From positions 124,001-188,000 of the forward strand of contig CACASQ010000001.1 in the NCBI GenBank assembly GCA_902535255.1: a stretch of DNA of 64,000 nt. Reading direction: 5' to 3'. Made by a program: the position numbers and the translations under genes. Shown piece after piece: positions 1 through 64,000 of this stretch. Below the pieces are notes generated by a model. That model saw nothing but the letters and a program-made list of their open reading frames with translations, had not been told where the DNA came from and searched no databases. How positions within the stretch are numbered: position 1 is the stretch's first letter; each line of letters begins with the position of its first letter. This DNA comes from an uncultured Pelagibacteraceae bacterium (lineage in GTDB: Bacteria > Pseudomonadota > Alphaproteobacteria > Pelagibacterales > Pelagibacteraceae).

Positions 1-85
1 CATAATTGATAAGTTTAAGATTTCCTTGTGAAACCTTTTTTAATTTGTTTAGGACAAATTTTTCAGAAATTTTAATTAGACTCAT
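1..85 (-). CDS. CFA-synthase-like SAM methyltransferase, N-terminal fragment
   Basis: An open frame begins with ATG at 85 and runs off the left edge without a stop, giving only 28 residues. Its first base is the last base of the TAA stop of the DUF1365 gene, a TAATG overlap that implies coupled translation. The visible start (MSLIKISEKF, then a basic stretch and GNLKLI) resembles the beginning of cyclopropane-fatty-acyl-phospholipid synthase-like methyltransferases. That family methylates unsaturated phospholipid acyl chains using SAM. The assignment rests mainly on context: an amine oxidase, a DUF1365 protein and such a methyltransferase commonly occur together. The catalytic domain is outside the window, so the family call is an inference. 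Confidence 0.5.
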   Translation of the reverse strand, partial: MSLIKISEKFVLNKLKKVSQGNLKLINY

Positions 86-843
86 TAATATTCCTCGTAA
101 CTTAGATTATTTCTTAATTTAACATCTCTTTTTCTATATATTGCTCCTTTTTTCCACAAAAGTAATGCTTCAAAATGTATCGAGCCAATAATTTTAAAAG
201 TCATTAAAGGATATTTTAAAAAATTAACTATAAGTTGTGTGAAGCTAAATTCTTTTCTCTCTCCAGTTTGGGTAGCTGTTAAAATAGTTCCTACCGAGTC
301 TGTTTGTTTGATAAAAACTGAAAGTTTATCATTGGGATTAAGTAATTTAAAATTATAGTAAGTTTCCATATCCATAAATGGTGATACGTAAAACTTTTTT
401 TTACATTTCTGTGCTATATCCATGTTGTCTTTAATCTTGAAAATATAAGTATGCTGCTCATTAAAAGTATTTTTTACCTCATAAAAAATCGCTTTTAATT
501 TATTGTCCTGGTAACAATAAAAAATACTTAAAGGATTAAACACATATCCAAAAATTCTTGGATAACAAAGTATTTTAACCCTATTAATAGCACCTTTTAT
601 ATTTAGCTTACTAGTATTTTTTAGAACCCATTCTTTTAAGTCGCTTCCATCACGTTCACCATGATCTTTATCGTAAAAGCTAAAAATATTAAACTTATTA
701 TACGAGAAAATACTAATTGATCTGTCCAGTTCCTTAATCTCATCTAAATCAACCAATAACGAAAAGGTTTTATATTTTAAAAAATGCCTTACAGGTTTAA
801 ATCTTGTATGAGTTACTTCACCATTGTAAATACACGAGTTCAT
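85..843 (-). CDS. DUF1365 family protein
   Basis: This 252-residue protein has the DUF1365 look: an early NGEVTHTRFKP segment with HFLKYKTF close by, a central FGYVFNPLSIFYCY segment, and an EVKNTF...HTY stretch. The biochemical role of the family is not settled. It is usually found beside a flavin amine oxidase and a CFA-like methyltransferase and is thought to help modify membrane fatty acids. I take the ATG at 843, whose A is shared with the TGA of the upstream oxidase; a TTG one codon earlier is less likely. Its stop overlaps the next start by one base, so the three genes look translationally coupled. Confidence 0.85.
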   Translation of the reverse strand: MNSCIYNGEVTHTRFKPVRHFLKYKTFSLLVDLDEIKELDRSISIFSYNKFNIFSFYDKDHGERDGSDLKEWVLKNTSKLNIKGAINRVKILCYPRIFGYVFNPLSIFYCYQDNKLKAIFYEVKNTFNEQHTYIFKIKDNMDIAQKCKKKFYVSPFMDMETYYNFKLLNPNDKLSVFIKQTDSVGTILTATQTGERKEFSFTQLIVNFLKYPLMTFKIIGSIHFEALLLWKKGAIYRKRDVKLRNNLSYEEY

Positions 844-2069
844 CAAATTTTAAAGTTATTTATCAAATCTATAGAAGATTTTAATCCATCTTCATGAAAT
901 CCGTAACCAAAATAACTTCCACAAAACCAAGTTCTTTTTTTTCCTTGTATTAATCTTAGATCTTTTTGAAGCGCGGTATTATTTGAATTTAAATATGGGT
1001 GGGTAAAATTAACTTTTTTTATAATAGAATTTTCGTTAATTTTACAAATTGGGTTTAAAGTTAAAAAATAGTCTTTAGATGTATCTAAGTTTTGTAGTTT
1101 ATTTAACCAATAAGTAATGCATGTCTTCTCTCCATCTGAAACAGAATTCCAACTAGACCAGGCCCTTTTTTTGTAAGGCATTAATCTCTTATCAGTATGT
1201 AAATAAGCCTCATTATTTACGTAATTAAATTTTTCTAATATATTTTTTTCTTGTTCTGTTGGTTTTTCTATAATTCTTAAACTTTGATCTGCATGGGAAG
1301 CTAGTACTACTTGATCATAGTCAACATATTCGTTACCAATATTTATCCTGATATTATCATCGCTTCTAATTAACTTATCCACTTTATAATTTTTAAAAAT
1401 TTCTCCACTAATTTTATCTGTTACTTTTTTTACATAGGCTCTACTTCTATTTGAAACTGTGTACCATTGCGGCCTATTTTTGAATTTAAATAAACCATGA
1501 TTAGTAAAAAAATTTAAAAAAAATTTTAATGGCATTTCCTTTGCTTTATTAAATGGCATTGACCAGATAGCAGCAACCATGGGAATTAAGTGATACTCAA
1601 TGAAGTATTTTGATAACTTTTTTTTTTCAAGAAAATTTCCTAGAGTTTCCTCTTTAATTTCACTTTCAAGTAATTTTGGAGCAGTTTTATAAAATGAAAT
1701 TATCTCTTTGATCATATATAAAAATTTAAAGTTTAAAAAATTTAACTTATTGGCAAAAATACCTCCTAAACCACTTCCGCTATATTCAACATTTGTATTC
1801 TTAATTGATACAGAGAATGACATGTCGCTTTTTTCATAAGGAACTTTTAATTCATTAAAAAAATTTACCAAATTTGGATAAGTAACCTCATTAAAAACAA
1901 TAAAGCCTAGATCTACAGGAATAATCTTATCATCTTCTTTAATCTCATAGGTGAAAGAATGACCTCCAAAGTGATCATCTTTTTCGTATAGATCAACTTT
2001 ATATTTTTTTGATAGAAAATATGCGGAAGATAATCCTGAGATACCTGAGCCGATAACAGCAATTTTCAT
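843..2069 (-). CDS. FAD/NAD(P)-binding amine oxidase-like protein (COG2907 type)
   Basis: The protein has 408 residues and opens with a Rossmann dinucleotide motif (IGSGISGLSSAYFL, about residues 6-19) followed by an acidic YEKDDHFGGHS segment, as in flavin amine oxidases. A C-terminal GSYFGYGFHEDGLKSS segment fits the second FAD-contacting motif. COG2907-type proteins with DUF1365 and CFA-like partners are linked to modification of unsaturated fatty acids, in some alphaproteobacteria within light or singlet-oxygen stress regulons. The substrate cannot be told from sequence. It lies 9 bases after gcvP on the same strand, so it may share the glycine-controlled transcript. Confidence 0.85.
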   Translation of the reverse strand: MKIAVIGSGISGLSSAYFLSKKYKVDLYEKDDHFGGHSFTYEIKEDDKIIPVDLGFIVFNEVTYPNLVNFFNELKVPYEKSDMSFSVSIKNTNVEYSGSGLGGIFANKLNFLNFKFLYMIKEIISFYKTAPKLLESEIKEETLGNFLEKKKLSKYFIEYHLIPMVAAIWSMPFNKAKEMPLKFFLNFFTNHGLFKFKNRPQWYTVSNRSRAYVKKVTDKISGEIFKNYKVDKLIRSDDNIRINIGNEYVDYDQVVLASHADQSLRIIEKPTEQEKNILEKFNYVNNEAYLHTDKRLMPYKKRAWSSWNSVSDGEKTCITYWLNKLQNLDTSKDYFLTLNPICKINENSIIKKVNFTHPYLNSNNTALQKDLRLIQGKKRTWFCGSYFGYGFHEDGLKSSIDLINNFKI

Positions 2070-2078
2070 TAAAAAAGT

Positions 2079-4946
2079 TTAAGCAGCTTCATCTTTATAT
2101 TCATCCATTGAAGGACATGAACATACTAAATTTCTATCTCCAAAAACGTTATCTACTCTAGCAACTGGTGCCCAATATTTATTATTTTTTACATACTCAG
2201 TTGGAAAAGCTGCTTCTTCCCTTGTGTAAGCATGCTTCCACTCACTAGAAGCTAATTCGACATAAGTATGAGGTGCATTTTTCAACGGGTTGTCTATTTT
2301 GTCAAATTTTGATGACTCTACTAAATTTATCTCTTTTTTAATTTTTATAAGCGCATTACAAAATTTATCAATCTCCTCTAAATTCTCACTTTCAGTTGGC
2401 TCTATCATGATTGTACCAGCAACTGGCCATGACATAGTTGGAGCATGGTATCCAAAGTCAATTAGTCTCTTTGCTAAATCCTCCTCAGAGATACCTGAAC
2501 TTGCTTTAATTGGTCGGATATCAATTATGCATTCATGCGCAACATTTCCATTTTTACCAGTGTAAAGAACTTTGTAATCTTTGGATAATTTTTTTGAAAT
2601 GTAATTTGCATTAAGAATTGAAACTTGTGAAGCTTTTTTCAATCCTTCAGCACCCATCATTTTTATATACATCCAAGATATTGGAAGTATACTTGAGCTA
2701 CCCCAAGGAGCAGCTGATACAGCTCCCATTCCATTTTTAGGGCCAGCTTCTTTAATAATTTCGTGTGTTGGTAAAAAATCAGCTAAGTGTTTAGCACAAG
2801 CGATTGGGCCCATCCCTGGTCCGCCTCCACCGTGAGGTATACAAAATGTTTTGTGTAAATTAATATGACAAACATCCGGTCCAAATTTACCTGGTTTTGC
2901 AACACCTACAAGTGCGTTTAAATTAGCTCCATCCATATAAACTTGTCCACCGTGCTTATGAATAACTTCACAAATATCTATGATTTTTTCTTCGAATACT
3001 CCATGAGTAGAAGGATAAGTTACCATTAAAGCAGCTAAATCTTTTGAGTGTTTATCAGCTTTATTTTTAAGATCATCTATATCGACGTTTCCATCGTCAT
3101 CACAATTGACTACAACCACTTTCATCCCACACATTTGAGCACTTGCTGGGTTAGTTCCATGAGCTGAATCCGGAATTAGACAAACGTTACGATTTTCTTG
3201 TTTATTATTCTTATGGAATTTTCTTATAGTCATTAGACCTGCATACTCTCCTTGAGCTCCAGAGTTAGGCTGTAAAGAGACTGCATCATATCCAGTAATT
3301 TCTTTCAGATCATTTATTAGATCATTAAAAAGAGTCTTATAACCTTCCATTTGATTTGTTGGAACAAAAGGATGTGGAAGTGAAAACTCTTTCCAGGTAA
3401 TAGGAATTAATTCTGCTGTTGCATTGAGCTTCATTGTACAAGATCCTAAAGCAATCATTGACCTATTAAGCGCAATATCACAATCTTCTAGTTTCTTAAG
3501 ATATCTTAGCATCTCAGTTTCAGAATGGTATTTGTTAAAAACCGGATGAGTTAAGAATTTTGAAGTTCTCAAGAGATTTTTTGGAAGATTATCTAGTTCA
3601 ACCTTTACGTCTTGTTTAATTATTTTAGAAATTCCAAATATCTTTAACAATAAATTAACATCATCAAGTTTCTTAGCTTCATCAAAAGCGACTGATAAAT
3701 GTTCTTGATCAACTTTTCTCAAGTTTACACCCTCTTTTAATGCTGATTCATAAATAGAGTTTGTTTTTTCATTAGTCTTAATTGTAACAGTATCGAAGAA
3801 ATGATCTGTTAAAATCTTGTAACCACCTGTTTTAATGTTATCAGCAAAAACTTTAGCTAATTTAGAAATTCTATTCGCTATTTTAAGTATTCCTTCAGGT
3901 CCATGATAAATTGCAAAGGCAGCAGAAATGATAGCTAATAATGCTTGAGCAGTACAAATATTGCTTGTTGCCTTGTCTCTTCTAATGTGTTGCTCCCTAG
4001 TTTGTAAAGAAAGCCTGTAAGCTTTTTTTCCGTGTCTATCTTTTGAAACGCCTATAATTCTCCCCGGCATTGATCTTTTGAATTCTTCTTTAGTAGCAAA
4101 AAATGCTGCATGAGGTCCACCATATCCCATCGGGATACCAAATCTTTGAGCGCTACCAACAGCAATGTCAGCTCCAAGTTCAGCTGGAGTTTTTAATCTA
4201 GCTAAAGCCATAAGATCACAAACCAAAATAGCTTTTCCATTTTTTTTGTGTATTTGACTAATGCTTTCACTAGGATCGTTTATCTCGCCTAAAGTTCCGG
4301 GATATGATAAAACTCCACAAATAATATCTTCGTTAATTTTCGTAAGTTCTTCTTTTTCATCACCAATGACCAATTCTAAACCAAAAGGATTTGTTCTTGT
4401 TTTTATGAGATCAATTGTTTGGGGATTGCAATTGCTTGAGATAAATATTTTTTTTGAATTAGTCTTATCCAATCTCTGGCTTAAACCTACTGCTTCTGCA
4501 GTAGCTGTTGCCTCATCTAATAAAGAGGCATTAGCTATATCCATGCCCGTCAGGTCAATTATTGACTGTTGAAAATTTAAAAGCATTTCAAGACGACCTT
4601 GCGCCACTTCAGGCTGATAAGGTGTATAAGACGTGTACCATCCCGGATTTTCTAAAATATTTCTAAGAATTACATTAGGTGTAATAGAATTATAGTATCC
4701 CATTCCAATAAAATTTTTAAAGATTTTATTTTTTTTAGATATAGATTTTAATTTCTTTAAAGCGTCGTTTTCTGACATTGGCTGATCAATTTTAAGATCA
4801 TCTTTTAATAAGATTTTTTCTGGCACAGTATTGCTCATCAAATCCTCTAAAGAATTATATCCTACGTATTTTAACATTTTGGATTGATCCTCATCAGAAG
4901 GACCAATGTGTCTTTTAATAAATTCTTTTGAATTATCGTCAATCAT
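2079..4946 (-). CDS. gcvP: Glycine dehydrogenase (decarboxylating), P-protein
   Basis: This 955-residue protein is the PLP-dependent P-protein of the glycine cleavage system. It decarboxylates glycine and passes the aminomethyl group to the lipoyl arm of GcvH. Its length is that of the single-chain form, with both halves present. The PLP lysine is K699 in a HINLHKTFC context, followed by a glycine-rich GGGGPGMGP loop. The N-terminus (FIKRHIGPS) is typical. The start ATG directly abuts the gcvH stop, and the gene ends 9 bases before the flavin oxidase. It should be controlled by the glycine riboswitch ahead of gcvT. Confidence 0.97.
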   Translation of the reverse strand: MIDDNSKEFIKRHIGPSDEDQSKMLKYVGYNSLEDLMSNTVPEKILLKDDLKIDQPMSENDALKKLKSISKKNKIFKNFIGMGYYNSITPNVILRNILENPGWYTSYTPYQPEVAQGRLEMLLNFQQSIIDLTGMDIANASLLDEATATAEAVGLSQRLDKTNSKKIFISSNCNPQTIDLIKTRTNPFGLELVIGDEKEELTKINEDIICGVLSYPGTLGEINDPSESISQIHKKNGKAILVCDLMALARLKTPAELGADIAVGSAQRFGIPMGYGGPHAAFFATKEEFKRSMPGRIIGVSKDRHGKKAYRLSLQTREQHIRRDKATSNICTAQALLAIISAAFAIYHGPEGILKIANRISKLAKVFADNIKTGGYKILTDHFFDTVTIKTNEKTNSIYESALKEGVNLRKVDQEHLSVAFDEAKKLDDVNLLLKIFGISKIIKQDVKVELDNLPKNLLRTSKFLTHPVFNKYHSETEMLRYLKKLEDCDIALNRSMIALGSCTMKLNATAELIPITWKEFSLPHPFVPTNQMEGYKTLFNDLINDLKEITGYDAVSLQPNSGAQGEYAGLMTIRKFHKNNKQENRNVCLIPDSAHGTNPASAQMCGMKVVVVNCDDDGNVDIDDLKNKADKHSKDLAALMVTYPSTHGVFEEKIIDICEVIHKHGGQVYMDGANLNALVGVAKPGKFGPDVCHINLHKTFCIPHGGGGPGMGPIACAKHLADFLPTHEIIKEAGPKNGMGAVSAAPWGSSSILPISWMYIKMMGAEGLKKASQVSILNANYISKKLSKDYKVLYTGKNGNVAHECIIDIRPIKASSGISEEDLAKRLIDFGYHAPTMSWPVAGTIMIEPTESENLEEIDKFCNALIKIKKEINLVESSKFDKIDNPLKNAPHTYVELASSEWKHAYTREEAAFPTEYVKNNKYWAPVARVDNVFGDRNLVCSCPSMDEYKDEAA

Positions 4947-5327
4947 TTAACTTGGGTTCTCCTTACAAAACTTATCATATTCGTCTTTTGACATAAGCAA
5001 GTCATACTCACCTTTATCCTTTATCTTTAACTTAAAAAACCAACTCGCTCCCTCAGGATCTGAGTTAACGCTACCGGGGTCATCAGCAATAGCTTTATTT
5101 CCTTCAGTAATTTCTCCAGAAATAGGGGAATAAACATCACTCGCAGCTTTAGTGGACTCCACTACAGCTGCTTGACCTTCTTTTTCTACAGCTTTTCCTG
5201 CATCAGGAACCTCCACAAAAACAATATCACCGAGCATTTCTGTTGCATGTTTAGTTATTCCTACTGTAGCAACGTCTCCATCCAATGAGACCCATTCGTG
5301 TTTTTTAGAAAATTTTTTTTCGCTCAT
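4947..5327 (-). CDS. gcvH: Glycine cleavage system H protein
   Basis: The 126-residue lipoyl carrier shuttles the aminomethyl group between GcvP and GcvT. The lipoylation site is K60 in the [14 protein letters not shown] context, exactly as expected. Length and the [19 protein letters not shown]-terminus match the family. A strong ribosome binding site (AAAGGGAAA) lies just upstream of the ATG. It sits between gcvT (12-base gap) and gcvP (no gap) in the usual T-H-P order. Confidence 0.97.
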
Positions 5328-5339
5328 ATTTGTTTCCCT

Positions 5340-6434
5340 TTATTTAACATAACTTTTTTTATAAAATGGAAGTTCAGAAATTTTACCCCCATATTTTTTT
5401 CCTCTTACTTCAAGCTGAATAGATGTGCCTAGTTCAGAAAATTCAGATTTTACATATCCCATTGCAACTGGAGCGTTCACACTCGGGCCAAAAGTACCAC
5501 TTGTAACGAATCCTATTTCATTATTATCTGAAGAAAAGATTTTTGTATTTTCTCTAGCTATAACCTTTCCGTCTGGTTTAATACCAACTCTTATTTTTTC
5601 ACTTCCGTTTACTAATAAATCTTTTATTTTTTCCCAACCATTGAAGCCACCGACTTCTTTTCTTTTTTTTGCTATTGCCCATTTTAAATTAGCTTCGACA
5701 GGATTTATTTTTTCATTTAAGTCATGACCATACAAACATAAGCCAGCTTCTAATCTTAATGTATCTCTAGCTCCTAAACCAATTGGTTTAACTTTATTTG
5801 AAATTAAATAGTCTACTAACTTTTCCACTTTTTTATTAGAAATAGAAATTTCAAAACCGTCTTCACCTGTATATCCAGATCTCGTTACATAAAGCTTTTC
5901 ACCTTCATAATCAAAATTATTTCCAGTCATAAATTTTAAATTAGCAACACCAGGTATTAATTTTTCTAAAATTTCTACAGATTTAGGACCTTGTAATGCT
6001 ATTAAGGATAAATTGTTATTTAAAAGATGTTTATGGTTTTTTGTTAAAAATTGAGAAATTTGTTTTATATCGTTTTCTTTGCAAGCTGCATTTAGAATTA
6101 TACAAAAGCCTTTTTCTGTTCTGGTAATAATTAAGTCATCAATTATTCCACCATTTTCATTCAATAAGAAAGAGTATTTAGAATGATTAATCTTCAAATT
6201 TTTTAGATCTGCAGGGATAATTTTCTCAAGTGCTTCTATTAATGTCTCGTCACCTTCTAAAAAAAATTGACCCATATGAGATACATCAAAAAATCCTGCG
6301 TGAGATCTAGTTGAAATATGTTCTTTGACAATTCCCTCTTTATATTGAATTGGCATCTCGTAACCAGCAAACGGGACAAACTTTGCCCCTAAGTTTTTAT
6401 GATAATTATATAATGCTGTTTTTTGTACTTCCAT
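5340..6434 (-). CDS. gcvT: Aminomethyltransferase, glycine cleavage T protein
   Basis: GcvT moves the methylene group from the H-protein arm to tetrahydrofolate, making 5,10-methylene-THF and ammonia. Family signatures include FAGYEMPIQY near the N-terminus, FDVSHMGQF, a GYTGEDGFEI segment and GARDTLRLEAG. I choose the ATG at 6434 (MEVQKTALY, 364 residues). An in-frame ATG at 6452 would begin at the very end of the second glycine aptamer and would add residues (MKKRVI) that the family lacks. The chosen start sits just after a GAG-containing Shine-Dalgarno region that can pair with riboswitch sequence. Confidence 0.95.
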   Translation of the reverse strand: MEVQKTALYNYHKNLGAKFVPFAGYEMPIQYKEGIVKEHISTRSHAGFFDVSHMGQFFLEGDETLIEALEKIIPADLKNLKINHSKYSFLLNENGGIIDDLIITRTEKGFCIILNAACKENDIKQISQFLTKNHKHLLNNNLSLIALQGPKSVEILEKLIPGVANLKFMTGNNFDYEGEKLYVTRSGYTGEDGFEISISNKKVEKLVDYLISNKVKPIGLGARDTLRLEAGLCLYGHDLNEKINPVEANLKWAIAKKRKEVGGFNGWEKIKDLLVNGSEKIRVGIKPDGKVIARENTKIFSSDNNEIGFVTSGTFGPSVNAPVAMGYVKSEFSELGTSIQLEVRGKKYGGKISELPFYKKSYVK

Positions 6435-6452
6435 AATAACTCTTTTTTTCAT

Positions 6453-6615
6453 CCCAATCTGTCTATGTACCTGAGAGATTTAATCCTTCGGTGAGGCGTT
6501 AGCCTGCTTTCCAGAGTTATTACGGTAACGGTCCTTTTGCCTGAGAGTTTCCTGGGTTGTTGCTCCTTCGGCGCCAAAAAATTGGTCTCTCCCGTTACGA
6601 GTGGACTCTCCTCTA
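6453..6615 (-). promoter_or_regulatory. Tandem glycine riboswitch ahead of gcvT
   Basis: Read on the minus strand, this leader contains two glycine aptamers. Aptamer I runs about 6598 to 6525, closed by a 7-bp helix (6592-6598 with 6525-6531). It carries the conserved GGGAGAG, GCCGAAGGAGCAA and AACTCTCAGGCAAAAGGACCG blocks. Aptamer II runs about 6516 to 6453, with CTCTGGAAAGC, CACCGAAGGA, ATCTCTCAGGTACA and GACAGA blocks. A short GGAGAG sequence before aptamer I may form the leader helix known in this class. No terminator follows, so control is probably at translation initiation of gcvT. Glycine-responsive riboswitches ahead of gcvT are established in bacteria, including SAR11. Confidence 0.93.
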
Positions 6616-6639
6616 AAAGATCAAAAATGTCAAATATAT

Positions 6640-7506
6640 TTAAGTTGATGTGACCTTATTTTTATCAAAACTCTTAAGAATTATAGCAGAAATTATCACT
6701 ACTCCTCCAATAAACACGCTTACAGGTGGAATTTCATTGAGAAATAACCAAACCCATAGAGGACCACATAATGTCTCCATCAACATAAGAAGACCGACTG
6801 TAGCTGAAGCGGTAGTCCTTGAACCTATTGTTATGCAAATAAATCCTAAAGCTAGTTGAGGAACTCCTAACAAAAAACCCATAAAAATATCGTGTCGAGA
6901 AAAAACAAACGATTCAGATAAAAAATAACCATAAATTAAACTAAATATTCCAGAATAAAACATGGCAGGTACCATATCTACTTTAGAATTTTTTCTTATT
7001 ATCATTACATAAATTGCAAAATTTATAGGTATTACCAATGCAACGAGATTTCCAAACAAAGAGCCTGTTGATATTGAGTCACCAACCATAATTACAATCC
7101 CACTCATTGCTAAAAAAATTGAACTAGATCCAATCAATGAAACTTTTTCTTTTAAGTAAAAATATCCAAAAATAGCTAAGAACATTGTTTGAGTGCTAAT
7201 AATAAACACAACATTTGCAACTGTGGTGTTGGTCATAGCAATTACAAAAGCAACAAAGCTGAAGGACATTACAAATCCACCTAAAATTGCAGGATATCCA
7301 GATTCTTTTATAATTTTAAAAGTATCTTTTTTATAAATACTTATTAAAAATACTGAAAGTGCTAATAAAAAAAAGAATGATCTTAAAAAAAGTATTTCCC
7401 ATACAGTTGATTGCTCAAAAGACTTAACAATAAATCCTCCCCAACTTAAACAGAAGCCCCCGAATAAAAGTAAAATATAACCAGGAATTTTATATAAAAA
7501 ATGCAT
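6640..7506 (-). CDS. EamA/DMT-family transporter
   Basis: This 288-residue membrane protein has about ten hydrophobic helices and the two-repeat pattern of drug/metabolite transporters (EamA domains). Early in the protein there is a GGFCLSWGGFIVKSFEQ stretch, and near the end an ETLCGPLWVWLFLNE segment with the usual acidic residues. Such proteins mostly export amino acids or other small metabolites; the substrate is not predictable. The ATG immediately follows the stop of the MATE gene, so both exporters are probably one transcript. The glycine riboswitch begins 24 bases past its stop, so the gcv promoter probably lies in or near the end of this gene. Confidence 0.85.
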   Translation of the reverse strand: MHFLYKIPGYILLLFGGFCLSWGGFIVKSFEQSTVWEILFLRSFFFLLALSVFLISIYKKDTFKIIKESGYPAILGGFVMSFSFVAFVIAMTNTTVANVVFIISTQTMFLAIFGYFYLKEKVSLIGSSSIFLAMSGIVIMVGDSISTGSLFGNLVALVIPINFAIYVMIIRKNSKVDMVPAMFYSGIFSLIYGYFLSESFVFSRHDIFMGFLLGVPQLALGFICITIGSRTTASATVGLLMLMETLCGPLWVWLFLNEIPPVSVFIGGVVIISAIILKSFDKNKVTST

Positions 7507-8832
7507 TTAAAATTTTCTTAATATATTTTTAAAATAAAATTGCAAAGTGAGTGATCTCAATATCATAAATAGTAAAAGAGAAAACCATATACCATGGTTA
7601 CCAAGGTATCTAGTAAGTAAAATTGAAACTCCCACATATCCAACAACAGAAACAATCATAGCATTTCTGATTTCTTTGGTTTGTGATGCTCCTATAAAAA
7701 TACCGTCGAGCTGATAACAAAAACATGCAATTGGTGGAATTAATATAACCCAAATAAAATGTTTATATGATATGAATCTTAAAATTTCTATATCCGTAAT
7801 TATGTTTACTATTTCTTTGAAGAAAATTAAATAAACAATTGAAATTATAATTGCTGTAACGAAGCTTATTATTATTGAATTTTTTACAACCATCATGAAA
7901 GATTTTAAATTTCTTCTACCGATTGCATATCCTACAACTCCCTCTGTTGTAAAAGCATAAGCATCTAAAAAAAAGGAAGATAAAATTATAAATTGTAATA
8001 ATATAGTATTAACTGCTAAATAATCTTCTCCCATTTTTGATCCCAAATATGTTACCCATAAAAAGGCAAACGTAAGGAACAAAGTCCTTATAAAAATATC
8101 TAAATTAATATTCAACAAACGTATTAATTTTGACTTTATAATCAAGTTTTCAAATTTTGGGATTACTTTGAATTTTTTTATTATGTAATTATATGTGAAA
8201 ATAAAAAAAATAATCATAGTAGAATAGCTTGCTAATAAGGTCCCTAATGCGACTCCAATTATTTTAAGATCATAAGACAAAACTAATAAAGAGCTTAAAA
8301 CTATGTTTAACGTCGACAAAGTTACGATTAACAAACTTGAAATTTTAGTTTTTTGGATTCCTAAATAAAAACCAACCATAATATAAATTATCAACTCTGA
8401 GGGGACTGAAAAAACTCTAATATTTAAATATCTATTTATTAAAATCTCTGTTTCTGATGAGGGTGAAAAAAAATGACTTGTCGCTATTTTTATAGCTGGA
8501 GTGAAAAGAATTATTATAAAAGAAGCTATTAAGGCTATTACTAAATTTCTTAATAATGTTTTCACTATCTCTCTATAGTCGCTTCTGCCATAAGCTTGGG
8601 AAACAATTCCTACCGTACCCATTCTTAAGAAACCAAAACTCCATATAATCATCGTCATCACAGAAGTTGAAATACTAGTGGCGGCTAAATACTTAGTTTC
8701 ACCCAAGTTTCCCATTAAGCCAGTGTCTACTATTCCAACAAGAGGGATGGCTACGTTTGAAAAAAAAACTGGAATGGACAATAAAACTATTTGTTTTTTT
8801 GAAAATTTAGATGAAGTTTTAAGTATATTCAT
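7507..8832 (-). CDS. MATE-family efflux transporter
   Basis: The 441-residue protein has about twelve membrane segments and MATE features: an N-terminal LLSIPVFFSNVAIPLVGIVDT segment, GFLRMGTVGIVSQAYGR, and the equivalent stretch in the second half. MATE proteins export cations, drugs or metabolites using Na+ or H+ gradients; this one looks like the DinF-type branch. I use the ATG at 8832 (MNILKTSSKF) rather than a TTG at 8847. The divergent TerC-like gene starts about 50 bases away, and the space between should hold both promoters. Confidence 0.85.
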   Translation of the reverse strand: MNILKTSSKFSKKQIVLLSIPVFFSNVAIPLVGIVDTGLMGNLGETKYLAATSISTSVMTMIIWSFGFLRMGTVGIVSQAYGRSDYREIVKTLLRNLVIALIASFIIILFTPAIKIATSHFFSPSSETEILINRYLNIRVFSVPSELIIYIMVGFYLGIQKTKISSLLIVTLSTLNIVLSSLLVLSYDLKIIGVALGTLLASYSTMIIFFIFTYNYIIKKFKVIPKFENLIIKSKLIRLLNINLDIFIRTLFLTFAFLWVTYLGSKMGEDYLAVNTILLQFIILSSFFLDAYAFTTEGVVGYAIGRRNLKSFMMVVKNSIIISFVTAIIISIVYLIFFKEIVNIITDIEILRFISYKHFIWVILIPPIACFCYQLDGIFIGASQTKEIRNAMIVSVVGYVGVSILLTRYLGNHGIWFSLLLFMILRSLTLQFYFKNILRKF

Positions 8833-8880
8833 TTTATTCTTTAACAACCTTCAATAACCTTATATACATGATTAATACTA

Positions 8881-9498
8881 ATGTTAGAGCAAGTAATTAT
8901 CTCGATACAAATTGTTTTAATAGATATCGTTATGGCCGCTGATAATGCGATCATAATAGGTCTAATCGCTGCTGGATTTGCTACTGAAAATAGAAGGAAA
9001 ATAATTGCATGGGGAGTTGCAGCAGCTTTTTTATTTAGAATCGTATTTGCCTCTGGTGCCAATTATTTATTTGAATTTGCATGGATAAAAATATTAGGCG
9101 GTGTTTTACTTTTATGGGTAATTAATAATTTGAGACAAGACTTTTTCGGAAAAAATAAAATAAAAACACCACAACTTAAATCAGCTGAGACTAAAAGTTT
9201 TAGTATGGGGGTTTACCAAGTTTTAATTGCTGATCTTACATTAAGTTTTGACAATACGATCGCAGTAGTAGCGGCTTCGAAAGGAAATTTTCACTTAATG
9301 GTCATTGGATTGTTATTATCGGTCTTTTTAATAGCTACTCTTGCTAGTTATTTTGCTGAATATATTAAAAAACATATGTGGCTTGGCTACCTGGGCTTAT
9401 TTGTAATTTTAGTAATTTCTATACAATTAATAATTGGCGGACTTGTAAGCTACGAAGTGCTTACAATAAACGAAAAATATAAATTTTTATTCTTATAA
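8881..9498 (+). CDS. TerC-family integral membrane protein
   Basis: The protein has 205 residues and about seven membrane segments. It carries the two TerC signatures with intramembrane acidic residues: IVMAADNAIIIG near residue 20 and LTLSFDNTIAVVA near residue 125. TerC relatives are implicated in metal-ion (manganese) handling at the membrane. The length matches the short YjbE/YkoY-type members. Its TAA stop overlaps the ATG of the following oxidoreductase by one base, so the two are translationally coupled. Confidence 0.88.
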   Translation: MLEQVIISIQIVLIDIVMAADNAIIIGLIAAGFATENRRKIIAWGVAAAFLFRIVFASGANYLFEFAWIKILGGVLLLWVINNLRQDFFGKNKIKTPQLKSAETKSFSMGVYQVLIADLTLSFDNTIAVVAASKGNFHLMVIGLLLSVFLIATLASYFAEYIKKHMWLGYLGLFVILVISIQLIIGGLVSYEVLTINEKYKFLFL

Positions 9499-10460
9499 TG
9501 TTAGATTTTTGCATTATAGGGTCAGGAGTAGCTGGCTCTACAATTGCTCACCTTCTCTCAAAAAAATATTCAGTTCATATACTTGATAAGGCTAGAGGAC
9601 CAGGAGGACGTGCATCAAATAAAAGATTTAAAAAAGATTTAAATTTTGACCATGGAGTTCAATACATATCACCAAAAGATAAAAAGTTTTTAAAATTTTC
9701 TAAAAAGCTAATTCAAGCAAAAATACTCAAAGAATGGACCGGAAGTCATATTGATTTTAATTTTGAAAAAAAAAAGAATTCATTAAAATTAATTGGGCAT
9801 AAAGCAAATAATGACTTAGTAAAATATCAGTTAAAAGGTATAAAAAAAACATTTTTATCAAAAGTAACAAAAATAAATTTTAAAGGTAAATTTTGGGAAG
9901 TATTATTTGAAAACAAACTTAAGATTCAATCAAAGGGATTGATAATAACTTGCCCTTTTCCACAACTAAAAGCCATAGCAAAAAAATACCTGAATAGTAA
10001 AATTTTAAGACTTGGGGTGAAAATGGAGCCAAATATAACAGTTATGATTGCATTCAAAAACAATAAAACATTACCAATTAGTTCAATTAAATTTAATGAC
10101 AAAATTTTATCTTGGGCAGCTAATGAAAATAGTAAAAAAAGGTTTATATCAAATACTAATCTTTGGACACTTCAAGCTAGTTTAGCATGGTCAAAAAAAA
10201 ATATAAACAAGTACAAAAATAACAAAAAAATTGAAGATGAACTTGTAATGAGGTTTTTGAAACTTACGGGCATAAAAAAAAATAAATTAATTTATAAACG
10301 GATACATGGATGGAAATATTCTTACAATTATAGAAAAACTAAATTTTTAAGTTTTTGGGATAAAAAAAATAGATTAGGTTTATGTGGTGATTGGTTTAAT
10401 GGACCAAAAGTTGAAAATGCATGGTTAAGCGCTTATAATTTAAAAAAACAAATAAGGTAA
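9498..10460 (+). CDS. FAD-dependent oxidoreductase, renalase/amine-oxidase-like
   Basis: The 320-residue protein begins with a Rossmann motif (FCIIGSGVAGSTIAHLL) followed by LDKARGPGGRASNKR, the pattern of the small renalase-like flavoproteins. A later GLCGDWFNGPKVENAWLSA segment fits the C-terminal FAD-binding motif. The substrate is unknown. It is very lysine- and asparagine-rich, as expected for AT-biased coding. It overlaps the TerC-like gene by one base and ends just before a strong hairpin terminator. Confidence 0.83.
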   Translation: MLDFCIIGSGVAGSTIAHLLSKKYSVHILDKARGPGGRASNKRFKKDLNFDHGVQYISPKDKKFLKFSKKLIQAKILKEWTGSHIDFNFEKKKNSLKLIGHKANNDLVKYQLKGIKKTFLSKVTKINFKGKFWEVLFENKLKIQSKGLIITCPFPQLKAIAKKYLNSKILRLGVKMEPNITVMIAFKNNKTLPISSIKFNDKILSWAANENSKKRFISNTNLWTLQASLAWSKKNINKYKNNKKIEDELVMRFLKLTGIKKNKLIYKRIHGWKYSYNYRKTKFLSFWDKKNRLGLCGDWFNGPKVENAWLSAYNLKKQIR

Positions 10461-10463
10461 AAA

Positions 10464-10493
10464 AAAAGCCCAAGTTAAAAAACTTGGGCTTTT
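10464..10493. terminator. Bidirectional intrinsic terminator
   Basis: A 13-bp perfect stem (AAAAGCCCAAGTT, 10464-10476, with 10481-10493) closes a four-A loop. It has A-runs on one side and T-runs on the other, so it can stop transcription from both directions. It lies exactly between the converging flavoprotein and outer-membrane-protein genes. Confidence 0.9.
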
Positions 10494-10513
10494 AAATTTT
10501 TATCTTGTACTAA

Positions 10514-11182
10514 TTAAAAAGATCTACCAATTGAGAATTTAAATTGTAAAACATCTAAATCTGCTTTGATAGTGTTGCTTGTTGTTGAAGTTAATTTCAA
10601 TTCTTCAAAGTCTGTATACTCAACTGAAGTTTTTGTGTAATAACCTGCTAATTCACCCTTCACACCTGCACCTATTGTGACACCGTCTAGTGTTGCGTCT
10701 CCATAAGTACCTGAGCTTGTGATTGCATTTTCTTTAGTAATCACATCGATTTGTGAATATCCAAGCTTAACGTAACCTTGGCCAATTGGGTAATCAATAT
10801 AAAGCGTGTTAAAGTTTTCAACTTCAGCATCAGCTGTTCTTGTTACAGTACCCGTTGCATCTGTACCTGAAACACCCTGGGCATTTTCAGTTCTTGAATG
10901 AGTTTTATCACTCACGTCTGCAGAACCTGGCACATGTTCTAGACCAATCGCAATCCCACCATCTGTAATATATTCCGCGAATATAGAAGCAATTGGTGAT
11001 ATCGCTTGAACGTCTTTTTTATTAGTATTCGCTGCTCCACCTGCCACATCTCCAGCGGTTGTCGTCTCAGAACCAGATGCGTCTACGACTGCAATGGCTC
11101 CAGAAACACCAACACCGTAATCAGCGTAGGCTGCGCCTGTAAGCGCAAAAGAAGCAATGATTGATACTAATGTTTTTTTCAT
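10514..11182 (-). CDS. Small outer-membrane beta-barrel protein, unknown function
   Basis: This 222-residue protein has a clear signal peptide, cleaved probably after AYA (residue 20). The mature part shows alternating short strands with T/S/G-rich turns. It ends in LQFKFSIGRSF, a C-terminal phenylalanine after alternating hydrophobic residues, which is the signal for outer-membrane barrel insertion. It resembles small porin-like or OmpW-sized barrels, but I recognise no specific family. The roughly 180-base upstream gap is long for this window and probably holds its own promoter, so it may be well expressed. Confidence 0.75.
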   Translation of the reverse strand: MKKTLVSIIASFALTGAAYADYGVGVSGAIAVVDASGSETTTAGDVAGGAANTNKKDVQAISPIASIFAEYITDGGIAIGLEHVPGSADVSDKTHSRTENAQGVSGTDATGTVTRTADAEVENFNTLYIDYPIGQGYVKLGYSQIDVITKENAITSSGTYGDATLDGVTIGAGVKGELAGYYTKTSVEYTDFEELKLTSTTSNTIKADLDVLQFKFSIGRSF

Positions 11183-11361
11183 AAGCTTTCTCTTTTTTAA
11201 ATTTATATAAATTTAGTGAATCTTTCGATTTACTAGGATTAACAGTTATACGTTTATTCATATCTTATCAATAAAATAAAGGGTTTTAACTTTATAGTGA
11301 GTAAAAAAGGTCAATTTATAAGGGTTTTTTAGTTGCATTTTAGCAACAGTGCTTAAAATAT
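11183..11361 (-). promoter_or_regulatory. Long intergenic leader of the outer-membrane protein gene
   Basis: The gap upstream of the barrel gene holds two near-identical short motifs (AAAACCCTTAT and AAAACCCTTTAT on the minus strand) about 40 bases apart, a 16-base AT palindrome at 11199-11214, and a weak promoter-like pair (TTGATA and TATAAC, about 15 bases apart). A 5-bp GTTGC/GCAAC hairpin near the prpD end lacks a T-run and is not a convincing terminator. Nothing here matches an RNA family I know. Confidence 0.3.
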
Positions 11362-12870
11362 TTAGAGAAATATACCTCTTTTTTTCCTTATCTTTTTCTT
11401 AAATCTATTCATCACTTCAATATTAAGACCTCTTAAACCCTTATTTTTAAGATTTTTCAATCTTTGAACTTGATCTAAAAATCTCAAGCTTTCAGCTTTA
11501 GAAATAATGCCTTCAGTTAGTTCGCTAAATTTATTAATGTACTCTTTTCGAGTAAAAGGTCTTTTCCCAGCAGGGTGAGCGTCCGCTACGTTTATTTCTT
11601 CGGAAATTGTTTGACCGTTCTTCATTTTTACAATTACTTTACCCCCAAAGCATTTTTTATTAGGATCTTTAGCGTGATATTTTTTTGTCCATTTTTTATT
11701 TTCACGTGTTTCAATTTTATGCCAAAGTTTTACAGTACTTTTTCTTCTAGCTCTTTGAGGTGTGTATGACTTTAAATGATGCCAAGATCCATCTTCTAGT
11801 GCAACAGCAAAAATATACATTATTGAGTGATCTAGGGTCTCTCTACTAGCGTTAGGATCCATTTTTTGTGGGTCATTTGCTCCAGTACCGATTACGAAAT
11901 GGGTATGATGACTTGTTTCTATTATGATTTTATTAATTTCTGATAAATTTTTGATTTTTCTTTTTAGACTTCTTGCAAGGTCAATTAAAGCTTGCGACTG
12001 ATATTCAGCTGAATGTTCTTTTGTATAAGTTTCTAGAATAGCTTTTTTGCTCGCATTTTTTTTAGGAAGAGGAACAATGTATTTTTTACCTGGTCCGGAA
12101 AGAACATAAGCTATTACACTATCTTCACCTTCATAAATAGGGCTTGGCGCCCCTTCCCCTCTCATACATCGGTCAACTGCTTCAATAGCAAGTTTGCCTG
12201 CATGAGCAGGAGCAAAAGCTTTCCAGCTAGAAATTTCTCCTTTCCTTGATTGTCTTGTTGATATTGTAGTATGAAGCGCCTGTTGAACAGACTGATATAT
12301 CGTATCTGTATTTAATCTTAATAAACTTCCAATTCCAGCAGCAACACTAGGCCCTAAATGAGCAATATGATCAATCTTATGCTCATGTAAACAAATTCCT
12401 TTTACTAAATTTACCTGAATTTCATACCCTGTTAATATTCCATTTATTAAATCTAAACCATTACATCCCTTCTGTTGAGCTACAGCTAAAATCGCAGGAA
12501 TGTTATCTCCGGGATGACTATAATCTGCTGCTAAAAAAGTATCATGAAAATCTAATTCTCTAACCGCAGTTCCGTTTGCCCAAGCTGCCCATTCACAATC
12601 TACTTTTATTTTTGAGTTTAAACCAAAGATATTTGCTCCGTTTTTTCTAGGATGTGCTAAGGCCATTTCTCTTGCTGATACTACTGGTTTTCGATTAAAA
12701 GAGGCTATAGCTACAGACGCATTATCAATAATTCTATTTATAACCATCTCAACAGAATCTTTATTTAATTTAGCTTTATCAGATGCAACTTCAGCTATTT
12801 TCCATGCTAATTGATCTTTTTTTTTTAAATTAGATTTAGAGGGATGAACTTTTACAGTGATATTTCTCAT
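11362..12870 (-). CDS. prpD: MmgE/PrpD family protein, probable 2-methylcitrate dehydratase
   Basis: The 502-residue protein matches the MmgE/PrpD family: [37 protein letters not shown] and [15 protein letters not shown] are typical, and the length fits PrpD. PrpD dehydrates 2-methylcitrate to 2-methylaconitate in propionate use. Its start overlaps the acnA stop by one base, which supports this role, because aconitase can rehydrate methylaconitate. No prpB or prpC is visible in the window, so the specific substrate remains an inference. The C-terminus ends in an unusually basic tail. Confidence 0.82.
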
Positions 12871-15542
12871 TAATTGAGCATGTTACGTAAAACGTACTGA
12901 AGAATTCCACCATTTTTGTAATATTCTATTTCATTTTCAGTATCTATTCTACTTAAGGCTTGAATTTTTTTAATTGTGCCATCTTTAAATTTAATTTCAC
13001 ATGTTACTTCAGCTCTTGGTTTTATACCTTTCTCAATATCAATTATCGTTACGAGCTCAGCGCCTGTGATTTTTAATTTTTTTCGATCAAAACCTTCTTT
13101 AAATTGTAATGGCAAAACCCCCATACCAACTAAATTTGATCTGTGAATTCTCTCAAAACTTTCTGCTAATACGGCTTTAATACCCAATAATTTTGTTCCT
13201 TTAGCTGCCCAGTCTCTTGAAGAACCAGTCCCATATTCTTTACCAGCAATGACAACTAGATCATTATTTCTTTTTTTATATTCCATAGCAGCTTCATAAA
13301 CACTCATTACTTTGCCTTCAGGCTGGAGAGTTGTAAAGCCACCCTCAGTTCCAGGAGCCATTTCATTTCTAATCTTAATATTTCCAAAAGTGCCTCTCAT
13401 CATCACCTCATGATTTCCTCTTCTCGCACCATAAGAGTTGAAATCTTTTTGTTGAATTTGGTGCTTCATGAAATAATCTCCAGTCGGACTATCTTTTTTA
13501 ATACTTCCCGCAGGTGAAATATGATCTGTAGTTACTGTATCCCCCAATAATAATAGAATTCTGGCGTCATTTATAGCTTTGAAACCTTCAGGCTTGTCTG
13601 GAAGATTATCAAAAAAAGGTGGTTTTTTTACATAGGTTGAGTTTTGTTCCCAATTATAAATTTCGCTATCAACTGTATTAATTTCTCTCCATTCTTTTGG
13701 TCCTTCAGATACATTTGAATATCTTTTCTTAAACATATCTGCGTTTAAAGAAGTAAGCATTATATCTTCAATTTCTTTATTGCTCGGCCAAATATCTTTT
13801 AAGTAAACATCTTTACCTGATTTATCTTTACCTAAAGAAGATTTGTATAAATCAAAATTCATATTCCCAGCTAAAGCATAGGCAACAACTAAAGGAGGTG
13901 ATGCTAGATAATTTGCTTTTACATCAGGATTTATTCTACCTTCAAAATTTCTATTTCCAGATAAAACTGATACCGCATATAAATCTTTTTCGTTGATTGC
14001 ATCTGATATATTTTTATTTAATGGTCCTGAATTTCCAATACATGTAGTGCAACCATATCCTACAAGGTTAAAACCTAATTCATCTAAATATTTATTTAAG
14101 CCAGCTTTTTCTAAGTAGTCGGTAACAACTTGTGATCCAGGCGCTAAAGAGGTTTTGACCCATGGTTTAACTTTTAATCCTATCTGATGGGCTTTTTTAG
14201 CAAGAAGTCCAGCTCCAATTAGAACGCTTGGATTAGATGTGTTAGTACAGGAGGTGATTGCTGCAATAACAATATCTCCATCTTTTAATTTAAAATCTGC
14301 GCCAGCAACATCAGACTCTACAGCTTTAGATCTTTCAGTGTTTTCTTTATAAACTTTAGCAAATGAGGTTGCTGCATTTGTTAATAAAACTTTATCTTGA
14401 GGTCGTTTAGGTCCAGAGATACTTGTAACAACAGTGCTTACATCTAGAGAGACTCTATCAGTAAATTGCACATCATTACTCGCCCACAGCCCTTGCTCTT
14501 TAGAGTATTTTTCTACCAAAGCTATTGTAGCGTCATCTCTTCCAGATAATTTTAGATATTTTAATGATTCATCATCGACAGGGAAAAAGCCACATGTCGC
14601 TCCATATTCAGGCGCCATGTTTGCAATAGTTGCTCTATCAGCTAAAGTTAAGTTTTTAAGTCCCTCTCCGTAAAATTCTACAAATTTTCCTACAACGCCT
14701 TTTTTTCTTAACATTTCCACAATTGTTAAGACTAAATCGGTTGCAGTTGTGCCCTCTTTGAGTTTACCTTTTATTTCAACTCCAACCACTTCAGGAATTA
14801 ACATCGAAATTGGTTGTCCTAACATAGCTGCTTCAGCCTCAATACCACCAACGCCCCAACCTAATACGGATAAACCGTTAACCATTGTAGTGTGGCTGTC
14901 TGTTCCAACCAAAGTATCTGGGTAAGCATACAAATCTTCTCCGCTTTTGGATGACCAAACAACTTTAGATAAATATTCTAAGTTTACTTGATGGCAGATA
15001 CCTGTTCCTGGTGGTACCACTCTGAAATTATCAAAAGCTTTTTGTCCCCACTTTAAGAAAGAATAACGCTCTCCGTTTCTAGAAAATTCTCTTTCAACGT
15101 TTTTATCAAATGATTTGCCTGAAGCATATTCATCAACCATAACTGAGTGATCGATTACTAAGTCAACAGTTGATAAGGGGTTTATTTTTTCTGGATTTTT
15201 ATTTTTGTCTTTTACTGCATCTCTCATAGCTGCTAAGTCAGCTACAGCCGGTATTCCAGTATAATCCTGCATTAAAACTCTTGCAGGTCTATAAGCAATT
15301 TCCGTGCTAGATTTTTTATTTTTTAACCATTCTTTGATTGCTAAAATCTGTTTTTTATCAACAGTTAAATCATCTTCGTATCTAAGTAAATTTTCTAATA
15401 AAACTTTAAGAGATTTTGGTAGTTTTGAAATTCCGTTTAAACCATTCTTTTCAGCTTTTTTTAAATTGAAGAATTTATAATCTTTGCCTGATGATGAAAT
15501 ATTATCTAATGATTTAAAGGAATTTTTACTTTTAAATTTCAT
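12870..15542 (-). CDS. acnA: Aconitate hydratase A
   Basis: Aconitase interconverts citrate and isocitrate in the TCA cycle through a [4Fe-4S] cluster. At 890 residues it has the AcnA length. The cluster cysteines are C432 ([13 protein letters not shown]) and C498/C501 ([13 protein letters not shown]), matching AcnA spacing. [23 protein letters not shown] and the C-terminal [16 protein letters not shown] swivel-domain motif are also present. It is the first gene of a two-gene unit with prpD and may serve both the TCA and methylcitrate cycles. Confidence 0.97.
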
Positions 15543-15545
15543 GCG

Positions 15546-16133
15546 CTATACATAGAACAAAATCACACAAACGATAAGTAAAAAAGACATTGTGTAATTA
15601 AAATTCTTAATAAATTTATCGCTTGTGGCGAATTTTCTCATGTATTTACCCATTAAACACCAAGCTGTTTGGCTTCCAACAGCCATCAAAAACCAAACAA
15701 ATGTTAAAACAATTGAGTCTCTTAAGTAATTATTTTGTGTATCAATAAATAAAGAAATTGAGGTTAATCCAACTATAATGCTTTTAGGATTTACGAATTG
15801 AAACCAAAAAGTGTTTAAAAAAGTTACAGGTTTTGGATCGATTTCTTTATCTTTTGTTTGTCCTGCAAAAGATAATTTGTATGCCATATATAGTAAGTAG
15901 ATTGATCCTAATATTTTAATTGTAGTTTGAATAAATGCATACTTTTGAAAAATAGCTCCAGAAGTTAGTTGTAAAAGAATAATTAATAGCGTCCATCCAA
16001 TTATAACTCCTAGCATTGTAGGAATGGCTTTTCTAAATCCAAAATTAAAAGCTGTATAAGATGTCATAATATTATTTGGCCCAGGAGAAAACGCGGTTGC
16101 AATACCGAATAAAATTAGTGGAAAAAGTTGCAT
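15546..16133 (-). CDS. LysE/RhtB-family amino-acid exporter
   Basis: The 195-residue protein has about six membrane helices and the LysE-family N-terminal signature GIATAFSPGPNNIMTSYTAFNFG, with a central FWFQFVNPKSII. The family exports amino acids such as lysine, threonine or homoserine. It stops before acnA with a few bases between, on the same strand, and follows the cytochrome c' gene by 6 bases. The substrate is not predictable. Confidence 0.88.
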   Translation of the reverse strand: MQLFPLILFGIATAFSPGPNNIMTSYTAFNFGFRKAIPTMLGVIIGWTLLIILLQLTSGAIFQKYAFIQTTIKILGSIYLLYMAYKLSFAGQTKDKEIDPKPVTFLNTFWFQFVNPKSIIVGLTSISLFIDTQNNYLRDSIVLTFVWFLMAVGSQTAWCLMGKYMRKFATSDKFIKNFNYTMSFLLIVCVILFYV

Positions 16134-16139
16134 TTAAAT

Positions 16140-16589
16140 TTAATGAGGCGCTCTAAATCTACTATGACAAGCCGAACAATTACTCCACATCAGCTCTTTC
16201 TGCGCTGCTCTTAGATCTTCAGCAGTATCAATAGCTTTGGCAAGTTTTATCATATCATCAGATGCTTTTTTCATTAGAGCATTAAATTCATCTTTATTTT
16301 CCCAAATAGTTGGTAAAGCTTCAGTTTTAAAACCCTCTTTTGTATTCTCAGGAAAATAATCTAATAATTTAATATAATTATCTGAAATTTTTTTCATTAA
16401 GGGTTTTGCCTCTTCGATTTTTTTTGATTTTAATAATATAGATATTTTTTTAGCGTTTTGATAGTTTTCGCTAAACATTGCTTTCCTGCCTTTTATAATT
16501 TCTTCTACAGTTTGAGCGTTAGCAGTAAAAGGAATGCACAAAGAAAAAATAATAATAAGTGTTTTTATTATTTTTATTTTTTGTATCAT
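16140..16589 (-). CDS. Cytochrome c' family periplasmic protein
   Basis: The protein has 149 residues with a signal peptide cleaved probably after ANA (residue 25). A single heme-attachment site lies near the C-terminus, C138-S-A-C141-H142, after a helical stretch, which is the layout of the four-helix cytochrome c'/c556 family. These proteins bind heme in the periplasm and handle electrons or gases such as NO. Neighbouring DUF411 and cytochrome b561 genes suggest a periplasmic redox or copper-related group. Confidence 0.85.
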   Translation of the reverse strand: MIQKIKIIKTLIIIFSLCIPFTANAQTVEEIIKGRKAMFSENYQNAKKISILLKSKKIEEAKPLMKKISDNYIKLLDYFPENTKEGFKTEALPTIWENKDEFNALMKKASDDMIKLAKAIDTAEDLRAAQKELMWSNCSACHSRFRAPH

Positions 16590-16594
16590 GAATT

Positions 16595-17077
16595 TTATAT
16601 TGTCATGAAAACTGAGGATATCCCATCTTTAAGTTGATAAATAACATAGGGTCCATCTTTATCACCTGGCATTCCTGGTGTGCCAATCGGCATACCAGGT
16701 AAAGCTATACCATCAATATCAGGTTGCTCTTTTAATAATTTGTTAACTGCTTCAAACGGGACATGACCTTCTATAAAATATTTACCTAAAACAGTAGTAT
16801 GGCAAGACTGCATTTCTACAGGAATTTTATATTTTTGTTTTATTGTATGAAGGCTTCTCATATCTGTTTGTTTTACTTTAAATTTTTCTTCCTCTAAAAA
16901 TAAAACATATCCATAACAACATCCGCATGAGGGAGTTTTAAAAACTTCAACGATTTGTTTGTTGTTAATATTAGCTAAAGCGTCTTTTTTATCTGTGACA
17001 AAATTAAAGATATAAAAAAAAGAGGATAATACTACTGTAAAAATAACAAATTTAGATATGTTGCTTTTAAATGACAT
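16595..17077 (-). CDS. DUF411 family metal-binding protein
   Basis: This 160-residue protein has an N-terminal membrane anchor or signal segment followed by the DUF411 core: FKTPSCGCCYGYVLFL with the CGCC cysteines near residue 50, a later SCHTTVLGKYFIEGHVP, and GIALPGMPIGTPGMPG with repeated methionines. DUF411 proteins are associated with copper binding or resistance. I use the ATG at 17077, two codons inside a possible TTG start. The divergent cytochrome b561 gene starts 18 bases away. Confidence 0.85.
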   Translation of the reverse strand: MSFKSNISKFVIFTVVLSSFFYIFNFVTDKKDALANINNKQIVEVFKTPSCGCCYGYVLFLEEEKFKVKQTDMRSLHTIKQKYKIPVEMQSCHTTVLGKYFIEGHVPFEAVNKLLKEQPDIDGIALPGMPIGTPGMPGDKDGPYVIYQLKDGISSVFMTI

Positions 17078-17095
17078 GGCCAATAATAATTAATA

Positions 17096-17626
17096 ATGAG
17101 AATCTTTAACAGTCAAAATGAATACGGCCTATTGGCCAAATTGTTCCACTGGGTTACATTTATTGTCTTAATTGCCCAAGTTCCTTTTGGATTTTATTTA
17201 GTAGGGCTTGAATTTTCTGACGAAAGAATTGAACTTGAAAATATACATATCATAGTTGGAATAACTGTTTTCTATCTCACTTTGTTTAGACTAATTTGGA
17301 AATTTTTTAACCCAAGTCCATCTGAAACTAAAAGTTTTTTTAAAGGACAAGTCTTCATTGGAAAGGCTAACCATTTTTTGCTTTATGTAACTATTTTTTT
17401 CATAACTATTTCTGGAATTCTTAAAAAACTTTATATGGGAGAAAGGCTAAATTTCATATTTTTTAAATATGGATTTGAAAAAGATAATTTTGTTTTAGCA
17501 GATGCTTATTATGAAGTTCATATTTATGCTAATTACTTATTATTAGCACTTGTAAGTCTGCACATACTTGCAGTGATTGTTCATCATTTTGTTTTTAAGG
17601 ATAAAATCTTAAACAAAATTACTTAA
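17096..17626 (+). CDS. Cytochrome b561 family membrane protein
   Basis: A 176-residue, four-helix membrane protein with histidines placed to bind two b-type hemes: AKLFHWVTF in helix 1, ENIHIIVGI in helix 2, and EVHIYANYLLL with SLHILAVIVHH in helix 4. Bacterial b561 proteins pass electrons between membrane quinones and periplasmic partners. It diverges from the DUF411 and cytochrome c' genes, which may be partners. Its stop overlaps, tail to tail, the stop of the DUF4396 gene. Confidence 0.85.
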   Translation: MRIFNSQNEYGLLAKLFHWVTFIVLIAQVPFGFYLVGLEFSDERIELENIHIIVGITVFYLTLFRLIWKFFNPSPSETKSFFKGQVFIGKANHFLLYVTIFFITISGILKKLYMGERLNFIFFKYGFEKDNFVLADAYYEVHIYANYLLLALVSLHILAVIVHHFVFKDKILNKIT

Positions 17627-18060
17627 TGGCAAGCTTCGTTAAATTTTTTTAGTCTCCAATAATTATATGGCCAAGGCGTAACAAAACCAACAGCTAACAT
17701 TATTGGCACAACCCACCAAGTTAAAATAGCTCCTCCAGTAAGAAAATAGTCAGTAGCATTCATAGCAATTTCCATGCTCACCATTGAGATTAAACTCATT
17801 CCAACAGCTGTCTTAAAAGCTAACTTTAAAGAAAAATTTTGTCTTAATAAGATAATTGTTTCTAAAATAATGCTTGTAATAATTCCATTGATTATCGCTA
17901 AAACCATGATTGCTAAAACAGGAAAAGGAATTTTTGTTAATTGAAAAAATAAAATAGTTCCAAAATCACCAATAGAGCAACCAAGTAAACACCAAAATGT
18001 ATTTTTGGCACTTCTTGACCATGTATGTCTACAGCTCCAATTAAATGTTTCAGAACTCAT
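17623..18060 (-). CDS. Probable DUF4396 membrane protein
   Basis: This 145-residue protein has an N-terminal cysteine/tryptophan-rich segment (FNWSCRHTW), then AKNTFWCLLGCSIGDFGTI and three further hydrophobic helices, ending in WWVVPIMLAVGFVTPWPYNYW and a basic tail. The pattern resembles DUF4396, a poorly characterised family of membrane proteins often found near metal or cytochrome genes. The conserved Cys and His residues could bind metal. Its start directly follows the csaA stop. Confidence 0.6.
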   Translation of the reverse strand: MSSETFNWSCRHTWSRSAKNTFWCLLGCSIGDFGTILFFQLTKIPFPVLAIMVLAIINGIITSIILETIILLRQNFSLKLAFKTAVGMSLISMVSMEIAMNATDYFLTGGAILTWWVVPIMLAVGFVTPWPYNYWRLKKFNEACH

Positions 18061-18396
18061 TTAAGCAATATCTAGACCATTATCAGTTTTCTGAGATGGG
18101 TGCACTAGGACAACTTTTCCGTCCTTTTCAATTGCGCCAAGCACTAAAACTTCTGATACAACGCCAGCTATATTTTTTGTCGGAAAATTACAAACACCAA
18201 TAACTTGCTTTCCTACTAAATTTTCAGGAGTGTAATAGTGAGTAATCTGCGCTGAGGATTGTTTTATGCCTATCTCTTTTCCAAAATCTACCTTAACTAC
18301 TAATGAGGGTTTTCTTGCTTTTTCATTTACTTTTACTTCTAAAACAGTACCAACTTTAATTCGTACTTTTTTAAAATCTTCATAAGTTATTTCCAT
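18061..18396 (-). CDS. csaA: CsaA-like tRNA-binding-domain protein
   Basis: The 111-residue protein is a lone OB-fold tRNA-binding domain, with F-K-K-V-R-I-K-V-G-T-V at the start, SSAQITHYYTPENLVGKQVIGVCNF in the middle and a terminal GLDIA. CsaA homologues have chaperone-like activity and can bind tRNA. An efficient ribosome binding site (AGAAAGGAAATT) precedes the ATG and is the same as that of mreB. A strong terminator upstream separates it from livK. Confidence 0.9.
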   Translation of the reverse strand: MEITYEDFKKVRIKVGTVLEVKVNEKARKPSLVVKVDFGKEIGIKQSSAQITHYYTPENLVGKQVIGVCNFPTKNIAGVVSEVLVLGAIEKDGKVVLVHPSQKTDNGLDIA

Positions 18397-18416
18397 AATT
18401 TCCTTTCTATAAATAA

Positions 18417-18440
18417 AAAAGGGGGCCTAAGCCCCCTTTT
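18417..18440 (-). terminator. Intrinsic terminator after livK
   Basis: A 10-bp perfect stem (18417-18426 with 18431-18440, core GGGGGC/GCCCCC) with a four-base loop is flanked by A and T runs. It ends the liv transcript coming from the right and insulates csaA. Confidence 0.9.
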
Positions 18441-18460
18441 AAATTAGTTAAGCAATTGAA

Positions 18461-19564
18461 TTACAGTTCTTTGTAATTACCTTTGCTCCACTCATAAAAT
18501 ACGTAACCTGGTAAGCTCACGTCACCTTTTTTATCAAAGCTTAGTGAACCAATTACAGTATCGAACTTACCTTTTCTCATTACTTTAAGAACCTTAGCAG
18601 GGTCGTTTGATCCAGCTTGGTTAGCAGCTTGTTCAAATACTTGTAAAGCAGCGTATGAGTAAAGAACATAACCTTCTGGCTCAATACCAGCAGCTTTAAA
18701 TTCTTTTACAACATCTGCAGCAGCAGGGTTATTTCTTGGGTCTGGAGAGAAAGTCATTAAAGTACCTTCACCTGCATTTCCTGTAATATCCCAATACTCA
18801 GCTGTAACTAATGCGTCACCGCTGATTAATTTAGTTTTCATACCTTGATCTCTCATTTGTCTTACGATCAAACCACCTTCTGTGTGGTAACCACCAAGAT
18901 ATACTGCATCAATGTTGTTAGCTTTTAATTTTGAAACTAAAGCAGAATAGTCTTTCTCACCTGCTGTGTAAGCTTCGTACATAGCTTCTTTAAGGCCAGC
19001 TTTCTTCATGTTTTTTCTAGTCGCGTCTGCTAAACCTTTTCCATAAGCAGTTTTATCATGAAGGATAGCTACTTTTTTACCTTTGTAGTTTTCAGCTAAG
19101 AATTTACCAGCAACTTCACCTTGCTGATCATCTCGACCACAAACTCTAAAAGTATATTTACCACCTTTATCCGTCAACGCTGGATTTGTTGAAGCTGGTG
19201 AAACTTGAATAATTCCCTCTTCATTATAAACCGCAGAAGCTGGAATTGAAGAACCAGAGCAGAAGTGACCTGCAACATAAGCTACACCTTGACCAGCAAA
19301 TTTGTTGGCTACAGCAACAGCTTGTTTTGGATCGCAAGCATCGTCTCCGATTTCTAATTTAACTTTCTCACCATTAATTCCACCTTTTTTGTTAACGTGC
19401 TTTAACCACATTTCAGCACCAGCTTTTAGCTGAGAACCAAATGAAGCGTACTGACCAGACATAGGTCCAGCAGAAGCAACAACAACGTCAGCTTTAGCTG
19501 ATACTGTTGCAAGCATTAATGTTCCGGCAATTAATGAAAGAAGTTTATTGAACGTTCTTAACAT
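18461..19564 (-). CDS. livK: Branched-chain amino-acid ABC transporter, substrate-binding protein
   Basis: The 367-residue periplasmic binding protein has a signal peptide cleaved probably after AKA (residue 25). The mature protein begins DVVVASAGPMSGQYASFG, as in LivK/LivJ, and contains HFCSGSSIPASAVYNEEGI in the binding-cleft region. It delivers amino acids to LivHMGF. It lies at the end of the liv operon but has its own promoter-like leader, which shares a TTAATTAA-rich block with two other binding-protein genes in this window. A terminator follows it. Confidence 0.95.
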   Translation of the reverse strand: MLRTFNKLLSLIAGTLMLATVSAKADVVVASAGPMSGQYASFGSQLKAGAEMWLKHVNKKGGINGEKVKLEIGDDACDPKQAVAVANKFAGQGVAYVAGHFCSGSSIPASAVYNEEGIIQVSPASTNPALTDKGGKYTFRVCGRDDQQGEVAGKFLAENYKGKKVAILHDKTAYGKGLADATRKNMKKAGLKEAMYEAYTAGEKDYSALVSKLKANNIDAVYLGGYHTEGGLIVRQMRDQGMKTKLISGDALVTAEYWDITGNAGEGTLMTFSPDPRNNPAAADVVKEFKAAGIEPEGYVLYSYAALQVFEQAANQAGSNDPAKVLKVMRKGKFDTVIGSLSFDKKGDVSLPGYVFYEWSKGNYKEL

Positions 19565-19630
19565 ATTATTTCCCTTTGTTGTTAATTAATTAATTACCAT
19601 TATTGAACACCTTAATTCCAATATTGTAAA
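19565..19630 (-). promoter_or_regulatory. livK promoter and shared TTAATTAA leader
   Basis: On the minus strand, TTTACA (19625-19630) and TTCAAT (19602-19607) are 17 bases apart and form a weak sigma-70-like promoter. The short 5' leader then contains a TTAATTAATTAATTAA-type block, AACAACA, and an AAGGGAAATAAT ribosome binding site directly before the ATG. The same order of elements occurs before tctC and the second binding-protein gene. Confidence 0.5.
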
Positions 19631-19642
19631 TATGAAAAAAAG

Positions 19643-20362
19643 TTAATTTTTTGCCCCACCTTCGAGATAAGCGGCTTGTATATCTTTATTTTTAAGTAAC
19701 TCTTGACCAGGACCCTTAATGGTCACCTTCCCGTTTACTAAAACATATGCTCTATCAGCAAGCTCCAAAGCCTTTTTGGCATTTTGCTCTACTAAAAAAA
19801 TAGTAACGTTTTTTTCTTTGTTAATATTTTTTATTGAAACAAATATTTGATTTACCAGTTTTGGAGCTATTCCAAGCGAAGGTTCATCTAATAAAAGTAC
19901 TTTGGGTTTACTCATTAATGCTCTTCCTATCGCCAGCATTTGTTGTTCTCCGCCAGAAAGTGTTCCGCCTCTTTGAGTTTTTCTATCACTTAATACAGGA
20001 AATAAATCGTAAACTTCCTTAATGTCATTTTCAAAATACTTCCCTTTTTCATTGGCATGAGCGCCTAATCTTAAATTTTCTTCTACAGTTAACCTTGAAA
20101 ATATTCTTCTTCCTTCAGGAACTTGACAAATACCCATATCAACAATTTTATGGGGTTGTATGTTCTCAATATTCTCACCGTTAAAAACTATATTTCCTCT
20201 TTTAGCTTTATTCACCCCGCTAATAGTCATAAGTAAAGTTGATTTGCCTGCTCCGTTAGAGCCAATTAAAGAAACAATTTCACCATCATTTACATCAAGG
20301 TCAACACCTCTAAGTGCTTGAATTTTTCCGTAAAAAGTTTCAACATTAGAAATCTTAAGCAT
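19643..20362 (-). CDS. livF: Branched-chain amino-acid ABC transporter ATP-binding protein
   Basis: A 239-residue ABC ATPase with Walker A GSNGAGKST (residues 34-42), signature LSGGEQQML, and Walker B KVLLLDEPSLG followed by the H-loop region. The length, and PEGRRIFSRLTVEENL after the Q-loop, are characteristic of LivF. It energises amino-acid uptake with LivG. Its ATG overlaps the livG stop by one base. Confidence 0.95.
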   Translation of the reverse strand: MLKISNVETFYGKIQALRGVDLDVNDGEIVSLIGSNGAGKSTLLMTISGVNKAKRGNIVFNGENIENIQPHKIVDMGICQVPEGRRIFSRLTVEENLRLGAHANEKGKYFENDIKEVYDLFPVLSDRKTQRGGTLSGGEQQMLAIGRALMSKPKVLLLDEPSLGIAPKLVNQIFVSIKNINKEKNVTIFLVEQNAKKALELADRAYVLVNGKVTIKGPGQELLKNKDIQAAYLEGGAKN

Positions 20363-21153
20363 TATTCATCCACTCCTAGGTAAGCTTCAATTACCTCTTT
20401 ACTATTTTTAGTTTGATTAGCTGTTCCTTCAAATATTTTTTTACCATAATTTAAAACAACAACATGGTCTGAAATTCCCATCACTACACTCATATCATGT
20501 TCAATTAATAAAATTCCTGTTTGTTTTTCCGTTTTAATAAATTTTAAAAGTTTATTTAGTTCAGCTGACTCTTTTGGATTTAATCCTGCAGCTGGTTCAT
20601 CTAGGCACAATAACCTTGGTTCAATACACATAGCACGAACAATTTCTAATTTTCTTTGATCCCCGTAAGGTAGATCACCTGCATTATCATCTGCTCTATG
20701 AGTTAAACCAATAATATCTAACCAGTACTTCGCTTTATCAACTGCCAGCTGTTCTTTATCTCTATAGGTTTTAAGATTAAGTAAACCAAATAAAGAGTAA
20801 CCAGAAGCTACCATTAATTCATTATGTTGAGCGACTAGCAAATTTTCAAGAACTGACATTGCTGGAAATAATCTAATATTTTGAAAAGTTCTAGCTACTT
20901 TTGCTACATAAGCAATTTTAAAATCTGTATATTTTCTTAATGAAATTTTGCTATCCTCTTTGTGTAAAAACATTTGACCATTGGTAGGCTTATAAAATCC
21001 TGTTAGGCAATTAAATACAGTAGTTTTTCCTGCACCGTTAGGTCCAATGATGGAAGTAATTTGATTATTTTTTGCATCAAAACTTAAATCATCTATTGCT
21101 GTCAAGCCACCGAACTTCATTGTTAAATTTTCTACTGATAATAAATTGCTCAT
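20362..21153 (-). CDS. livG: Branched-chain amino-acid ABC transporter ATP-binding protein
   Basis: A 263-residue ABC ATPase with Walker A GPNGAGKTT (residues 37-45), a VARTFQNIRLFPAMSVLENL segment, and LLCLDEPAAGLNPKE as Walker B, all typical of LivG. The ABC signature is degenerate (PYGDQRKLEI), as is usual in LivG. It overlaps livM by four bases and livF by one. Confidence 0.95.
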   Translation of the reverse strand: MSNLLSVENLTMKFGGLTAIDDLSFDAKNNQITSIIGPNGAGKTTVFNCLTGFYKPTNGQMFLHKEDSKISLRKYTDFKIAYVAKVARTFQNIRLFPAMSVLENLLVAQHNELMVASGYSLFGLLNLKTYRDKEQLAVDKAKYWLDIIGLTHRADDNAGDLPYGDQRKLEIVRAMCIEPRLLCLDEPAAGLNPKESAELNKLLKFIKTEKQTGILLIEHDMSVVMGISDHVVVLNYGKKIFEGTANQTKNSKEVIEAYLGVDE

Positions 21154-22418
21154 TTCTTATCTCCATGCATAAGAATAGTTGGCTTCCTATTTGCTAATAT
21201 TCCTTTTGGTTTAAACACCATAATTAAAACCATCGCTCCACCAAAAGCGATCATTCTATATTGCTCTAAGTCTCTGAACATTTCTGTTATTCCAATTAAG
21301 AAAATTGATGCTAGAACTACTCCGGTTTGTGAACCCATGCCGCCTAATACAACAATAGCAACAATAATTGCGGACTCAATAAATGTGAAACTTTCTGGAC
21401 TTATAAATGCTTGTCGTGTTGCAAAAAATGAACCAGCGAAACCACCAAACATAGCTCCAATTGCAAAAGCAGTTAGTTTTGTATTTGTGGGATTAACTCC
21501 TAAGGATTTACAAGCAATTTCATCTTCTCTTAAGGCCTCCCAGGCTCTACCAACAGGAAGTTTTCTTATCTTCAGCGTAAAGTAATTTGTAATTAAGGCT
21601 AATACTAAAATTAAATAGTATAAAAATATTATTCGATGCATTGTTGAATATTCAAGATTGAAAAATAAATGAAAACTTGTTTCCCCTTCATCTGGAGATC
21701 TTTTAAAAGGTAATCCGAAAAATGATGGTCGCGGTATGCCTGTTATTCCGTCAGGCCCATTAGTTACTTCATACCAATTTATTAAAATAATTCTTATAAT
21801 TTCTCCAAATCCTAAAGTTACTATTGCAAGGTAATCTCCTCTTAATCGTAAAACAGGAAAGCCAAGTAAAATTCCGAAAAAAGCTGCAAATACTCCAGCT
21901 AAAGGTAAACAAATCCAAAAAGACCAACCGAACGTAGTGGCAATCAGTGCGTAAGAATAGGCGCCGACTGCATAAAAAGCTACATAACCTAAATCAAGAA
22001 GACCTGCTAAGCCGACTACAATATTTAAACCCCATCCTAACATGATATAAGTTAAAATCATTATTGCTACATCCATAAAGTATCTGTCAGTAAATGGTAG
22101 AAACGGAAATACTGCTGCAAACAAAATGCCGGTAATTGCAAAATGTTTAGCTTTATTCTCGGTAATACTAGAAAACTTTGATGACAAAATTGAAAAAATT
22201 TTAAATTCTGTTCTTCTTGCAGAATTAATATTAATTAAAAATCTTCCTAAAATACATAATCCAACAAGTAAAAAAACTACTCCCCATTGTGGAGTTATGA
22301 AAAGCCCTTCACCTTTTGATACAGTTCTTAAACCTACTATTGGACCAAACAAAGCTAAAGCAATTAATCCTGTAAATAAACTATCTTTAAATGACTGAAT
22401 GATATCTTTCTTTTCCAT
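21150..22418 (-). CDS. livM: Branched-chain amino-acid ABC transporter permease
   Basis: The 422-residue permease has an N-terminal extension of several helices before the conserved LivM core. The core includes GLAGLLDLGYVAFYAVGAY, LRLRGDYLAIVTLGFGEI, NGPDGITGIP and a REDEIACKSLGVN coupling-helix segment that docks on the ATPases. Its start overlaps the livH stop by one base. Confidence 0.94.
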   Translation of the reverse strand: MEKKDIIQSFKDSLFTGLIALALFGPIVGLRTVSKGEGLFITPQWGVVFLLVGLCILGRFLININSARRTEFKIFSILSSKFSSITENKAKHFAITGILFAAVFPFLPFTDRYFMDVAIMILTYIMLGWGLNIVVGLAGLLDLGYVAFYAVGAYSYALIATTFGWSFWICLPLAGVFAAFFGILLGFPVLRLRGDYLAIVTLGFGEIIRIILINWYEVTNGPDGITGIPRPSFFGLPFKRSPDEGETSFHLFFNLEYSTMHRIIFLYYLILVLALITNYFTLKIRKLPVGRAWEALREDEIACKSLGVNPTNTKLTAFAIGAMFGGFAGSFFATRQAFISPESFTFIESAIIVAIVVLGGMGSQTGVVLASIFLIGITEMFRDLEQYRMIAFGGAMVLIMVFKPKGILANRKPTILMHGDKK

Positions 22419-23329
22419 TAAACTTTCTCGATGTCAGGTTTTCCAAGAAATCCAGTTGGAAAGAAAATTAAAACTACAATTAAAACACTAAAAGCTGCAA
22501 CATCTTTATATTCAAGTGAGACATATCCAGCCCAGAAGGTTTCTATAAGTCCGATTAATAAGCCACCCAACATTGCTCCAGGCAACGATCCTATTCCGCC
22601 TAATACTGCAGCTGTAAAAGCTTTTATACCAGCTAAAAATCCTATGTAAAAATCAATTACACCATAATAAAGTACAAACATCATTCCTGCTACTGAAGCT
22701 AAAGAAGATCCAATTATAAATGTAATTGAAATTGTTCTATCAACATTAATTCCAAGTAAAGCGGTCATTGTTCTATCTTGTTCACATGCTCTTTGTGCTC
22801 TACCTAAATCAGTTTTTGTGATTAAATATGTAAAAATTCCCATTAAAATAATTGTTAATACAACAATAAAAATTTGGAGATAACTCACCGTAACAATAAA
22901 TTCTGAACTCTTAAAAAACTCTAATCCTCCCGAAAATAATGGCTGCATTGGTTTTACTCTTGCACCTTGAGAAACTTGGACATAGTTTTGTAATACGATC
23001 GACATACCTAAAGCAGAAATAAGAGGAGCTAATCTAAAAGATCCTCTTAATGGTTTGTAAGCTAATTTTTCAACTGTCCATCCATAGCAAGCTGTGAAAA
23101 GCATAGCTATTAGTAAAACTAAAAGTAAAATAATTGGCAATGCCACCCCAGTTAAACCAAAGATAATAAAAGATATTAAAGCAACAAAAGCTCCGATCAT
23201 AAAGATGTCTCCATGGGCAAAGTTAATCATTCCAATGATTCCGTACACCATGGTGTAACCAATCGCGATTAATCCATAGATCGAACCTAGAGTAATCCCA
23301 TTAACTAATTGTTGTATAAAATATTCCAT
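22418..23329 (-). CDS. livH: Branched-chain amino-acid ABC transporter permease
   Basis: The 303-residue permease shows the LivH pattern, with LVNGITLGSIYGLIAIGYTMVYG at the N-terminus, INFAHGDIFMIGA, and an RACEQDRTMTALLGIN coupling segment. It forms the membrane channel with LivM. The ProC-like gene ends 3 bases upstream, so the transporter is probably transcribed from a promoter ahead of that gene. Confidence 0.94.
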   Translation of the reverse strand: MEYFIQQLVNGITLGSIYGLIAIGYTMVYGIIGMINFAHGDIFMIGAFVALISFIIFGLTGVALPIILLLVLLIAMLFTACYGWTVEKLAYKPLRGSFRLAPLISALGMSIVLQNYVQVSQGARVKPMQPLFSGGLEFFKSSEFIVTVSYLQIFIVVLTIILMGIFTYLITKTDLGRAQRACEQDRTMTALLGINVDRTISITFIIGSSLASVAGMMFVLYYGVIDFYIGFLAGIKAFTAAVLGGIGSLPGAMLGGLLIGLIETFWAGYVSLEYKDVAAFSVLIVVLIFFPTGFLGKPDIEKV

Positions 23330-23332
23330 GAT

Positions 23333-24097
23333 TTACTTACTTACTCTTTTATTTATGTTTTCAAGAGCTTTGGTGAACTTAGTAAAGAATTTTTCTTTTT
23401 TCAATTCATTAAGAACCTGCATATTTAAGCCTTTTGGGGTTTGTGAGTCCGCTACGAGTTTTTCAAATCCTTGAGATGATTTATTTAAAGCATCCTGACT
23501 TAAAGCTAAAAATAGTTCAGCTATATACGTATCAGCTTGTTTTTTATTAATACCCTTTTTACTTAACCATTTAGAGCTCGTATTAAGCATCTCATAGTAT
23601 GTGGCCATTAAAGAAGCTGTAGACCAAAACTTGTAGCTTAGTTTTTCATTTCTTACCTCTAAAACTTGCCCTAAATGTTTAAAAATATTTTTAGCAAATA
23701 TACTTGGCGGACAGACAATAACTGGTCCTTTTTTAATTTCGATTGGAGGCAAAGGTATAGCTCTCACGATATTTTTATTCTTTGTAATTTTTTGAAGTTT
23801 ATTCAAATTGATAGTCGAAATAAGACTTATTATTTTTTTATTTTTTGAAAATTTTAATTTAGGTAATATTCTATTGCCAACATTAGGTGTTATACCTAAT
23901 ATTACTACTGAGGATTTATCTATTATTTCCTGATTATTATTCAATACTTTTATTTTTCTGTAACTTTTAGATAGTTTTTTAGCTATGTTTCTATTTCTTG
24001 AAGATATATAAATTCTCTTAATTTTTAGTTTTGATTTAAAAATACCAAAAATTATTGACGATGAAATTTTACCAATTCCTATAAATCCTAAAATCAT
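23333..24097 (-). CDS. Pyrroline-5-carboxylate reductase-like NAD(P)-binding protein
   Basis: This 254-residue protein begins with a Rossmann motif (ILGFIGIGKISSSII) and has a central GITPNVGNRILP segment and a RAIPLPPIEI stretch, like members of the ProC (P5CR) superfamily. The C-terminal dimerisation helices include FLALSQDALNKSSQGFEKLVADSQTPKGLN, close to the family's TPGG-type motif. It may be a true P5CR or a paralogue acting on another imino or beta-dicarbonyl substrate. Its place at the head of the liv operon hints at a link to amino-acid catabolism. Only 5 bases separate its ATG from the divergent permease gene. Confidence 0.72.
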   Translation of the reverse strand: MILGFIGIGKISSSIIFGIFKSKLKIKRIYISSRNRNIAKKLSKSYRKIKVLNNNQEIIDKSSVVILGITPNVGNRILPKLKFSKNKKIISLISTINLNKLQKITKNKNIVRAIPLPPIEIKKGPVIVCPPSIFAKNIFKHLGQVLEVRNEKLSYKFWSTASLMATYYEMLNTSSKWLSKKGINKKQADTYIAELFLALSQDALNKSSQGFEKLVADSQTPKGLNMQVLNELKKEKFFTKFTKALENINKRVSK

Positions 24098-24102
24098 AAA
24101 TT

Positions 24103-25176
24103 ATGCAGAATAACCAAGCTATTCCTTTTAATAAAGAAAATTTTAAACAGATATTTTCAATATCGTTTATATCTGTCATCATAATATCAATACCAAGTGC
24201 TATTATAGCTGAATATTTTAATATTCCTTTAGCCTGGTTCTTAGGGCCAATGCTAGTAACTTCTTTGGCTTCATTAATGGGTCTTAAAACCAAAATGCCA
24301 AGGCTGGTATTATCTTCGATATTAATAATTCTTGGTCTTTATATTGGTAACTACATAGACAAAAATTTGTTTAATCAAATGCAAGATTGGATCTGGACCT
24401 CTTTTATAATGTTAATTTATATAATTTTATGTGTTCTGATCGTTTCAAAATATTTAGAAAAGTTTTCAAAATATGATAAAAAAACTTCTATTTTTTCAGC
24501 TGCACCCGGTGCATTAGGTCCACTGATGATATTGGCGGAAGATTCAAAAACAGATCTCAGCCAAGTTGCTACATCTCATCTAATAAGATTAATTATTATA
24601 ATTACAGTTTTTCCATTTATCGTAAATAGTTTTTACAATGTAGATGGTATAAATTTTGATGAAAGAGTAATTGATAATCAAAATTTATATCACTTAATTA
24701 TTTTAATCATATTATCAGTAATTTTAATTTTGTTTTTTGAAAAGATAAAAGTGCCAGCTGCTTTATTAACTGGAACTTTAGTAGCAAGTGGTTTGCTACA
24801 AATCACAGAGGTTGCAAGTTATCAAATATCTCCTGACATTATTGACTATTGTTTATTAATTTTAGGTGCTTCAGTGGGATGCAGATTTGCTGACAAAACA
24901 TTCAACGAAATAGGAAGAAATGCTCTTCACAGTTTTGTAGCAACTTTATTGTTGGTAATATTGGGCATCACAGCAGCGGTTGTCGCAGGATTAGTAATTG
25001 ACAAAAACTTCTTTACTTTACTGTTATCATATTGCCCTGGAGGGATTTATGAAGTTGCGGTGATAGCAATTTTCTTTGATTTAGATCCTGAGTTTGTCTC
25101 TTTTCATCATATCATTCGATTATTGATGATACTGTTCATAGTGCCTATAATACTGAGATTTTTGAGAAAAACCTGA
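24103..25176 (+). CDS. AbrB-family membrane protein
   Basis: The 357-residue membrane protein has about ten helices in two halves, each with a PLAWFLGPML- or PAALLTGTLVASGLL-type motif. It also has FSAAPGALGPLMILAEDS and SYCPGGIYEVAVIAIFFDLDPEFVSFHHIIRLLMI. This is the AbrB membrane-protein family, once called ammonia-monooxygenase-like, whose function is uncertain but probably transport or regulation of small molecules. It diverges from the ProC-like gene, so its promoter must lie within that gene's 5' end. Confidence 0.82.
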   Translation: MQNNQAIPFNKENFKQIFSISFISVIIISIPSAIIAEYFNIPLAWFLGPMLVTSLASLMGLKTKMPRLVLSSILIILGLYIGNYIDKNLFNQMQDWIWTSFIMLIYIILCVLIVSKYLEKFSKYDKKTSIFSAAPGALGPLMILAEDSKTDLSQVATSHLIRLIIIITVFPFIVNSFYNVDGINFDERVIDNQNLYHLIILIILSVILILFFEKIKVPAALLTGTLVASGLLQITEVASYQISPDIIDYCLLILGASVGCRFADKTFNEIGRNALHSFVATLLLVILGITAAVVAGLVIDKNFFTLLLSYCPGGIYEVAVIAIFFDLDPEFVSFHHIIRLLMILFIVPIILRFLRKT

Positions 25177-25227
25177 ATTAAACTATATTTTTTTGACTTT
25201 AATACCTAATCATTCTAACTTTTTCAA

Positions 25228-25614
25228 ATGTCAAATGTTTTAGACTTAATAGGAAGAATTTTTATCTCGGCTTTATTTTTAATATCTGCCTTTAATAAAA
25301 TTTTTAATTTAGGTAGCTCCATGGGTTGGATGGAAAGTTTTGGAGTTCCTGGGTTTCTAATTTTCCCTGCTATTGCAATCGAATTAATTTTACCTGTTCT
25401 TGTAATCGTAGGTTATCAAGCGAGAATTGCAGCAGGAATTCTATCAATTTTCTGTTTAGCTACTGCATTTATTTTCCATTTTGATATTTCAGATCAGATG
25501 CAGTTTATTTTATTTTTAAAGAATATCGGATTAGCTGGTGGGTTTTTGTTTATTGTAGCTAATGGTACTAAAGATTGGGCTGTTGATAGAGAAAAGAAAT
25601 ACGTTAGATTATAA
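25228..25614 (+). CDS. DoxX-family membrane protein
   Basis: A 128-residue, four-helix membrane protein with the DoxX signature: IGRIFISALFLISAFNKI at the N-terminus, GWMESFGVPGF, AIAIELILPVLVIVGYQ, and HFDISDQMQFILFLKNIGLAGGFL with the typical HF..D...Q pattern. DoxX proteins act in redox or sulfur-related membrane processes, but this one's role is unknown. Its stop overlaps the tctA stop tail to tail by six bases. Confidence 0.88.
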   Translation: MSNVLDLIGRIFISALFLISAFNKIFNLGSSMGWMESFGVPGFLIFPAIAIELILPVLVIVGYQARIAAGILSIFCLATAFIFHFDISDQMQFILFLKNIGLAGGFLFIVANGTKDWAVDREKKYVRL

Positions 25615-27108
25615 TTTTTTTTTAAAACTATTATACATTTGCCATCCCACTATAGTAATAATAACAATCATAATACAGAGAGTTAATGGTCTGTCCCATA
25701 AGAACGACCACGACCCGTCACTTATTAGTAATGATCTCCTTAAATTTTCTTCCATAAGACCTCCAAGCACGAAGGCTAAAATTAAAGGTGGCATTGGAAA
25801 ATCATAAAGCCTTAGAATTGTGGCTATAACCGCTATACCTATCATTAAAAATATATCAAAGTTGTTAAATGACATTAGATAAATACCAGTTACTGAAAAA
25901 AACAAAATCATTGGTATTAAGAATGTCTTCGGAACTGCTAATATTCTAGCAATATAAGGTATTAACGGAAGATTGAGAATTAAAAGAACAACCATTCCTA
26001 TGTACATTGACATAATAACAGACCAAAAAATATCTGGATTAGTTTGGTATAATCTTGGTCCTGGCTGAATACCAAATCCTAATAATGCGCCTAACATAAC
26101 AGCTGTGGTACCACTTCCTGGAATACCTAAGGTTAACAAAGGCACAAAAGATCCTGAGCAAGCTGCATTATTAGCTGTCTCTGGTGCGGATAAACCTTGC
26201 ACACTTCCTTTACCAAATTTTTCTTTTTCTTCGCTTTTAACAAAATTTCTTTCCATCCCATAAGCTAAAAAAGATGCGATAGTTGCTCCAGCTCCAGGTA
26301 ATACTCCTATTATAAATCCTAATATAGAAGATCGAGGAATAGTAGCAGCCATTTGTTTGGTTTCCTCTTTATTTACTTTAATAGATCCTAAATCTGTTAA
26401 TGAAATTTGTTTTGCAGCTTTGGAGGGATCATTGCCTTTTATAATTATCGTTAGAGCCTCGCTCATAGCAAATGTTGCCATTACGACTAAAACGAAGCTA
26501 ATTCCATCTGATAAATTCATATTATTAAATGTAAATCTTGGAATATCAGACAAAGTATCTTGACCTACGGAGGCAAGCATCAAGCCAAAAACACACATCA
26601 TCATAGCTTTTAAAAAATTTCCTTTTGAGGAAAAAGCAGCAACTGCTGTTAAGCCTAATATCATTAAACCAAAATAATCTGGAGATCTAAAAGATAAACT
26701 AATTTTTGATAAACTTGGAGCAGCTATTAATAAAAAAATTGCTGAAATTGTTCCGCCTGCAAAAGAACTGTAAGCAGCGATAGCTAATGCCTTACCTGCT
26801 TTTCCTTTTTGCGCCATTGGATAACCATCAAAAGATGTAGCTACTGTGCCTGGAACACCAGGAGCGTTAATTAAAATTGAAGAGGTCGAGCCGCCAAACA
26901 CTGCGCCATAGTAAACTCCAGCCATTAAAATTAGTCCAGTTGCAGGATCAAAGCCGTATGTAATTGGTATCATCAAGGCTATTGCTGTCATTGGGCCTAA
27001 ACCTGGAAGCATTCCAATTATTGTTCCAGCAAAACATCCTATCATTACCATTATTAGGTTTTGTAAAGATAAAGCAGTTTTTATTCCGATTAAAATTCCT
27101 TCAATCAT
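25609..27108 (-). CDS. tctA: Tripartite tricarboxylate transporter, large permease
   Basis: The 499-residue TctA subunit has the conserved GTIIGMLPGLGPMTAIALMIP segment near the N-terminus, YYGAVFGGSTSSILINAPG, and the repeat counterpart GFIIGVLPGAGATIASFLAYG, with about twelve helices. TTT systems drive uptake of carboxylates using a periplasmic binding protein and an ion gradient. The downstream order from glaH through tctC and tctB suggests a C5 dicarboxylate such as glutarate as the substrate. The start overlaps the tctB stop by four bases. Confidence 0.93.
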   Translation of the reverse strand: MIEGILIGIKTALSLQNLIMVMIGCFAGTIIGMLPGLGPMTAIALMIPITYGFDPATGLILMAGVYYGAVFGGSTSSILINAPGVPGTVATSFDGYPMAQKGKAGKALAIAAYSSFAGGTISAIFLLIAAPSLSKISLSFRSPDYFGLMILGLTAVAAFSSKGNFLKAMMMCVFGLMLASVGQDTLSDIPRFTFNNMNLSDGISFVLVVMATFAMSEALTIIIKGNDPSKAAKQISLTDLGSIKVNKEETKQMAATIPRSSILGFIIGVLPGAGATIASFLAYGMERNFVKSEEKEKFGKGSVQGLSAPETANNAACSGSFVPLLTLGIPGSGTTAVMLGALLGFGIQPGPRLYQTNPDIFWSVIMSMYIGMVVLLILNLPLIPYIARILAVPKTFLIPMILFFSVTGIYLMSFNNFDIFLMIGIAVIATILRLYDFPMPPLILAFVLGGLMEENLRRSLLISDGSWSFLWDRPLTLCIMIVIITIVGWQMYNSFKKKL

Positions 27109-27575
27109 CCCATAATTCCTAAATATTTTAACAACGGATCTCTAAGATAAACTTGTAGTACTCCATGAAGTAAATACATAAATATTGCTACAAAAGGAAA
27201 AGAAAAAATTACGATATACGTCCATCTTCTTTCTCCTAAAAAGTAGTATGAAAAGACTAAAAAAAGTGAAGTTGATAAAAAGAAACCAACTTTAAGTATT
27301 GTAGCTCCGTAAACAATCATAGTTAACACTAATAAAATTGTCTTTTTAAATTCTAAATATGTGGGGTCAACCTCGATTGGTTTTTGATCCGGTAAAACAA
27401 TCTTCAAACCTGAAAAAAACATTCCTGCATAACCTAAGTAAATAGGAAAAGTTTTGGCATTAAAAGGTGCCCCTTCATCAAAGGCAAAAACTTGTATTTG
27501 ATGGGCAGAATATAAGTAAAATGCTGATAAAACAAAGAAGAGCAGCGAAATAATTTTAACAGAATTTATTTTCAC
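27105..27575 (-). CDS. tctB: Tripartite tricarboxylate transporter, small permease
   Basis: A 156-residue, four-helix membrane protein of the TctB family: a hydrophobic N-terminus, then FPIYLGYAGMFFSGL, and a C-terminal RWTYIVIFSFPFVAIFMYLLHGVLQVYL. It pairs with TctA. The start codon is GTG, supported by an AAGGAAG ribosome binding site at good spacing and by the position just after tctC. Confidence 0.85.
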   Translation of the reverse strand: MKINSVKIISLLFFVLSAFYLYSAHQIQVFAFDEGAPFNAKTFPIYLGYAGMFFSGLKIVLPDQKPIEVDPTYLEFKKTILLVLTMIVYGATILKVGFFLSTSLFLVFSYYFLGERRWTYIVIFSFPFVAIFMYLLHGVLQVYLRDPLLKYLGIMG

Positions 27576-27598
27576 TGCTCTTCCTTAAAGTTAATAAA

Positions 27599-28579
27599 CT
27601 AAATAACACCTAGTTTTTTCATTAACTTTGTCATTTCTTTCGTTTGTTTCTTTAAGAAACTGTCAAATTTACTACCTGGATTGTAAATATTTACCCAAGC
27701 ATTTCTTTTTCTAACTGTTTCCCACTCAGGAGTTTTTTGAACATCACCTAACATTTTGGCAATCTTCTTAACATCTCCGCTTGGCATACTTTTAGGAGCA
27801 AAGAAACCTCTCCAGTTGACAAACTGAACATCGAATCCTTGTTCTTTTAAAGTTGGAACTTCTGGAGCATCACCTACTCTTTTAGGGGCTGTAATACCAA
27901 TTATTCTAACTTGATCTCTAGCGCCCATCACTTCTCCCAAACCAGTTGAAAGAATTTGAGTTTCTCCTGATAAAAGTCCAGCTAAAGCTTTACCTCCAGC
28001 ATCGTAGGGTACATACACTACGTTGTTAGGGTTAGCGCCAGCTTCTTGAAACGCAAGTGCGCCGATTAAATGGTCCATGCTACCTCTTACAGAGCCGCCA
28101 GCCATTTTAATTGACTTAGGATCTTTTTTGTAAGCATCAACTACGTCTTTGAAGTTTTTATATGGTGAGTTTTTAGCAACTGCGATTGCGCCGTAGTCAC
28201 CGATTACTCCAGCGATTGGTTTAACATCTTTATAAGATAATACACCAGAGCCTTTAACGTATCCTTTATGTCTTGTGATTGATCTTAATACTAATGGTGT
28301 TGATTGAACTAATACAGTTCCTTCTGGCTTCGTATTAATTATGTAAGATAGAGCTTTTCCTCCACCACCCCCCGACATATTTTCAAATGAAGCACTTTTA
28401 AGAAAACCAGCTTTAGTTAAAGCTTCACCAGTTCCTCTAGCAGTTCCATCCCAACCACCACCAGCACCACCACCGATAATGAAATGTAACTTATCAATTG
28501 CAAAGCTTGTTGATGAGATTGAAGTTAAAAGAACAGTTGCGAAAACTAAGCTAATTAATTTTTTCAAATTATTAAACAT
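27599..28579 (-). CDS. tctC: Tripartite tricarboxylate transporter, substrate-binding protein
   Basis: The 326-residue protein has a signal peptide cleaved probably after SFA (residue 27). It has the TctC/Bug pattern: FIIGGGAGGGWDGTARG in the ligand loop, MAGGSVRGSMDHLIGALAF, VVYVPYDAGGKALAGLLSG, and a C-terminal RNAWVNIYNPG. It binds a carboxylate in the periplasm for TctAB. It has its own promoter-like region and shares its TTAATTAA leader with two livK-type genes. Confidence 0.93.
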   Translation of the reverse strand: MFNNLKKLISLVFATVLLTSISSTSFAIDKLHFIIGGGAGGGWDGTARGTGEALTKAGFLKSASFENMSGGGGGKALSYIINTKPEGTVLVQSTPLVLRSITRHKGYVKGSGVLSYKDVKPIAGVIGDYGAIAVAKNSPYKNFKDVVDAYKKDPKSIKMAGGSVRGSMDHLIGALAFQEAGANPNNVVYVPYDAGGKALAGLLSGETQILSTGLGEVMGARDQVRIIGITAPKRVGDAPEVPTLKEQGFDVQFVNWRGFFAPKSMPSGDVKKIAKMLGDVQKTPEWETVRKRNAWVNIYNPGSKFDSFLKKQTKEMTKLMKKLGVI

Positions 28580-28641
28580 ATTATTTCCCTCTGTTAATTA
28601 ATAAAGAGGATTATTAAAATCAAAATACCGTTGAGAGTCAA
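28580..28641 (-). promoter_or_regulatory. tctC promoter and shared TTAATTAA leader
   Basis: On the minus strand TTGACT (28636-28641) and TTAATA (28612-28617) are 18 bases apart, a good promoter-like pair. About 33 bases separate the -10 from the ATG. That space holds ATTAATTAACAGAGGGAAATAAT-like sequence (split here into TTAATTAA, AACAG and AGGGAAATAAT blocks), matching the leaders of both livK-type genes. It would allow tctCBA to be expressed apart from glaH. Confidence 0.5.
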
Positions 28642-28668
28642 TATACAATTAATTTAGAATAATTGTAA

Positions 28669-29565
28669 TTAATGGAAAAAAGTTCCTCTTATCCTAAGTA
28701 ATTCTCTAGACAACCCAGAATGCTCTTTAAAAGCTTTTCTTCCATGCAACCAGAAATAATTATTTGAGAAAATAGTTGATCCCACTGGTAAAGGGAAACT
28801 TATTTTATTTTTACTTTGCTCTAAAGCATCTGATAATTTTTGTAAAAATAAGCCTTGCTTCATGTTTTTGGGTTCGGGAAATTGATCGATGTAAGAAATA
28901 GTAGGTTTGCCATTTTTATCTTTTGAAAATACGGGATGCTCCACTTTATAATCAACATTTTTACTTTTAGGCGATCCCCATACAAAATCCTCTTGACCTA
29001 CAGGGTCATTACTTAAATCTTCTAAATGTTCCCAATCATCTAGATGCAAGATTACACTTTCTCCTCCACCTACATTCTGTTCTTCCATTTTGGTCATTAT
29101 AATCCAATCAGTTTTCTCTTTTACATATGTACCATCCGTATGAAGATCTAAATTTGTGTAGGCCTTTCTAAGATATGAGTCGCTACTATCTTGATGCTTT
29201 ACATGAAATCTTGCATAGTACTTACCTGTCATTAAATCAAAGTTAGGATTGCCAATTAAATAAGCAAGACCTGTTGAAAGCTTGACTAAAAAATCTTTAT
29301 TAAATTTTTTATCTTTTATTTCAGGTTCAACAATCGCAGTTCCTGTATTACGGTCATTAAGAATATCATTTAAAGTTTTACTTAACTTATTTTGAAATAC
29401 TTCATCCAAGCTTTTGGCAAGGCTAAATCTCGAAAATGGTTTGTATTCTAAAGATAAAATTGAATGTTTTTTAAAAGGAAAAATCAATCTATCAAGGTCG
29501 CTTTCATTTAACTTAATTACACGAACTCTTTTAGAATTATTATGATCTGAAATCAAAAAACTCAT
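28669..29565 (-). CDS. glaH: Glutarate 2-hydroxylase (CsiD/GlaH family)
   Basis: The 298-residue protein matches CsiD/GlaH, an Fe(II)/2-oxoglutarate dioxygenase that converts glutarate to L-2-hydroxyglutarate in lysine-derived glutarate catabolism. The iron ligands are H142 and D144 (DLHTDGTYV) and H274 (NNYFWLHGR). Other family blocks are YYARFHVKHQDSSDSYLRKA, LHLDDWEHL, YIDQFPEPK and a terminal RELLRIRGTFF. The length is normal. It is followed by tctCBA on the same strand, which suggests that the transporter brings in its substrate. No 2-hydroxyglutarate oxidase gene (lhgO) is visible nearby. Confidence 0.92.
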   Translation of the reverse strand: MSFLISDHNNSKRVRVIKLNESDLDRLIFPFKKHSILSLEYKPFSRFSLAKSLDEVFQNKLSKTLNDILNDRNTGTAIVEPEIKDKKFNKDFLVKLSTGLAYLIGNPNFDLMTGKYYARFHVKHQDSSDSYLRKAYTNLDLHTDGTYVKEKTDWIIMTKMEEQNVGGGESVILHLDDWEHLEDLSNDPVGQEDFVWGSPKSKNVDYKVEHPVFSKDKNGKPTISYIDQFPEPKNMKQGLFLQKLSDALEQSKNKISFPLPVGSTIFSNNYFWLHGRKAFKEHSGLSRELLRIRGTFFH

Positions 29566-29622
29566 TTAATTAATAGTGCCCATGATCCATAAAACAATAA
29601 ATGCTAATAATATTGGTTCCAT
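29566..29622 (-). CDS. Possible 18-residue hydrophobic leader peptide before glaH
   Basis: An ATG at 29622 opens a frame MEPILLAFIVLWIMGTIN whose TAA is directly followed by the glaH ATG. The peptide is almost wholly hydrophobic and could be a single membrane segment. A TG-A-TAAAAT extended -10-like sequence (29629-29634) lies only about 7 bases upstream of the ATG, so the frame may be translated without a leader. The frame could also be chance. Comparison with related genomes would decide. Confidence 0.35.
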   Translation of the reverse strand: MEPILLAFIVLWIMGTIN

Positions 29623-29657
29623 AAACAAATTTTATCATATATTTATATAAGATTAAA

Positions 29658-30425
29658 TTAATTGATAGTTATATTTACGATAGGCTCTTGAGCATCAAAA
29701 TTACAAAGATTTGTCTCACCTATCTCTGTAGCTTTAACAGCGTTATTTGTGCCGAATGATATATCTATTGTTGGGGCTATCATAGCAACTGTATAAGGTG
29801 AAGTTAAAGTATAGACTAAAACATGACTGGTATCTGTAGAACCATTTGCATGTTGAGTTTGATATGTTGATGAGCCTGATCCTTGACTATATGTTATTGT
29901 TTGTGCGGCAGTTGTTGAGGCGCAGTTAGCAGCTGTACAAATTTTAGCTTGATCATTAAGCAAATATACATTCATATCTGCTAATGTCTGATTTGGGTTC
30001 ATCGCAGGCCTATGTGTATGAATTTCATTTCCAGCAGCAGCATGGCCTCCAGGGTATCCTGAGGTCTCAGCATAGGTTCTGCACGGTGTGGCGATACCTG
30101 ATACATCTATATCTGCTTGAATTGTAAATTTTCTACTTATTGTAACCCTCATATGAGTATAAGTTTCACCTAAAGGTAATAAAGCAACATCTCCATATGA
30201 GGCAGCAGCTGCTCCAGCGTCAACTGAAGCAATATCAATAGTTCGATCTGTTTCAGCTAAAATTACAGCTCCTTCACAACTATCTACCCCTGAACTACTT
30301 TTACAAAGCTCAACTTTTTCCATTGTTACTTTATATACAGTTGCTTGTCCTAATTCTGCATACAAATAACTGCTTGAACATAATAAAAAAATTATAGAAA
30401 TTAATAATTTATAAATATTTTTCAT
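29658..30425 (-). CDS. Secreted protein of unknown function
   Basis: The 255-residue protein has a signal peptide cleaved probably after LYA (residue 23). The rest is rich in A, T, S and G with short beta-like runs and four or more cysteines (VELCKSS, SCEGA, TPCRT, KICTAANCAS, NLCNF), perhaps forming disulfides. A His-rich patch (PGGHAAAGNEIHTHRPAM) lies near the middle. I recognise no family. Its start abuts the stop of the beta-barrel gene, so it is probably a surface or periplasmic partner of that barrel. Confidence 0.65.
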   Translation of the reverse strand: MKNIYKLLISIIFLLCSSSYLYAELGQATVYKVTMEKVELCKSSSGVDSCEGAVILAETDRTIDIASVDAGAAAASYGDVALLPLGETYTHMRVTISRKFTIQADIDVSGIATPCRTYAETSGYPGGHAAAGNEIHTHRPAMNPNQTLADMNVYLLNDQAKICTAANCASTTAAQTITYSQGSGSSTYQTQHANGSTDTSHVLVYTLTSPYTVAMIAPTIDISFGTNNAVKATEIGETNLCNFDAQEPIVNITIN

Positions 30426-31295
30426 TTAATCTGTTCTTGATACTGTTGATGATCCTCTAAATTCTACCATTATTTTATTTTGTCTTTTAACTTTTGTTAA
30501 CATTTGACCAGACATATCTTTTTCTTCCTTCCACATACTAGAACTTTTACCATCTAATGCAGTGGGACCATCTCTTCCTGGATAAATAAATATTAATTTT
30601 GCGTACCACTCATCTTCTAGACCTTTTAACTCTTTATCATCATATGCAGCTTCTAAAATTAAATTTGGATTTAGTATCATTTCTGAACCGTATTTCAGTC
30701 CCTCAATATCAGTTCTGTCTTCGCCTTCCCATTTATAAGAATTTAAAAAAACTTTTGCCCAATGGTAGTAGGGAACTTGTGATGAGAATTGAGCATCCCA
30801 TCCGTCTAAAACTTTTTCACCGTCTAAACCATGACCTAATGCTAAATATCTGTTCAAATAAAAATCAAGGACTGCTGACCTTGCCTCTATACCAAAACTT
30901 GTTCTACTATGACCCTCGCCTATATCTTGATCATAAAAATTATTTAATCCTATCAACCATGTTTTATCACTTGATAATTTTCTCATACCAAAACCCAAAT
31001 TTCCTGTAATTCTCTCATCTCCATTCTTCTCGTTATTAAAAAGTGAAAATTGAGCAAATAACTTACCGTCATCCATAGGCATTATTTCTCTAACAGCTAA
31101 AATACTGTAATCTGGAGAAGCATTTTCTCTAAAATCTATGCTGAATTCAGTGTCTCCTTCACCAGGAATTAAATTTGAAACAAAGGCAGATGTCCTCTCT
31201 GAAATTTCTTGAAGTGTTAAATCTTTTATATCGGCAGATGATGAATTAGAGAAAAAGAATGAAATAAAAAGTATTTTATAAAGCTTCTTAAACAT
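30426..31295 (-). CDS. Inverse-autotransporter-like outer-membrane beta-barrel
   Basis: The 289-residue protein has a short signal peptide (to about residue 21). It then has a barrel pattern resembling the inverse autotransporter beta-domain of intimin and invasin: GNLGFGMRKL, WLIGLNNFYDQDIGEGHSR, FGIEARSAVLDFYLNRYLAL, GWDAQFSSQVPYYHWAKVFL and YKWEG. In intimins a passenger of Ig-like domains follows the barrel. Here the protein ends soon after it with a charged tail, and a separate secreted protein is encoded next. The family call rests on motif resemblance. Confidence 0.65.
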   Translation of the reverse strand: MFKKLYKILFISFFFSNSSSADIKDLTLQEISERTSAFVSNLIPGEGDTEFSIDFRENASPDYSILAVREIMPMDDGKLFAQFSLFNNEKNGDERITGNLGFGMRKLSSDKTWLIGLNNFYDQDIGEGHSRTSFGIEARSAVLDFYLNRYLALGHGLDGEKVLDGWDAQFSSQVPYYHWAKVFLNSYKWEGEDRTDIEGLKYGSEMILNPNLILEAAYDDKELKGLEDEWYAKLIFIYPGRDGPTALDGKSSSMWKEEKDMSGQMLTKVKRQNKIMVEFRGSSTVSRTD

Positions 31296-31330
31296 ATTTT
31301 TTTATACTAAAGATTTAAAAAAATGAAAAG

Positions 31331-31657
31331 TTAAATTTGTATTAAAAAATTTAACATTATCGCTGATAAGATAGTTGGAATAACTAAGTTTCTTTTAGAT
31401 ATTATAAATATGGCTATACAAATGAAGAATACTATTAACCTGATTATCAATTCAGATTCTGCTAAAACTCCAGCAGGAAATATTATCATTCTTCCGAGTA
31501 GTGCGGCCAAAGTCGAATAGGCAACACAATTAAACCATTTAAAAATTTTAGATTTCACACTAACTTTTTCTGAAGTAAGCGCTCCCATAAATCTAGATAT
31601 ATATGTAGCAATTGAAGTTGCTATAATTGCAAAAATTATAAGTTGACTACTTGCCAT
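31331..31657 (-). CDS. azlD: AzlD-family branched-chain amino-acid exporter subunit
   Basis: A 108-residue, four-helix protein of the AzlD family (ATSIATYISRFMGAL near the N-terminus, then VAYSTLAALLGRMIIFPAG). With AzlC it forms an exporter of branched-chain or related amino acids. I use the ATG at 31657, which has GGAG six bases upstream and overlaps azlC by 11 bases; the longer TTG start at 31681 is less likely. Confidence 0.85.
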   Translation of the reverse strand: MASSQLIIFAIIATSIATYISRFMGALTSEKVSVKSKIFKWFNCVAYSTLAALLGRMIIFPAGVLAESELIIRLIVFFICIAIFIISKRNLVIPTILSAIMLNFLIQI

Positions 31658-32351
31658 CTTTTTCTCCAAATAAATAAGCAACAGTCCCTGCTATTAATCC
31701 AGCAAATAATAATGACCACTCAGTAGAAAATAAATAAATTACTGGTCCTAAAGTTGTTCCTAAAATTACCGAAATAGATATGGCTATGTTTTTCATAGCG
31801 CCTATCATCATACAAAAAAAATAAATTGGATTTACAATCGCTAATCCAATTAACATTTCTTTATTTAAAAGATCTGCTGCTAGATACCCAATGACTGTCA
31901 TAAGAACTGCTGTTAGCCAAGTTCCAGTGCCAATACCTATCCAAAAATCTATTCTATATTTTGCATTAATCTTTTTATAGGTGTCTTTAGCAATTAACCA
32001 TGATGAAACTGCAAGAAAGTGGCAAGACAAATAATATTTCCACTTAGGTTGGGATTTGTGCTCAAGTAAAGGAAATAAGGAAACTGTCATTGGATAAAGT
32101 CTAAAATTAACTAACCACACTGCTAAAAAAATATTTACTATAGATGCGCCTAATAATAATGACTCCGCCATTACTAATTGCCCGGGTAACGCATAAGTAA
32201 AAAAACTTGAGGCTGCACTTTGTTGAATGTTAAATCCAGCATCTTTAAGTAAAGCTCCTAAAGCAACAAAACAAGCTGCCAAAGGTAACGCTGGACTTCT
32301 TGCGCCCTTTAATGATTTTAAACCTGTAAAGAAAGCTTGCGAGTTAATCAT
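31647..32351 (-). CDS. azlC: AzlC-family branched-chain amino-acid exporter subunit
   Basis: The 234-residue membrane protein has AzlC features: PLAACFVALGALLKDAGFN, SSFFTYALPGQLVMAESLLLGAS, and a VNFRLYPMTVSLFPLL segment equivalent to the family's NLRHLLY-like motif. It exports amino acids with AzlD. Its ATG overlaps the TGA of the upstream ABC ATPase, so an exporter is translationally coupled to an importer. Confidence 0.87.
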   Translation of the reverse strand: MINSQAFFTGLKSLKGARSPALPLAACFVALGALLKDAGFNIQQSAASSFFTYALPGQLVMAESLLLGASIVNIFLAVWLVNFRLYPMTVSLFPLLEHKSQPKWKYYLSCHFLAVSSWLIAKDTYKKINAKYRIDFWIGIGTGTWLTAVLMTVIGYLAADLLNKEMLIGLAIVNPIYFFCMMIGAMKNIAISISVILGTTLGPVIYLFSTEWSLLFAGLIAGTVAYLFGEKDGK

Positions 32352-33133
32352 CCACCAAGGAATAATCTTCCTACGTCTGGATTTTTTAAAAGATCATCCC
32401 CTTTGCCTGCAATAGCTGTTTGGCCTGATACTAAAACGTATCCTACATCTGCAAACTCTAAACCTTTTTTTGCATTTTGTTCTACAAGTATTATCGTTTT
32501 CTTTTCTGCTTTTTGAAGATCCTCTAAAATTTCAAAAACCATATTTATATATTTTGGTTCTAAACCAATTGATGGTTCATCTACTAATAAAACTGATGGT
32601 TTCATAACTAACGCTCTTGAAATTTCTAATAATCTTCTCTCACCACCTGATAAAACTTTTGCAGGTTGATTTCGTCTATTTCTTAATCTCTCATATTTTT
32701 GAAAAATTCTCTCAGCTTCCTCGTAAGCTTCGTCCTGTTTATCTTTAATGTATCCTCCCATTAAAAGATTTTCCTCAACTGTCATATCAGGAAATACTGA
32801 GTTATCTTGTAAGATATAAGCTATGCCCACTTTACTAAGCTTCTGTGCAGGAGTTAATGTCGTAATTTCATTTCCTTCTAATTCAATTTTTCCATCAAAA
32901 ATATTTGTGAAACCATATATTGAATGGAGAATAGTAGATTTTCCCGCACCATTAGGTCCTATTAAACATAACGATTGAGCCTTACTAACTGTTAAATCAA
33001 AATTATGTAGTATCTCCATTTTTCCATAGCCAGCATTTAAACCTCTTATAGTTAGGTGAACGTCGTTAGGAGATAATTTATTTAGATCTTCTAAACCAGG
33101 TGCTTTACCTAAAACATCGTATTGATTTGCCAT
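32348..33133 (-). CDS. LivF-type ABC transporter ATP-binding protein (second system)
   Basis: A 261-residue ABC ATPase with Walker A GPNGAGKST, signature LSGGERRLLEI and Walker B VLLVDEPSIGLEPKY. An N-terminal extension of about 25 residues precedes the usual start of LivF. It belongs to the LIV/urea-type uptake family. It overlaps the upstream ATPase by one base and azlC by four. Confidence 0.93.
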   Translation of the reverse strand: MANQYDVLGKAPGLEDLNKLSPNDVHLTIRGLNAGYGKMEILHNFDLTVSKAQSLCLIGPNGAGKSTILHSIYGFTNIFDGKIELEGNEITTLTPAQKLSKVGIAYILQDNSVFPDMTVEENLLMGGYIKDKQDEAYEEAERIFQKYERLRNRRNQPAKVLSGGERRLLEISRALVMKPSVLLVDEPSIGLEPKYINMVFEILEDLQKAEKKTIILVEQNAKKGLEFADVGYVLVSGQTAIAGKGDDLLKNPDVGRLFLGG

Positions 33134-33867
33134 TACTGCGCCCCTAAATAAGCATCAACTACTCGCTTATCATTCTTAATTTGATCTGGAGAACCCTCTG
33201 CTAACATTTTACCGTGAGCCAAACAGAAAATTTTTTGTGCTAAACTCATAATTACTTTCATGTTATGTTCTATGACTAACAAAGTAATTCCATAATCTTT
33301 GTTTATTTTAATTAATCTATCTATAATTCCGTTGATTAAAGTTGGATTAATTCCAGCTGTAGGCTCGTCTAATAAAAGCATTTTAGGCTCATTCATCAAA
33401 GCCATTGCTAATTCTAGTAATTTTTGCTGTCCAAATGATAAATCGCCTGCTCTCAAATTTCTTTTTTGATAAAGACCAACAAAGTTTAAAATATTTTCTG
33501 CTTTTTCAGTAAGTTCGACTGGTACTTTTGCAAAAATAAATCCAGAGTCACTTGCTTTATGACTTATAAGCATGTTTTCTACACAATTAAGTTTTGAATA
33601 AATTCTTGTTTGTTGAAAGGTTCTTAACAAACCGAGTTTAGCGACTGCTGGTACAGGCATTTCAGAAACTTCTGTATTATCAAAAACAATAGATCCTTTA
33701 TCTATCGGATGAGTTCCTACAATAGAATTAAATAAAGTAGTTTTGCCTGAACCATTAGGTCCTATTAAACCAACTATTGATCCCTGCTCTACAGAAACAG
33801 AAATATCTACGTTAGCTTGAACACCGCCAAAAGATTTACTTACATTTTTAACTTGTAAAATACTCAT
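33133..33867 (-). CDS. LivG-type ABC transporter ATP-binding protein (second system)
   Basis: A 244-residue ABC ATPase with Walker A GPNGSGKTT, LLRTFQQTRIYSKLNCVENML, signature LSFGQQKLLEL and Walker B KMLLLDEPTAGINPT. The pattern is LivG-like. It overlaps the permease gene by four bases and is followed directly by the LivF-type gene. Confidence 0.93.
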   Translation of the reverse strand: MSILQVKNVSKSFGGVQANVDISVSVEQGSIVGLIGPNGSGKTTLFNSIVGTHPIDKGSIVFDNTEVSEMPVPAVAKLGLLRTFQQTRIYSKLNCVENMLISHKASDSGFIFAKVPVELTEKAENILNFVGLYQKRNLRAGDLSFGQQKLLELAMALMNEPKMLLLDEPTAGINPTLINGIIDRLIKINKDYGITLLVIEHNMKVIMSLAQKIFCLAHGKMLAEGSPDQIKNDKRVVDAYLGAQ

Positions 33868-34928
33868 TTTAATTCCACCTGTGCTTTACGATCTTTTTCA
33901 TCTATCACTTCACCAAATCTTTCAGGATATTTTTCTCTCAACCAACCCATTAATCCCTCTGGGAAATATACTACGATTACAACAATCAAAACTCCCAGCG
34001 CAACATATTGCCAGCCTAATATTAACGTCCATAGCCCTTCTTTGAAAAAATGGAATAGAGTTGCTCCAATAACTGGTCCCCATAAAGTTCCTTTTCCGCC
34101 AAGTATAGCCATAAGCACCATAAATACTCCCATCTCTCTTCCATCAAATGCAACATCAGTTGAGTCTATATACCCAATTAGTCCACCCATAATTCCACCA
34201 GCAAGACCACAGAAGAATGCAGAACACATCCAACCTACAATTTTATATTTCATAGTTTGGATACCCATGGCTTCCGCTTTATCCTCATTGTCTCTTATCG
34301 CGTTTAAAATTAATCTAAATCTAGAACCATAAATGTATTTAACAAAAATAAATGTTCCAACTAGTAATGCGAAACTTAAAAAGTAGAAAAATTTTCCTCT
34401 AGCTTCAGTATCAACTATTTCAGCAGGAAAAGGTGGTGTTGTGAAACCTTGGCCGGCTCCGATAATTTCAATTCCTCCAGCAATTTCACCTGCCGCGATA
34501 CCTAAACCTAAAGTACAAATGGCAAAATAGTGCCCTCTTAATCCCAAAATTGCATAACCTATAGCGCCAGCAATAACAGCAGGAACAATTGCTGAAACTA
34601 ATAATCCGACACCTATTCCTTGAAAATATTGTGCCGTAGTATGAACAAATGTTTTTTCTCCACCACTTTCAGTCCACTCAGCTAACGAGAAAAACATTCC
34701 TACTTGAACCGAGGCAGTTAGATACATTCCTAAACCATAGAAAAGAATATTTCCGAAAGTATTGTAGCCCATCTCTCCACCTTGTAAATTCCAAGTCATT
34801 GCTAAAACAATCAAGACGCAAAGATACGTAAGCTGAACTTTAAAAGCAGAGAATAAGTAAGGAGCGGCTAAACCTAAAATGATCAAACCAGAGTATAGTA
34901 TTAAATCTTTTTGTTTTACTTTTTCCAT
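33864..34928 (-). CDS. LivM-type ABC transporter permease (second system)
   Basis: The 354-residue permease has GEMGYNTFGNILFYGLGMYL, LRGHYFAICTLGLGIAAGEI, a coupling segment AIRDNEDKAEAMGIQTMKYK, and an ILGGKGTLWGPVIGA block near the C-terminus, all LivM-like. Its ATG directly abuts the stop of the LivH-type gene. The substrate is probably an amino acid or amide. Confidence 0.92.
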   Translation of the reverse strand: MEKVKQKDLILYSGLIILGLAAPYLFSAFKVQLTYLCVLIVLAMTWNLQGGEMGYNTFGNILFYGLGMYLTASVQVGMFFSLAEWTESGGEKTFVHTTAQYFQGIGVGLLVSAIVPAVIAGAIGYAILGLRGHYFAICTLGLGIAAGEIAGGIEIIGAGQGFTTPPFPAEIVDTEARGKFFYFLSFALLVGTFIFVKYIYGSRFRLILNAIRDNEDKAEAMGIQTMKYKIVGWMCSAFFCGLAGGIMGGLIGYIDSTDVAFDGREMGVFMVLMAILGGKGTLWGPVIGATLFHFFKEGLWTLILGWQYVALGVLIVVIVVYFPEGLMGWLREKYPERFGEVIDEKDRKAQVELK

Positions 34929-35822
34929 CTATTTTAAATATTCCCTTTTTTTTGAGAGTTTAAATCTTCTGTAAACTAAAATTAAGACTAGTAGTAAAAA
35001 TACTGCTCCAATTCTAAATTCTGTTCCTAAAATGTAATCAGCAAATTCCTCAAAAAGACCTAGCCCCATACCTGAAACCGCTACTGCAGGTAAATTTCCT
35101 AGACCTGCAACAATAACTATCATGAAAGATCTTACTGTATATGGAAGCCCTACATAAGGGTGAAGTGTTAGAGTTATTGAAATTAAAGCCCCTGCAATTC
35201 CACATAGCGCAGCATTAATACCAAAAGTTGCAGCATAAACTTTTTCTGTATCTACACCTAAAATTTTTGCAGCCCTAGCATTTTGTGCTGTAGCTCTTAT
35301 AGCCCTTCCAAGTCTAGATTTCTTCATATAAATGACCAAAGCTACTGCATACAGAACACTTATAAAAGCTGAGAATATTTTTGAATTTGGTAGGGTTACT
35401 GAATTATCAAATAACATTGTTGTTCCGTATTCAGACTGTGCTACGACTACGTCTGCACCAAAAATAAAATTCATTAGTTGTTGGAATACAATAGCAATAC
35501 CAAAAGTTGCTAAAATAGAAATAAATAAGTCTCGGTCTACAACTTTATTAATGACAAGTTTATAAAGTCCCCATCCAACAAAAAACATTATAATTGGAGA
35601 AATAATAACTCCCCAAGCAGGATGAATTCCCCAGAGATAAATAGTGTATGCAATATAACCTCCAAGAATTACTAAGTCGCCTTGCGCAATATTAATTATA
35701 TTCATCACACCCCATTGAAGAGCCATTCCATAGGCGATCAATGCAAATAAAATACCTAAAAGGATACCGTCCAATGATGCTTGGACCATTAACATTGGAG
35801 CTTTAAAAATCAGAAAGTCCAT
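34929..35822 (-). CDS. LivH-type ABC transporter permease (second system)
   Basis: The 297-residue permease has the LivH-type features: QASLDGILLGILFALIAYGMALQWG, INIAQGDLVILGGY, and a RATAQNARAAKILGVDTEKVY coupling segment near the middle. It is the first permease gene after a terminator-like hairpin that follows the binding-protein gene. Confidence 0.92.
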   Translation of the reverse strand: MDFLIFKAPMLMVQASLDGILLGILFALIAYGMALQWGVMNIINIAQGDLVILGGYIAYTIYLWGIHPAWGVIISPIIMFFVGWGLYKLVINKVVDRDLFISILATFGIAIVFQQLMNFIFGADVVVAQSEYGTTMLFDNSVTLPNSKIFSAFISVLYAVALVIYMKKSRLGRAIRATAQNARAAKILGVDTEKVYAATFGINAALCGIAGALISITLTLHPYVGLPYTVRSFMIVIVAGLGNLPAVAVSGMGLGLFEEFADYILGTEFRIGAVFLLLVLILVYRRFKLSKKREYLK

Positions 35823-35843
35823 AAGATTTCAAAACTTATAAAA

Positions 35844-35873
35844 GAAAAGCCCCTAGAAAACTAGGGGCTTTTC
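35844..35873 (-). terminator. Hairpin terminator/attenuator inside the second liv operon
   Basis: A 13-bp perfect stem (GAAAAGCCCCTAG, 35844-35856, with 35861-35873) closes a four-A loop and has T-rich sequence after it on the minus strand. It lies between the binding-protein gene and the permease genes of one transporter. It probably stops most transcripts, so that the binding protein is made in excess over the membrane parts. Confidence 0.85.
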
Positions 35874-35890
35874 AAAATATTCAGAAGTTA

Positions 35891-37132
35891 TTAACTTCTT
35901 TCAGACCATTTCGGGATTGGATGATAGAACTTATCAGAAGCCCATTTTGTAGGAGCTACTACTCTATTCTCACAATCATCGCCTTTACATCTTACTTGGA
36001 ACAAGATCATTGGCTTAGCAACGTTTTGGCCACCAGGTCCAAATTTAATGTTTCCATAGAAAGTTTGCATTTCTGTATCAACTAGCGCATCTCTAACTGC
36101 ATCTCTATCAAAAGAATTTGCTCTTTCGAACGCATCTTTGAACACTAACAATGCTGCAGATGACTCTGCTGATTGATATGGCGGGTCATATCCAAATTCT
36201 TTTTGGAAGTCTTTAGCGTATTTCTTACCTGAGCCAAAGAATTTATCTTTGTAAGATAAATTTTTGTGCCACTGAGAAGCACACAATGCGAATTCTGATT
36301 TCTTTCCGTGTTGTTTAGAAAGTTTAGCAGCATCACAGTGTGTCATCGCTAACATAGGAACATCAACTTTCATTTCAGAAATTTGTCTGATTGCAGTTAG
36401 TGCACCTTTTGTGTGACCTGATACAACAAGTACATCTGGCTTAACAGCTTTTACCTTAGCCAATGTAGCTGCCATATCGTTAAGTTCTTTTGGTAGTTTG
36501 TCATCGATGATGATTTCAGATCCAGTTCTTTTTGCTGCATCTAAGATACCAAGTCTCACGTCTTGTGAGAACGCATCTTGTTCAAATGCTTGAGCAATTT
36601 TTACTGGCTTACCACCATTTTTTTCTACCGCTAAATCGATAGCTACTTCAAGGTATTGGTTAGCTGGTGATAACACCGCGAACAAATATTTGTATCCTTT
36701 AGTAAATAAAGATCTAGACGCACCATTTGCTTCAACCATAGGAATTTTATATTTCTCGGTTACTGGTGCAATGGCTTTCGTTAAACCTGAGCTGTATGGT
36801 CCAAGCATGTAATGAACGCCATCTTGTTTAATTAGTCTTTCAGCTAACTGAGCGGCTCTTTTTGGATTTGACTCATCATCATAGTAAATGATCTCAAACT
36901 TATATTTCTTACCTTGTACTTCTACTCCACCCATTTTGTTAATTCTGTCAACGGCCATGTTATAACCATTTTGAGTATGAACTCCATTAGAAGAGTATTT
37001 ACCTGTAAGAGATATTGCAGAACCTAACACTATGTACTCACCATCTACTTTTGCAAAAGAAGAAGTGAAAGAAACAAGTGCTAGAGTTATAGCTGAAAAA
37101 AATGTAACAAATAGTTTTGCTATTTTATTCAT
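35891..37132 (-). CDS. LivK-type substrate-binding protein (second system)
   Basis: The 413-residue periplasmic binding protein has a signal peptide cleaved probably after SFA (residue 27). The mature part has VLGSAISLTGKYSSNGVHTQNGYNMAVD and YDDESNPKRAAQLAERLI, the LIV/amide-binding type. It is longer than LivK, and the C-terminal region contains a CKGDDCENR cysteine pair. The ligand is probably an amino acid or amide, not identifiable here. It has its own promoter and the shared TTAATTAA leader. Confidence 0.92.
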   Translation of the reverse strand: MNKIAKLFVTFFSAITLALVSFTSSFAKVDGEYIVLGSAISLTGKYSSNGVHTQNGYNMAVDRINKMGGVEVQGKKYKFEIIYYDDESNPKRAAQLAERLIKQDGVHYMLGPYSSGLTKAIAPVTEKYKIPMVEANGASRSLFTKGYKYLFAVLSPANQYLEVAIDLAVEKNGGKPVKIAQAFEQDAFSQDVRLGILDAAKRTGSEIIIDDKLPKELNDMAATLAKVKAVKPDVLVVSGHTKGALTAIRQISEMKVDVPMLAMTHCDAAKLSKQHGKKSEFALCASQWHKNLSYKDKFFGSGKKYAKDFQKEFGYDPPYQSAESSAALLVFKDAFERANSFDRDAVRDALVDTEMQTFYGNIKFGPGGQNVAKPMILFQVRCKGDDCENRVVAPTKWASDKFYHPIPKWSERS

Positions 37133-37204
37133 TATTTCCCTTCTTGTTATTAATTAATTAATTAAAAATTGAATAATTAAAACAAGAAATAAACTTTTTG
37201 ACAA
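37133..37204 (-). promoter_or_regulatory. Promoter and shared TTAATTAA leader of the second binding-protein gene
   Basis: On the minus strand TTGTCA (37199-37204) and TTTAAT (37176-37181) are exactly 17 bases apart, a good sigma-70-like promoter. The following 5' leader of about 40 bases has a TTAATTAATTAATTAA-type block, then AACAAGA, then AAGGGAAATA before the ATG, closely matching the livK and tctC leaders. Confidence 0.6.
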
Positions 37205-37217
37205 CAGAAAGATTGAA

Positions 37218-37832
37218 TTAAAAATTCTGTGTCGCAGCTATGTAAACTGCTAAAATTAGGAGAACACACGCAGAGATTGTATTTAATAGTTTAGGTTTAC
37301 TTTTTAACCACACTGAAATTTTTTCAGCAGCTAACCCATAAATCATTAACGTTAAAAAATCTAAAACTACATAAGTGATCAATAATATTAAAAACTGTGA
37401 AATGATATTTGATCCAAAATTAATAAAAGTAGGGAAAATAGTTCCAAAAAATATAATCGCTTTAGGGCTTAGTCCAGCAACTAGTAATCCATCTCTATAA
37501 AAAGAAAATGGAGATTTTAAATTTCGACTTTTAGAATTTATGCTTTTTATTTTTGATGTAAAAGTGTCATAAGCTAAATAAACAACATAAAATATTCCTG
37601 CCCATTTTAAATAATAGAGAACTTGAGGGTTATCACTTAAAAAAGATCCAATTAAAAAGACTACCAAAATAGCTTGAATAATGTTTGCAGAAATATCTCC
37701 GAAAGCAGTCCATACAGATCTATTTAATCCATAGTTTAATGTGTGTGAAACTATTACAACTCTAGGCGGACCTGGTGAAATAAATAAAAATAAAATAATT
37801 TGTAAAAATATTATATAGTCTGTTGGAAACAT
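37218..37832 (-). CDS. LysE/RhtB-family exporter
   Basis: The 204-residue protein has about six membrane helices and the family's N-terminal IILFLFISPGPPRVVIVSHTLNYG signature, with GLSPKAIIFFGTIFP in the middle. The usual SPGPN is SPGPP here. It lies 85 bases upstream of the second binding-protein gene on the same strand and may export the amino acids handled by that system. The divergent DUF2805 gene starts 26 bases away. Confidence 0.87.
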   Translation of the reverse strand: MFPTDYIIFLQIILFLFISPGPPRVVIVSHTLNYGLNRSVWTAFGDISANIIQAILVVFLIGSFLSDNPQVLYYLKWAGIFYVVYLAYDTFTSKIKSINSKSRNLKSPFSFYRDGLLVAGLSPKAIIFFGTIFPTFINFGSNIISQFLILLITYVVLDFLTLMIYGLAAEKISVWLKSKPKLLNTISACVLLILAVYIAATQNF

Positions 37833-37857
37833 TTGATTAGTAACTATATATAAATTT

Positions 37858-38154
37858 ATGAAGAAAAAAAGTTTTATCCCTCAAACTAAAGTCAAAAACC
37901 CTGAGCCCAAAGAGAAAGATGATAATTGGATTATCTGGGCTGCATGGGCTGATAGAATTACTTTTGAAGAAATAAAAGAAAAAACTGGAAAAAATGAGTC
38001 TCAAGTTATTAAGATAATGAGAAAAAATTTAAAACCAGGTTCATTTCGTTTATGGAGAAAAAGAGTGCATAATACAAGCATCAAACATAGAAAAAAATTT
38101 CAATTAGGTAGAAAAAAACTTAGAGAAAAGATAAAAATAACTGATATATATTAA
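37858..38154 (+). CDS. DUF2805 (TIGR03643-type) protein
   Basis: The 98-residue, highly basic protein contains WIIWAAWADRITFEEIKEKTG and a following helix-turn-helix-like stretch (ESQVIKIMRKNLKPGSFRLWRKRV), the TIGR03643/DUF2805 pattern. The family is uncharacterised; its small basic helical form suggests nucleic-acid binding. It lies 2 bases before glaredoxin-like grx on the same strand. Confidence 0.82.
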   Translation: MKKKSFIPQTKVKNPEPKEKDDNWIIWAAWADRITFEEIKEKTGKNESQVIKIMRKNLKPGSFRLWRKRVHNTSIKHRKKFQLGRKKLREKIKITDIY

Positions 38155-38156
38155 TT

Positions 38157-38417
38157 ATGAAAAAAGTCACAATGTATACTGGCAATCCGTGCTCATTTTG
38201 TGCTGCAGCCAAAGCATTATTAAAAACAAAAAATGTTGAAATCGAAGAAATCGATATTTGGGCAGATCCAGCTAACGCTAAAGAAATGTTACAAAGAACC
38301 AATGGGGCTAGAACTATTCCTCAAATCTTTATTGGGGACCATTACATTGGTGGTAATGATAAACTTCAAGAAGCGAATAGAAACGGTGATCTAGATAAAA
38401 TTATAAAAGAAGAATGA
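38157..38417 (+). CDS. grxC: Glutaredoxin 3
   Basis: The 86-residue glutaredoxin has a C12-S-F-C15 active site, rather than the usual CPYC, plus RTIPQIFIGDHYIGGNDKL with the cis-proline and GG glutathione-binding motif. It reduces disulfides with glutathione, which fits gshA and gshB in the same window. Its TGA overlaps the ATG of the exported MsrB gene, so the two are probably co-expressed. Confidence 0.92.
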   Translation: MKKVTMYTGNPCSFCAAAKALLKTKNVEIEEIDIWADPANAKEMLQRTNGARTIPQIFIGDHYIGGNDKLQEANRNGDLDKIIKEE

Positions 38418-38866
38418 GAAGAAATTTTTTAAAATTTTTAAGTCTATCAATCTTCTCATCTTTATTTTTTCCTTTGAACTCTTTATTTGCGAATACAAAA
38501 AAAATTATCAATAAAAACCTTTCTAAAAAACAAAAAGAAATAATGTTCGACGAGGGAACAGAAAAACCCTTTTCAAGTGATTTACTAAGAGAAAGTAGAA
38601 AGGGTTTTTATCATTGCGCCAATTGTGGAAATAAACTTTTTGCTTCTACAAGTAAATTCGACAGTGGCACTGGTTGGCCATCATTTTCTGAGGCTTTGCC
38701 TGGAGCTTTCAAAACTAAAATCGATTACAAATTTGGCATGGTTAGAACTGAATATCACTGTGCTAAATGTGGAGCTCATCATGGGCATGTTTTTAATGAC
38801 GGTCCAGGTACAACAGGAAAAAGATTTTGTAGTAATGGTCTATGTCTAATATTTAAACCAGAATAG
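38414..38866 (+). CDS. msrB: Peptide-methionine (R)-S-oxide reductase, exported form
   Basis: MsrB reduces methionine-R-sulfoxide in oxidised proteins. This 150-residue copy has the zinc cysteines C68/C71 and C116/C119, the catalytic C139 in KRFCSNGLCL, and GTGWPSF and HHGHVFNDG motifs. Unlike the second copy (47725-48102) it has an N-terminal export signal. RRNFLK followed by a hydrophobic stretch and LFA near residue 26 resembles a Tat signal, so it probably works in the periplasm. Confidence 0.92.
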   Translation: MRRNFLKFLSLSIFSSLFFPLNSLFANTKKIINKNLSKKQKEIMFDEGTEKPFSSDLLRESRKGFYHCANCGNKLFASTSKFDSGTGWPSFSEALPGAFKTKIDYKFGMVRTEYHCAKCGAHHGHVFNDGPGTTGKRFCSNGLCLIFKPE

Positions 38867-38873
38867 TAGCGAA

Positions 38874-39992
38874 ATGTTATTAATTAAAAAAATTACTAAT
38901 TTAATTAAATTTTTTTTAATTGTAATCTTTATAACTTTTTCTCTTTCCCTCTTAATAGATTTTTTTTTTGGAAAAAAAATTCTAGAAGTCACTGATAATT
39001 TTTGGAAAGAGACAGAATTTTATGGGAGAATTAAAAGAATAGATCATTCAGTATATCATCATGGATTAAAGCCTAATGTTAAAATGGAGAATGCTAAAGG
39101 CTTTTTAGGATATTACAATTTTTGTACTGATAACCATGGTTTCAGATATAAGTGCGATATTCAGAGAGGAAAAAAATTTGATTACGGTTTTATGGGCGAC
39201 TCCTTTACCGAAGGAGCCTCAGTTACATATGAAAATTCATTTGTTGGAATTTTTGAGGATAAAACTAAAAAAAAAGTTGCAAATTTAGGTGTGGTTTCAT
39301 ACGCACCAAAAATTTATCTTTCAAAACTAAATTACTATCTTGAAAAAGGCTATGAATTTAATCATGTCGTTGTTGTAATAGATATTAGTGATTTATATGA
39401 TGACAATGTTTACTACAGATTAAAAGAAAATTTCATTGTGGATGAAAATTATGAAAGAGGTGAGAGGTTAAAACTGAGAAAATTTTTAAGAAAAAATTTT
39501 CCATTTACTAATTTTTATATGTTTGTATTAAAAAACTTAAATAACGTAGGCTACTCTCCAGAAAAAATAAGTAATAAAGAACCGAATTTTCATAAAGATG
39601 TTATTACTAAAGCTAAATGGACTTACACTAATAGTGACAGTATAGATGGTTATTGGGGATCAATAAAAGATGCGCAAAGTGAAATGATACAATCGATGAC
39701 AGAGTTATATAAAATTTTAAAAAATAAAGATATCAAGCTATCTCTTGTAGTTTTTCCTTGGCCTCAGCAATTACAAAATGACACTGTAGATTCAAAGCAT
39801 GTATTAATGTGGAAAGAATTTTGTAAAAATAAATGTGAAAAATTTATTAATCTTTTTCCAACATTTTTTAATGAAAAAAACAAAAACGGATATTTAGAGA
39901 CCTATAAAAAATATTATTGGTGGAATGATATGCATTTCAATGTTGAGGGGAATAGATTAGTTGCACAAGAAATACTTAAAAGTCTTAAATAA
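38874..39992 (+). CDS. SGNH/GDSL-type hydrolase domain protein, membrane-anchored
   Basis: The 372-residue protein has one N-terminal membrane segment, then a block-I motif GDSFTEG (S110) and a late NDMHFNVEGN segment with D352 and H354. Together these resemble the SGNH hydrolase catalytic set. Such proteins often add or remove acetyl or acyl groups on extracellular sugars. It starts 7 bases after msrB but converges with the sugar-modifying genes to its right, so it may act on the same surface polymer. Confidence 0.72.
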   Translation: MLLIKKITNLIKFFLIVIFITFSLSLLIDFFFGKKILEVTDNFWKETEFYGRIKRIDHSVYHHGLKPNVKMENAKGFLGYYNFCTDNHGFRYKCDIQRGKKFDYGFMGDSFTEGASVTYENSFVGIFEDKTKKKVANLGVVSYAPKIYLSKLNYYLEKGYEFNHVVVVIDISDLYDDNVYYRLKENFIVDENYERGERLKLRKFLRKNFPFTNFYMFVLKNLNNVGYSPEKISNKEPNFHKDVITKAKWTYTNSDSIDGYWGSIKDAQSEMIQSMTELYKILKNKDIKLSLVVFPWPQQLQNDTVDSKHVLMWKEFCKNKCEKFINLFPTFFNEKNKNGYLETYKKYYWWNDMHFNVEGNRLVAQEILKSLK

Positions 39993-40006
39993 TAATTATT
40001 AAAATA

Positions 40007-40897
40007 TTATAAATTTTTTTTGAGATAATCCTCTAACCATGGAATTACTTTTGTTTTATATTCCCAATTTAAAATCTTTTTTGCTTTTGATACATCAGCT
40101 AGATGATCATCTACTTCATAATCTCTGCTTGGCAAAAAAGTAATCTCTCCACCAACTGTTTTAGCTATTTCCTCAACACTAATCAATTCTCCAGAGGCAA
40201 TATTAATTATTTCGCCTTTTCCTGTTTCGTTAGATAAAAGAGTTAGCTTAAATGCTTCAGCTATGTCTTTTACATAGATCCAATCCCGTCTGCCTGTTTT
40301 GAATTTTGATTTTGAAGAACTGCGAATTAAAGTTATTGGCTTTTTTTCTTTTTTTTGTCTTATAAAGTGTGCTATTGCAGTATCCTTCCTTTGACTCTCC
40401 CCAAACACTTGAAATAATCTTAAGATTGTTGTCGGTAGCTTATATCTGCTTGCCCACATTTTTAAAGCATACTCGATACTCAGCTTTTGCCAACTGTATG
40501 GTTCGCCAGGATCTGAAACCATATCTTCTTTCCAGGGTATCGCGTTATTTCCATACATTGATGCAGTTGAGGGAAAAATCAATTTTTTAATATTTTTTTT
40601 TGATGATAAAGACAAAAGTTTTACTGTAATACCTAGATTATTACTGGTTGTTTGAACTGGATTTTCAATTGAGTTTTTAATATTTGTATCACATGCTAAA
40701 TGGATGACATAGTCGATACCATCAAGATCTTTTTCAGTGAGATCAATGACATTTTTTTTTAAATAATTACATTCTTTGAATGGGTTCTTCGGTTCAACGA
40801 TATCAACTCCCAAAACTTCAAAGCCTGAATTAATTAAGTTTTCAATTGCATGAAAAGCTATAAATCCTGATGAACCAGTTACTAGTACTTTTTTCAT
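40007..40897 (-). CDS. NAD-dependent sugar epimerase/dehydratase
   Basis: The 296-residue short-chain dehydrogenase of the extended type has KVLVTGSSGFIAFHAIENL as its NAD-binding motif, a STASMYG serine, and an active-site Y-x-x-x-K in PYSWQKLSIE. It probably converts a nucleotide sugar (GalE/UDP-glucose epimerase-like or a dehydratase). It forms a minus-strand group with the AsnB-like, GT2 and large membrane genes, which points to surface glycan synthesis. Confidence 0.87.
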   Translation of the reverse strand: MKKVLVTGSSGFIAFHAIENLINSGFEVLGVDIVEPKNPFKECNYLKKNVIDLTEKDLDGIDYVIHLACDTNIKNSIENPVQTTSNNLGITVKLLSLSSKKNIKKLIFPSTASMYGNNAIPWKEDMVSDPGEPYSWQKLSIEYALKMWASRYKLPTTILRLFQVFGESQRKDTAIAHFIRQKKEKKPITLIRSSSKSKFKTGRRDWIYVKDIAEAFKLTLLSNETGKGEIINIASGELISVEEIAKTVGGEITFLPSRDYEVDDHLADVSKAKKILNWEYKTKVIPWLEDYLKKNL

Positions 40898-40927
40898 TCA
40901 GCTTTTATAGATTATTATTTAGCCAAT

Positions 40928-42460
40928 TCAATATTTTTTTATTTTATAAGCAGATTTCCAGTTTTTGTTTAAAAATTGGAAATAATTGGACCTGTCCCAA
41001 CTTTTTACGTTGTACCATTTATTATATTTAATTGTTAAGCCTTTTTTTTCTATCTCTTTATATTTTGATTTAGTTCTTTTTTTTAATATTTTTCTTAAGA
41101 TCAACTTTTGTTGGTCAAAGTAGATTTTTTGATCAATATCTAAATTAAATCCAAACTCAATAATATCTTTATCTAAAAAAGGACATCTATTTTCAACACC
41201 GAAAGCTGAGCTCATTCTGTCACCCATTTGTAAAAGACTTGGCATTATCATTTTGAAATCGAAATAACACATAGCATTAATAGGATTGTCAAATATTTCA
41301 AAAATTTTTTTTATATTATTTTTCAAATATTCGTAATTTTCCTCAGATCTTGAAGTAAGCTTCGCGTAACTATCAGAGTAATCATCAAGCATTTTGCCGA
41401 ATAAATATTTATAACTTGGATAATTTTCATTTAATTTCCACTGCATAAAAATTGGCATATATCTTGCATAACCTGTAAAAATTTCATCTGCTCCTTCTCC
41501 AGAAAGTATCACTTTAACTCCTTTCTTATTTGCTAATTCAGCCAGTTTCCATAAGGGATAGGATGAGAAAGACCCAACTGGAAAGTCTAAATGATATGCT
41601 ATTTTCTTTATATTTTTTCTAAAGTCATTTTTATAATTAACTTTGTCATTAAAATAAAATCTATTTTTAAATTTATGAAATGTAGAAATAAGACTAGAGT
41701 CTACTCCTCTTGAATAATAAATTCCATAATCTACATCCGCTTGTGTACATAATTTAACGGATTTATTTAGAAGACTTTCTAGTTCTTCACTTGCTTCTTT
41801 TTTATATATTTTTCTATTTTTAATTTTCCAATATTCGATGAGCGAAAATTTTTTTGAGATAGTATTATACTCTATATAATGAGCAGCAGGTAACTGGTAA
41901 ACATCCTTCCAAAGAGTCCTATCTAAACAATGTTGAAAGGTATCAAAAAATTTATCTTTTGTTGGTTTTAAATCTAAAATTTTTTTAAGAGCTTTTGCCT
42001 CTGAAGCAAAATATAATTTGTTATTTTTCCTTGTATAATACAAGGGTTTTTCACCTGGTATATCTCGTGCAATAAATAATTTTTTTGTTTTTTTTTCGAA
42101 AATAGCGAAGACAAACATTCCTTTTATTTTTTGGAATATATTCCTTCCCCATTTGTCCCAAGCATGCGCCAAAACTTCAGTATCAGATGAGGTGTAAAAC
42201 TTGTAGCCAATTTTTTTTAGATCTAATTTTAAAGATTTATAGTTATAAACTTCACCATTAAAACTCAAAACAATTTTATTGTTTTCATAAGGACATAAAT
42301 TTTTTGATTTTAAATCTATAATACTTAGACGGCCCATCCCTAAAGAAATGTTTCTATCAGTGTAAATACCTAAATCGTCTGGTGCTCTATGGACCATTGA
42401 TTGAAGCATCTTATTTACTTCTTCAGATCTACCGTTTGTAATTCCAGCAATACTACACAT
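40928..42460 (-). CDS. Asparagine synthase-like glutamine amidotransferase
   Basis: The 510-residue protein has an N-terminal Ntn glutaminase domain (C2 at MCSIAGITNG, FNGEVYNYKSL) and a C-terminal synthetase domain with SGEGADEIFTGY. It resembles AsnB, but the pyrophosphate-binding loop usually written SGGxDS reads SRGVDSS here, with Arg replacing the first Gly, and the HRGPDD block reads HRAPDD. It may make asparagine or, given the GT2 and epimerase neighbours, amidate a sugar in a surface polymer. It overlaps the GT2 gene by eight bases. Confidence 0.82.
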   Translation of the reverse strand: MCSIAGITNGRSEEVNKMLQSMVHRAPDDLGIYTDRNISLGMGRLSIIDLKSKNLCPYENNKIVLSFNGEVYNYKSLKLDLKKIGYKFYTSSDTEVLAHAWDKWGRNIFQKIKGMFVFAIFEKKTKKLFIARDIPGEKPLYYTRKNNKLYFASEAKALKKILDLKPTKDKFFDTFQHCLDRTLWKDVYQLPAAHYIEYNTISKKFSLIEYWKIKNRKIYKKEASEELESLLNKSVKLCTQADVDYGIYYSRGVDSSLISTFHKFKNRFYFNDKVNYKNDFRKNIKKIAYHLDFPVGSFSSYPLWKLAELANKKGVKVILSGEGADEIFTGYARYMPIFMQWKLNENYPSYKYLFGKMLDDYSDSYAKLTSRSEENYEYLKNNIKKIFEIFDNPINAMCYFDFKMIMPSLLQMGDRMSSAFGVENRCPFLDKDIIEFGFNLDIDQKIYFDQQKLILRKILKKRTKSKYKEIEKKGLTIKYNKWYNVKSWDRSNYFQFLNKNWKSAYKIKKY

Positions 42461-43184
42461 TATTAATTTTGAATATCGAAAATTTTTTTCCTAATTTAGC
42501 AAGTCTATAATGAAACCCGATTTTGATAGCATGAATAATGCAAGGAATAGCTCTGCTTAATGGCATTGTTGTGTGTTGGCCTTTATAGTTACATCTCGTT
42601 GGAACTGAGCTTATCTTCATTTTCAAAAAGAATGATTGAGCTATTATCTCGTAACTAAATCTATAGTCTTGATTATAATTTGTTGTGTCTATTTTTTCGA
42701 ATAATCTTTTACTGTAGCCTCTAAATCCTTGAAATAGATCATCATTTTTAATTCCAAGACCAATTTTTCCCAATATTGTTAAAAATATATTTCCTAAATA
42801 TATATGAATAGGCATGCCGTCTTTAAGGGGTTGTTTGTAATTAAAAAATCTATTTCCTAAAACAAGATCATATCCTTCGTAAAATTTTTTTTTCATATCT
42901 TTTACGTAAGTAAAGTCATACTGACTATCACCATGTAGTTCCACAATGTGAGTTGCACCAAGTGAAAACGCTTTTTTCATTCCAGCAAATAAGTTCTTAC
43001 CGTAACCAAGATGATTATTTACAATATATTGAATATTATTTTTTTTTATTACCTCAATAGTATTGTCTGTTGAGCCATCGTCAGTGCAAATGATTTCATC
43101 AAATTCATTTTTTGGAATCTGGTTAATTGCATTTTGAACAAAATCTCCGCAATTGTAAGTCATTATTACCCCGATAATTTTCAT
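42453..43184 (-). CDS. Family 2 glycosyltransferase
   Basis: The 243-residue protein has the GT-A fold start VIMTYNCGDFVQNAINQIP, the nucleotide-binding CTDDGSTDNT, and ELHGDSQYD for the metal-binding acid residues. It resembles polyprenyl-phosphate or surface-glycan glycosyltransferases. It lacks C-terminal membrane helices. Its stop overlaps the start of the AsnB-like gene. Confidence 0.87.
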   Translation of the reverse strand: MKIIGVIMTYNCGDFVQNAINQIPKNEFDEIICTDDGSTDNTIEVIKKNNIQYIVNNHLGYGKNLFAGMKKAFSLGATHIVELHGDSQYDFTYVKDMKKKFYEGYDLVLGNRFFNYKQPLKDGMPIHIYLGNIFLTILGKIGLGIKNDDLFQGFRGYSKRLFEKIDTTNYNQDYRFSYEIIAQSFFLKMKISSVPTRCNYKGQHTTMPLSRAIPCIIHAIKIGFHYRLAKLGKKFSIFKINNV

Positions 43185-43227
43185 AATTTTTGAAAACTAA
43201 TATATTTTTTTCATTAAAGCTATTTAT

Positions 43228-45027
43228 TTAATTTTTATTAAGCTTAATGATGTAATAGTCCCTTTTAGTTTTAACGATTTTGAACTTATCAAAATTGTTA
43301 GATGTTTGAGCACAAGGACTTTTATTATACATACAAGTTGTGGATCTATCCGATGTCCAATAATTTAAATCATTAATATAGTAAATTTTTAAAAGATTAT
43401 CTTTTAAAATATAATTATGATTTACAGGTTTGTTAGAGCCTGCATTTAAAGATTTTAATTCATCTTTATTTTCATAAATTCTTGGCCAAGGTTTTTGATA
43501 GTATTCCACATTAAAATTTAAAGCAATTTTAGAAACATTTTTTGCAAGGAAAATTAATCCAGTAAAAACTACTAGATATGTGAACGTTTTTTTTATTTTT
43601 TTTTGATCTAAAATTTTAATTTTATTCTTAAATAAAAAATAAAACAAAAAATATGTCAAAATTATAAAATATGATGTGCCATATCTTCCTAAGGGGAATT
43701 TGTAAAATAAGATTACGGTGCTTATGATTGATACTGTTAAAATAAATCTTTTATTAAAGTTAAAACTATCTTTTTTGCTTTTAGGCAATTTTGGATTATA
43801 AAAAATGTAAATAATTAAGATAATGAAAATAATAAATATAAAATTATTAAATATTTTTAAAAACCCATACTTAGCATTTTCCGAAGTGGAGCTTGACGTT
43901 AACCAATTAAAATTTTTTAAAAATATCTTCTTTTTTTTTATATTGTTTTCATAGTTTAAATATTTTTCATTATCCACTATGTCTGACCAATTTTTAGCAT
44001 GTAATTCAGAAAATTGACTAAGATTTTCAGCAGCTATAATAAATTTTGGGTTATTCGAGTACCACGAAAGTCTTTCTGTGCAAGTAATTTTCACTGGGTA
44101 TATTGCACAGCCAGAAATAAATACGTTTTTAATTATCCATAAACTGAAAAAAACTATAGAAAAAAAAGGGAAAAATTTTCTTTTTAAATATAATTTATCC
44201 TTAATCCAAATTGTTACTGGAAATAGTAAAATAAATATAAAAAAAAGTTTATTCAAGAATATGAACAAAGCTACAAGAGTCAAAATCTTAAAATTTTTAT
44301 CATTTTTTAATAAAAATTCTTTTCTAAAAATTAAAGAAACAAAATAAAATAAGCTTAAGTGAGCTGGATTATCGTTTCCATACTCACTATATCTATTCAT
44401 TTCTAAAAATATGTAAGTAATAATCAAAAATAATAATAACCTGTAAGAAGTGTCATTATTTTTTAGAAAAAATTGTCTTACAAAATACTCAATTAAATAA
44501 ATAGCTAATAAAGCTAATGGGATAGTAATCCCTACATCTTTAAAAAGAAAATTGTTAAATATAGCTGAGGTATATTGAATTATCGACGTAGCTCCAAAAA
44601 CTGGATTTAGTGAGACTACACCTGAAAATATTTTAAACTCATTAAGTATTTTTATATATGGTAAATGATATATGCCAGCATCAGGTCTGTTGACATTATC
44701 AAAAGATATGAAGATGAAACAAACGATTGAGATTATTAATGAGTGAAAAAAAATTTGTTTTATTAATTTGTTATTTAGTTTTTTAAATTCAAAAAAAATT
44801 TGAAAGAATGGTATAAGCAAAGCAAAAGAAGCAATATTGCTATCTATGGGGTAAAAAAAATTTAAAAGAAGAGCAACAAAACTTAATAAAATTAAACCGA
44901 AAAATCCTTGCTCAGAATAACTAAATTGATTCTTATTTAGCTTTATTCCTAATGTGGATAATAAAAACCTTCCTGTAAAAACTGAAAAAAGTGATGCTAT
45001 TAAAAAAAAGATTGTAATTTCAAACAT
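43228..45027 (-). CDS. Large multi-pass membrane protein, probably surface-glycan related
   Basis: The 599-residue protein has about a dozen hydrophobic segments, a large loop in the middle and a periplasmic C-terminal tail. Early acidic residues sit in NRPDAGIYHLPYIKIL, which resembles the first-loop motif of GT-C type glycosyltransferases or related polymer enzymes. I do not recognise the family for certain. It is unusually rich in Phe, Lys, Ile and Asn. It heads the sugar gene group, which supports a role in glycan transfer or assembly. Confidence 0.55.
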   Translation of the reverse strand: MFEITIFFLIASLFSVFTGRFLLSTLGIKLNKNQFSYSEQGFFGLILLSFVALLLNFFYPIDSNIASFALLIPFFQIFFEFKKLNNKLIKQIFFHSLIISIVCFIFISFDNVNRPDAGIYHLPYIKILNEFKIFSGVVSLNPVFGATSIIQYTSAIFNNFLFKDVGITIPLALLAIYLIEYFVRQFFLKNNDTSYRLLLFLIITYIFLEMNRYSEYGNDNPAHLSLFYFVSLIFRKEFLLKNDKNFKILTLVALFIFLNKLFFIFILLFPVTIWIKDKLYLKRKFFPFFSIVFFSLWIIKNVFISGCAIYPVKITCTERLSWYSNNPKFIIAAENLSQFSELHAKNWSDIVDNEKYLNYENNIKKKKIFLKNFNWLTSSSTSENAKYGFLKIFNNFIFIIFIILIIYIFYNPKLPKSKKDSFNFNKRFILTVSIISTVILFYKFPLGRYGTSYFIILTYFLFYFLFKNKIKILDQKKIKKTFTYLVVFTGLIFLAKNVSKIALNFNVEYYQKPWPRIYENKDELKSLNAGSNKPVNHNYILKDNLLKIYYINDLNYWTSDRSTTCMYNKSPCAQTSNNFDKFKIVKTKRDYYIIKLNKN

Positions 45028-45044
45028 TTTTCAAAAAAATTTTC

Positions 45045-45944
45045 CTATAGATCTTTAAGGAAAGGCATAGCATCTCCAGCACCCATTTTCAAAGTCGATA
45101 AACCAGCCACTTTGTTAGCAAAACTTAAGCTTTCACTTATAGTTTTATTTACTGATAGAGAGTAAGCTAATGCACCGTTAAACGCATCTCCTGCCCCAGT
45201 AGTATCAATCGCTTTTACATTGCTCGCTTTTAAGTAAATTTCCTCTTTTCCATCAGAATAAAATAGTCCTTTTTCTCCAAGAGTAATTATTATTTTTTTT
45301 ATTCCTAAATTAATTAATTTACCTGTAGCTTGCTTCGCCTCTTTTTCATTAGTAATTTTAATACCAGTATAAAATTCTGCTTCTGTTTCATTGGGAGTAA
45401 AGTAATCAATATAATTATAAAATTCTTTTGTAATTTCAGACGCAGGAGCTGGATTTAAAATGGTTAAACATCCATGTTCTTTTGCAGTTTTTAAACAATG
45501 CAGTGTTACATCTTTTGGTACTTCAAGTTGGGTTAAAAAAATTTTAGAATTTTTTATTAAATTAATTTTTTTTTCGATTTCATTTATCGTTAAAGAATTA
45601 GGGGCGCCTACAATTACATTAATCGCATTTTTACCAGTATTTTGATCAACTAAAATTCCAGCTACACCAGTTTGTTGGCTGCTATCTTGAATTATATTTT
45701 CTGTAGGAATTTTATTTTTTTTAAGAGTTTTAAGAGCTAAGTCTCCGTATGCATCTTTTCCAATTTTACTTATAAAGTTTGTATTTCCACCAAGTCTTGC
45801 AATTGCGATAGCTTGATTACAACCTTTTCCTCCTGGGCCTACATTATATTTTTTTCCTAAAATAGTTTCGCCTGTAGATGGGATTTTAGGTCCAGAAAAA
45901 CTTATATCCGCAACAAAAATTCCTAAGACTGTTATTTCGCTCAT
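45045..45944 (-). CDS. rbsK: Ribokinase-family sugar kinase
   Basis: The 299-residue PfkB-family kinase has GPGGKGCNQAIAIARLGG (first signature) and DTTGAGDAFNGALAYS (second signature with the catalytic Asp). Length and pattern match ribokinase, which phosphorylates ribose to ribose-5-phosphate. Its ATG overlaps the ccdA stop by one base although the functions differ, an example of streamlining rather than a known pathway. No ribose transporter is nearby. Confidence 0.88.
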   Translation of the reverse strand: MSEITVLGIFVADISFSGPKIPSTGETILGKKYNVGPGGKGCNQAIAIARLGGNTNFISKIGKDAYGDLALKTLKKNKIPTENIIQDSSQQTGVAGILVDQNTGKNAINVIVGAPNSLTINEIEKKINLIKNSKIFLTQLEVPKDVTLHCLKTAKEHGCLTILNPAPASEITKEFYNYIDYFTPNETEAEFYTGIKITNEKEAKQATGKLINLGIKKIIITLGEKGLFYSDGKEEIYLKASNVKAIDTTGAGDAFNGALAYSLSVNKTISESLSFANKVAGLSTLKMGAGDAMPFLKDL

Positions 45945-46660
45945 TAGCCAAGCTTAGCGAGAATTGGAAAGGTCGTCAAAATATAATAACTTATGACTTG
46001 TATATAGTTTGTTGTGATCAAAATACCAGTAATTAAAAGAATAGCTCCACCAGATTTTGTGATAACACCATAATATTTTCCAAAACCTTTTTTGGTATTT
46101 AAAAATCTGCTCATATAATAACCAGATAATATAAATGGTATAGCTAATCCTAAAGAGTAAAATGATAGTAATAAAATTCCTCTGCTGATAGTAGCTTCAG
46201 TGGCAGATAAAGCAATTATAGATCCTAAAACTGGTCCAATACATGGTGTCCATCCAAATGCAAAGGCCGCACCAACTATAAAAGGAAATGCATAATTATC
46301 TTTGTAATTTGAATTAGTTTGAATTCTTTTCTCAGTATTCAAAAAAGAAAAATTTAAAAAACCCAACATTTGTAAAGAAAAAATAATAATTATCAGCCCT
46401 GCAACAATTCTTAATTCATTCGAGAAAAAAAGAAGAACGTTTCCTATTGCAGATGCTGCAGCTCCAAGTGTTATAAAAACAAATGAGAAACCTAATGAAA
46501 AAAGAATAGTTTTTGTAAGAACTATTGATTTGTCTTTATCTATTTCCCCTAAATCTTTTCCAGTAATATAAGAAATATAACCCGGGATAATTGGGAGCAC
46601 GCAAGGGGTGAGAAAACTTATAAATCCAGCTCCAAAAGCGAACGCAAGTTTAATGATCAT
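45944..46660 (-). CDS. ccdA: CcdA-type cytochrome c biogenesis/thiol-disulfide protein
   Basis: A 238-residue, six-helix protein with the CcdA/DsbD core cysteines in FLTPCVLPIIPGYISYITG and FAFGWTPCIGPVLGS. It moves reducing power from cytoplasmic thioredoxin to periplasmic thiol proteins, for example for heme attachment. It could support the cytochrome c' and exported MsrB in this window. Confidence 0.93.
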   Translation of the reverse strand: MIIKLAFAFGAGFISFLTPCVLPIIPGYISYITGKDLGEIDKDKSIVLTKTILFSLGFSFVFITLGAAASAIGNVLLFFSNELRIVAGLIIIIFSLQMLGFLNFSFLNTEKRIQTNSNYKDNYAFPFIVGAAFAFGWTPCIGPVLGSIIALSATEATISRGILLLSFYSLGLAIPFILSGYYMSRFLNTKKGFGKYYGVITKSGGAILLITGILITTNYIQVISYYILTTFPILAKLG

Positions 46661-46710
46661 ATTACGTTTATATTTGCCTTTGAACTCTACCGCAATTACA
46701 ATATTGGCTC

Positions 46711-47055
46711 ATGATAATTAAATACGCAGGTTTTTTATTCACTCTTTTGTGGTCATATACTTTCATTAAGTCTCAAAGTGTTTTTAAAAAAGGATCAGGT
46801 ATTTTAATTACTTTATTTGTAACTAATATATCCTGGTTCACATTTATCGCAGCTTGCTTTTATGGCCTTAAAAATTTTAGCTTTTACCATGCTTTACTTG
46901 GTATAGCTCTGAGTATCATTTTAGTTCATTTAGCCTTTTCTCGGTTAACTTTATTCATCAATAATAAATTTCAGGATAAAAACACGCTTTTAAAGATTAA
47001 AACATTTATTGAATATTTAATTCTAATAGCAGTTGGATATTTTATATTTTTTTAA
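46711..47055 (+). CDS. Small membrane protein of unknown function
   Basis: A 114-residue protein with four hydrophobic segments (residues about 3-20, 31-52, 61-80 and 98-113). No recognised motif. It diverges from ccdA across 50 bases and ends tail to tail over the histidine-phosphatase stop. Its length and lack of charged catalytic residues give no clear function. Confidence 0.6.
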   Translation: MIIKYAGFLFTLLWSYTFIKSQSVFKKGSGILITLFVTNISWFTFIAACFYGLKNFSFYHALLGIALSIILVHLAFSRLTLFINNKFQDKNTLLKIKTFIEYLILIAVGYFIFF

Positions 47056-47609
47056 AAAGTATTAATTGTAGATAAAACTTTAAAATTTTTATCAGTGATA
47101 ACTAGTTCGCCAGATCGTGACGTTTCCCCAGTTATCGCTAAGATAATTACATAATGCGTAACTAAAACTAGATTTCCTCCCTTTCCATTCCAATTATTTA
47201 CATATTTTTTTAAATCCTTAATCTGCTGTTTTTCATTTTGGTCATATGGCGGAGTATAAGTAGAATTTAACGCCGAAAATTCTTTAAAATCGCCAAAAGC
47301 ATATTTTGCGGTATCTTTGCATCTACACCACTGGCTTGATAAAACTTTGTCAATTTTAACTTTTTTTTCTCTAAAAAGTTTACCAATTTTTTTTGCTTGA
47401 TTAATGCCCATTATGTCTAGATTTCTTTGAGTTTTACAATCTTCAATTTTAAATCCTTCTGGGTCTCCGCCCCCAGGAGCTTTGGCATGTCTTATTAAAA
47501 TAACTTTATCTCCATCTTGTGCAGGTTTCCAATTTTGTTCTGATGCGTGAGAATGAAATGAAATTAATGAGAATATAATTATAAGTAGGGAAATAATTTG
47601 CTTCTTCAT
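47052..47609 (-). CDS. Histidine-phosphatase-superfamily exported protein
   Basis: The 185-residue protein has a signal peptide cleaved probably after SHA (residue 22). The active-site start is VILIRHAKAPGGGDPEGF and a second histidine is in LVTHYVIIL. This is the phosphoglycerate-mutase-like histidine phosphatase fold. It is probably a periplasmic phosphatase that releases phosphate from an unknown ester. The SSQWCRCKDTA segment gives a possible disulfide pair. Confidence 0.82.
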   Translation of the reverse strand: MKKQIISLLIIIFSLISFHSHASEQNWKPAQDGDKVILIRHAKAPGGGDPEGFKIEDCKTQRNLDIMGINQAKKIGKLFREKKVKIDKVLSSQWCRCKDTAKYAFGDFKEFSALNSTYTPPYDQNEKQQIKDLKKYVNNWNGKGGNLVLVTHYVIILAITGETSRSGELVITDKNFKVLSTINTF

Positions 47610-47724
47610 GGTGGATGAAATGATAATTTAACAAACTTATGTTGCCTTGGTCTAGAGGACATGGCAAATAAGATTATAATTTTTTGTTAGGTTGTATTAA
47701 AACACTTAATTGGTTTGTGTATAA

Positions 47725-48102
47725 CTACTCGCCTTTTGGTTTAAAGATCAAACATACACCATTGTTGCAATATCTTTTTCCAGTAGGTTTTGGACCGTCA
47801 TCAAAAACATGTCCGTGATGACCTCCACATTTTTTGCAATGGTACTCAGTTCTTGGATAACCAATGTGCATATCTTTTTTTTCTTCAAATACCCCTGGAA
47901 TAGACCCGAAAAAAGATGGCCAGCCTGAACCACTCTCATATTTAGTTGTAGACTCAAATAATTTTGTTCCACACCCAACGCAATGATAAGCACCCTCTCT
48001 TTTTTCTTGATTTAAAGGACTGCTGCCTGGAGACTCTGTTCCCTCTTGTTTTAAAACATAATTTTGCTCAGGAGTTAAATTTGGATCCCAGTCTTTACTC
48101 AT
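47725..48102 (-). CDS. msrB: Peptide-methionine (R)-S-oxide reductase, cytoplasmic form
   Basis: The 125-residue MsrB has zinc cysteines C41/C44 and C89/C92, the catalytic C112 in [12 protein letters not shown], and GSGWPSF and HHGHVFDDG. It starts directly with the MsrB domain and has no signal peptide, so it should protect cytoplasmic proteins. It overlaps the cysE end by eight bases. A second, exported copy lies at 38414-38866. Confidence 0.95.
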
Positions 48103-48670
48103 CTTTTACTTTATCGTCTACACCATAAGGTCTGAAGCTACCTTTGTTTTCTAGCTTAACTGCTTTAGCTGGTATACCTACCATTGTTGCATTCTCAGGC
48201 ACATCTTTCACAACAACTGCGTTAGCTGCAATTCTAGCATTGTTACCAACTTTAATTGGCCCGATTATTTGAGCACCAGAACCGATAACAACTTCATTTC
48301 CAATTGTGGGGTGTCTCTTTTCATGTCGCTGCCTTTCGCTATCTATACTTGGAGAACTTCCACCTAAAGTAACAGCATGATAAATAGTAACGTTATCTCC
48401 AATCTCAGAGGTTTCACCTATTACAACACCCATGCCATGATCAATAAATAGATTTTTACCTATCTTGGCTCCAGGATGAATTTCAATTCCCGTAAAAAAT
48501 CTTACCGATTGAGAAATAATTCTAGCTATTAAGTCAAATCCAGCTTTATAAAAAAAGTTTGATATTTGATGAAAGAGAACTGCCTTAACACCAGGATATG
48601 TGAGAATGATACTCAGTATAGATTTTGCCGCAGGATCTCTTTTTTTTATTGATTCTAAATAATCGTTCAT
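48095..48670 (-). CDS. cysE: Serine O-acetyltransferase
   Basis: This protein acetylates serine to O-acetylserine, the first step of cysteine synthesis. It has [24 protein letters not shown] and the left-handed hexapeptide-repeat region [31 protein letters not shown] with the catalytic histidine. I choose the ATG at 48670 ([10 protein letters not shown], 191 residues, the short form). An ATG at 48727 would add 19 residues without family resemblance and would share bases with the divergent VOC start. The gene sits before msrB and opposite gshA, in a thiol neighbourhood. Confidence 0.93.
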
Positions 48671-48725
48671 AGGATGTATATAATGACTACTTGATAAATT
48701 TAAAGAAGAATATATATAAATTTTC

Positions 48726-49118
48726 ATGAGTAGCTCATTTCATTTAGCAATCCCAGCTGGAGATTTAAAAAAAGCGGAAGCTTTTTATACCAATATTTTA
48801 GGATGTAAAACTGGAAATCGTGAAGATGGTAAATGGGTCGACATAGATTTTTGGGGCAATGAACTTACTTTGCATCAAACATCCATGAAACTTCCAAGAG
48901 AAAGACATGACGTAGATATGGGTCAAGTTCCAGTTCCACACTTTGGCGTGCATCTTAAAAGAGATATTTTTAATAAAATTAAAGCAAATATTGAAGCTAA
49001 TAAAATTAACTACATTGACAAACCTTACACTAGATTTGAAGGCACTGAATTTGAGCAAAATACATTTTTTATTGAAGATCCTAACGGAAATGTATTAGAG
49101 TTAAAAACGTTTGACTAA
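48726..49118 (+). CDS. VOC (glyoxalase-fold) family protein
   Basis: The 130-residue protein has the VOC start [23 protein letters not shown] and ends [16 protein letters not shown], with metal-ligand positions near residues 6, 77 and 121. It could be a glyoxalase or dioxygenase-like lyase. It overlaps the gshA start by eight bases. Glyoxalases use glutathione, which makes the link attractive but unproven. Confidence 0.85.
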
Positions 49119-50454
49119 TAAATCAACTTCATTCATTGAAAATAAAAGCCAGTTAATTAAATATTTTAACGACGGTATCAAAAAAGATACTAATCTTAGA
49201 ATTGGCGTTGAGCATGAAAAATTTCTTTTTAATAAAAAAGATCTTAAAAGAATTGATTATGAAAAGATAAAAAAAATATTTGAACTTCTTAAAAATAATG
49301 GTTGGGAGCTTCAATATGAGAAAGATAAAATAATTGGTTTAAAAAGGGAAAGTCAAAAGATTACTACTGAGCCAGGGTTTCAATATGAATTATCAGGTGC
49401 ACCTTTTAAAAACATACATTTAGTTTGTTCAGAAAATAGTTCTCATTTCAATGAACTTAAAGAAGTTTTTAGCTCTGCCTCTATAACAACTTCATCTATT
49501 GCATACGATCCTTTTAATAAATTAATTGAAATCCCTAAAAGTCCAAAGGAGCGTTACAAAATTATGACATCAGAAATGCCAAAAGGTGGCAAATTAAGTT
49601 TAGATATGATGTACAAAACTGCCGGTATTCAAATTAATTATGATTACACTTCTGAAGAAGATTTTGAAAAAAAATTTAAAATTGGAAACTATTTAGCTCC
49701 TTTAACTATTGCTCTTTTTGCAAACTCTCCTTTTTTTGAAAACAAGCCTTCCGGTTTTTTATCTTATAGAGGAAAAGTATGGCAAGAAACTAATAGAGGT
49801 GGAATAATGCCAATCGCTTTTGAAAATGTTAATTTTGAAAAATATATTGATCATGCAATAAGTTACCCAATTTTATTTCTTAAAAAAAATGGAAAATACC
49901 ATACGCCAAATGGCCAAACTTTTAGTGATTTTTTAAATGGTAACTTAAGTTTTTTAAAAGGAGAAAAACCAACTTTAAAAGATTTTGAAAATCACTTAGG
50001 TACTATTTTTACTGAGATAAGATTAAAGCAGGTTATAGAGTTTAGATCTTTAGATACATGTAATTTTGGTTGTATTTGTAACGGTCCCTCTTTCTTTACA
50101 GGATTAATTTATGGATCTTTAGATGAGACTTATGAAATAATCAAAAATTGGAAAAAAGAAGAGGTAATGGAATCGTATTTAAACGCACCCAAACAAGGAT
50201 TAAACACTGTGCTAAGAAATAAAAAATTAATTGATTGGGCAAAAATATTTTTAGATTTATCTAAAAAAGGCTTAGACAAAAGAAATGAACTTAATAAAAG
50301 TGGAAAAAATGAGACAATCTACTTAAAACATCTAGAGGAAATAATTAAGAATAAAAAAACTAGAGCAGAAATGTTGATTGAGCAATATAATAAAACAAAG
50401 AAATTAGATTTCTTAACAAATCATGAAGAAAATTTTAGCTATTCAGGGTTCTGA
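49111..50454 (+). CDS. gshA: Glutamate-cysteine ligase
   Basis: The 447-residue enzyme joins glutamate and cysteine, the first step of glutathione synthesis. It matches the alphaproteobacterial/plant type: LRIGVEHEKFLF near residue 30, QYELSGAPF, PKGGKLSLDMMYKTAGIQIN, and FANSPFFENKPSGFLSYR with WQETNRGGI. The start is TTG at 49111. No ATG occurs until residue 149, and the residues from 49111 onward match the family start. It overlaps the VOC gene. Confidence 0.93.
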   Translation: MTNKSTSFIENKSQLIKYFNDGIKKDTNLRIGVEHEKFLFNKKDLKRIDYEKIKKIFELLKNNGWELQYEKDKIIGLKRESQKITTEPGFQYELSGAPFKNIHLVCSENSSHFNELKEVFSSASITTSSIAYDPFNKLIEIPKSPKERYKIMTSEMPKGGKLSLDMMYKTAGIQINYDYTSEEDFEKKFKIGNYLAPLTIALFANSPFFENKPSGFLSYRGKVWQETNRGGIMPIAFENVNFEKYIDHAISYPILFLKKNGKYHTPNGQTFSDFLNGNLSFLKGEKPTLKDFENHLGTIFTEIRLKQVIEFRSLDTCNFGCICNGPSFFTGLIYGSLDETYEIIKNWKKEEVMESYLNAPKQGLNTVLRNKKLIDWAKIFLDLSKKGLDKRNELNKSGKNETIYLKHLEEIIKNKKTRAEMLIEQYNKTKKLDFLTNHEENFSYSGF

Positions 50455-51340
50455 TCTTAAAAAAATAAATATCAAAACTGATACGACTATTCTTTTAGCG
50501 TCCGAAGCTCAAAAAAAAGGATATAGAATATATTACTTTGAACCTGAAAATCTAAGTTTTTTAAATGGAAAGGTTATTGCCTTTTGTAAGTATATAAAAA
50601 TTAATAAAAATAAAACAAAATTCTACTCTCTAATAAGAAATATCAATTTTAATTTGGAAAAATCTAAAGTTATATTAATCAGAAATGATCCTCCTTTTGA
50701 TAATCGTTATTTATATACAACATTCTTACTGAACCATATCTCCAGGAAAGTTAAGATTATAAATCATCCTTTTGCTGTAAGAAACATATCTGAAAAGTTA
50801 TTTTCAATTAATTTAATGAGGTATATGCCTCCGACTTTAATTAGCGAAAACCTTTCAGAAATTAGAAGTTTTTTTAAAAAGCATAAAGCTGTCGTGGCTA
50901 AACCAATTAATGGTTTTAGTGGTAATAACGTAATTTTATTTAAAACTTTTAATGCTAATAAACTTAAAAAATTATTGAAAACTCATAATCATTTATTTTT
51001 TCAAAAGTTTTTACCTGGAGTTTCCAAAGGTGACAAAAGGGTTTTTATCATTAAAGGAAAGATCGAAGGTGCTATTTCTAGGGTGCCTAAAAAAGGCAGT
51101 ATTTTATCTAATATGAGTAAAGGGGCTAAAGCAAAATTAACAAAGCTCACAAGCAAAGAAGTTAGTGCAAGCAAAGCAATTGGGAAATTGTTAGTGAAAA
51201 ATAATATATATTTTGCAGGAATAGATTTCGTTGAAGAGAAATTAATTGGGGATATTAATGTTACTAGCCCTACTGGGTTGGCTGCATACAAAGATTTATC
51301 TGGAATAAACCTTGCAAAATTGTTCTGGAATAATATTTAA
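50423..51340 (+). CDS. gshB: Glutathione synthase
   Basis: The 305-residue ATP-grasp enzyme adds glycine to gamma-glutamylcysteine. Family blocks include IRNDPPFDNRYLYTTFLL, NHPFAVRNISEKLF, VAKPINGFSGNNVILFK, FLPGVSKGDKRVFIIKGK and GDINVTSPTGL. It overlaps gshA by 32 bases, so the pair is co-translated. The metY promoter starts one base after its stop. Confidence 0.94.
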   Translation: MKKILAIQGSDLKKINIKTDTTILLASEAQKKGYRIYYFEPENLSFLNGKVIAFCKYIKINKNKTKFYSLIRNINFNLEKSKVILIRNDPPFDNRYLYTTFLLNHISRKVKIINHPFAVRNISEKLFSINLMRYMPPTLISENLSEIRSFFKKHKAVVAKPINGFSGNNVILFKTFNANKLKKLLKTHNHLFFQKFLPGVSKGDKRVFIIKGKIEGAISRVPKKGSILSNMSKGAKAKLTKLTSKEVSASKAIGKLLVKNNIYFAGIDFVEEKLIGDINVTSPTGLAAYKDLSGINLAKLFWNNI

Positions 51341-51347
51341 TTGACAG

Positions 51348-51377
51348 TTGACAAAATCGTGAATTTCTTGCTATAAA
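51348..51377 (+). promoter_or_regulatory. Promoter of metY
   Basis: A TTGACA box (51348-51353) and an extended -10, TG-C-TATAAA (51369-51377), are separated by 18 bases. A second TTGACA lies 7 bases upstream (51341-51346) but is too far from the -10. This is one of the clearest sigma-70-like promoters in the window. Transcription would start near 51384, right at the SAM-II aptamer. Confidence 0.8.
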
Positions 51378-51383
51378 TTCAAT

Positions 51384-51434
51384 AGCGCTGAGTTAAGGCA
51401 ACTTGCGGGCGCTTTATAAATCCTGCTAAAGCGC
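51384..51434 (+). promoter_or_regulatory. SAM-II riboswitch aptamer ahead of metY
   Basis: The sequence fits the SAM-II pseudoknot: the P1 arms AGCGC (51384-51388) and GCGCT (51409-51413), a GAGTTAAGGCAACTTGC loop resembling the SAM-II core, then TTATAAATCCTGCTAAAGCG for the 3' pseudoknot part. SAM-II aptamers sense S-adenosylmethionine. Their use before methionine genes, with a terminator and a second SAM-V aptamer downstream, has been described in SAR11. Its 3' arm overlaps an antiterminator that competes with the next hairpin. Confidence 0.88.
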
Positions 51435-51447
51435 ATAAGTCATTTAG

Positions 51448-51476
51448 ACCACCGCTTTAGCCGGTGGTTTTTTTTT
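51448..51476 (+). terminator. SAM-controlled intrinsic terminator
   Basis: Stem CCACCG (51449-51454) with CGGTGG (51462-51467), plus a flanking A-T pair and nine consecutive T residues (51468-51476), forms a terminator. The loop and inner stem contain GCTTTAGC (51454-51461), which can pair perfectly over eight bases with GCTAAAGC (51425-51432) in the SAM-II 3' arm. When SAM occupies the aptamer, the terminator should win. Confidence 0.88.
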
Positions 51477-51495
51477 AGAACAATCTAAAATTAAA

Positions 51496-51550
51496 CTGGG
51501 TATTTGAACCATATTGTACACCTGGCATATGCCGAAGTACTAAAAAGGAG
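51496..51550 (+). promoter_or_regulatory. SAM-V riboswitch aptamer (probable)
   Basis: This region shares the SAM-V order of core blocks: GGGTATTTGAACC, ATTGTACACC, GAAGTACT and AAAAAGGAG, which align by eye with the known SAM-V core (AUUGCACUCC ... GAUAAGU ... GAAAAGGG). The AAAAGGAG at its 3' edge is also a Shine-Dalgarno sequence, so SAM binding should hide a translation start. It works at translation, while the SAM-II part works at transcription. Confidence 0.72.
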
Positions 51551-51553
51551 AAG

Positions 51554-51607
51554 ATGAACAGAATTAAACTTCGTTCATTCTTCTCCAGAAAGACGGAGAA
51601 AAAATGA
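51554..51607 (+). CDS. Leader ORF 1 in the metY 5' region (17 residues)
   Basis: ATG at 51554 follows the AAGGAG at the edge of the SAM-V aptamer by three bases, which is tight but possible. It encodes MNRIKLRSFFSRKTEKK and ends with TGA at 51605-51607, which overlaps the ATG of leader ORF 2 (ATGA). The start lies within one arm of a 13-bp hairpin. The peptide is basic and has no known relatives. Its likely role is to pass ribosomes on rather than to make a functional peptide. Confidence 0.45.
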   Translation: MNRIKLRSFFSRKTEKK

Positions 51608-51651
51608 ACGAAACGATAAGAGAAACAGTAAGGGGGAAAATCAATGGCTGA
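51604..51651 (+). CDS. Leader ORF 2 in the metY 5' region (15 residues)
   Basis: ATG at 51604 has a well-placed GGAG (51595-51598, 5-base spacer) and encodes MNETIRETVRGKING, ending TGA at 51649-51651, past the metY start. It overlaps leader ORF 1 at its start (ATGA) and metY at its end, in different frames. It may couple translation of leader ORF 1 to metY. The frame is short, so chance cannot be ruled out without comparative data. Confidence 0.45.
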   Translation: MNETIRETVRGKING

Positions 51652-52936
51652 TTTTAAACATCCGGAAACTATTGGCTTGCATGGTAGCGATTACAGAAGT
51701 GACTCAGCTACAACAGCAGTAGCAGTTCCAATTTACCAAACAACTTCTTACCAATTTAAAAATGCGGAAACCGCTGCAAATTTATTTGGTTTAAAAGAGT
51801 TCGGTAATATTTACACAAGAATAATGAACCCAACATGTGATGTGCTTGAGAAAAGAGTAGCAGCACTAGAAGGTGGTGTAGCAGCTCTTGCAGTTGGATC
51901 AGGTCAAGCAGCATCAGCAATGTGCATTCAAAACTTGGCACAGGCTGGAGATAATATAGTTGCTTCAACTGACTTGTACGGAGGTACAGTGAACTTATTC
52001 AAAAATACTTTAAGACAACAAGGTATTGAAGTTAGATTTGCAGATCCTGCAGATCCAAAAAACTTTGAAAAGTTAACTGATGATAAGACAAGAGCTTACT
52101 ACGGTGAGTCTTGTCCAAATCCTTATCTTCGTGTGTTCCCAATTAAGGAAGTTTCAGATATCGGTAGAAAAAAAGGTATTCCTTTAATTATCGATAACAC
52201 AGCTTCACCAGTAATTTGTAAACCTTTAGCTCATGGTGCTGCAATCGTGATGCACTCTTTGACTAAATATATTGGTGGTCACGGGACTTCAATTGGTGGA
52301 ATTATTGTTGATGGTGGAAACTTTGACTGGATTAAAGACAGAAAAAGACAACCATTATTAAATGAGCCTGACCAAAGTTATGGTGGTGCTATATGGGCAG
52401 ATGCAGTTCCTCAATTAACAGGAGCTAACATTCCTTTTGTAATTAGAGCGAGAGTGGTCTTATTGAGAGACTTAGGTGCTCCTTTAAGTCCGTTTAATGC
52501 TTTCCAAATTATTCAAGGTTTGGAAACAGTTGCTCTTAGAATGAAACAACATTGCAGTAATGCAGAAAAAGTTGTCTCTTTCTTAGAAACACAAAAGAAA
52601 GTTAAAAATGTAATCTACCCTACTAATCACCAAGGCGAGATTAAAGAAAGAGCTAAAAAATATATGCAAGGTGGATATGGTTCTTTAGTTGGAATGGATT
52701 TGGGCACAAAAGAAGCTGGTGCTAAATTCATCGATAACTTAAAGATGTTATATCACGTTGCTAATATTGGTGATGCTAGAAGTTTAGCAATTCACCCAGC
52801 TACAACAACGCACAGTCAATTAGATGATGCTGCGTTAGCGGCAGCAGGAGTAACACCGGGCTATGTAAGACTGTCAATTGGTATCGAACATCCAGATGAT
52901 ATCATTGCGGATATTAAGCAAGCTTTAGCTGCTTAA
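51644..52936 (+). CDS. metY: O-acetylhomoserine sulfhydrylase (MetY-type)
   Basis: The 430-residue PLP enzyme makes homocysteine or methionine from O-acetylhomoserine and a sulfur compound. The PLP lysine is K208 in VMHSLTKYIGGHG, with YTRIMNPTCDVLEKRVAALEGG and IDNTASPVICKPLAHGA as further family blocks. It has an AGGGGG ribosome binding site seven bases before ATG. The gene is preceded by a two-riboswitch leader that should turn it off when SAM is high. Confidence 0.95.
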   Translation: MADFKHPETIGLHGSDYRSDSATTAVAVPIYQTTSYQFKNAETAANLFGLKEFGNIYTRIMNPTCDVLEKRVAALEGGVAALAVGSGQAASAMCIQNLAQAGDNIVASTDLYGGTVNLFKNTLRQQGIEVRFADPADPKNFEKLTDDKTRAYYGESCPNPYLRVFPIKEVSDIGRKKGIPLIIDNTASPVICKPLAHGAAIVMHSLTKYIGGHGTSIGGIIVDGGNFDWIKDRKRQPLLNEPDQSYGGAIWADAVPQLTGANIPFVIRARVVLLRDLGAPLSPFNAFQIIQGLETVALRMKQHCSNAEKVVSFLETQKKVKNVIYPTNHQGEIKERAKKYMQGGYGSLVGMDLGTKEAGAKFIDNLKMLYHVANIGDARSLAIHPATTTHSQLDDAALAAAGVTPGYVRLSIGIEHPDDIIADIKQALAA

Positions 52937-52948
52937 ATATTAATTAGG

Positions 52949-52971
52949 TGGTCCCAATTTTATTGGGGCCA
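52949..52971 (+). terminator. Possible terminator after metY
   Basis: A stem of about ten pairs with one G-U (TGGTCCCAAT 52949-52958 with ATTGGGGCCA 52962-52971) closes a TTT loop just after the metY stop. Only ATCGTTT follows, so the T-run is short and the terminator is less certain than the others in the window. Confidence 0.6.
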
Positions 52972-52993
52972 TCGTTTAAAAAAAAAATCAGAT

Positions 52994-53401
52994 TTACCTT
53001 CTATTATAAATAATTGATTTCTTTGCTATCTTTTCAATCTTAGAAATTTCTTTAATTATTTTTTTTGGATATTCTTTTACAATTTCTGTAGTCTTTTCCA
53101 TCATATCAGTGCTTTTTAACTTAATTTCTTTTTTAACAATTGTACAAAATTCAGACCTTGTTATTTCAAAAGACGAAATACACTTATCTTTTTTTCTTTC
53201 AGGATTTTTTTCCTCTGCATAAGCAATAGCATGTTCAAAAGGTGTTTTTCCTGTTTGTTTTTTAATTCCATAACTAAAAGCTGAATTAAGAGAAGACTGT
53301 AATATTTTTCCGTTAGATGTGCTAGTACCTAGTAATGCTAAAGATTCAGCACAACCATTAAGTAAGAAAATCGTTGAAAATAAAATCAATATTTTTTTCA
53401 T
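52994..53401 (-). CDS. Putative lipoprotein, paralogue A
   Basis: The 135-residue protein starts with a lipoprotein signal peptide, with lipobox LLNGC and the lipidated Cys at residue 17, followed by AESLALLG. The mature part has GIKKQTGKTPFEHAIAYAEEKNP and two Cys separated by 12 residues (KCISSFEITRSEFC). A longer start at 53428 would bury the signal peptide. The next gene to the right (53537-53938) is clearly a duplicate. The function is unknown. Confidence 0.75.
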   Translation of the reverse strand: MKKILILFSTIFLLNGCAESLALLGTSTSNGKILQSSLNSAFSYGIKKQTGKTPFEHAIAYAEEKNPERKKDKCISSFEITRSEFCTIVKKEIKLKSTDMMEKTTEIVKEYPKKIIKEISKIEKIAKKSIIYNRR

Positions 53402-53536
53402 GTTTGCAATTTGTTTTAGTTGGTTCATATCTGCTTCATCTTCAATTGAAAGTTAATTGTGAGCGCATTAATTTTATTAACACAACCCAAGGTTGTCAAG
53501 ATCTTAAATTTACTACGTTGGTTTTTTCTGGAATTC

Positions 53537-53938
53537 TTAATCTAAGTACTTAATTTTAGATTTTTTATTTATGTTAGGCTGAAGAGATGAAGTAAGGTCT
53601 TTTATAGATCTTTCCTTTGATTTCTTTAAGATTTTCGATTTAGTTATTTTTAATTGCTTTTTCACAATTGCACAAATTTCAGAGTTAGTTTTTTCAGCAA
53701 ATGATAAACAGGGCTCTTTCTCCTTTTGCGGATTCATTTCCTCAGCATAAGTCATTGCATGTTCCATTGGGCTTTTTCCAGTTTGTTTTTTTACTCCATA
53801 ATTTACCGCTGAAGAAATAGCTGACTGGGCAATATTCCCACCAGTCACTGCGGTAGAGGTAGGTCCTAATAGAGCTAAAGACTCTGCACAACCAGTTAGT
53901 AAAGTGAGTCCAAGCAAACAGCCTAAAATTTTTTTCAT
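53537..53938 (-). CDS. Putative lipoprotein, paralogue B
   Basis: The 133-residue protein has the same lipobox (LLTGC, Cys17, then AESLALLG), GVKKQTGKSPMEHAMTYAEEMNP and the same Cys spacing (PCLSFAEKTNSEIC) as paralogue A, so the two are tandem duplicates. The C-terminal third is different and highly basic in both. A GGGAG ribosome binding site precedes the ATG. It is probably a small envelope lipoprotein with an intramolecular disulfide; no family is recognised. Confidence 0.78.
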   Translation of the reverse strand: MKKILGCLLGLTLLTGCAESLALLGPTSTAVTGGNIAQSAISSAVNYGVKKQTGKSPMEHAMTYAEEMNPQKEKEPCLSFAEKTNSEICAIVKKQLKITKSKILKKSKERSIKDLTSSLQPNINKKSKIKYLD

Positions 53939-54047
53939 ACTCCCTTTTATAATTTCCCTAATTTAAGCAGAGATTTGTTTGTTATAAAACAAACGAATCA
54001 CTCAAAATGAGTTTATATATAATACAACCTGTGATGGAAGTGCTTTT

Positions 54048-54998
54048 TTACGAGATTACCCTTAGAGGCTTGTTTTTTATGCAACTTTCTAAATTTTCAA
54101 CCATTTGCGAATAAAATTTAGAGTAATTTTCAGCAGTTACGTAACCGATATGAGGCATTAAAAAAGCATTTGGAAGAAATCTAAGTTTATGATCTTGTGG
54201 AAGAGGTTCTTTATCATAAACATCTAAACCTACGCCAGCTATTTTTTCATCTTTTAAAGCGTCAACTAGATCATTTTCATTAATAATTTGACCTCTAGAA
54301 GTATTGATTAAAAAACTTGTTTTTTTCATCATTTCTATCTCTTTTTTTGTAATTAGGTTTTTATATCTTTCACCTAAAACTAAGTGAATAGAAATTATAT
54401 CTGAATTTTTAAGTAAATCTTCTTTACTCATAGGCAATACTCCAAGATCATTAGCATGAGATAAATTTAGATTTTCACTCCAAGCGCAAACTTCCATTCC
54501 GAAAGCTTTGCCTACCTTTGCAACTTGTGTTCCTATTTTTCCCAAGCCGATTACTCCCAACATTTTACCTTTTAATTCTGAACCAATGGTAGTCTGCCAA
54601 TATCCTTGGAACATATTGTCAATCTCTTGTTTAACATTTCTTAAAAGGCCTAAAATCAAAGTCCAAGTAATCTCAGCTGCTGGATTTGAATTTATTTCAG
54701 TTCCACACACTAAAATGCCTTTTTTTTTGGTTACTTCTAAATTAATGGAATTATTTCGCATACCTGAAGTCATTATGTATTTAAGCTTTGGTAAATTTTC
54801 TAATAAATTTTTTGTGATAGGGGTTCGTTCCCGCATTATAAACAATGCTTCAAATTCCTCCAAAGCCTCAATAGCCTCATTTTCATCATTGAAGGCTTCA
54901 TTAAAAATTTTAAAATCAAATTTATTGTTTAATTTTTCTATTTCAATAATCTCTTCAAAAGCATTTTGATAATCATCCAGCACTGCAACTTTAATCAT
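54048..54998 (-). CDS. D-isomer-specific 2-hydroxyacid dehydrogenase
   Basis: The 316-residue protein has the NAD-binding VIGLGKIGTQVAKVGKAFGM motif, an arginine in NTSRGQIINENDLVDAL, an acidic residue in GVGLDVYDKEPLP, and a histidine in LMPHIGYVT, matching the catalytic Arg/Glu/His set. It could reduce a 2-keto acid or oxidise a D-2-hydroxy acid; the substrate is not clear. Its start overlaps the DMT-transporter stop by four bases, so it may act on a compound handled by that transporter. Confidence 0.9.
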   Translation of the reverse strand: MIKVAVLDDYQNAFEEIIEIEKLNNKFDFKIFNEAFNDENEAIEALEEFEALFIMRERTPITKNLLENLPKLKYIMTSGMRNNSINLEVTKKKGILVCGTEINSNPAAEITWTLILGLLRNVKQEIDNMFQGYWQTTIGSELKGKMLGVIGLGKIGTQVAKVGKAFGMEVCAWSENLNLSHANDLGVLPMSKEDLLKNSDIISIHLVLGERYKNLITKKEIEMMKKTSFLINTSRGQIINENDLVDALKDEKIAGVGLDVYDKEPLPQDHKLRFLPNAFLMPHIGYVTAENYSKFYSQMVENLESCIKNKPLRVIS

Positions 54999-55885
54999 TG
55001 GGTTTTCCTATTTGATAAATAAATACCAGATATAATAAAAGATGCTCCAATAAAATGGAATAATTGAAATTTTTCTTTAAAAATTATAATTGCCATTAAT
55101 GCACTAAAAAGAGGCATTAACTGAATAAACAAAGACGATCTGTTAGGCCCTATTAATTCAATAGCTTTTTGCCAGCAATAATAAGCTGCGATTGCAGGAA
55201 AGATTACTACATAAATTAAAATTAATATAAAAGGTTTATTAATTTTTACGTCCAATCCAATTGATTGTTCATATAAAAATTGCGGAACTAAGAATATCAA
55301 TCCTACAGTTACCATAATTTGGATTAAAGAAAATTGAGATAATTGAAATTTATTTTTTTTAAGTAAAGTTGAGTATAGTGACCAACTTAAAACACAAACT
55401 AGCATCCATATATCTCCTTTGTTAAAACTTAAGGATATTATTTTTTGAATATCTGCATTTGAAATAATTGTTGCAACTCCAAGTATTGATAAGAATAATC
55501 CAGATAATTGAAATATATTCGTCTTTTCAATTTTCATAAGTGACGAAAAAATTATTATCATTGGTGGAATAGCAGCCAACATTAAAACTGCATTGATAAC
55601 TTGGGTAAAGTTTAGAGCAAAGTACACTACAGAATTAAAGGTGCTAATTGATAATATCCCCATTATACCAATGGCAAAAAAATTTAATTTAATATAGTTT
55701 TTCTTTAATAAAATTTCTTTTATTGTAAAGGGAATTAAAATAAACCATACCATAACCCATCTTAAAAAGTTTAGAGTTAGTGGTGGAACTTCAAATAGAG
55801 TTGCGAATTTGCCAATTATAAAATTTCCTGACCAGAATAAAGCTGCTAATGTAAGAAAAGTATAAGCTATATAATTTTTTGACAA
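54995..55885 (-). CDS. EamA/DMT-family transporter
   Basis: The 296-residue protein has about ten helices in two EamA repeats (LAALFWSGNFIIGK and DIWMLVCVLSWSLYSTL start the repeats). The end shows the usual IIFKEKFQLFHFIGASFIISGIYLSN pattern. The start is TTG at 55885, with AGGA at a good distance upstream and no nearby ATG. It sits between the DadA-like oxidase and the hydroxyacid dehydrogenase on one strand. Confidence 0.86.
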   Translation of the reverse strand: MSKNYIAYTFLTLAALFWSGNFIIGKFATLFEVPPLTLNFLRWVMVWFILIPFTIKEILLKKNYIKLNFFAIGIMGILSISTFNSVVYFALNFTQVINAVLMLAAIPPMIIIFSSLMKIEKTNIFQLSGLFLSILGVATIISNADIQKIISLSFNKGDIWMLVCVLSWSLYSTLLKKNKFQLSQFSLIQIMVTVGLIFLVPQFLYEQSIGLDVKINKPFILILIYVVIFPAIAAYYCWQKAIELIGPNRSSLFIQLMPLFSALMAIIIFKEKFQLFHFIGASFIISGIYLSNRKTQ

Positions 55886-55893
55886 AAAAAATC

Positions 55894-57153
55894 CTAATTA
55901 AATCTTTTGGAGCTGTAGGGGGCTAAATCTAAATTAGTTTTTTCACCTGCAACTAAACCAGAAATAATTTTGCCTGTTACAGCACCTAAAGTCCAGCCTA
56001 AATGCTGATGACCAAATGCATAAATTATGTTTTTATTTTTTAATGAGGGGCCAAGAATGGGTAAAAAATCAGGTAAAGTAGGTCTAAATCCAAGCCATTC
56101 ATCATCATGTTTGCCGAGTTGTGGTAATAATTCTTTTGCGCAGTTTATAATATATTCAATTCTTTTTTTTGATGGAGGGTTTTTTAATCCTCCTAATTCA
56201 ACTGTTCCCACGGCACGTAAACCTTGGTTCATTGGTGTAATACCAAATCCTCTATCTAAGAAAATTACAGGTCTAGAGATTAATTTATCTTTATTTTTAA
56301 AATGCACATGATATCCTCTCTCAGTATCTAAGGGAATATTTTCCCCAAGTTGGTCGGTCAATTTTTTTGAAAACGCTCCGGATGCAATTACTGACTTTTC
56401 AAACCTATATACATCATTTGCCGATTTAATTATTGTTTCGTTTGCTGTTTTCTGTTCTACGCTAGTAATATCTGATTGAATAAATTTACCGCCCCTTTTT
56501 ATATATAATCTAAAAATTTCTTTAAGAATTCCGTGAGGATCTCTTGCATGCATAGCATTTTCGTAGATAACTCCAGCATCAAATACTGGATTTAAATTTG
56601 GCTCCAATACTAGTATCTCTTCACGAGTTAATAATTTTTGGTTCACACCTAAGTCATCTCGAACTTTAATTTCTAGTTTTCTGCTTTTTAAGTTTTTATT
56701 CGTCCACACATAAATAATTCCTTTTTTTTCAACTAGCCCATCCACATTTATTTCTTGAAATATTTCCTCATAAGCATCATTAGATAAACTTAAAATTTGG
56801 TGCATGTACTTAGCTGTATGTAGCATAGATTTTTTATTACAGTTTTTTAAATAATAAAAAAACCAATTAAACATTTTCGGAATATAATTCCATTTTAAAG
56901 CTAGAGGTCCATAGGAACTAAAGAGCATTTTTGGAACATCATATAAAATATCTGGGCGATTAAATTGTAATACTGCGTAAGGTGAAAAATGACCAGCGTT
57001 TCCATAAGATGCAGGTTTGTACTCTGACGACAAAGGATCTTGTCGGTCAAAGATTGTAACTGGTATACCTTTTTTTATAAGTTGAAGACCTGTGCACACC
57101 CCTTGAATACCTGATCCTACAATTCCAACAGATTTACATTTATAATTTTCCAT
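55894..57153 (-). CDS. FAD-dependent D-amino-acid dehydrogenase-like protein (DadA type)
   Basis: The 419-residue DAO-fold flavoprotein has the FAD-binding start VGIVGSGIQGVCTGLQLIKKGIPVTIFDR and the YGNAGHFSPYAVLQ segment that resembles DadA. A late LGFRPTLPDFLPILGPSLK and GHQHLGWTLGAVTGK complete the pattern. It probably oxidises a D-amino acid or another N-substituted amino acid at the membrane. The downstream transporter and hydroxyacid dehydrogenase may process the keto acid product. Confidence 0.88.
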   Translation of the reverse strand: MENYKCKSVGIVGSGIQGVCTGLQLIKKGIPVTIFDRQDPLSSEYKPASYGNAGHFSPYAVLQFNRPDILYDVPKMLFSSYGPLALKWNYIPKMFNWFFYYLKNCNKKSMLHTAKYMHQILSLSNDAYEEIFQEINVDGLVEKKGIIYVWTNKNLKSRKLEIKVRDDLGVNQKLLTREEILVLEPNLNPVFDAGVIYENAMHARDPHGILKEIFRLYIKRGGKFIQSDITSVEQKTANETIIKSANDVYRFEKSVIASGAFSKKLTDQLGENIPLDTERGYHVHFKNKDKLISRPVIFLDRGFGITPMNQGLRAVGTVELGGLKNPPSKKRIEYIINCAKELLPQLGKHDDEWLGFRPTLPDFLPILGPSLKNKNIIYAFGHQHLGWTLGAVTGKIISGLVAGEKTNLDLAPYSSKRFN

Positions 57154-57197
57154 TACAAAATTATAATTTAATCTAGTAAAAATTAAAGTGCGTTAGA

Positions 57198-57662
57198 TTA
57201 GACTAGAGCTTCTTTGTTTACAACTTCAGGTCTTTCCTCTGTTTCCAAAGACTCTTTTTTATCTTTTTTCTTGAACAAGAAATCACCAGTTAATGTTGAT
57301 TTGGATTTATTTGTTTTTTTGATATAACCGTCAATATCAGCGCCATTTTCGGTTTTTAAATTGTTTCCAAACTCTATATCGCCTTTTACAGTGCCTGTTG
57401 AGCCGATAACTACATCTTGACCAGAAACCTTACCATCTAAATGACCATGAATTTCAACATGATCTCCTTCAATTGATCCTGTGATAGAACCTGTTTCTCT
57501 TATGATTATCTCTTTTGAAAAAACTGGACCTTTAATTAAGCCTGCAACATCTATAGCACCTGAGCTATTGATTGTTCCTTCTATACTTACTGTTTCGCTT
57601 ATTAACGATCTTTCTGAGTCAGTAAGTTTTTTTTTCTTGTCACCAAACATAATATTTTTCAT
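57198..57662 (-). CDS. Bactofilin (polymer-forming cytoskeletal protein)
   Basis: The 154-residue protein has a central beta-helix of short glycine-rich repeats (SIEGTINSSGAIDVAGLIKG, ITGSIEGDHVEIHGHLDGKVSG, STGTVKGDIEFG) flanked by basic ends, the bactofilin pattern. Bactofilins polymerise without nucleotides and help shape the cell or position cell-wall enzymes. It follows rodA on the same strand, after a 73-base gap, and ends the cell-shape cluster. Confidence 0.92.
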   Translation of the reverse strand: MKNIMFGDKKKKLTDSERSLISETVSIEGTINSSGAIDVAGLIKGPVFSKEIIIRETGSITGSIEGDHVEIHGHLDGKVSGQDVVIGSTGTVKGDIEFGNNLKTENGADIDGYIKKTNKSKSTLTGDFLFKKKDKKESLETEERPEVVNKEALV

Positions 57663-57735
57663 AAATTAACCACCTATTAATATAATATACAAGTACCTAA
57701 TAAAATTAAATTTGACCATATTAGGTTTAAATTGG

Positions 57736-58860
57736 CTAGTTTACGGGTGTGTCTTTATAGACTTTACAGGACATAACTATACCTAATCCAAACATTATTG
57801 CCATCATCGATGAACCTCCGTAAGACATGATGGGTAAAGGAGAACCAACTATTGGTAAAAGCCCAAGAACCATCATCATATTAACTACTACATATATAAA
57901 AAAAGCAGTCCCAAAACCATAACAGAAAAGTTTACCAAAATTACTTCTTGTAACATTTCCGATTTTTATGATCCTCCAAACAATAATTGCATATAAAAAA
58001 AGAATAAATAATGAACCAAAAAAACCGAATTCCTCGGAAAATAAGGTAAATATGAAATCTGTATGTTTCTCAGGTAAATAATCTAAATAACTTTGAGACC
58101 CTTGTAAAAAACCTTTTCCGAACAATCCACCTGAACCAATAGCTATTTTGGATTGAATGATTTGATATCCAGCGCCTAAAGGATCTCTTTCGGGATTTAA
58201 AAAAGTTAAAATTCTTGATTTTTGATATGGTTTTAAAAAAGAAATAGCTATCGGTAATAATGCTAAAAATGCTAGACCTGAAATAGCAAAAAATTTTACT
58301 CTAACACCAGCTAGCCACGCGACGGTAAGACCCCCAGCAGCAATTAGTAATGCTGTACCTAAGTCTGGTTGTGTCGCAACTAATATTATTGGAGCAATCA
58401 AAACAACAACGGGTAAAAATAAATATCTAATACGATTTAAATTTTCAATTGAAGTACGGTGATAATATTTTGCTAAAAATAAGATAAGACCTACCTTCAT
58501 TAATTCAGAGGGCTGTAAATTCATAAAGTAAAGGTCTAACCACCTTTTAGATCCAGAAGAGGTTAATCCGAAATATTTAACTCCTAATAGTAATATAAAG
58601 AACAAAATATAAATTAAATAGCTTTGGCTATGCCAAAATCTTATTTGGATAAATGATAGAATTAAAAACATACCAAAAAAAACAAAGAATCGAAGTATAT
58701 GACTTTGTGTGTGGTATCTTAATTCCCCGCCATCCGTAGAATACATGGCTAATATACTAGTAAGTCCAAGTATAAATATTGAAATTACTAAAATATAATC
58801 TATTGAAAGAAATTTATCTTTAATACTTAATGATGATTGAATTGATCTAGCTCTAAACAT
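57736..58860 (-). CDS. rodA: Rod-shape-determining peptidoglycan polymerase RodA
   Basis: The 374-residue SEDS-family protein has about ten helices, with GSKRWLDLYFMNLQPSELMK and PDLGTALLIAAGG in the loop region and PIVGSPLPIMSYGGSS near the end. It polymerises glycan strands with PBP2. Its ATG overlaps the mrdA stop by one base. Confidence 0.96.
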   Translation of the reverse strand: MFRARSIQSSLSIKDKFLSIDYILVISIFILGLTSILAMYSTDGGELRYHTQSHILRFFVFFGMFLILSFIQIRFWHSQSYLIYILFFILLLGVKYFGLTSSGSKRWLDLYFMNLQPSELMKVGLILFLAKYYHRTSIENLNRIRYLFLPVVVLIAPIILVATQPDLGTALLIAAGGLTVAWLAGVRVKFFAISGLAFLALLPIAISFLKPYQKSRILTFLNPERDPLGAGYQIIQSKIAIGSGGLFGKGFLQGSQSYLDYLPEKHTDFIFTLFSEEFGFFGSLFILFLYAIIVWRIIKIGNVTRSNFGKLFCYGFGTAFFIYVVVNMMMVLGLLPIVGSPLPIMSYGGSSMMAIMFGLGIVMSCKVYKDTPVN

Positions 58861-60794
58861 TATACTTGCTCTCCTAGTAAACTATCAATTCTCTCTCTTA
58901 ACTCGTGTCGTTCTAGAACTTTTTTAATTATTTTTTTAGCAATTGGGGCAGCTGCTTTTCCACCTGAGCCTCCATGTTCTACTAAAACACTTATTGCATA
59001 TTTAGGGTCACTGTAAGGTGCATAGGCAACAAATAGTGCATGGTCTCTATCTTTGTAGGGTAAACTCTCTTGCTTTACTTCAGCCTCACGTTGAGCTTCC
59101 GTAAATCTTTTTATTTGTGATGATCCTGTTTTTCCTGCAAAAGTAAATTTTTTATTTTCCCATCGATGCCTGTAAGAAGTACCGCCTGGTTCATTAGATG
59201 AAGAAAACATAGCATCTTTAATTAAATTAATATGTTCTTGATTTTTAAAAAGAGGTTTAAGTTCAAAATTCGATATTAATAAATCCGTTGGAAGAGGATC
59301 ATTTGGATATTCATTTTTATATTTTATGTACTCTCTTAAATTATTGTTTTTCTTATCAAAGATTATTCTGGGTTTTATTTCAAATCCACCGTTAGCAATT
59401 TGCGCTGTCATTAAACAGAGTTGTAGAGGAGTGCTTTGAAAATATCCTTGACCGATTCCGGAATGTAAAGTTTCACCTAAATACCAATTTTGACCTATAA
59501 ATTTCTTCTTCCATTTAGTGTTAGGTACGACACCTGCCCTCTCCTCAATAAAACCATTAAGAACTTTTTTTCCAAGACCAAATTTTTTAGCTGTCTCAGA
59601 TAATTTATCTACTCCTAATTTTCTAGCAACTTCATAAAAATATACGTCACAAGATCTTTGAATACCTTTTCTTAAATTAACAATTCCATGGCCATCTTTT
59701 TCCCAACAATGAAATTTTTCTCCATAGAGTTCAATTTTTCCTTCACATTTAAAAGTGTCTAGTGGTTTTATAACTCCATTCTCTAAAGCACTTAAAGCAA
59801 CAAGAGTTTTTATTGTCGATCCAGGCGGATATAGACCAGCAATAGCTTTATTTGTGAGTGGTTTCATTTCATTTTTTATTAAACTGTTCCAATAATTTTT
59901 ATCCAACCCGTGAACGAACTCGTTAGGTTCAAAAGTTGGAGAAGAAACAAGAGAAACAATATCTCCATTATATACATCCATAACACAAACAGCGGCAGCT
60001 TTGTCTTTTATAAGTTCACTTGAGAATTTTTGAACTTCAAAATCTAGAGTTGTTTTGAAACTTTTTCCTGCCTGGCCTTCATTAATCAAAATTTGTTTGA
60101 TTCTTTTTCCATAAGCGTTTACCTCATATCTTTGAAATCCAATTTTACCTATAATTTCCTCATCTAATTTTCTCTCAAGACCTGTTTTACCAATACTCAT
60201 TCCTGGAACATGTAATTCTTTTAAATATTTCTTTGTTTGAAGATCTTTAGCGCTTACCTGAGAAACATAACCTAAAATATGAGCAGATGAATTATCAGGA
60301 TACATTCTAGCGACCGATACAATAGGTTTTACTCCCTCGAGTTCGTGTAAGAATAAATTTAATCTGGAAAATTCTGACCATGTTATATTATCGGAAACTA
60401 TAATAGGTTCCCATGGTTTTTGCTTAGTAATGACTCTTCTAAGATAAAATAATTTTTTTTCTGTGATATTTAGAATTGTTTTTAGTCTAACAAATAGTTT
60501 TTCAATATCTTTAGAGTTTTCTGGAATTAAATGAACTTGATAAACCTGTTGATTTGATGCTATTTCTTTATCAAAAAAATCTTTAATTACACCTCTCTCA
60601 GGTGCTAATTTCCATTCTCTAAATCTATTTTTGTCGGATAAAGTTTTATATTTTGTTCTCTCATTAATTTGTAAAGATACCAATCTACCTATAATTCCAA
60701 ACGTTACAATTGCTTTTGCAGCGGTAAGTAAAAACATTCTTCTACCAATTAATTTTGACTTGATGACAGTATTTCCAGAACTTGGGCTAAGCAT
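58860..60794 (-). CDS. mrdA: Penicillin-binding protein 2
   Basis: The 644-residue class B transpeptidase has one N-terminal membrane helix and a dimerisation domain (GLERKLDEEIIGKIG). The active-site serine is S326 in GLYPPGSTIKTLVAL, a second motif is SCDVYFY, and FAGKTGSSQ is the KTG box. It crosslinks the wall along the cylinder with RodA. It overlaps mreD by eight bases. Confidence 0.96.
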   Translation of the reverse strand: MLSPSSGNTVIKSKLIGRRMFLLTAAKAIVTFGIIGRLVSLQINERTKYKTLSDKNRFREWKLAPERGVIKDFFDKEIASNQQVYQVHLIPENSKDIEKLFVRLKTILNITEKKLFYLRRVITKQKPWEPIIVSDNITWSEFSRLNLFLHELEGVKPIVSVARMYPDNSSAHILGYVSQVSAKDLQTKKYLKELHVPGMSIGKTGLERKLDEEIIGKIGFQRYEVNAYGKRIKQILINEGQAGKSFKTTLDFEVQKFSSELIKDKAAAVCVMDVYNGDIVSLVSSPTFEPNEFVHGLDKNYWNSLIKNEMKPLTNKAIAGLYPPGSTIKTLVALSALENGVIKPLDTFKCEGKIELYGEKFHCWEKDGHGIVNLRKGIQRSCDVYFYEVARKLGVDKLSETAKKFGLGKKVLNGFIEERAGVVPNTKWKKKFIGQNWYLGETLHSGIGQGYFQSTPLQLCLMTAQIANGGFEIKPRIIFDKKNNNLREYIKYKNEYPNDPLPTDLLISNFELKPLFKNQEHINLIKDAMFSSSNEPGGTSYRHRWENKKFTFAGKTGSSQIKRFTEAQREAEVKQESLPYKDRDHALFVAYAPYSDPKYAISVLVEHGGSGGKAAAPIAKKIIKKVLERHELRERIDSLLGEQV

Positions 60795-61299
60795 CTCGAT
60801 TACCTATAAATGTCAATTGATAAATATTAAACAATAACCAAAATATAGGGAACATAAAGAGAGTAAAAAACATGTTGTATCCTATTTTGGAGTAGGTGAA
60901 AGAAAGATCAGAAAAATTGTTTAATAGTGAAAAGAAAAGCATGTTTGAAAAAATCATAGCCATAAAGAATGTGAACCAATCTGAGGCTATTGTGGTATTA
61001 ACACTTTTATTTCTTACATAGGTCCCAACAAATATCACAATCAAATATGACAATGAGCTTATACCTAAGGGAAAACCCATAACCACATCATTAATTAATC
61101 CAGCCAAAAATACATGTCCGTTAGCCATAATATCAGGTCTTTTAATTACCCAAAAATAAATTAGGATTATCTGAAAGTTTAAAGTAAAGATTCCAAACAT
61201 TTTTTCAAAATTTGTGTCAACTTCGCTGATACATAAATAATATAAAAGAATTAATGGGCCAGCATTTAATATTTTATTTATAAAAGATCTCTTAGCCAT
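60787..61299 (-). CDS. mreD: Rod-shape-determining protein MreD
   Basis: A 170-residue membrane protein with about five helices, in the standard position between mreC and mrdA. A VFLAGLINDVVMGFPLGISSLSYL segment is typical of MreD. It helps hold the elongation complex in the membrane. The end overlaps the mrdA start by eight bases. Confidence 0.88.
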   Translation of the reverse strand: MAKRSFINKILNAGPLILLYYLCISEVDTNFEKMFGIFTLNFQIILIYFWVIKRPDIMANGHVFLAGLINDVVMGFPLGISSLSYLIVIFVGTYVRNKSVNTTIASDWFTFFMAMIFSNMLFFSLLNNFSDLSFTYSKIGYNMFFTLFMFPIFWLLFNIYQLTFIGNRDA

Positions 61300-61310
61300 T
61301 TTAATTTTTC

Positions 61311-62144
61311 TTAATTTTGGACATTTAAATTAACCGTTACAAAAGAGAGCTGATTTGGATCAATGAAAAGATCAACTGTGCCTTCAGTGTTTGTAATTCC
61401 AATAGGTGTACCAGATGTAAATATCCCATCTTTTCCTGATGCAAAAACATTTATATCTTCAATTGTTTCGTAATCCTCAGGCAAATATTCTAAAATCGGA
61501 TTATTCCTCCCGCTACCAGATAATATAGCTTGCGCGCCCTGATTTAAGGTTACTGGAATTCTGCTATTTAGATCATTTAAAAGTAAAACTCTTGAAGATA
61601 AATAGTTTGTTTCTACTACTCTTCCGACTAAATAATTATCTTTAGTTACTGGCATTCCTTTCAAAATACCCGCACGCGTTCCTTTATTTATGATTATAGA
61701 TTTTAAAAAAGGACTGTTCTTATCAACTAAGACTTTTGCTAATATGATATTACTTAAATTTTTATTAAAATATTCAGTCTCTAAAATTTTTTGTAAATTT
61801 TTATTCTCATCTGTTAAAAATTCAACGTTTAATTCGAGTGACTTATATTTTTCTAATTCTAGCTTTAATCTTTCATTTTCCTCTTTTACATTAAAAAAAC
61901 TTGAGATGTCTTTTCCGGCTTGAGGTAAAAATCTTGTTGGAGTAGAGGCTAAAAAAGTTACACGATATACAACGTCATTTAAGAAACTTCTGACTGGTTT
62001 AGTGAATTTAGCTCCATATATATCTAAAAAAAATATGATTAGGGCTAAAAAAATTAAAGAGAGAACTGAAAATTTCTGAGCTCCTCCTCTTTTAAGAAGA
62101 GCAGAACGGAAAGCTATACTAAAATCATCTCTACTAACTGACAT
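61311..62144 (-). CDS. mreC: Rod-shape-determining protein MreC
   Basis: The 277-residue protein has an N-terminal membrane helix, a coiled coil (VKEENERLKLELEKYKSLEL) and beta domains containing INKGTRAGILKGMPV and RVVETNYLSSRVLLLND, all typical of MreC. It activates PBP2-RodA. It is 17 bases after mreB. Confidence 0.94.
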   Translation of the reverse strand: MSVSRDDFSIAFRSALLKRGGAQKFSVLSLIFLALIIFFLDIYGAKFTKPVRSFLNDVVYRVTFLASTPTRFLPQAGKDISSFFNVKEENERLKLELEKYKSLELNVEFLTDENKNLQKILETEYFNKNLSNIILAKVLVDKNSPFLKSIIINKGTRAGILKGMPVTKDNYLVGRVVETNYLSSRVLLLNDLNSRIPVTLNQGAQAILSGSGRNNPILEYLPEDYETIEDINVFASGKDGIFTSGTPIGITNTEGTVDLFIDPNQLSFVTVNLNVQN

Positions 62145-62161
62145 TTATTCATTTAGACAAA

Positions 62162-64000
<1,839 letters not shown>

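Follow-up and report, generated by a model that had tools for sequence, protein, structure and literature searches.

Riboswitches of the thiM TPP type use anti- and anti-anti-Shine-Dalgarno arms, and the mutually exclusive pairing of three segments governs a distal ribosome site. The ocean's most abundant cells include SAR11 bacteria, in which riboswitches control the methionine genes (PMC5069961). In the tandem described from this group, a SAM-II aptamer and a terminator are followed by SAM-V upstream of bhmT, with SAM-II acting on transcription and SAM-V on translation (PMC9481103, PMC11508383). The bhmT tandem of HTCC1062 is reported to bind SAM with a KD of 1.2 µM (PMC5069961). The SAM-II domain is unresponsive to SAM in full-length bhmT tandem RNA. 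This was traced to the linker, and the response returned when oligonucleotides were directed against that stretch, a result that the authors did not understand (PMC11508383). For SAM-V, SAM binding is proposed to form P2a, a helix of two base pairs that includes part of the Shine-Dalgarno sequence (PDB 6FZ0, PMC6061858). In Sinorhizobium meliloti, a SAM-II riboswitch with a terminator precedes metZ, and the Shine-Dalgarno of the metA riboswitch is needed for a start codon 74 nt downstream (PMC9373788).

The window, by which we mean the whole 64,000-nt stretch of DNA analysed here, contains a leader at 51384-51651 that belongs to this already known kind of tandem (Table 1). It resembles the published SAR11 tandem in the order of its elements, in the apparent division between transcription and translation and in its association with methionine genes. 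The published tandem precedes bhmT, whereas that of the window precedes metY and has G in place of U10 in its first aptamer; moreover, its SAM-V Shine-Dalgarno is set apart from the gene by a relay of three segments (A, B and C), unlike in the published account. A sequence-only reading of this DNA had recognised the SAM-II-type half and the metY gene. The gene assignment is borne out by the family score, and the closest named MetY relatives are records from uncultured Pelagibacteraceae and Ca. Pelagibacter ubique, which marks the genome as SAR11; the account of the leader was incomplete, as the SAM-II-type element is only its first half and the SAM-V aptamer, a full-length match above the gathering score, had been missed. 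We consider it fairly probable that SAM switches the leader at two levels, transcription through the SAM-II-type aptamer and terminator (level 1) and translation through SAM-V and the relay (level 2). No promoter turned up in a scan of 51300-51700. The leader is immediately preceded, at 49111-51340, by genes for a glutamate-cysteine ligase-like protein (TIGR01436, below cut-off) and a glutathione synthase (NF003573, above cut-off).

Table 1. Features of the metY leader, in window positions
Feature	Position	Strand	Details
SAM-II-type aptamer	51384-51432	+	RF00521 match 51375-51449, 21.4 bits; residue comparison
Aptamer P1	51384-51388 with 51409-51413		AGCGC with GCGCT
Aptamer L1			TGAGTTAA; G at 51392 replaces U10
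Aptamer 3' arm	51425-51432		GCTAAAGC
Antiterminator	51425-51461	+	GCTAAAGC (51425-51432) with GCTTTAGC (51454-51461); fold extends to 16 pairs
Intrinsic terminator	51446-51476	+	Stem 51446-51470 plus U-run; modelled probability of the stem with aptamer blocked, mean 0.99 (93 distinct leaders)
SAM-V riboswitch aptamer	51489-51553	+	RF01826, 72.2 bits (gathering score 41), model 1-66 of 66
Relay segment A	51547-51559	+	SAM-V Shine-Dalgarno plus AUG, GGAGAAGATGAAC
Relay segment B	51573-51586	+	Anti-Shine-Dalgarno, GTTCATTCTTCTCC, complementary to both A and C
Relay segment C	51595-51610	+	Second Shine-Dalgarno plus AUG (AUG at 51604)
uORF1 (17 codons)	51554-51607	+	Starts in A, ends at C AUG; overlap kept in 27/41 metY-relay leaders
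uORF2 (15 codons)	51604-51651	+	Starts at C AUG, overlaps metY start by 8 nt
metY (O-acetylhomoserine sulfhydrylase), regulated gene	51644-52936	+	TIGR01326, 561.6 bits (cut-off 495.1)

SAM-V (RF01826) was found in 81 of 101 genomes of the genus, at 83 places, and in 190 of 397 genomes of the order. We read 131 leaders, namely all 83 genus places and 48 further ones among the order matches listed. The 3' Shine-Dalgarno of SAM-V is the controlled gene's own in 65 of these leaders (58 before metY, 6 before mmuM and 1 before bhmT). The relay occurs in another 65, upstream of metY (41, the window included), bhmT (22) or a methionine-synthase-like (metE-like) gene (2), and one leader had no gene that we could find. 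Labels for metY, bhmT and mmuM were assigned by script from N-terminal motifs, with only the metY of the window set against the family library, and the methionine-synthase label was taken from weak NCBIfam matches that score far below the cut-offs. The labels in genome G111 agree with the published map (PMC2704228).

The described SAM-V occludes a Shine-Dalgarno that belongs to the gene (PMC6061858), whereas in the window the GGAG of SAM-V starts at 51547, metY follows 97 nt later at 51644, and the Shine-Dalgarno is complementary to an anti-Shine-Dalgarno instead of serving the gene directly. The aptamer is still SAM-V; what differs is the expression platform. Segment B can pair with A or with C, and the two helices are mutually exclusive. 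The layout recurs with other sequences upstream of bhmT and the methionine-synthase-like gene, and a terminator accompanies it in all 65 relay leaders. The relay differs from the thiM type in that its anti-anti-Shine-Dalgarno arm is the aptamer's own former ribosome site. The S. meliloti metA leader has a single SAM-II and an in-frame second AUG, and no A/B/C relay is described in the available text (PMC9373788).

Pairing between A and B is strong throughout, with a mean of -20.6 kcal/mol and a weakest value of -15.7 kcal/mol in the 65 relays; in the 65 direct leaders, A reaches a mean of only -4.2 and at best -8.3 kcal/mol with the downstream stretch. Relay pairs were taken from duplex folding and segment exchange, as MAFFT put the bhmT relays of different genera out of register and that alignment was left out. 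Shuffling the middle segment of the 54 distinct relays (10,800 shuffles) reached the observed A:B energy 21 times, B:C 187 times (169 in bhmT relays) and both once. Exchange of B among 12 diverse leaders weakened A:B from -20.6 to -14.4 kcal/mol, and the matched sum was reached by none of 20,000 permutations for A:B and by 93 of 20,000 for B:C, with the leader's own B being the best partner of A in only 6/12 and of C in 1/12. A:B shows many pair types in the bhmT relays. Within the little diverged metY clade, two A:B pairs changed on both sides (0/500 shuffles), and B:C showed no covariation beyond that of shuffles (343/500).

Under the two-level reading, segment A, although the Shine-Dalgarno of SAM-V itself, would be unused by metY and would act as an anti-anti-Shine-Dalgarno. 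Without SAM, A:B would form and C, with the second Shine-Dalgarno and its AUG, would stay open. With SAM, the first two G of A would be held in P2a, B:C would form and C would be shut. Ribosomes starting at C would enter uORF2, and metY would probably be reached from there by translational coupling.

We modelled the SAM-bound state by blocking the two G of A held in P2a, using folds that treat neither pseudoknots nor kinetics. The mean unpaired probability of the C Shine-Dalgarno fell from 0.48 to 0.01 in the 41 metY relays, from 0.31 to 0.08 in the 22 bhmT relays and from 0.47 to 0.00 in the 2 others, and C opening dropped by more than 0.2 in 34/41, 8/22 and 1/2, respectively. In the fold model, switching is thus clear for metY relays but weak for most bhmT relays; in the bhmT relays the AUG did not become less open on the block (0.60 to 0.68). 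C was more shut in 40/41 metY relays when two bases of A were blocked, and its opening fell in 41/41 metY, 21/22 bhmT and 2/2 other relays when four were blocked. For full metY leaders, C opening went from 0.32 to 0.01 at 37 C; with SAM-V included and the aptamer and GG blocked, C was less open in 41/41 metY, 22/22 bhmT and 2/2 other leaders at 37 C, and in 40/41, 22/22 and 2/2 at 20 C. The C Shine-Dalgarno was less than 0.05 open in both states in four of the 41 metY relays (L003, L026, L036, L085) and one of the 22 bhmT relays (L122). The window's own minimum free energy (MFE) fold is B:C even with A free.

metY also has its own Shine-Dalgarno-like AAGGGGG before 51644. This sequence stays unpaired in the fold, and the control of metY by C may therefore be loose. 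Level 1 could work as described while the relay is idle, with metY starting at AAGGGGG and with A, B and C left over from a bhmT lost between the relay and metY. All six bhmT-metY junctions examined carry, between the two genes, an ORF with codons similar by eye to those of uORF2 and with its own ATG and Shine-Dalgarno, and the simplest history would be that bhmT was lost and the C of the relay was then joined to uORF2. We nevertheless consider an idle relay rather unlikely. A leftover would be expected to decay, yet the frame of uORF2 into metY is kept in 41/41 metY-relay leaders, with its end relative to metY identical in every one; A:B and B:C are nearly equal in strength (means of -20.0 and -19.8 kcal/mol over 31 distinct metY relays); and C shuts further when A is blocked, by four bases in 41/41 and by two in 40/41. 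Codon differences among the 31 distinct 48-nt forms of uORF2 are 27 synonymous and 44 nonsynonymous, suggesting that the frame is kept rather than the peptide, and a conserved uORF2 peptide appears doubtful.

Alternatively, the leader may be no more than the published tandem, in which SAM-II runs the terminator and SAM-V hides its own Shine-Dalgarno; a ribosome starting there would translate uORF1 through B and C and re-initiate at C by stop-start overlap. Direct occlusion is the published SAM-V mechanism (PMC6061858), the 27 metY relays in which uORF1 overlaps the C AUG as ATGA include the window, and in 14/22 bhmT relays the end of uORF1 lies 4 or 8 nt beyond the start codon's first base. 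We find this unlikely, given that uORF1 is frameshifted or shortened in 14/41 metY relays, that no ATG lies ahead of the bhmT start in 5/22 bhmT relays and that both relay states have A tied up, either in a helix or as part of the aptamer. The loss of the overlap in those 14 leaders, alongside A:B pairing of -15.7 kcal/mol or better in 65/65 relays, indicates that the pairing is conserved and not a peptide; uORF1 as a conserved leader peptide was rejected, and its frame, not being conserved, is probably not a functional feature.

The relay that we favour as level 2 recurs in G111, in the bhmT leader; we take this genome to be HTCC1062 as its riboswitch coordinates match those of PMC2704228. 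The C AUG of this leader, at 1127292, adjoins the bhmT intergenic region given there (1127293-1127553). Judging from its length and the primer positions, the 177-nt RNA studied previously (PMC11508383) would end at GGAGAAAAGAGGCCTATG and hence lack B and C; the AUG of GGAGAAAAGAGGCCTATG lies 58 nt before bhmT and out of frame with it. If the relay operates as proposed, RNAs ending at the first AUG, as this one appears to, omit the actual switch of the gene. No A/B/C relay is mentioned in the available parts of PMC2704228, PMC5069961, PMC6061858, PMC9481103 and PMC11508383 or in our literature searches, a comparison outside which Poiata et al. 2009 falls, or in the available parts of PMC12452182, PMC13273304 and PMC4239095, which were covered by riboswitch names only. 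The relay downstream of SAM-V thus looks new, though we do not claim priority. Together with the pocket variant of the first aptamer, it is the part of the leader worth an experiment.

The sequence of the first aptamer has the parts of an H-type pseudoknot, with P1, UUGC and, in the 3' arm of P2, GCUAAA. Its RF00521 score lies below the gathering score of 36. This threshold is a poor guide in SAR11, because the SAM-binding bhmT tandem itself gives no SAM_alpha match (none in G111 at E up to 1 in Rfam); an RF00521 search of the window's genome likewise had no match, and as 14 control genomes had none either it offers no contrast. The L1 and P2b residues listed as completely conserved in SAM-II are U10, U11, U12, U20, U21, G22, C23, G42, C43, U44, A45, A46 and A47 (PMC3764141), and the window aptamer has all of them but U10. 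The pocket residues around the sulfonium are kept. Of the 98 leaders that carry the tandem, 63 have G at the U10 position, 34 have T and one has C. In SAM-V, U8 contacts the U that pairs with the SAM adenine (PMC6061858); by our own alignment U8 appears to be the equivalent of U10, and the SAM-V of the window keeps U at that place. Of the earlier identification as a SAM-II aptamer, the pseudoknot parts and the 3' arm stand, but the score and the residue at position 10 do not conform, so we call the element SAM-II-type, or a SAM-II variant, rather than a proven SAM-II.

The presence of G at position 10, where U is described as fully conserved, looks new and, with the pocket changed in this way, SAM binding by the variant is not a given; its affinity for SAM is possibly weaker, or its ligand a different one. 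The first aptamer might then no longer be a true SAM-II, the change on the adenine side shifting its affinity or selecting another adenosyl ligand, and the leader would be a two-input gate, with transcription controlled by the first ligand and translation by SAM, the second input being relayed to a distant start codon through the reused Shine-Dalgarno. We regard this scheme as speculative and improbable. The change is found in most tandems, which makes ligand specificity directly testable.

At level 1 of the two-level switch, we infer that SAM would let the 3' arm complete the pseudoknot, leaving the terminator free so that transcription stops, and that without SAM the arm would pair with the terminator and RNA polymerase would pass, the choice being made in co-transcriptional order. 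This direction would agree with the published reading of SAM-II/SAM-V tandems (PMC9481103). The two complementary 8-mers that the sequence-only reading had pointed out are present and match exactly, and the hairpin it took for a terminator is a terminator-like stem followed by a U-run. When the 44 nt downstream were dinucleotide-shuffled 20,000 times, an exact complement of GCTAAAGC arose in 42 cases and a complement to some 8-mer within the aptamer in 872; across the same split, some 8-nt complement occurred in 48 of 659 equal-sized tiles of the window. Taken by itself, the window gives no more than a suggestive match, and relatives were needed since a chance match in a single sequence is not negligible. 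The MFE fold of 51375-51480 is the antiterminator, whose 16 pairs with two bulges make it longer than the 8 pairs first named; the z-score of this fold is only -1.40, and 18 of 200 shuffles fold equally well.

Conservation across SAR11 leaders makes the match convincing. The terminator is present in 98 of the 131 SAM-V leaders. These come from at least three genera, and the gene that follows is metY, bhmT or a metE-like one. All 98 have GCTAAAGC as the arm, and the partner of the arm in the terminator is GCTTTAGC in 62 (all Watson-Crick), GCTTTAGT in 28 (one G-U) and a form with one mismatch in the remaining 8, giving 8/8 pairs in 90/98 leaders, with G-U allowed, and 7/8 in the others. The covariation that had been predicted for this pairing was not found and is not demonstrable with a fixed arm, which is presumably held by ligand binding; more informative is that the terminator loop, otherwise free to drift, appears to be kept as the complement of the arm.

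In folding models of the 93 distinct leaders, which include neither pseudoknot nor kinetics, the antiterminator had a median probability of 0.98 and the terminator of 0.01 with the aptamer free, and the terminator reached at least 0.97 in every leader with the aptamer blocked. The antiterminator was favoured over the terminator in 83/93 with the aptamer free, and blocking raised the terminator probability in 93/93. The 10 leaders in which the antiterminator was not the favoured form include L089, from another family, which is terminator-prone (0.95). Conservation and folding both back the proposed incompatibility between arm pairing and terminator, and sequence and fold models together predict the exclusive pairing of aptamer and terminator that characterizes terminator/antiterminator riboswitches. 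Chance complementarity was rejected, as its odds in shuffles and tiles are outweighed by conservation in the 98 terminator leaders. It is very improbable that the match is fortuitous, the SAM-II-like element a relic and the terminator either constitutive or there for the glutathione synthase gene upstream: the G in the pocket, the sub-threshold Rfam score and the 48 tiles with such a complement would fit, but the loop is kept as the arm's complement in 90 leaders of at least three genera upstream of different methionine genes, and a SAR11 tandem is reported to bind SAM without an Rfam SAM_alpha match.

An antiterminator that takes the 3' arm of P2 would offer a concrete cause for the silencing of SAM-II by the linker, as it would win in refolded full-length RNA; in the model of that bhmT leader (L091), the antiterminator has a probability of 0.99. 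The unresponsiveness of SAM-II in full-length bhmT RNA (PMC11508383) implies that equilibrium assays miss the switch.

The other 33 leaders lack the terminator; in these, SAM-V is directly preceded by a SAM-II-like core (xCCGATTTG..CC..TATTGC.GGx..GCTAAA..GG), found by pattern in 32 and by eye in L096. They precede metY (L092, L094, L096-L098, L100-L105, L107-L109, L113, L114, L119-L121, L123-L130) or mmuM (L045, L063, L093, L111, L112, L118). Among the 28 distinct cores the pseudoknot pairs covary, three having changed on both sides (0/500 shuffles), and the core is possibly a hidden second SAM aptamer. Rfam gave no SAM_alpha match in six of these loci at E up to 0.5, and in its available part the table of PMC2704228 lists only SAM-V for metY and mmuM. 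An extra helix between xCCGATT and the stretch before SAM-V was set aside: it has 7/7 pairs in 17/32 leaders, but shuffled tails match in 1202/6400.

The loop between A and B carries a C-rich CC(C)TC motif in 19/22 bhmT relays (for example L011, L106 and L110) and in only 5/41 metY relays; the 19 come from two genera, and their sequences are otherwise different. One leader, L099, has SAM-V with A and B, lacks C and has no gene downstream in the stretch read, and looks like a leader whose gene was lost. Elsewhere in the window, we identified a glycine riboswitch at 6519-6604 on the minus strand (RF00504, 69.1 bits).
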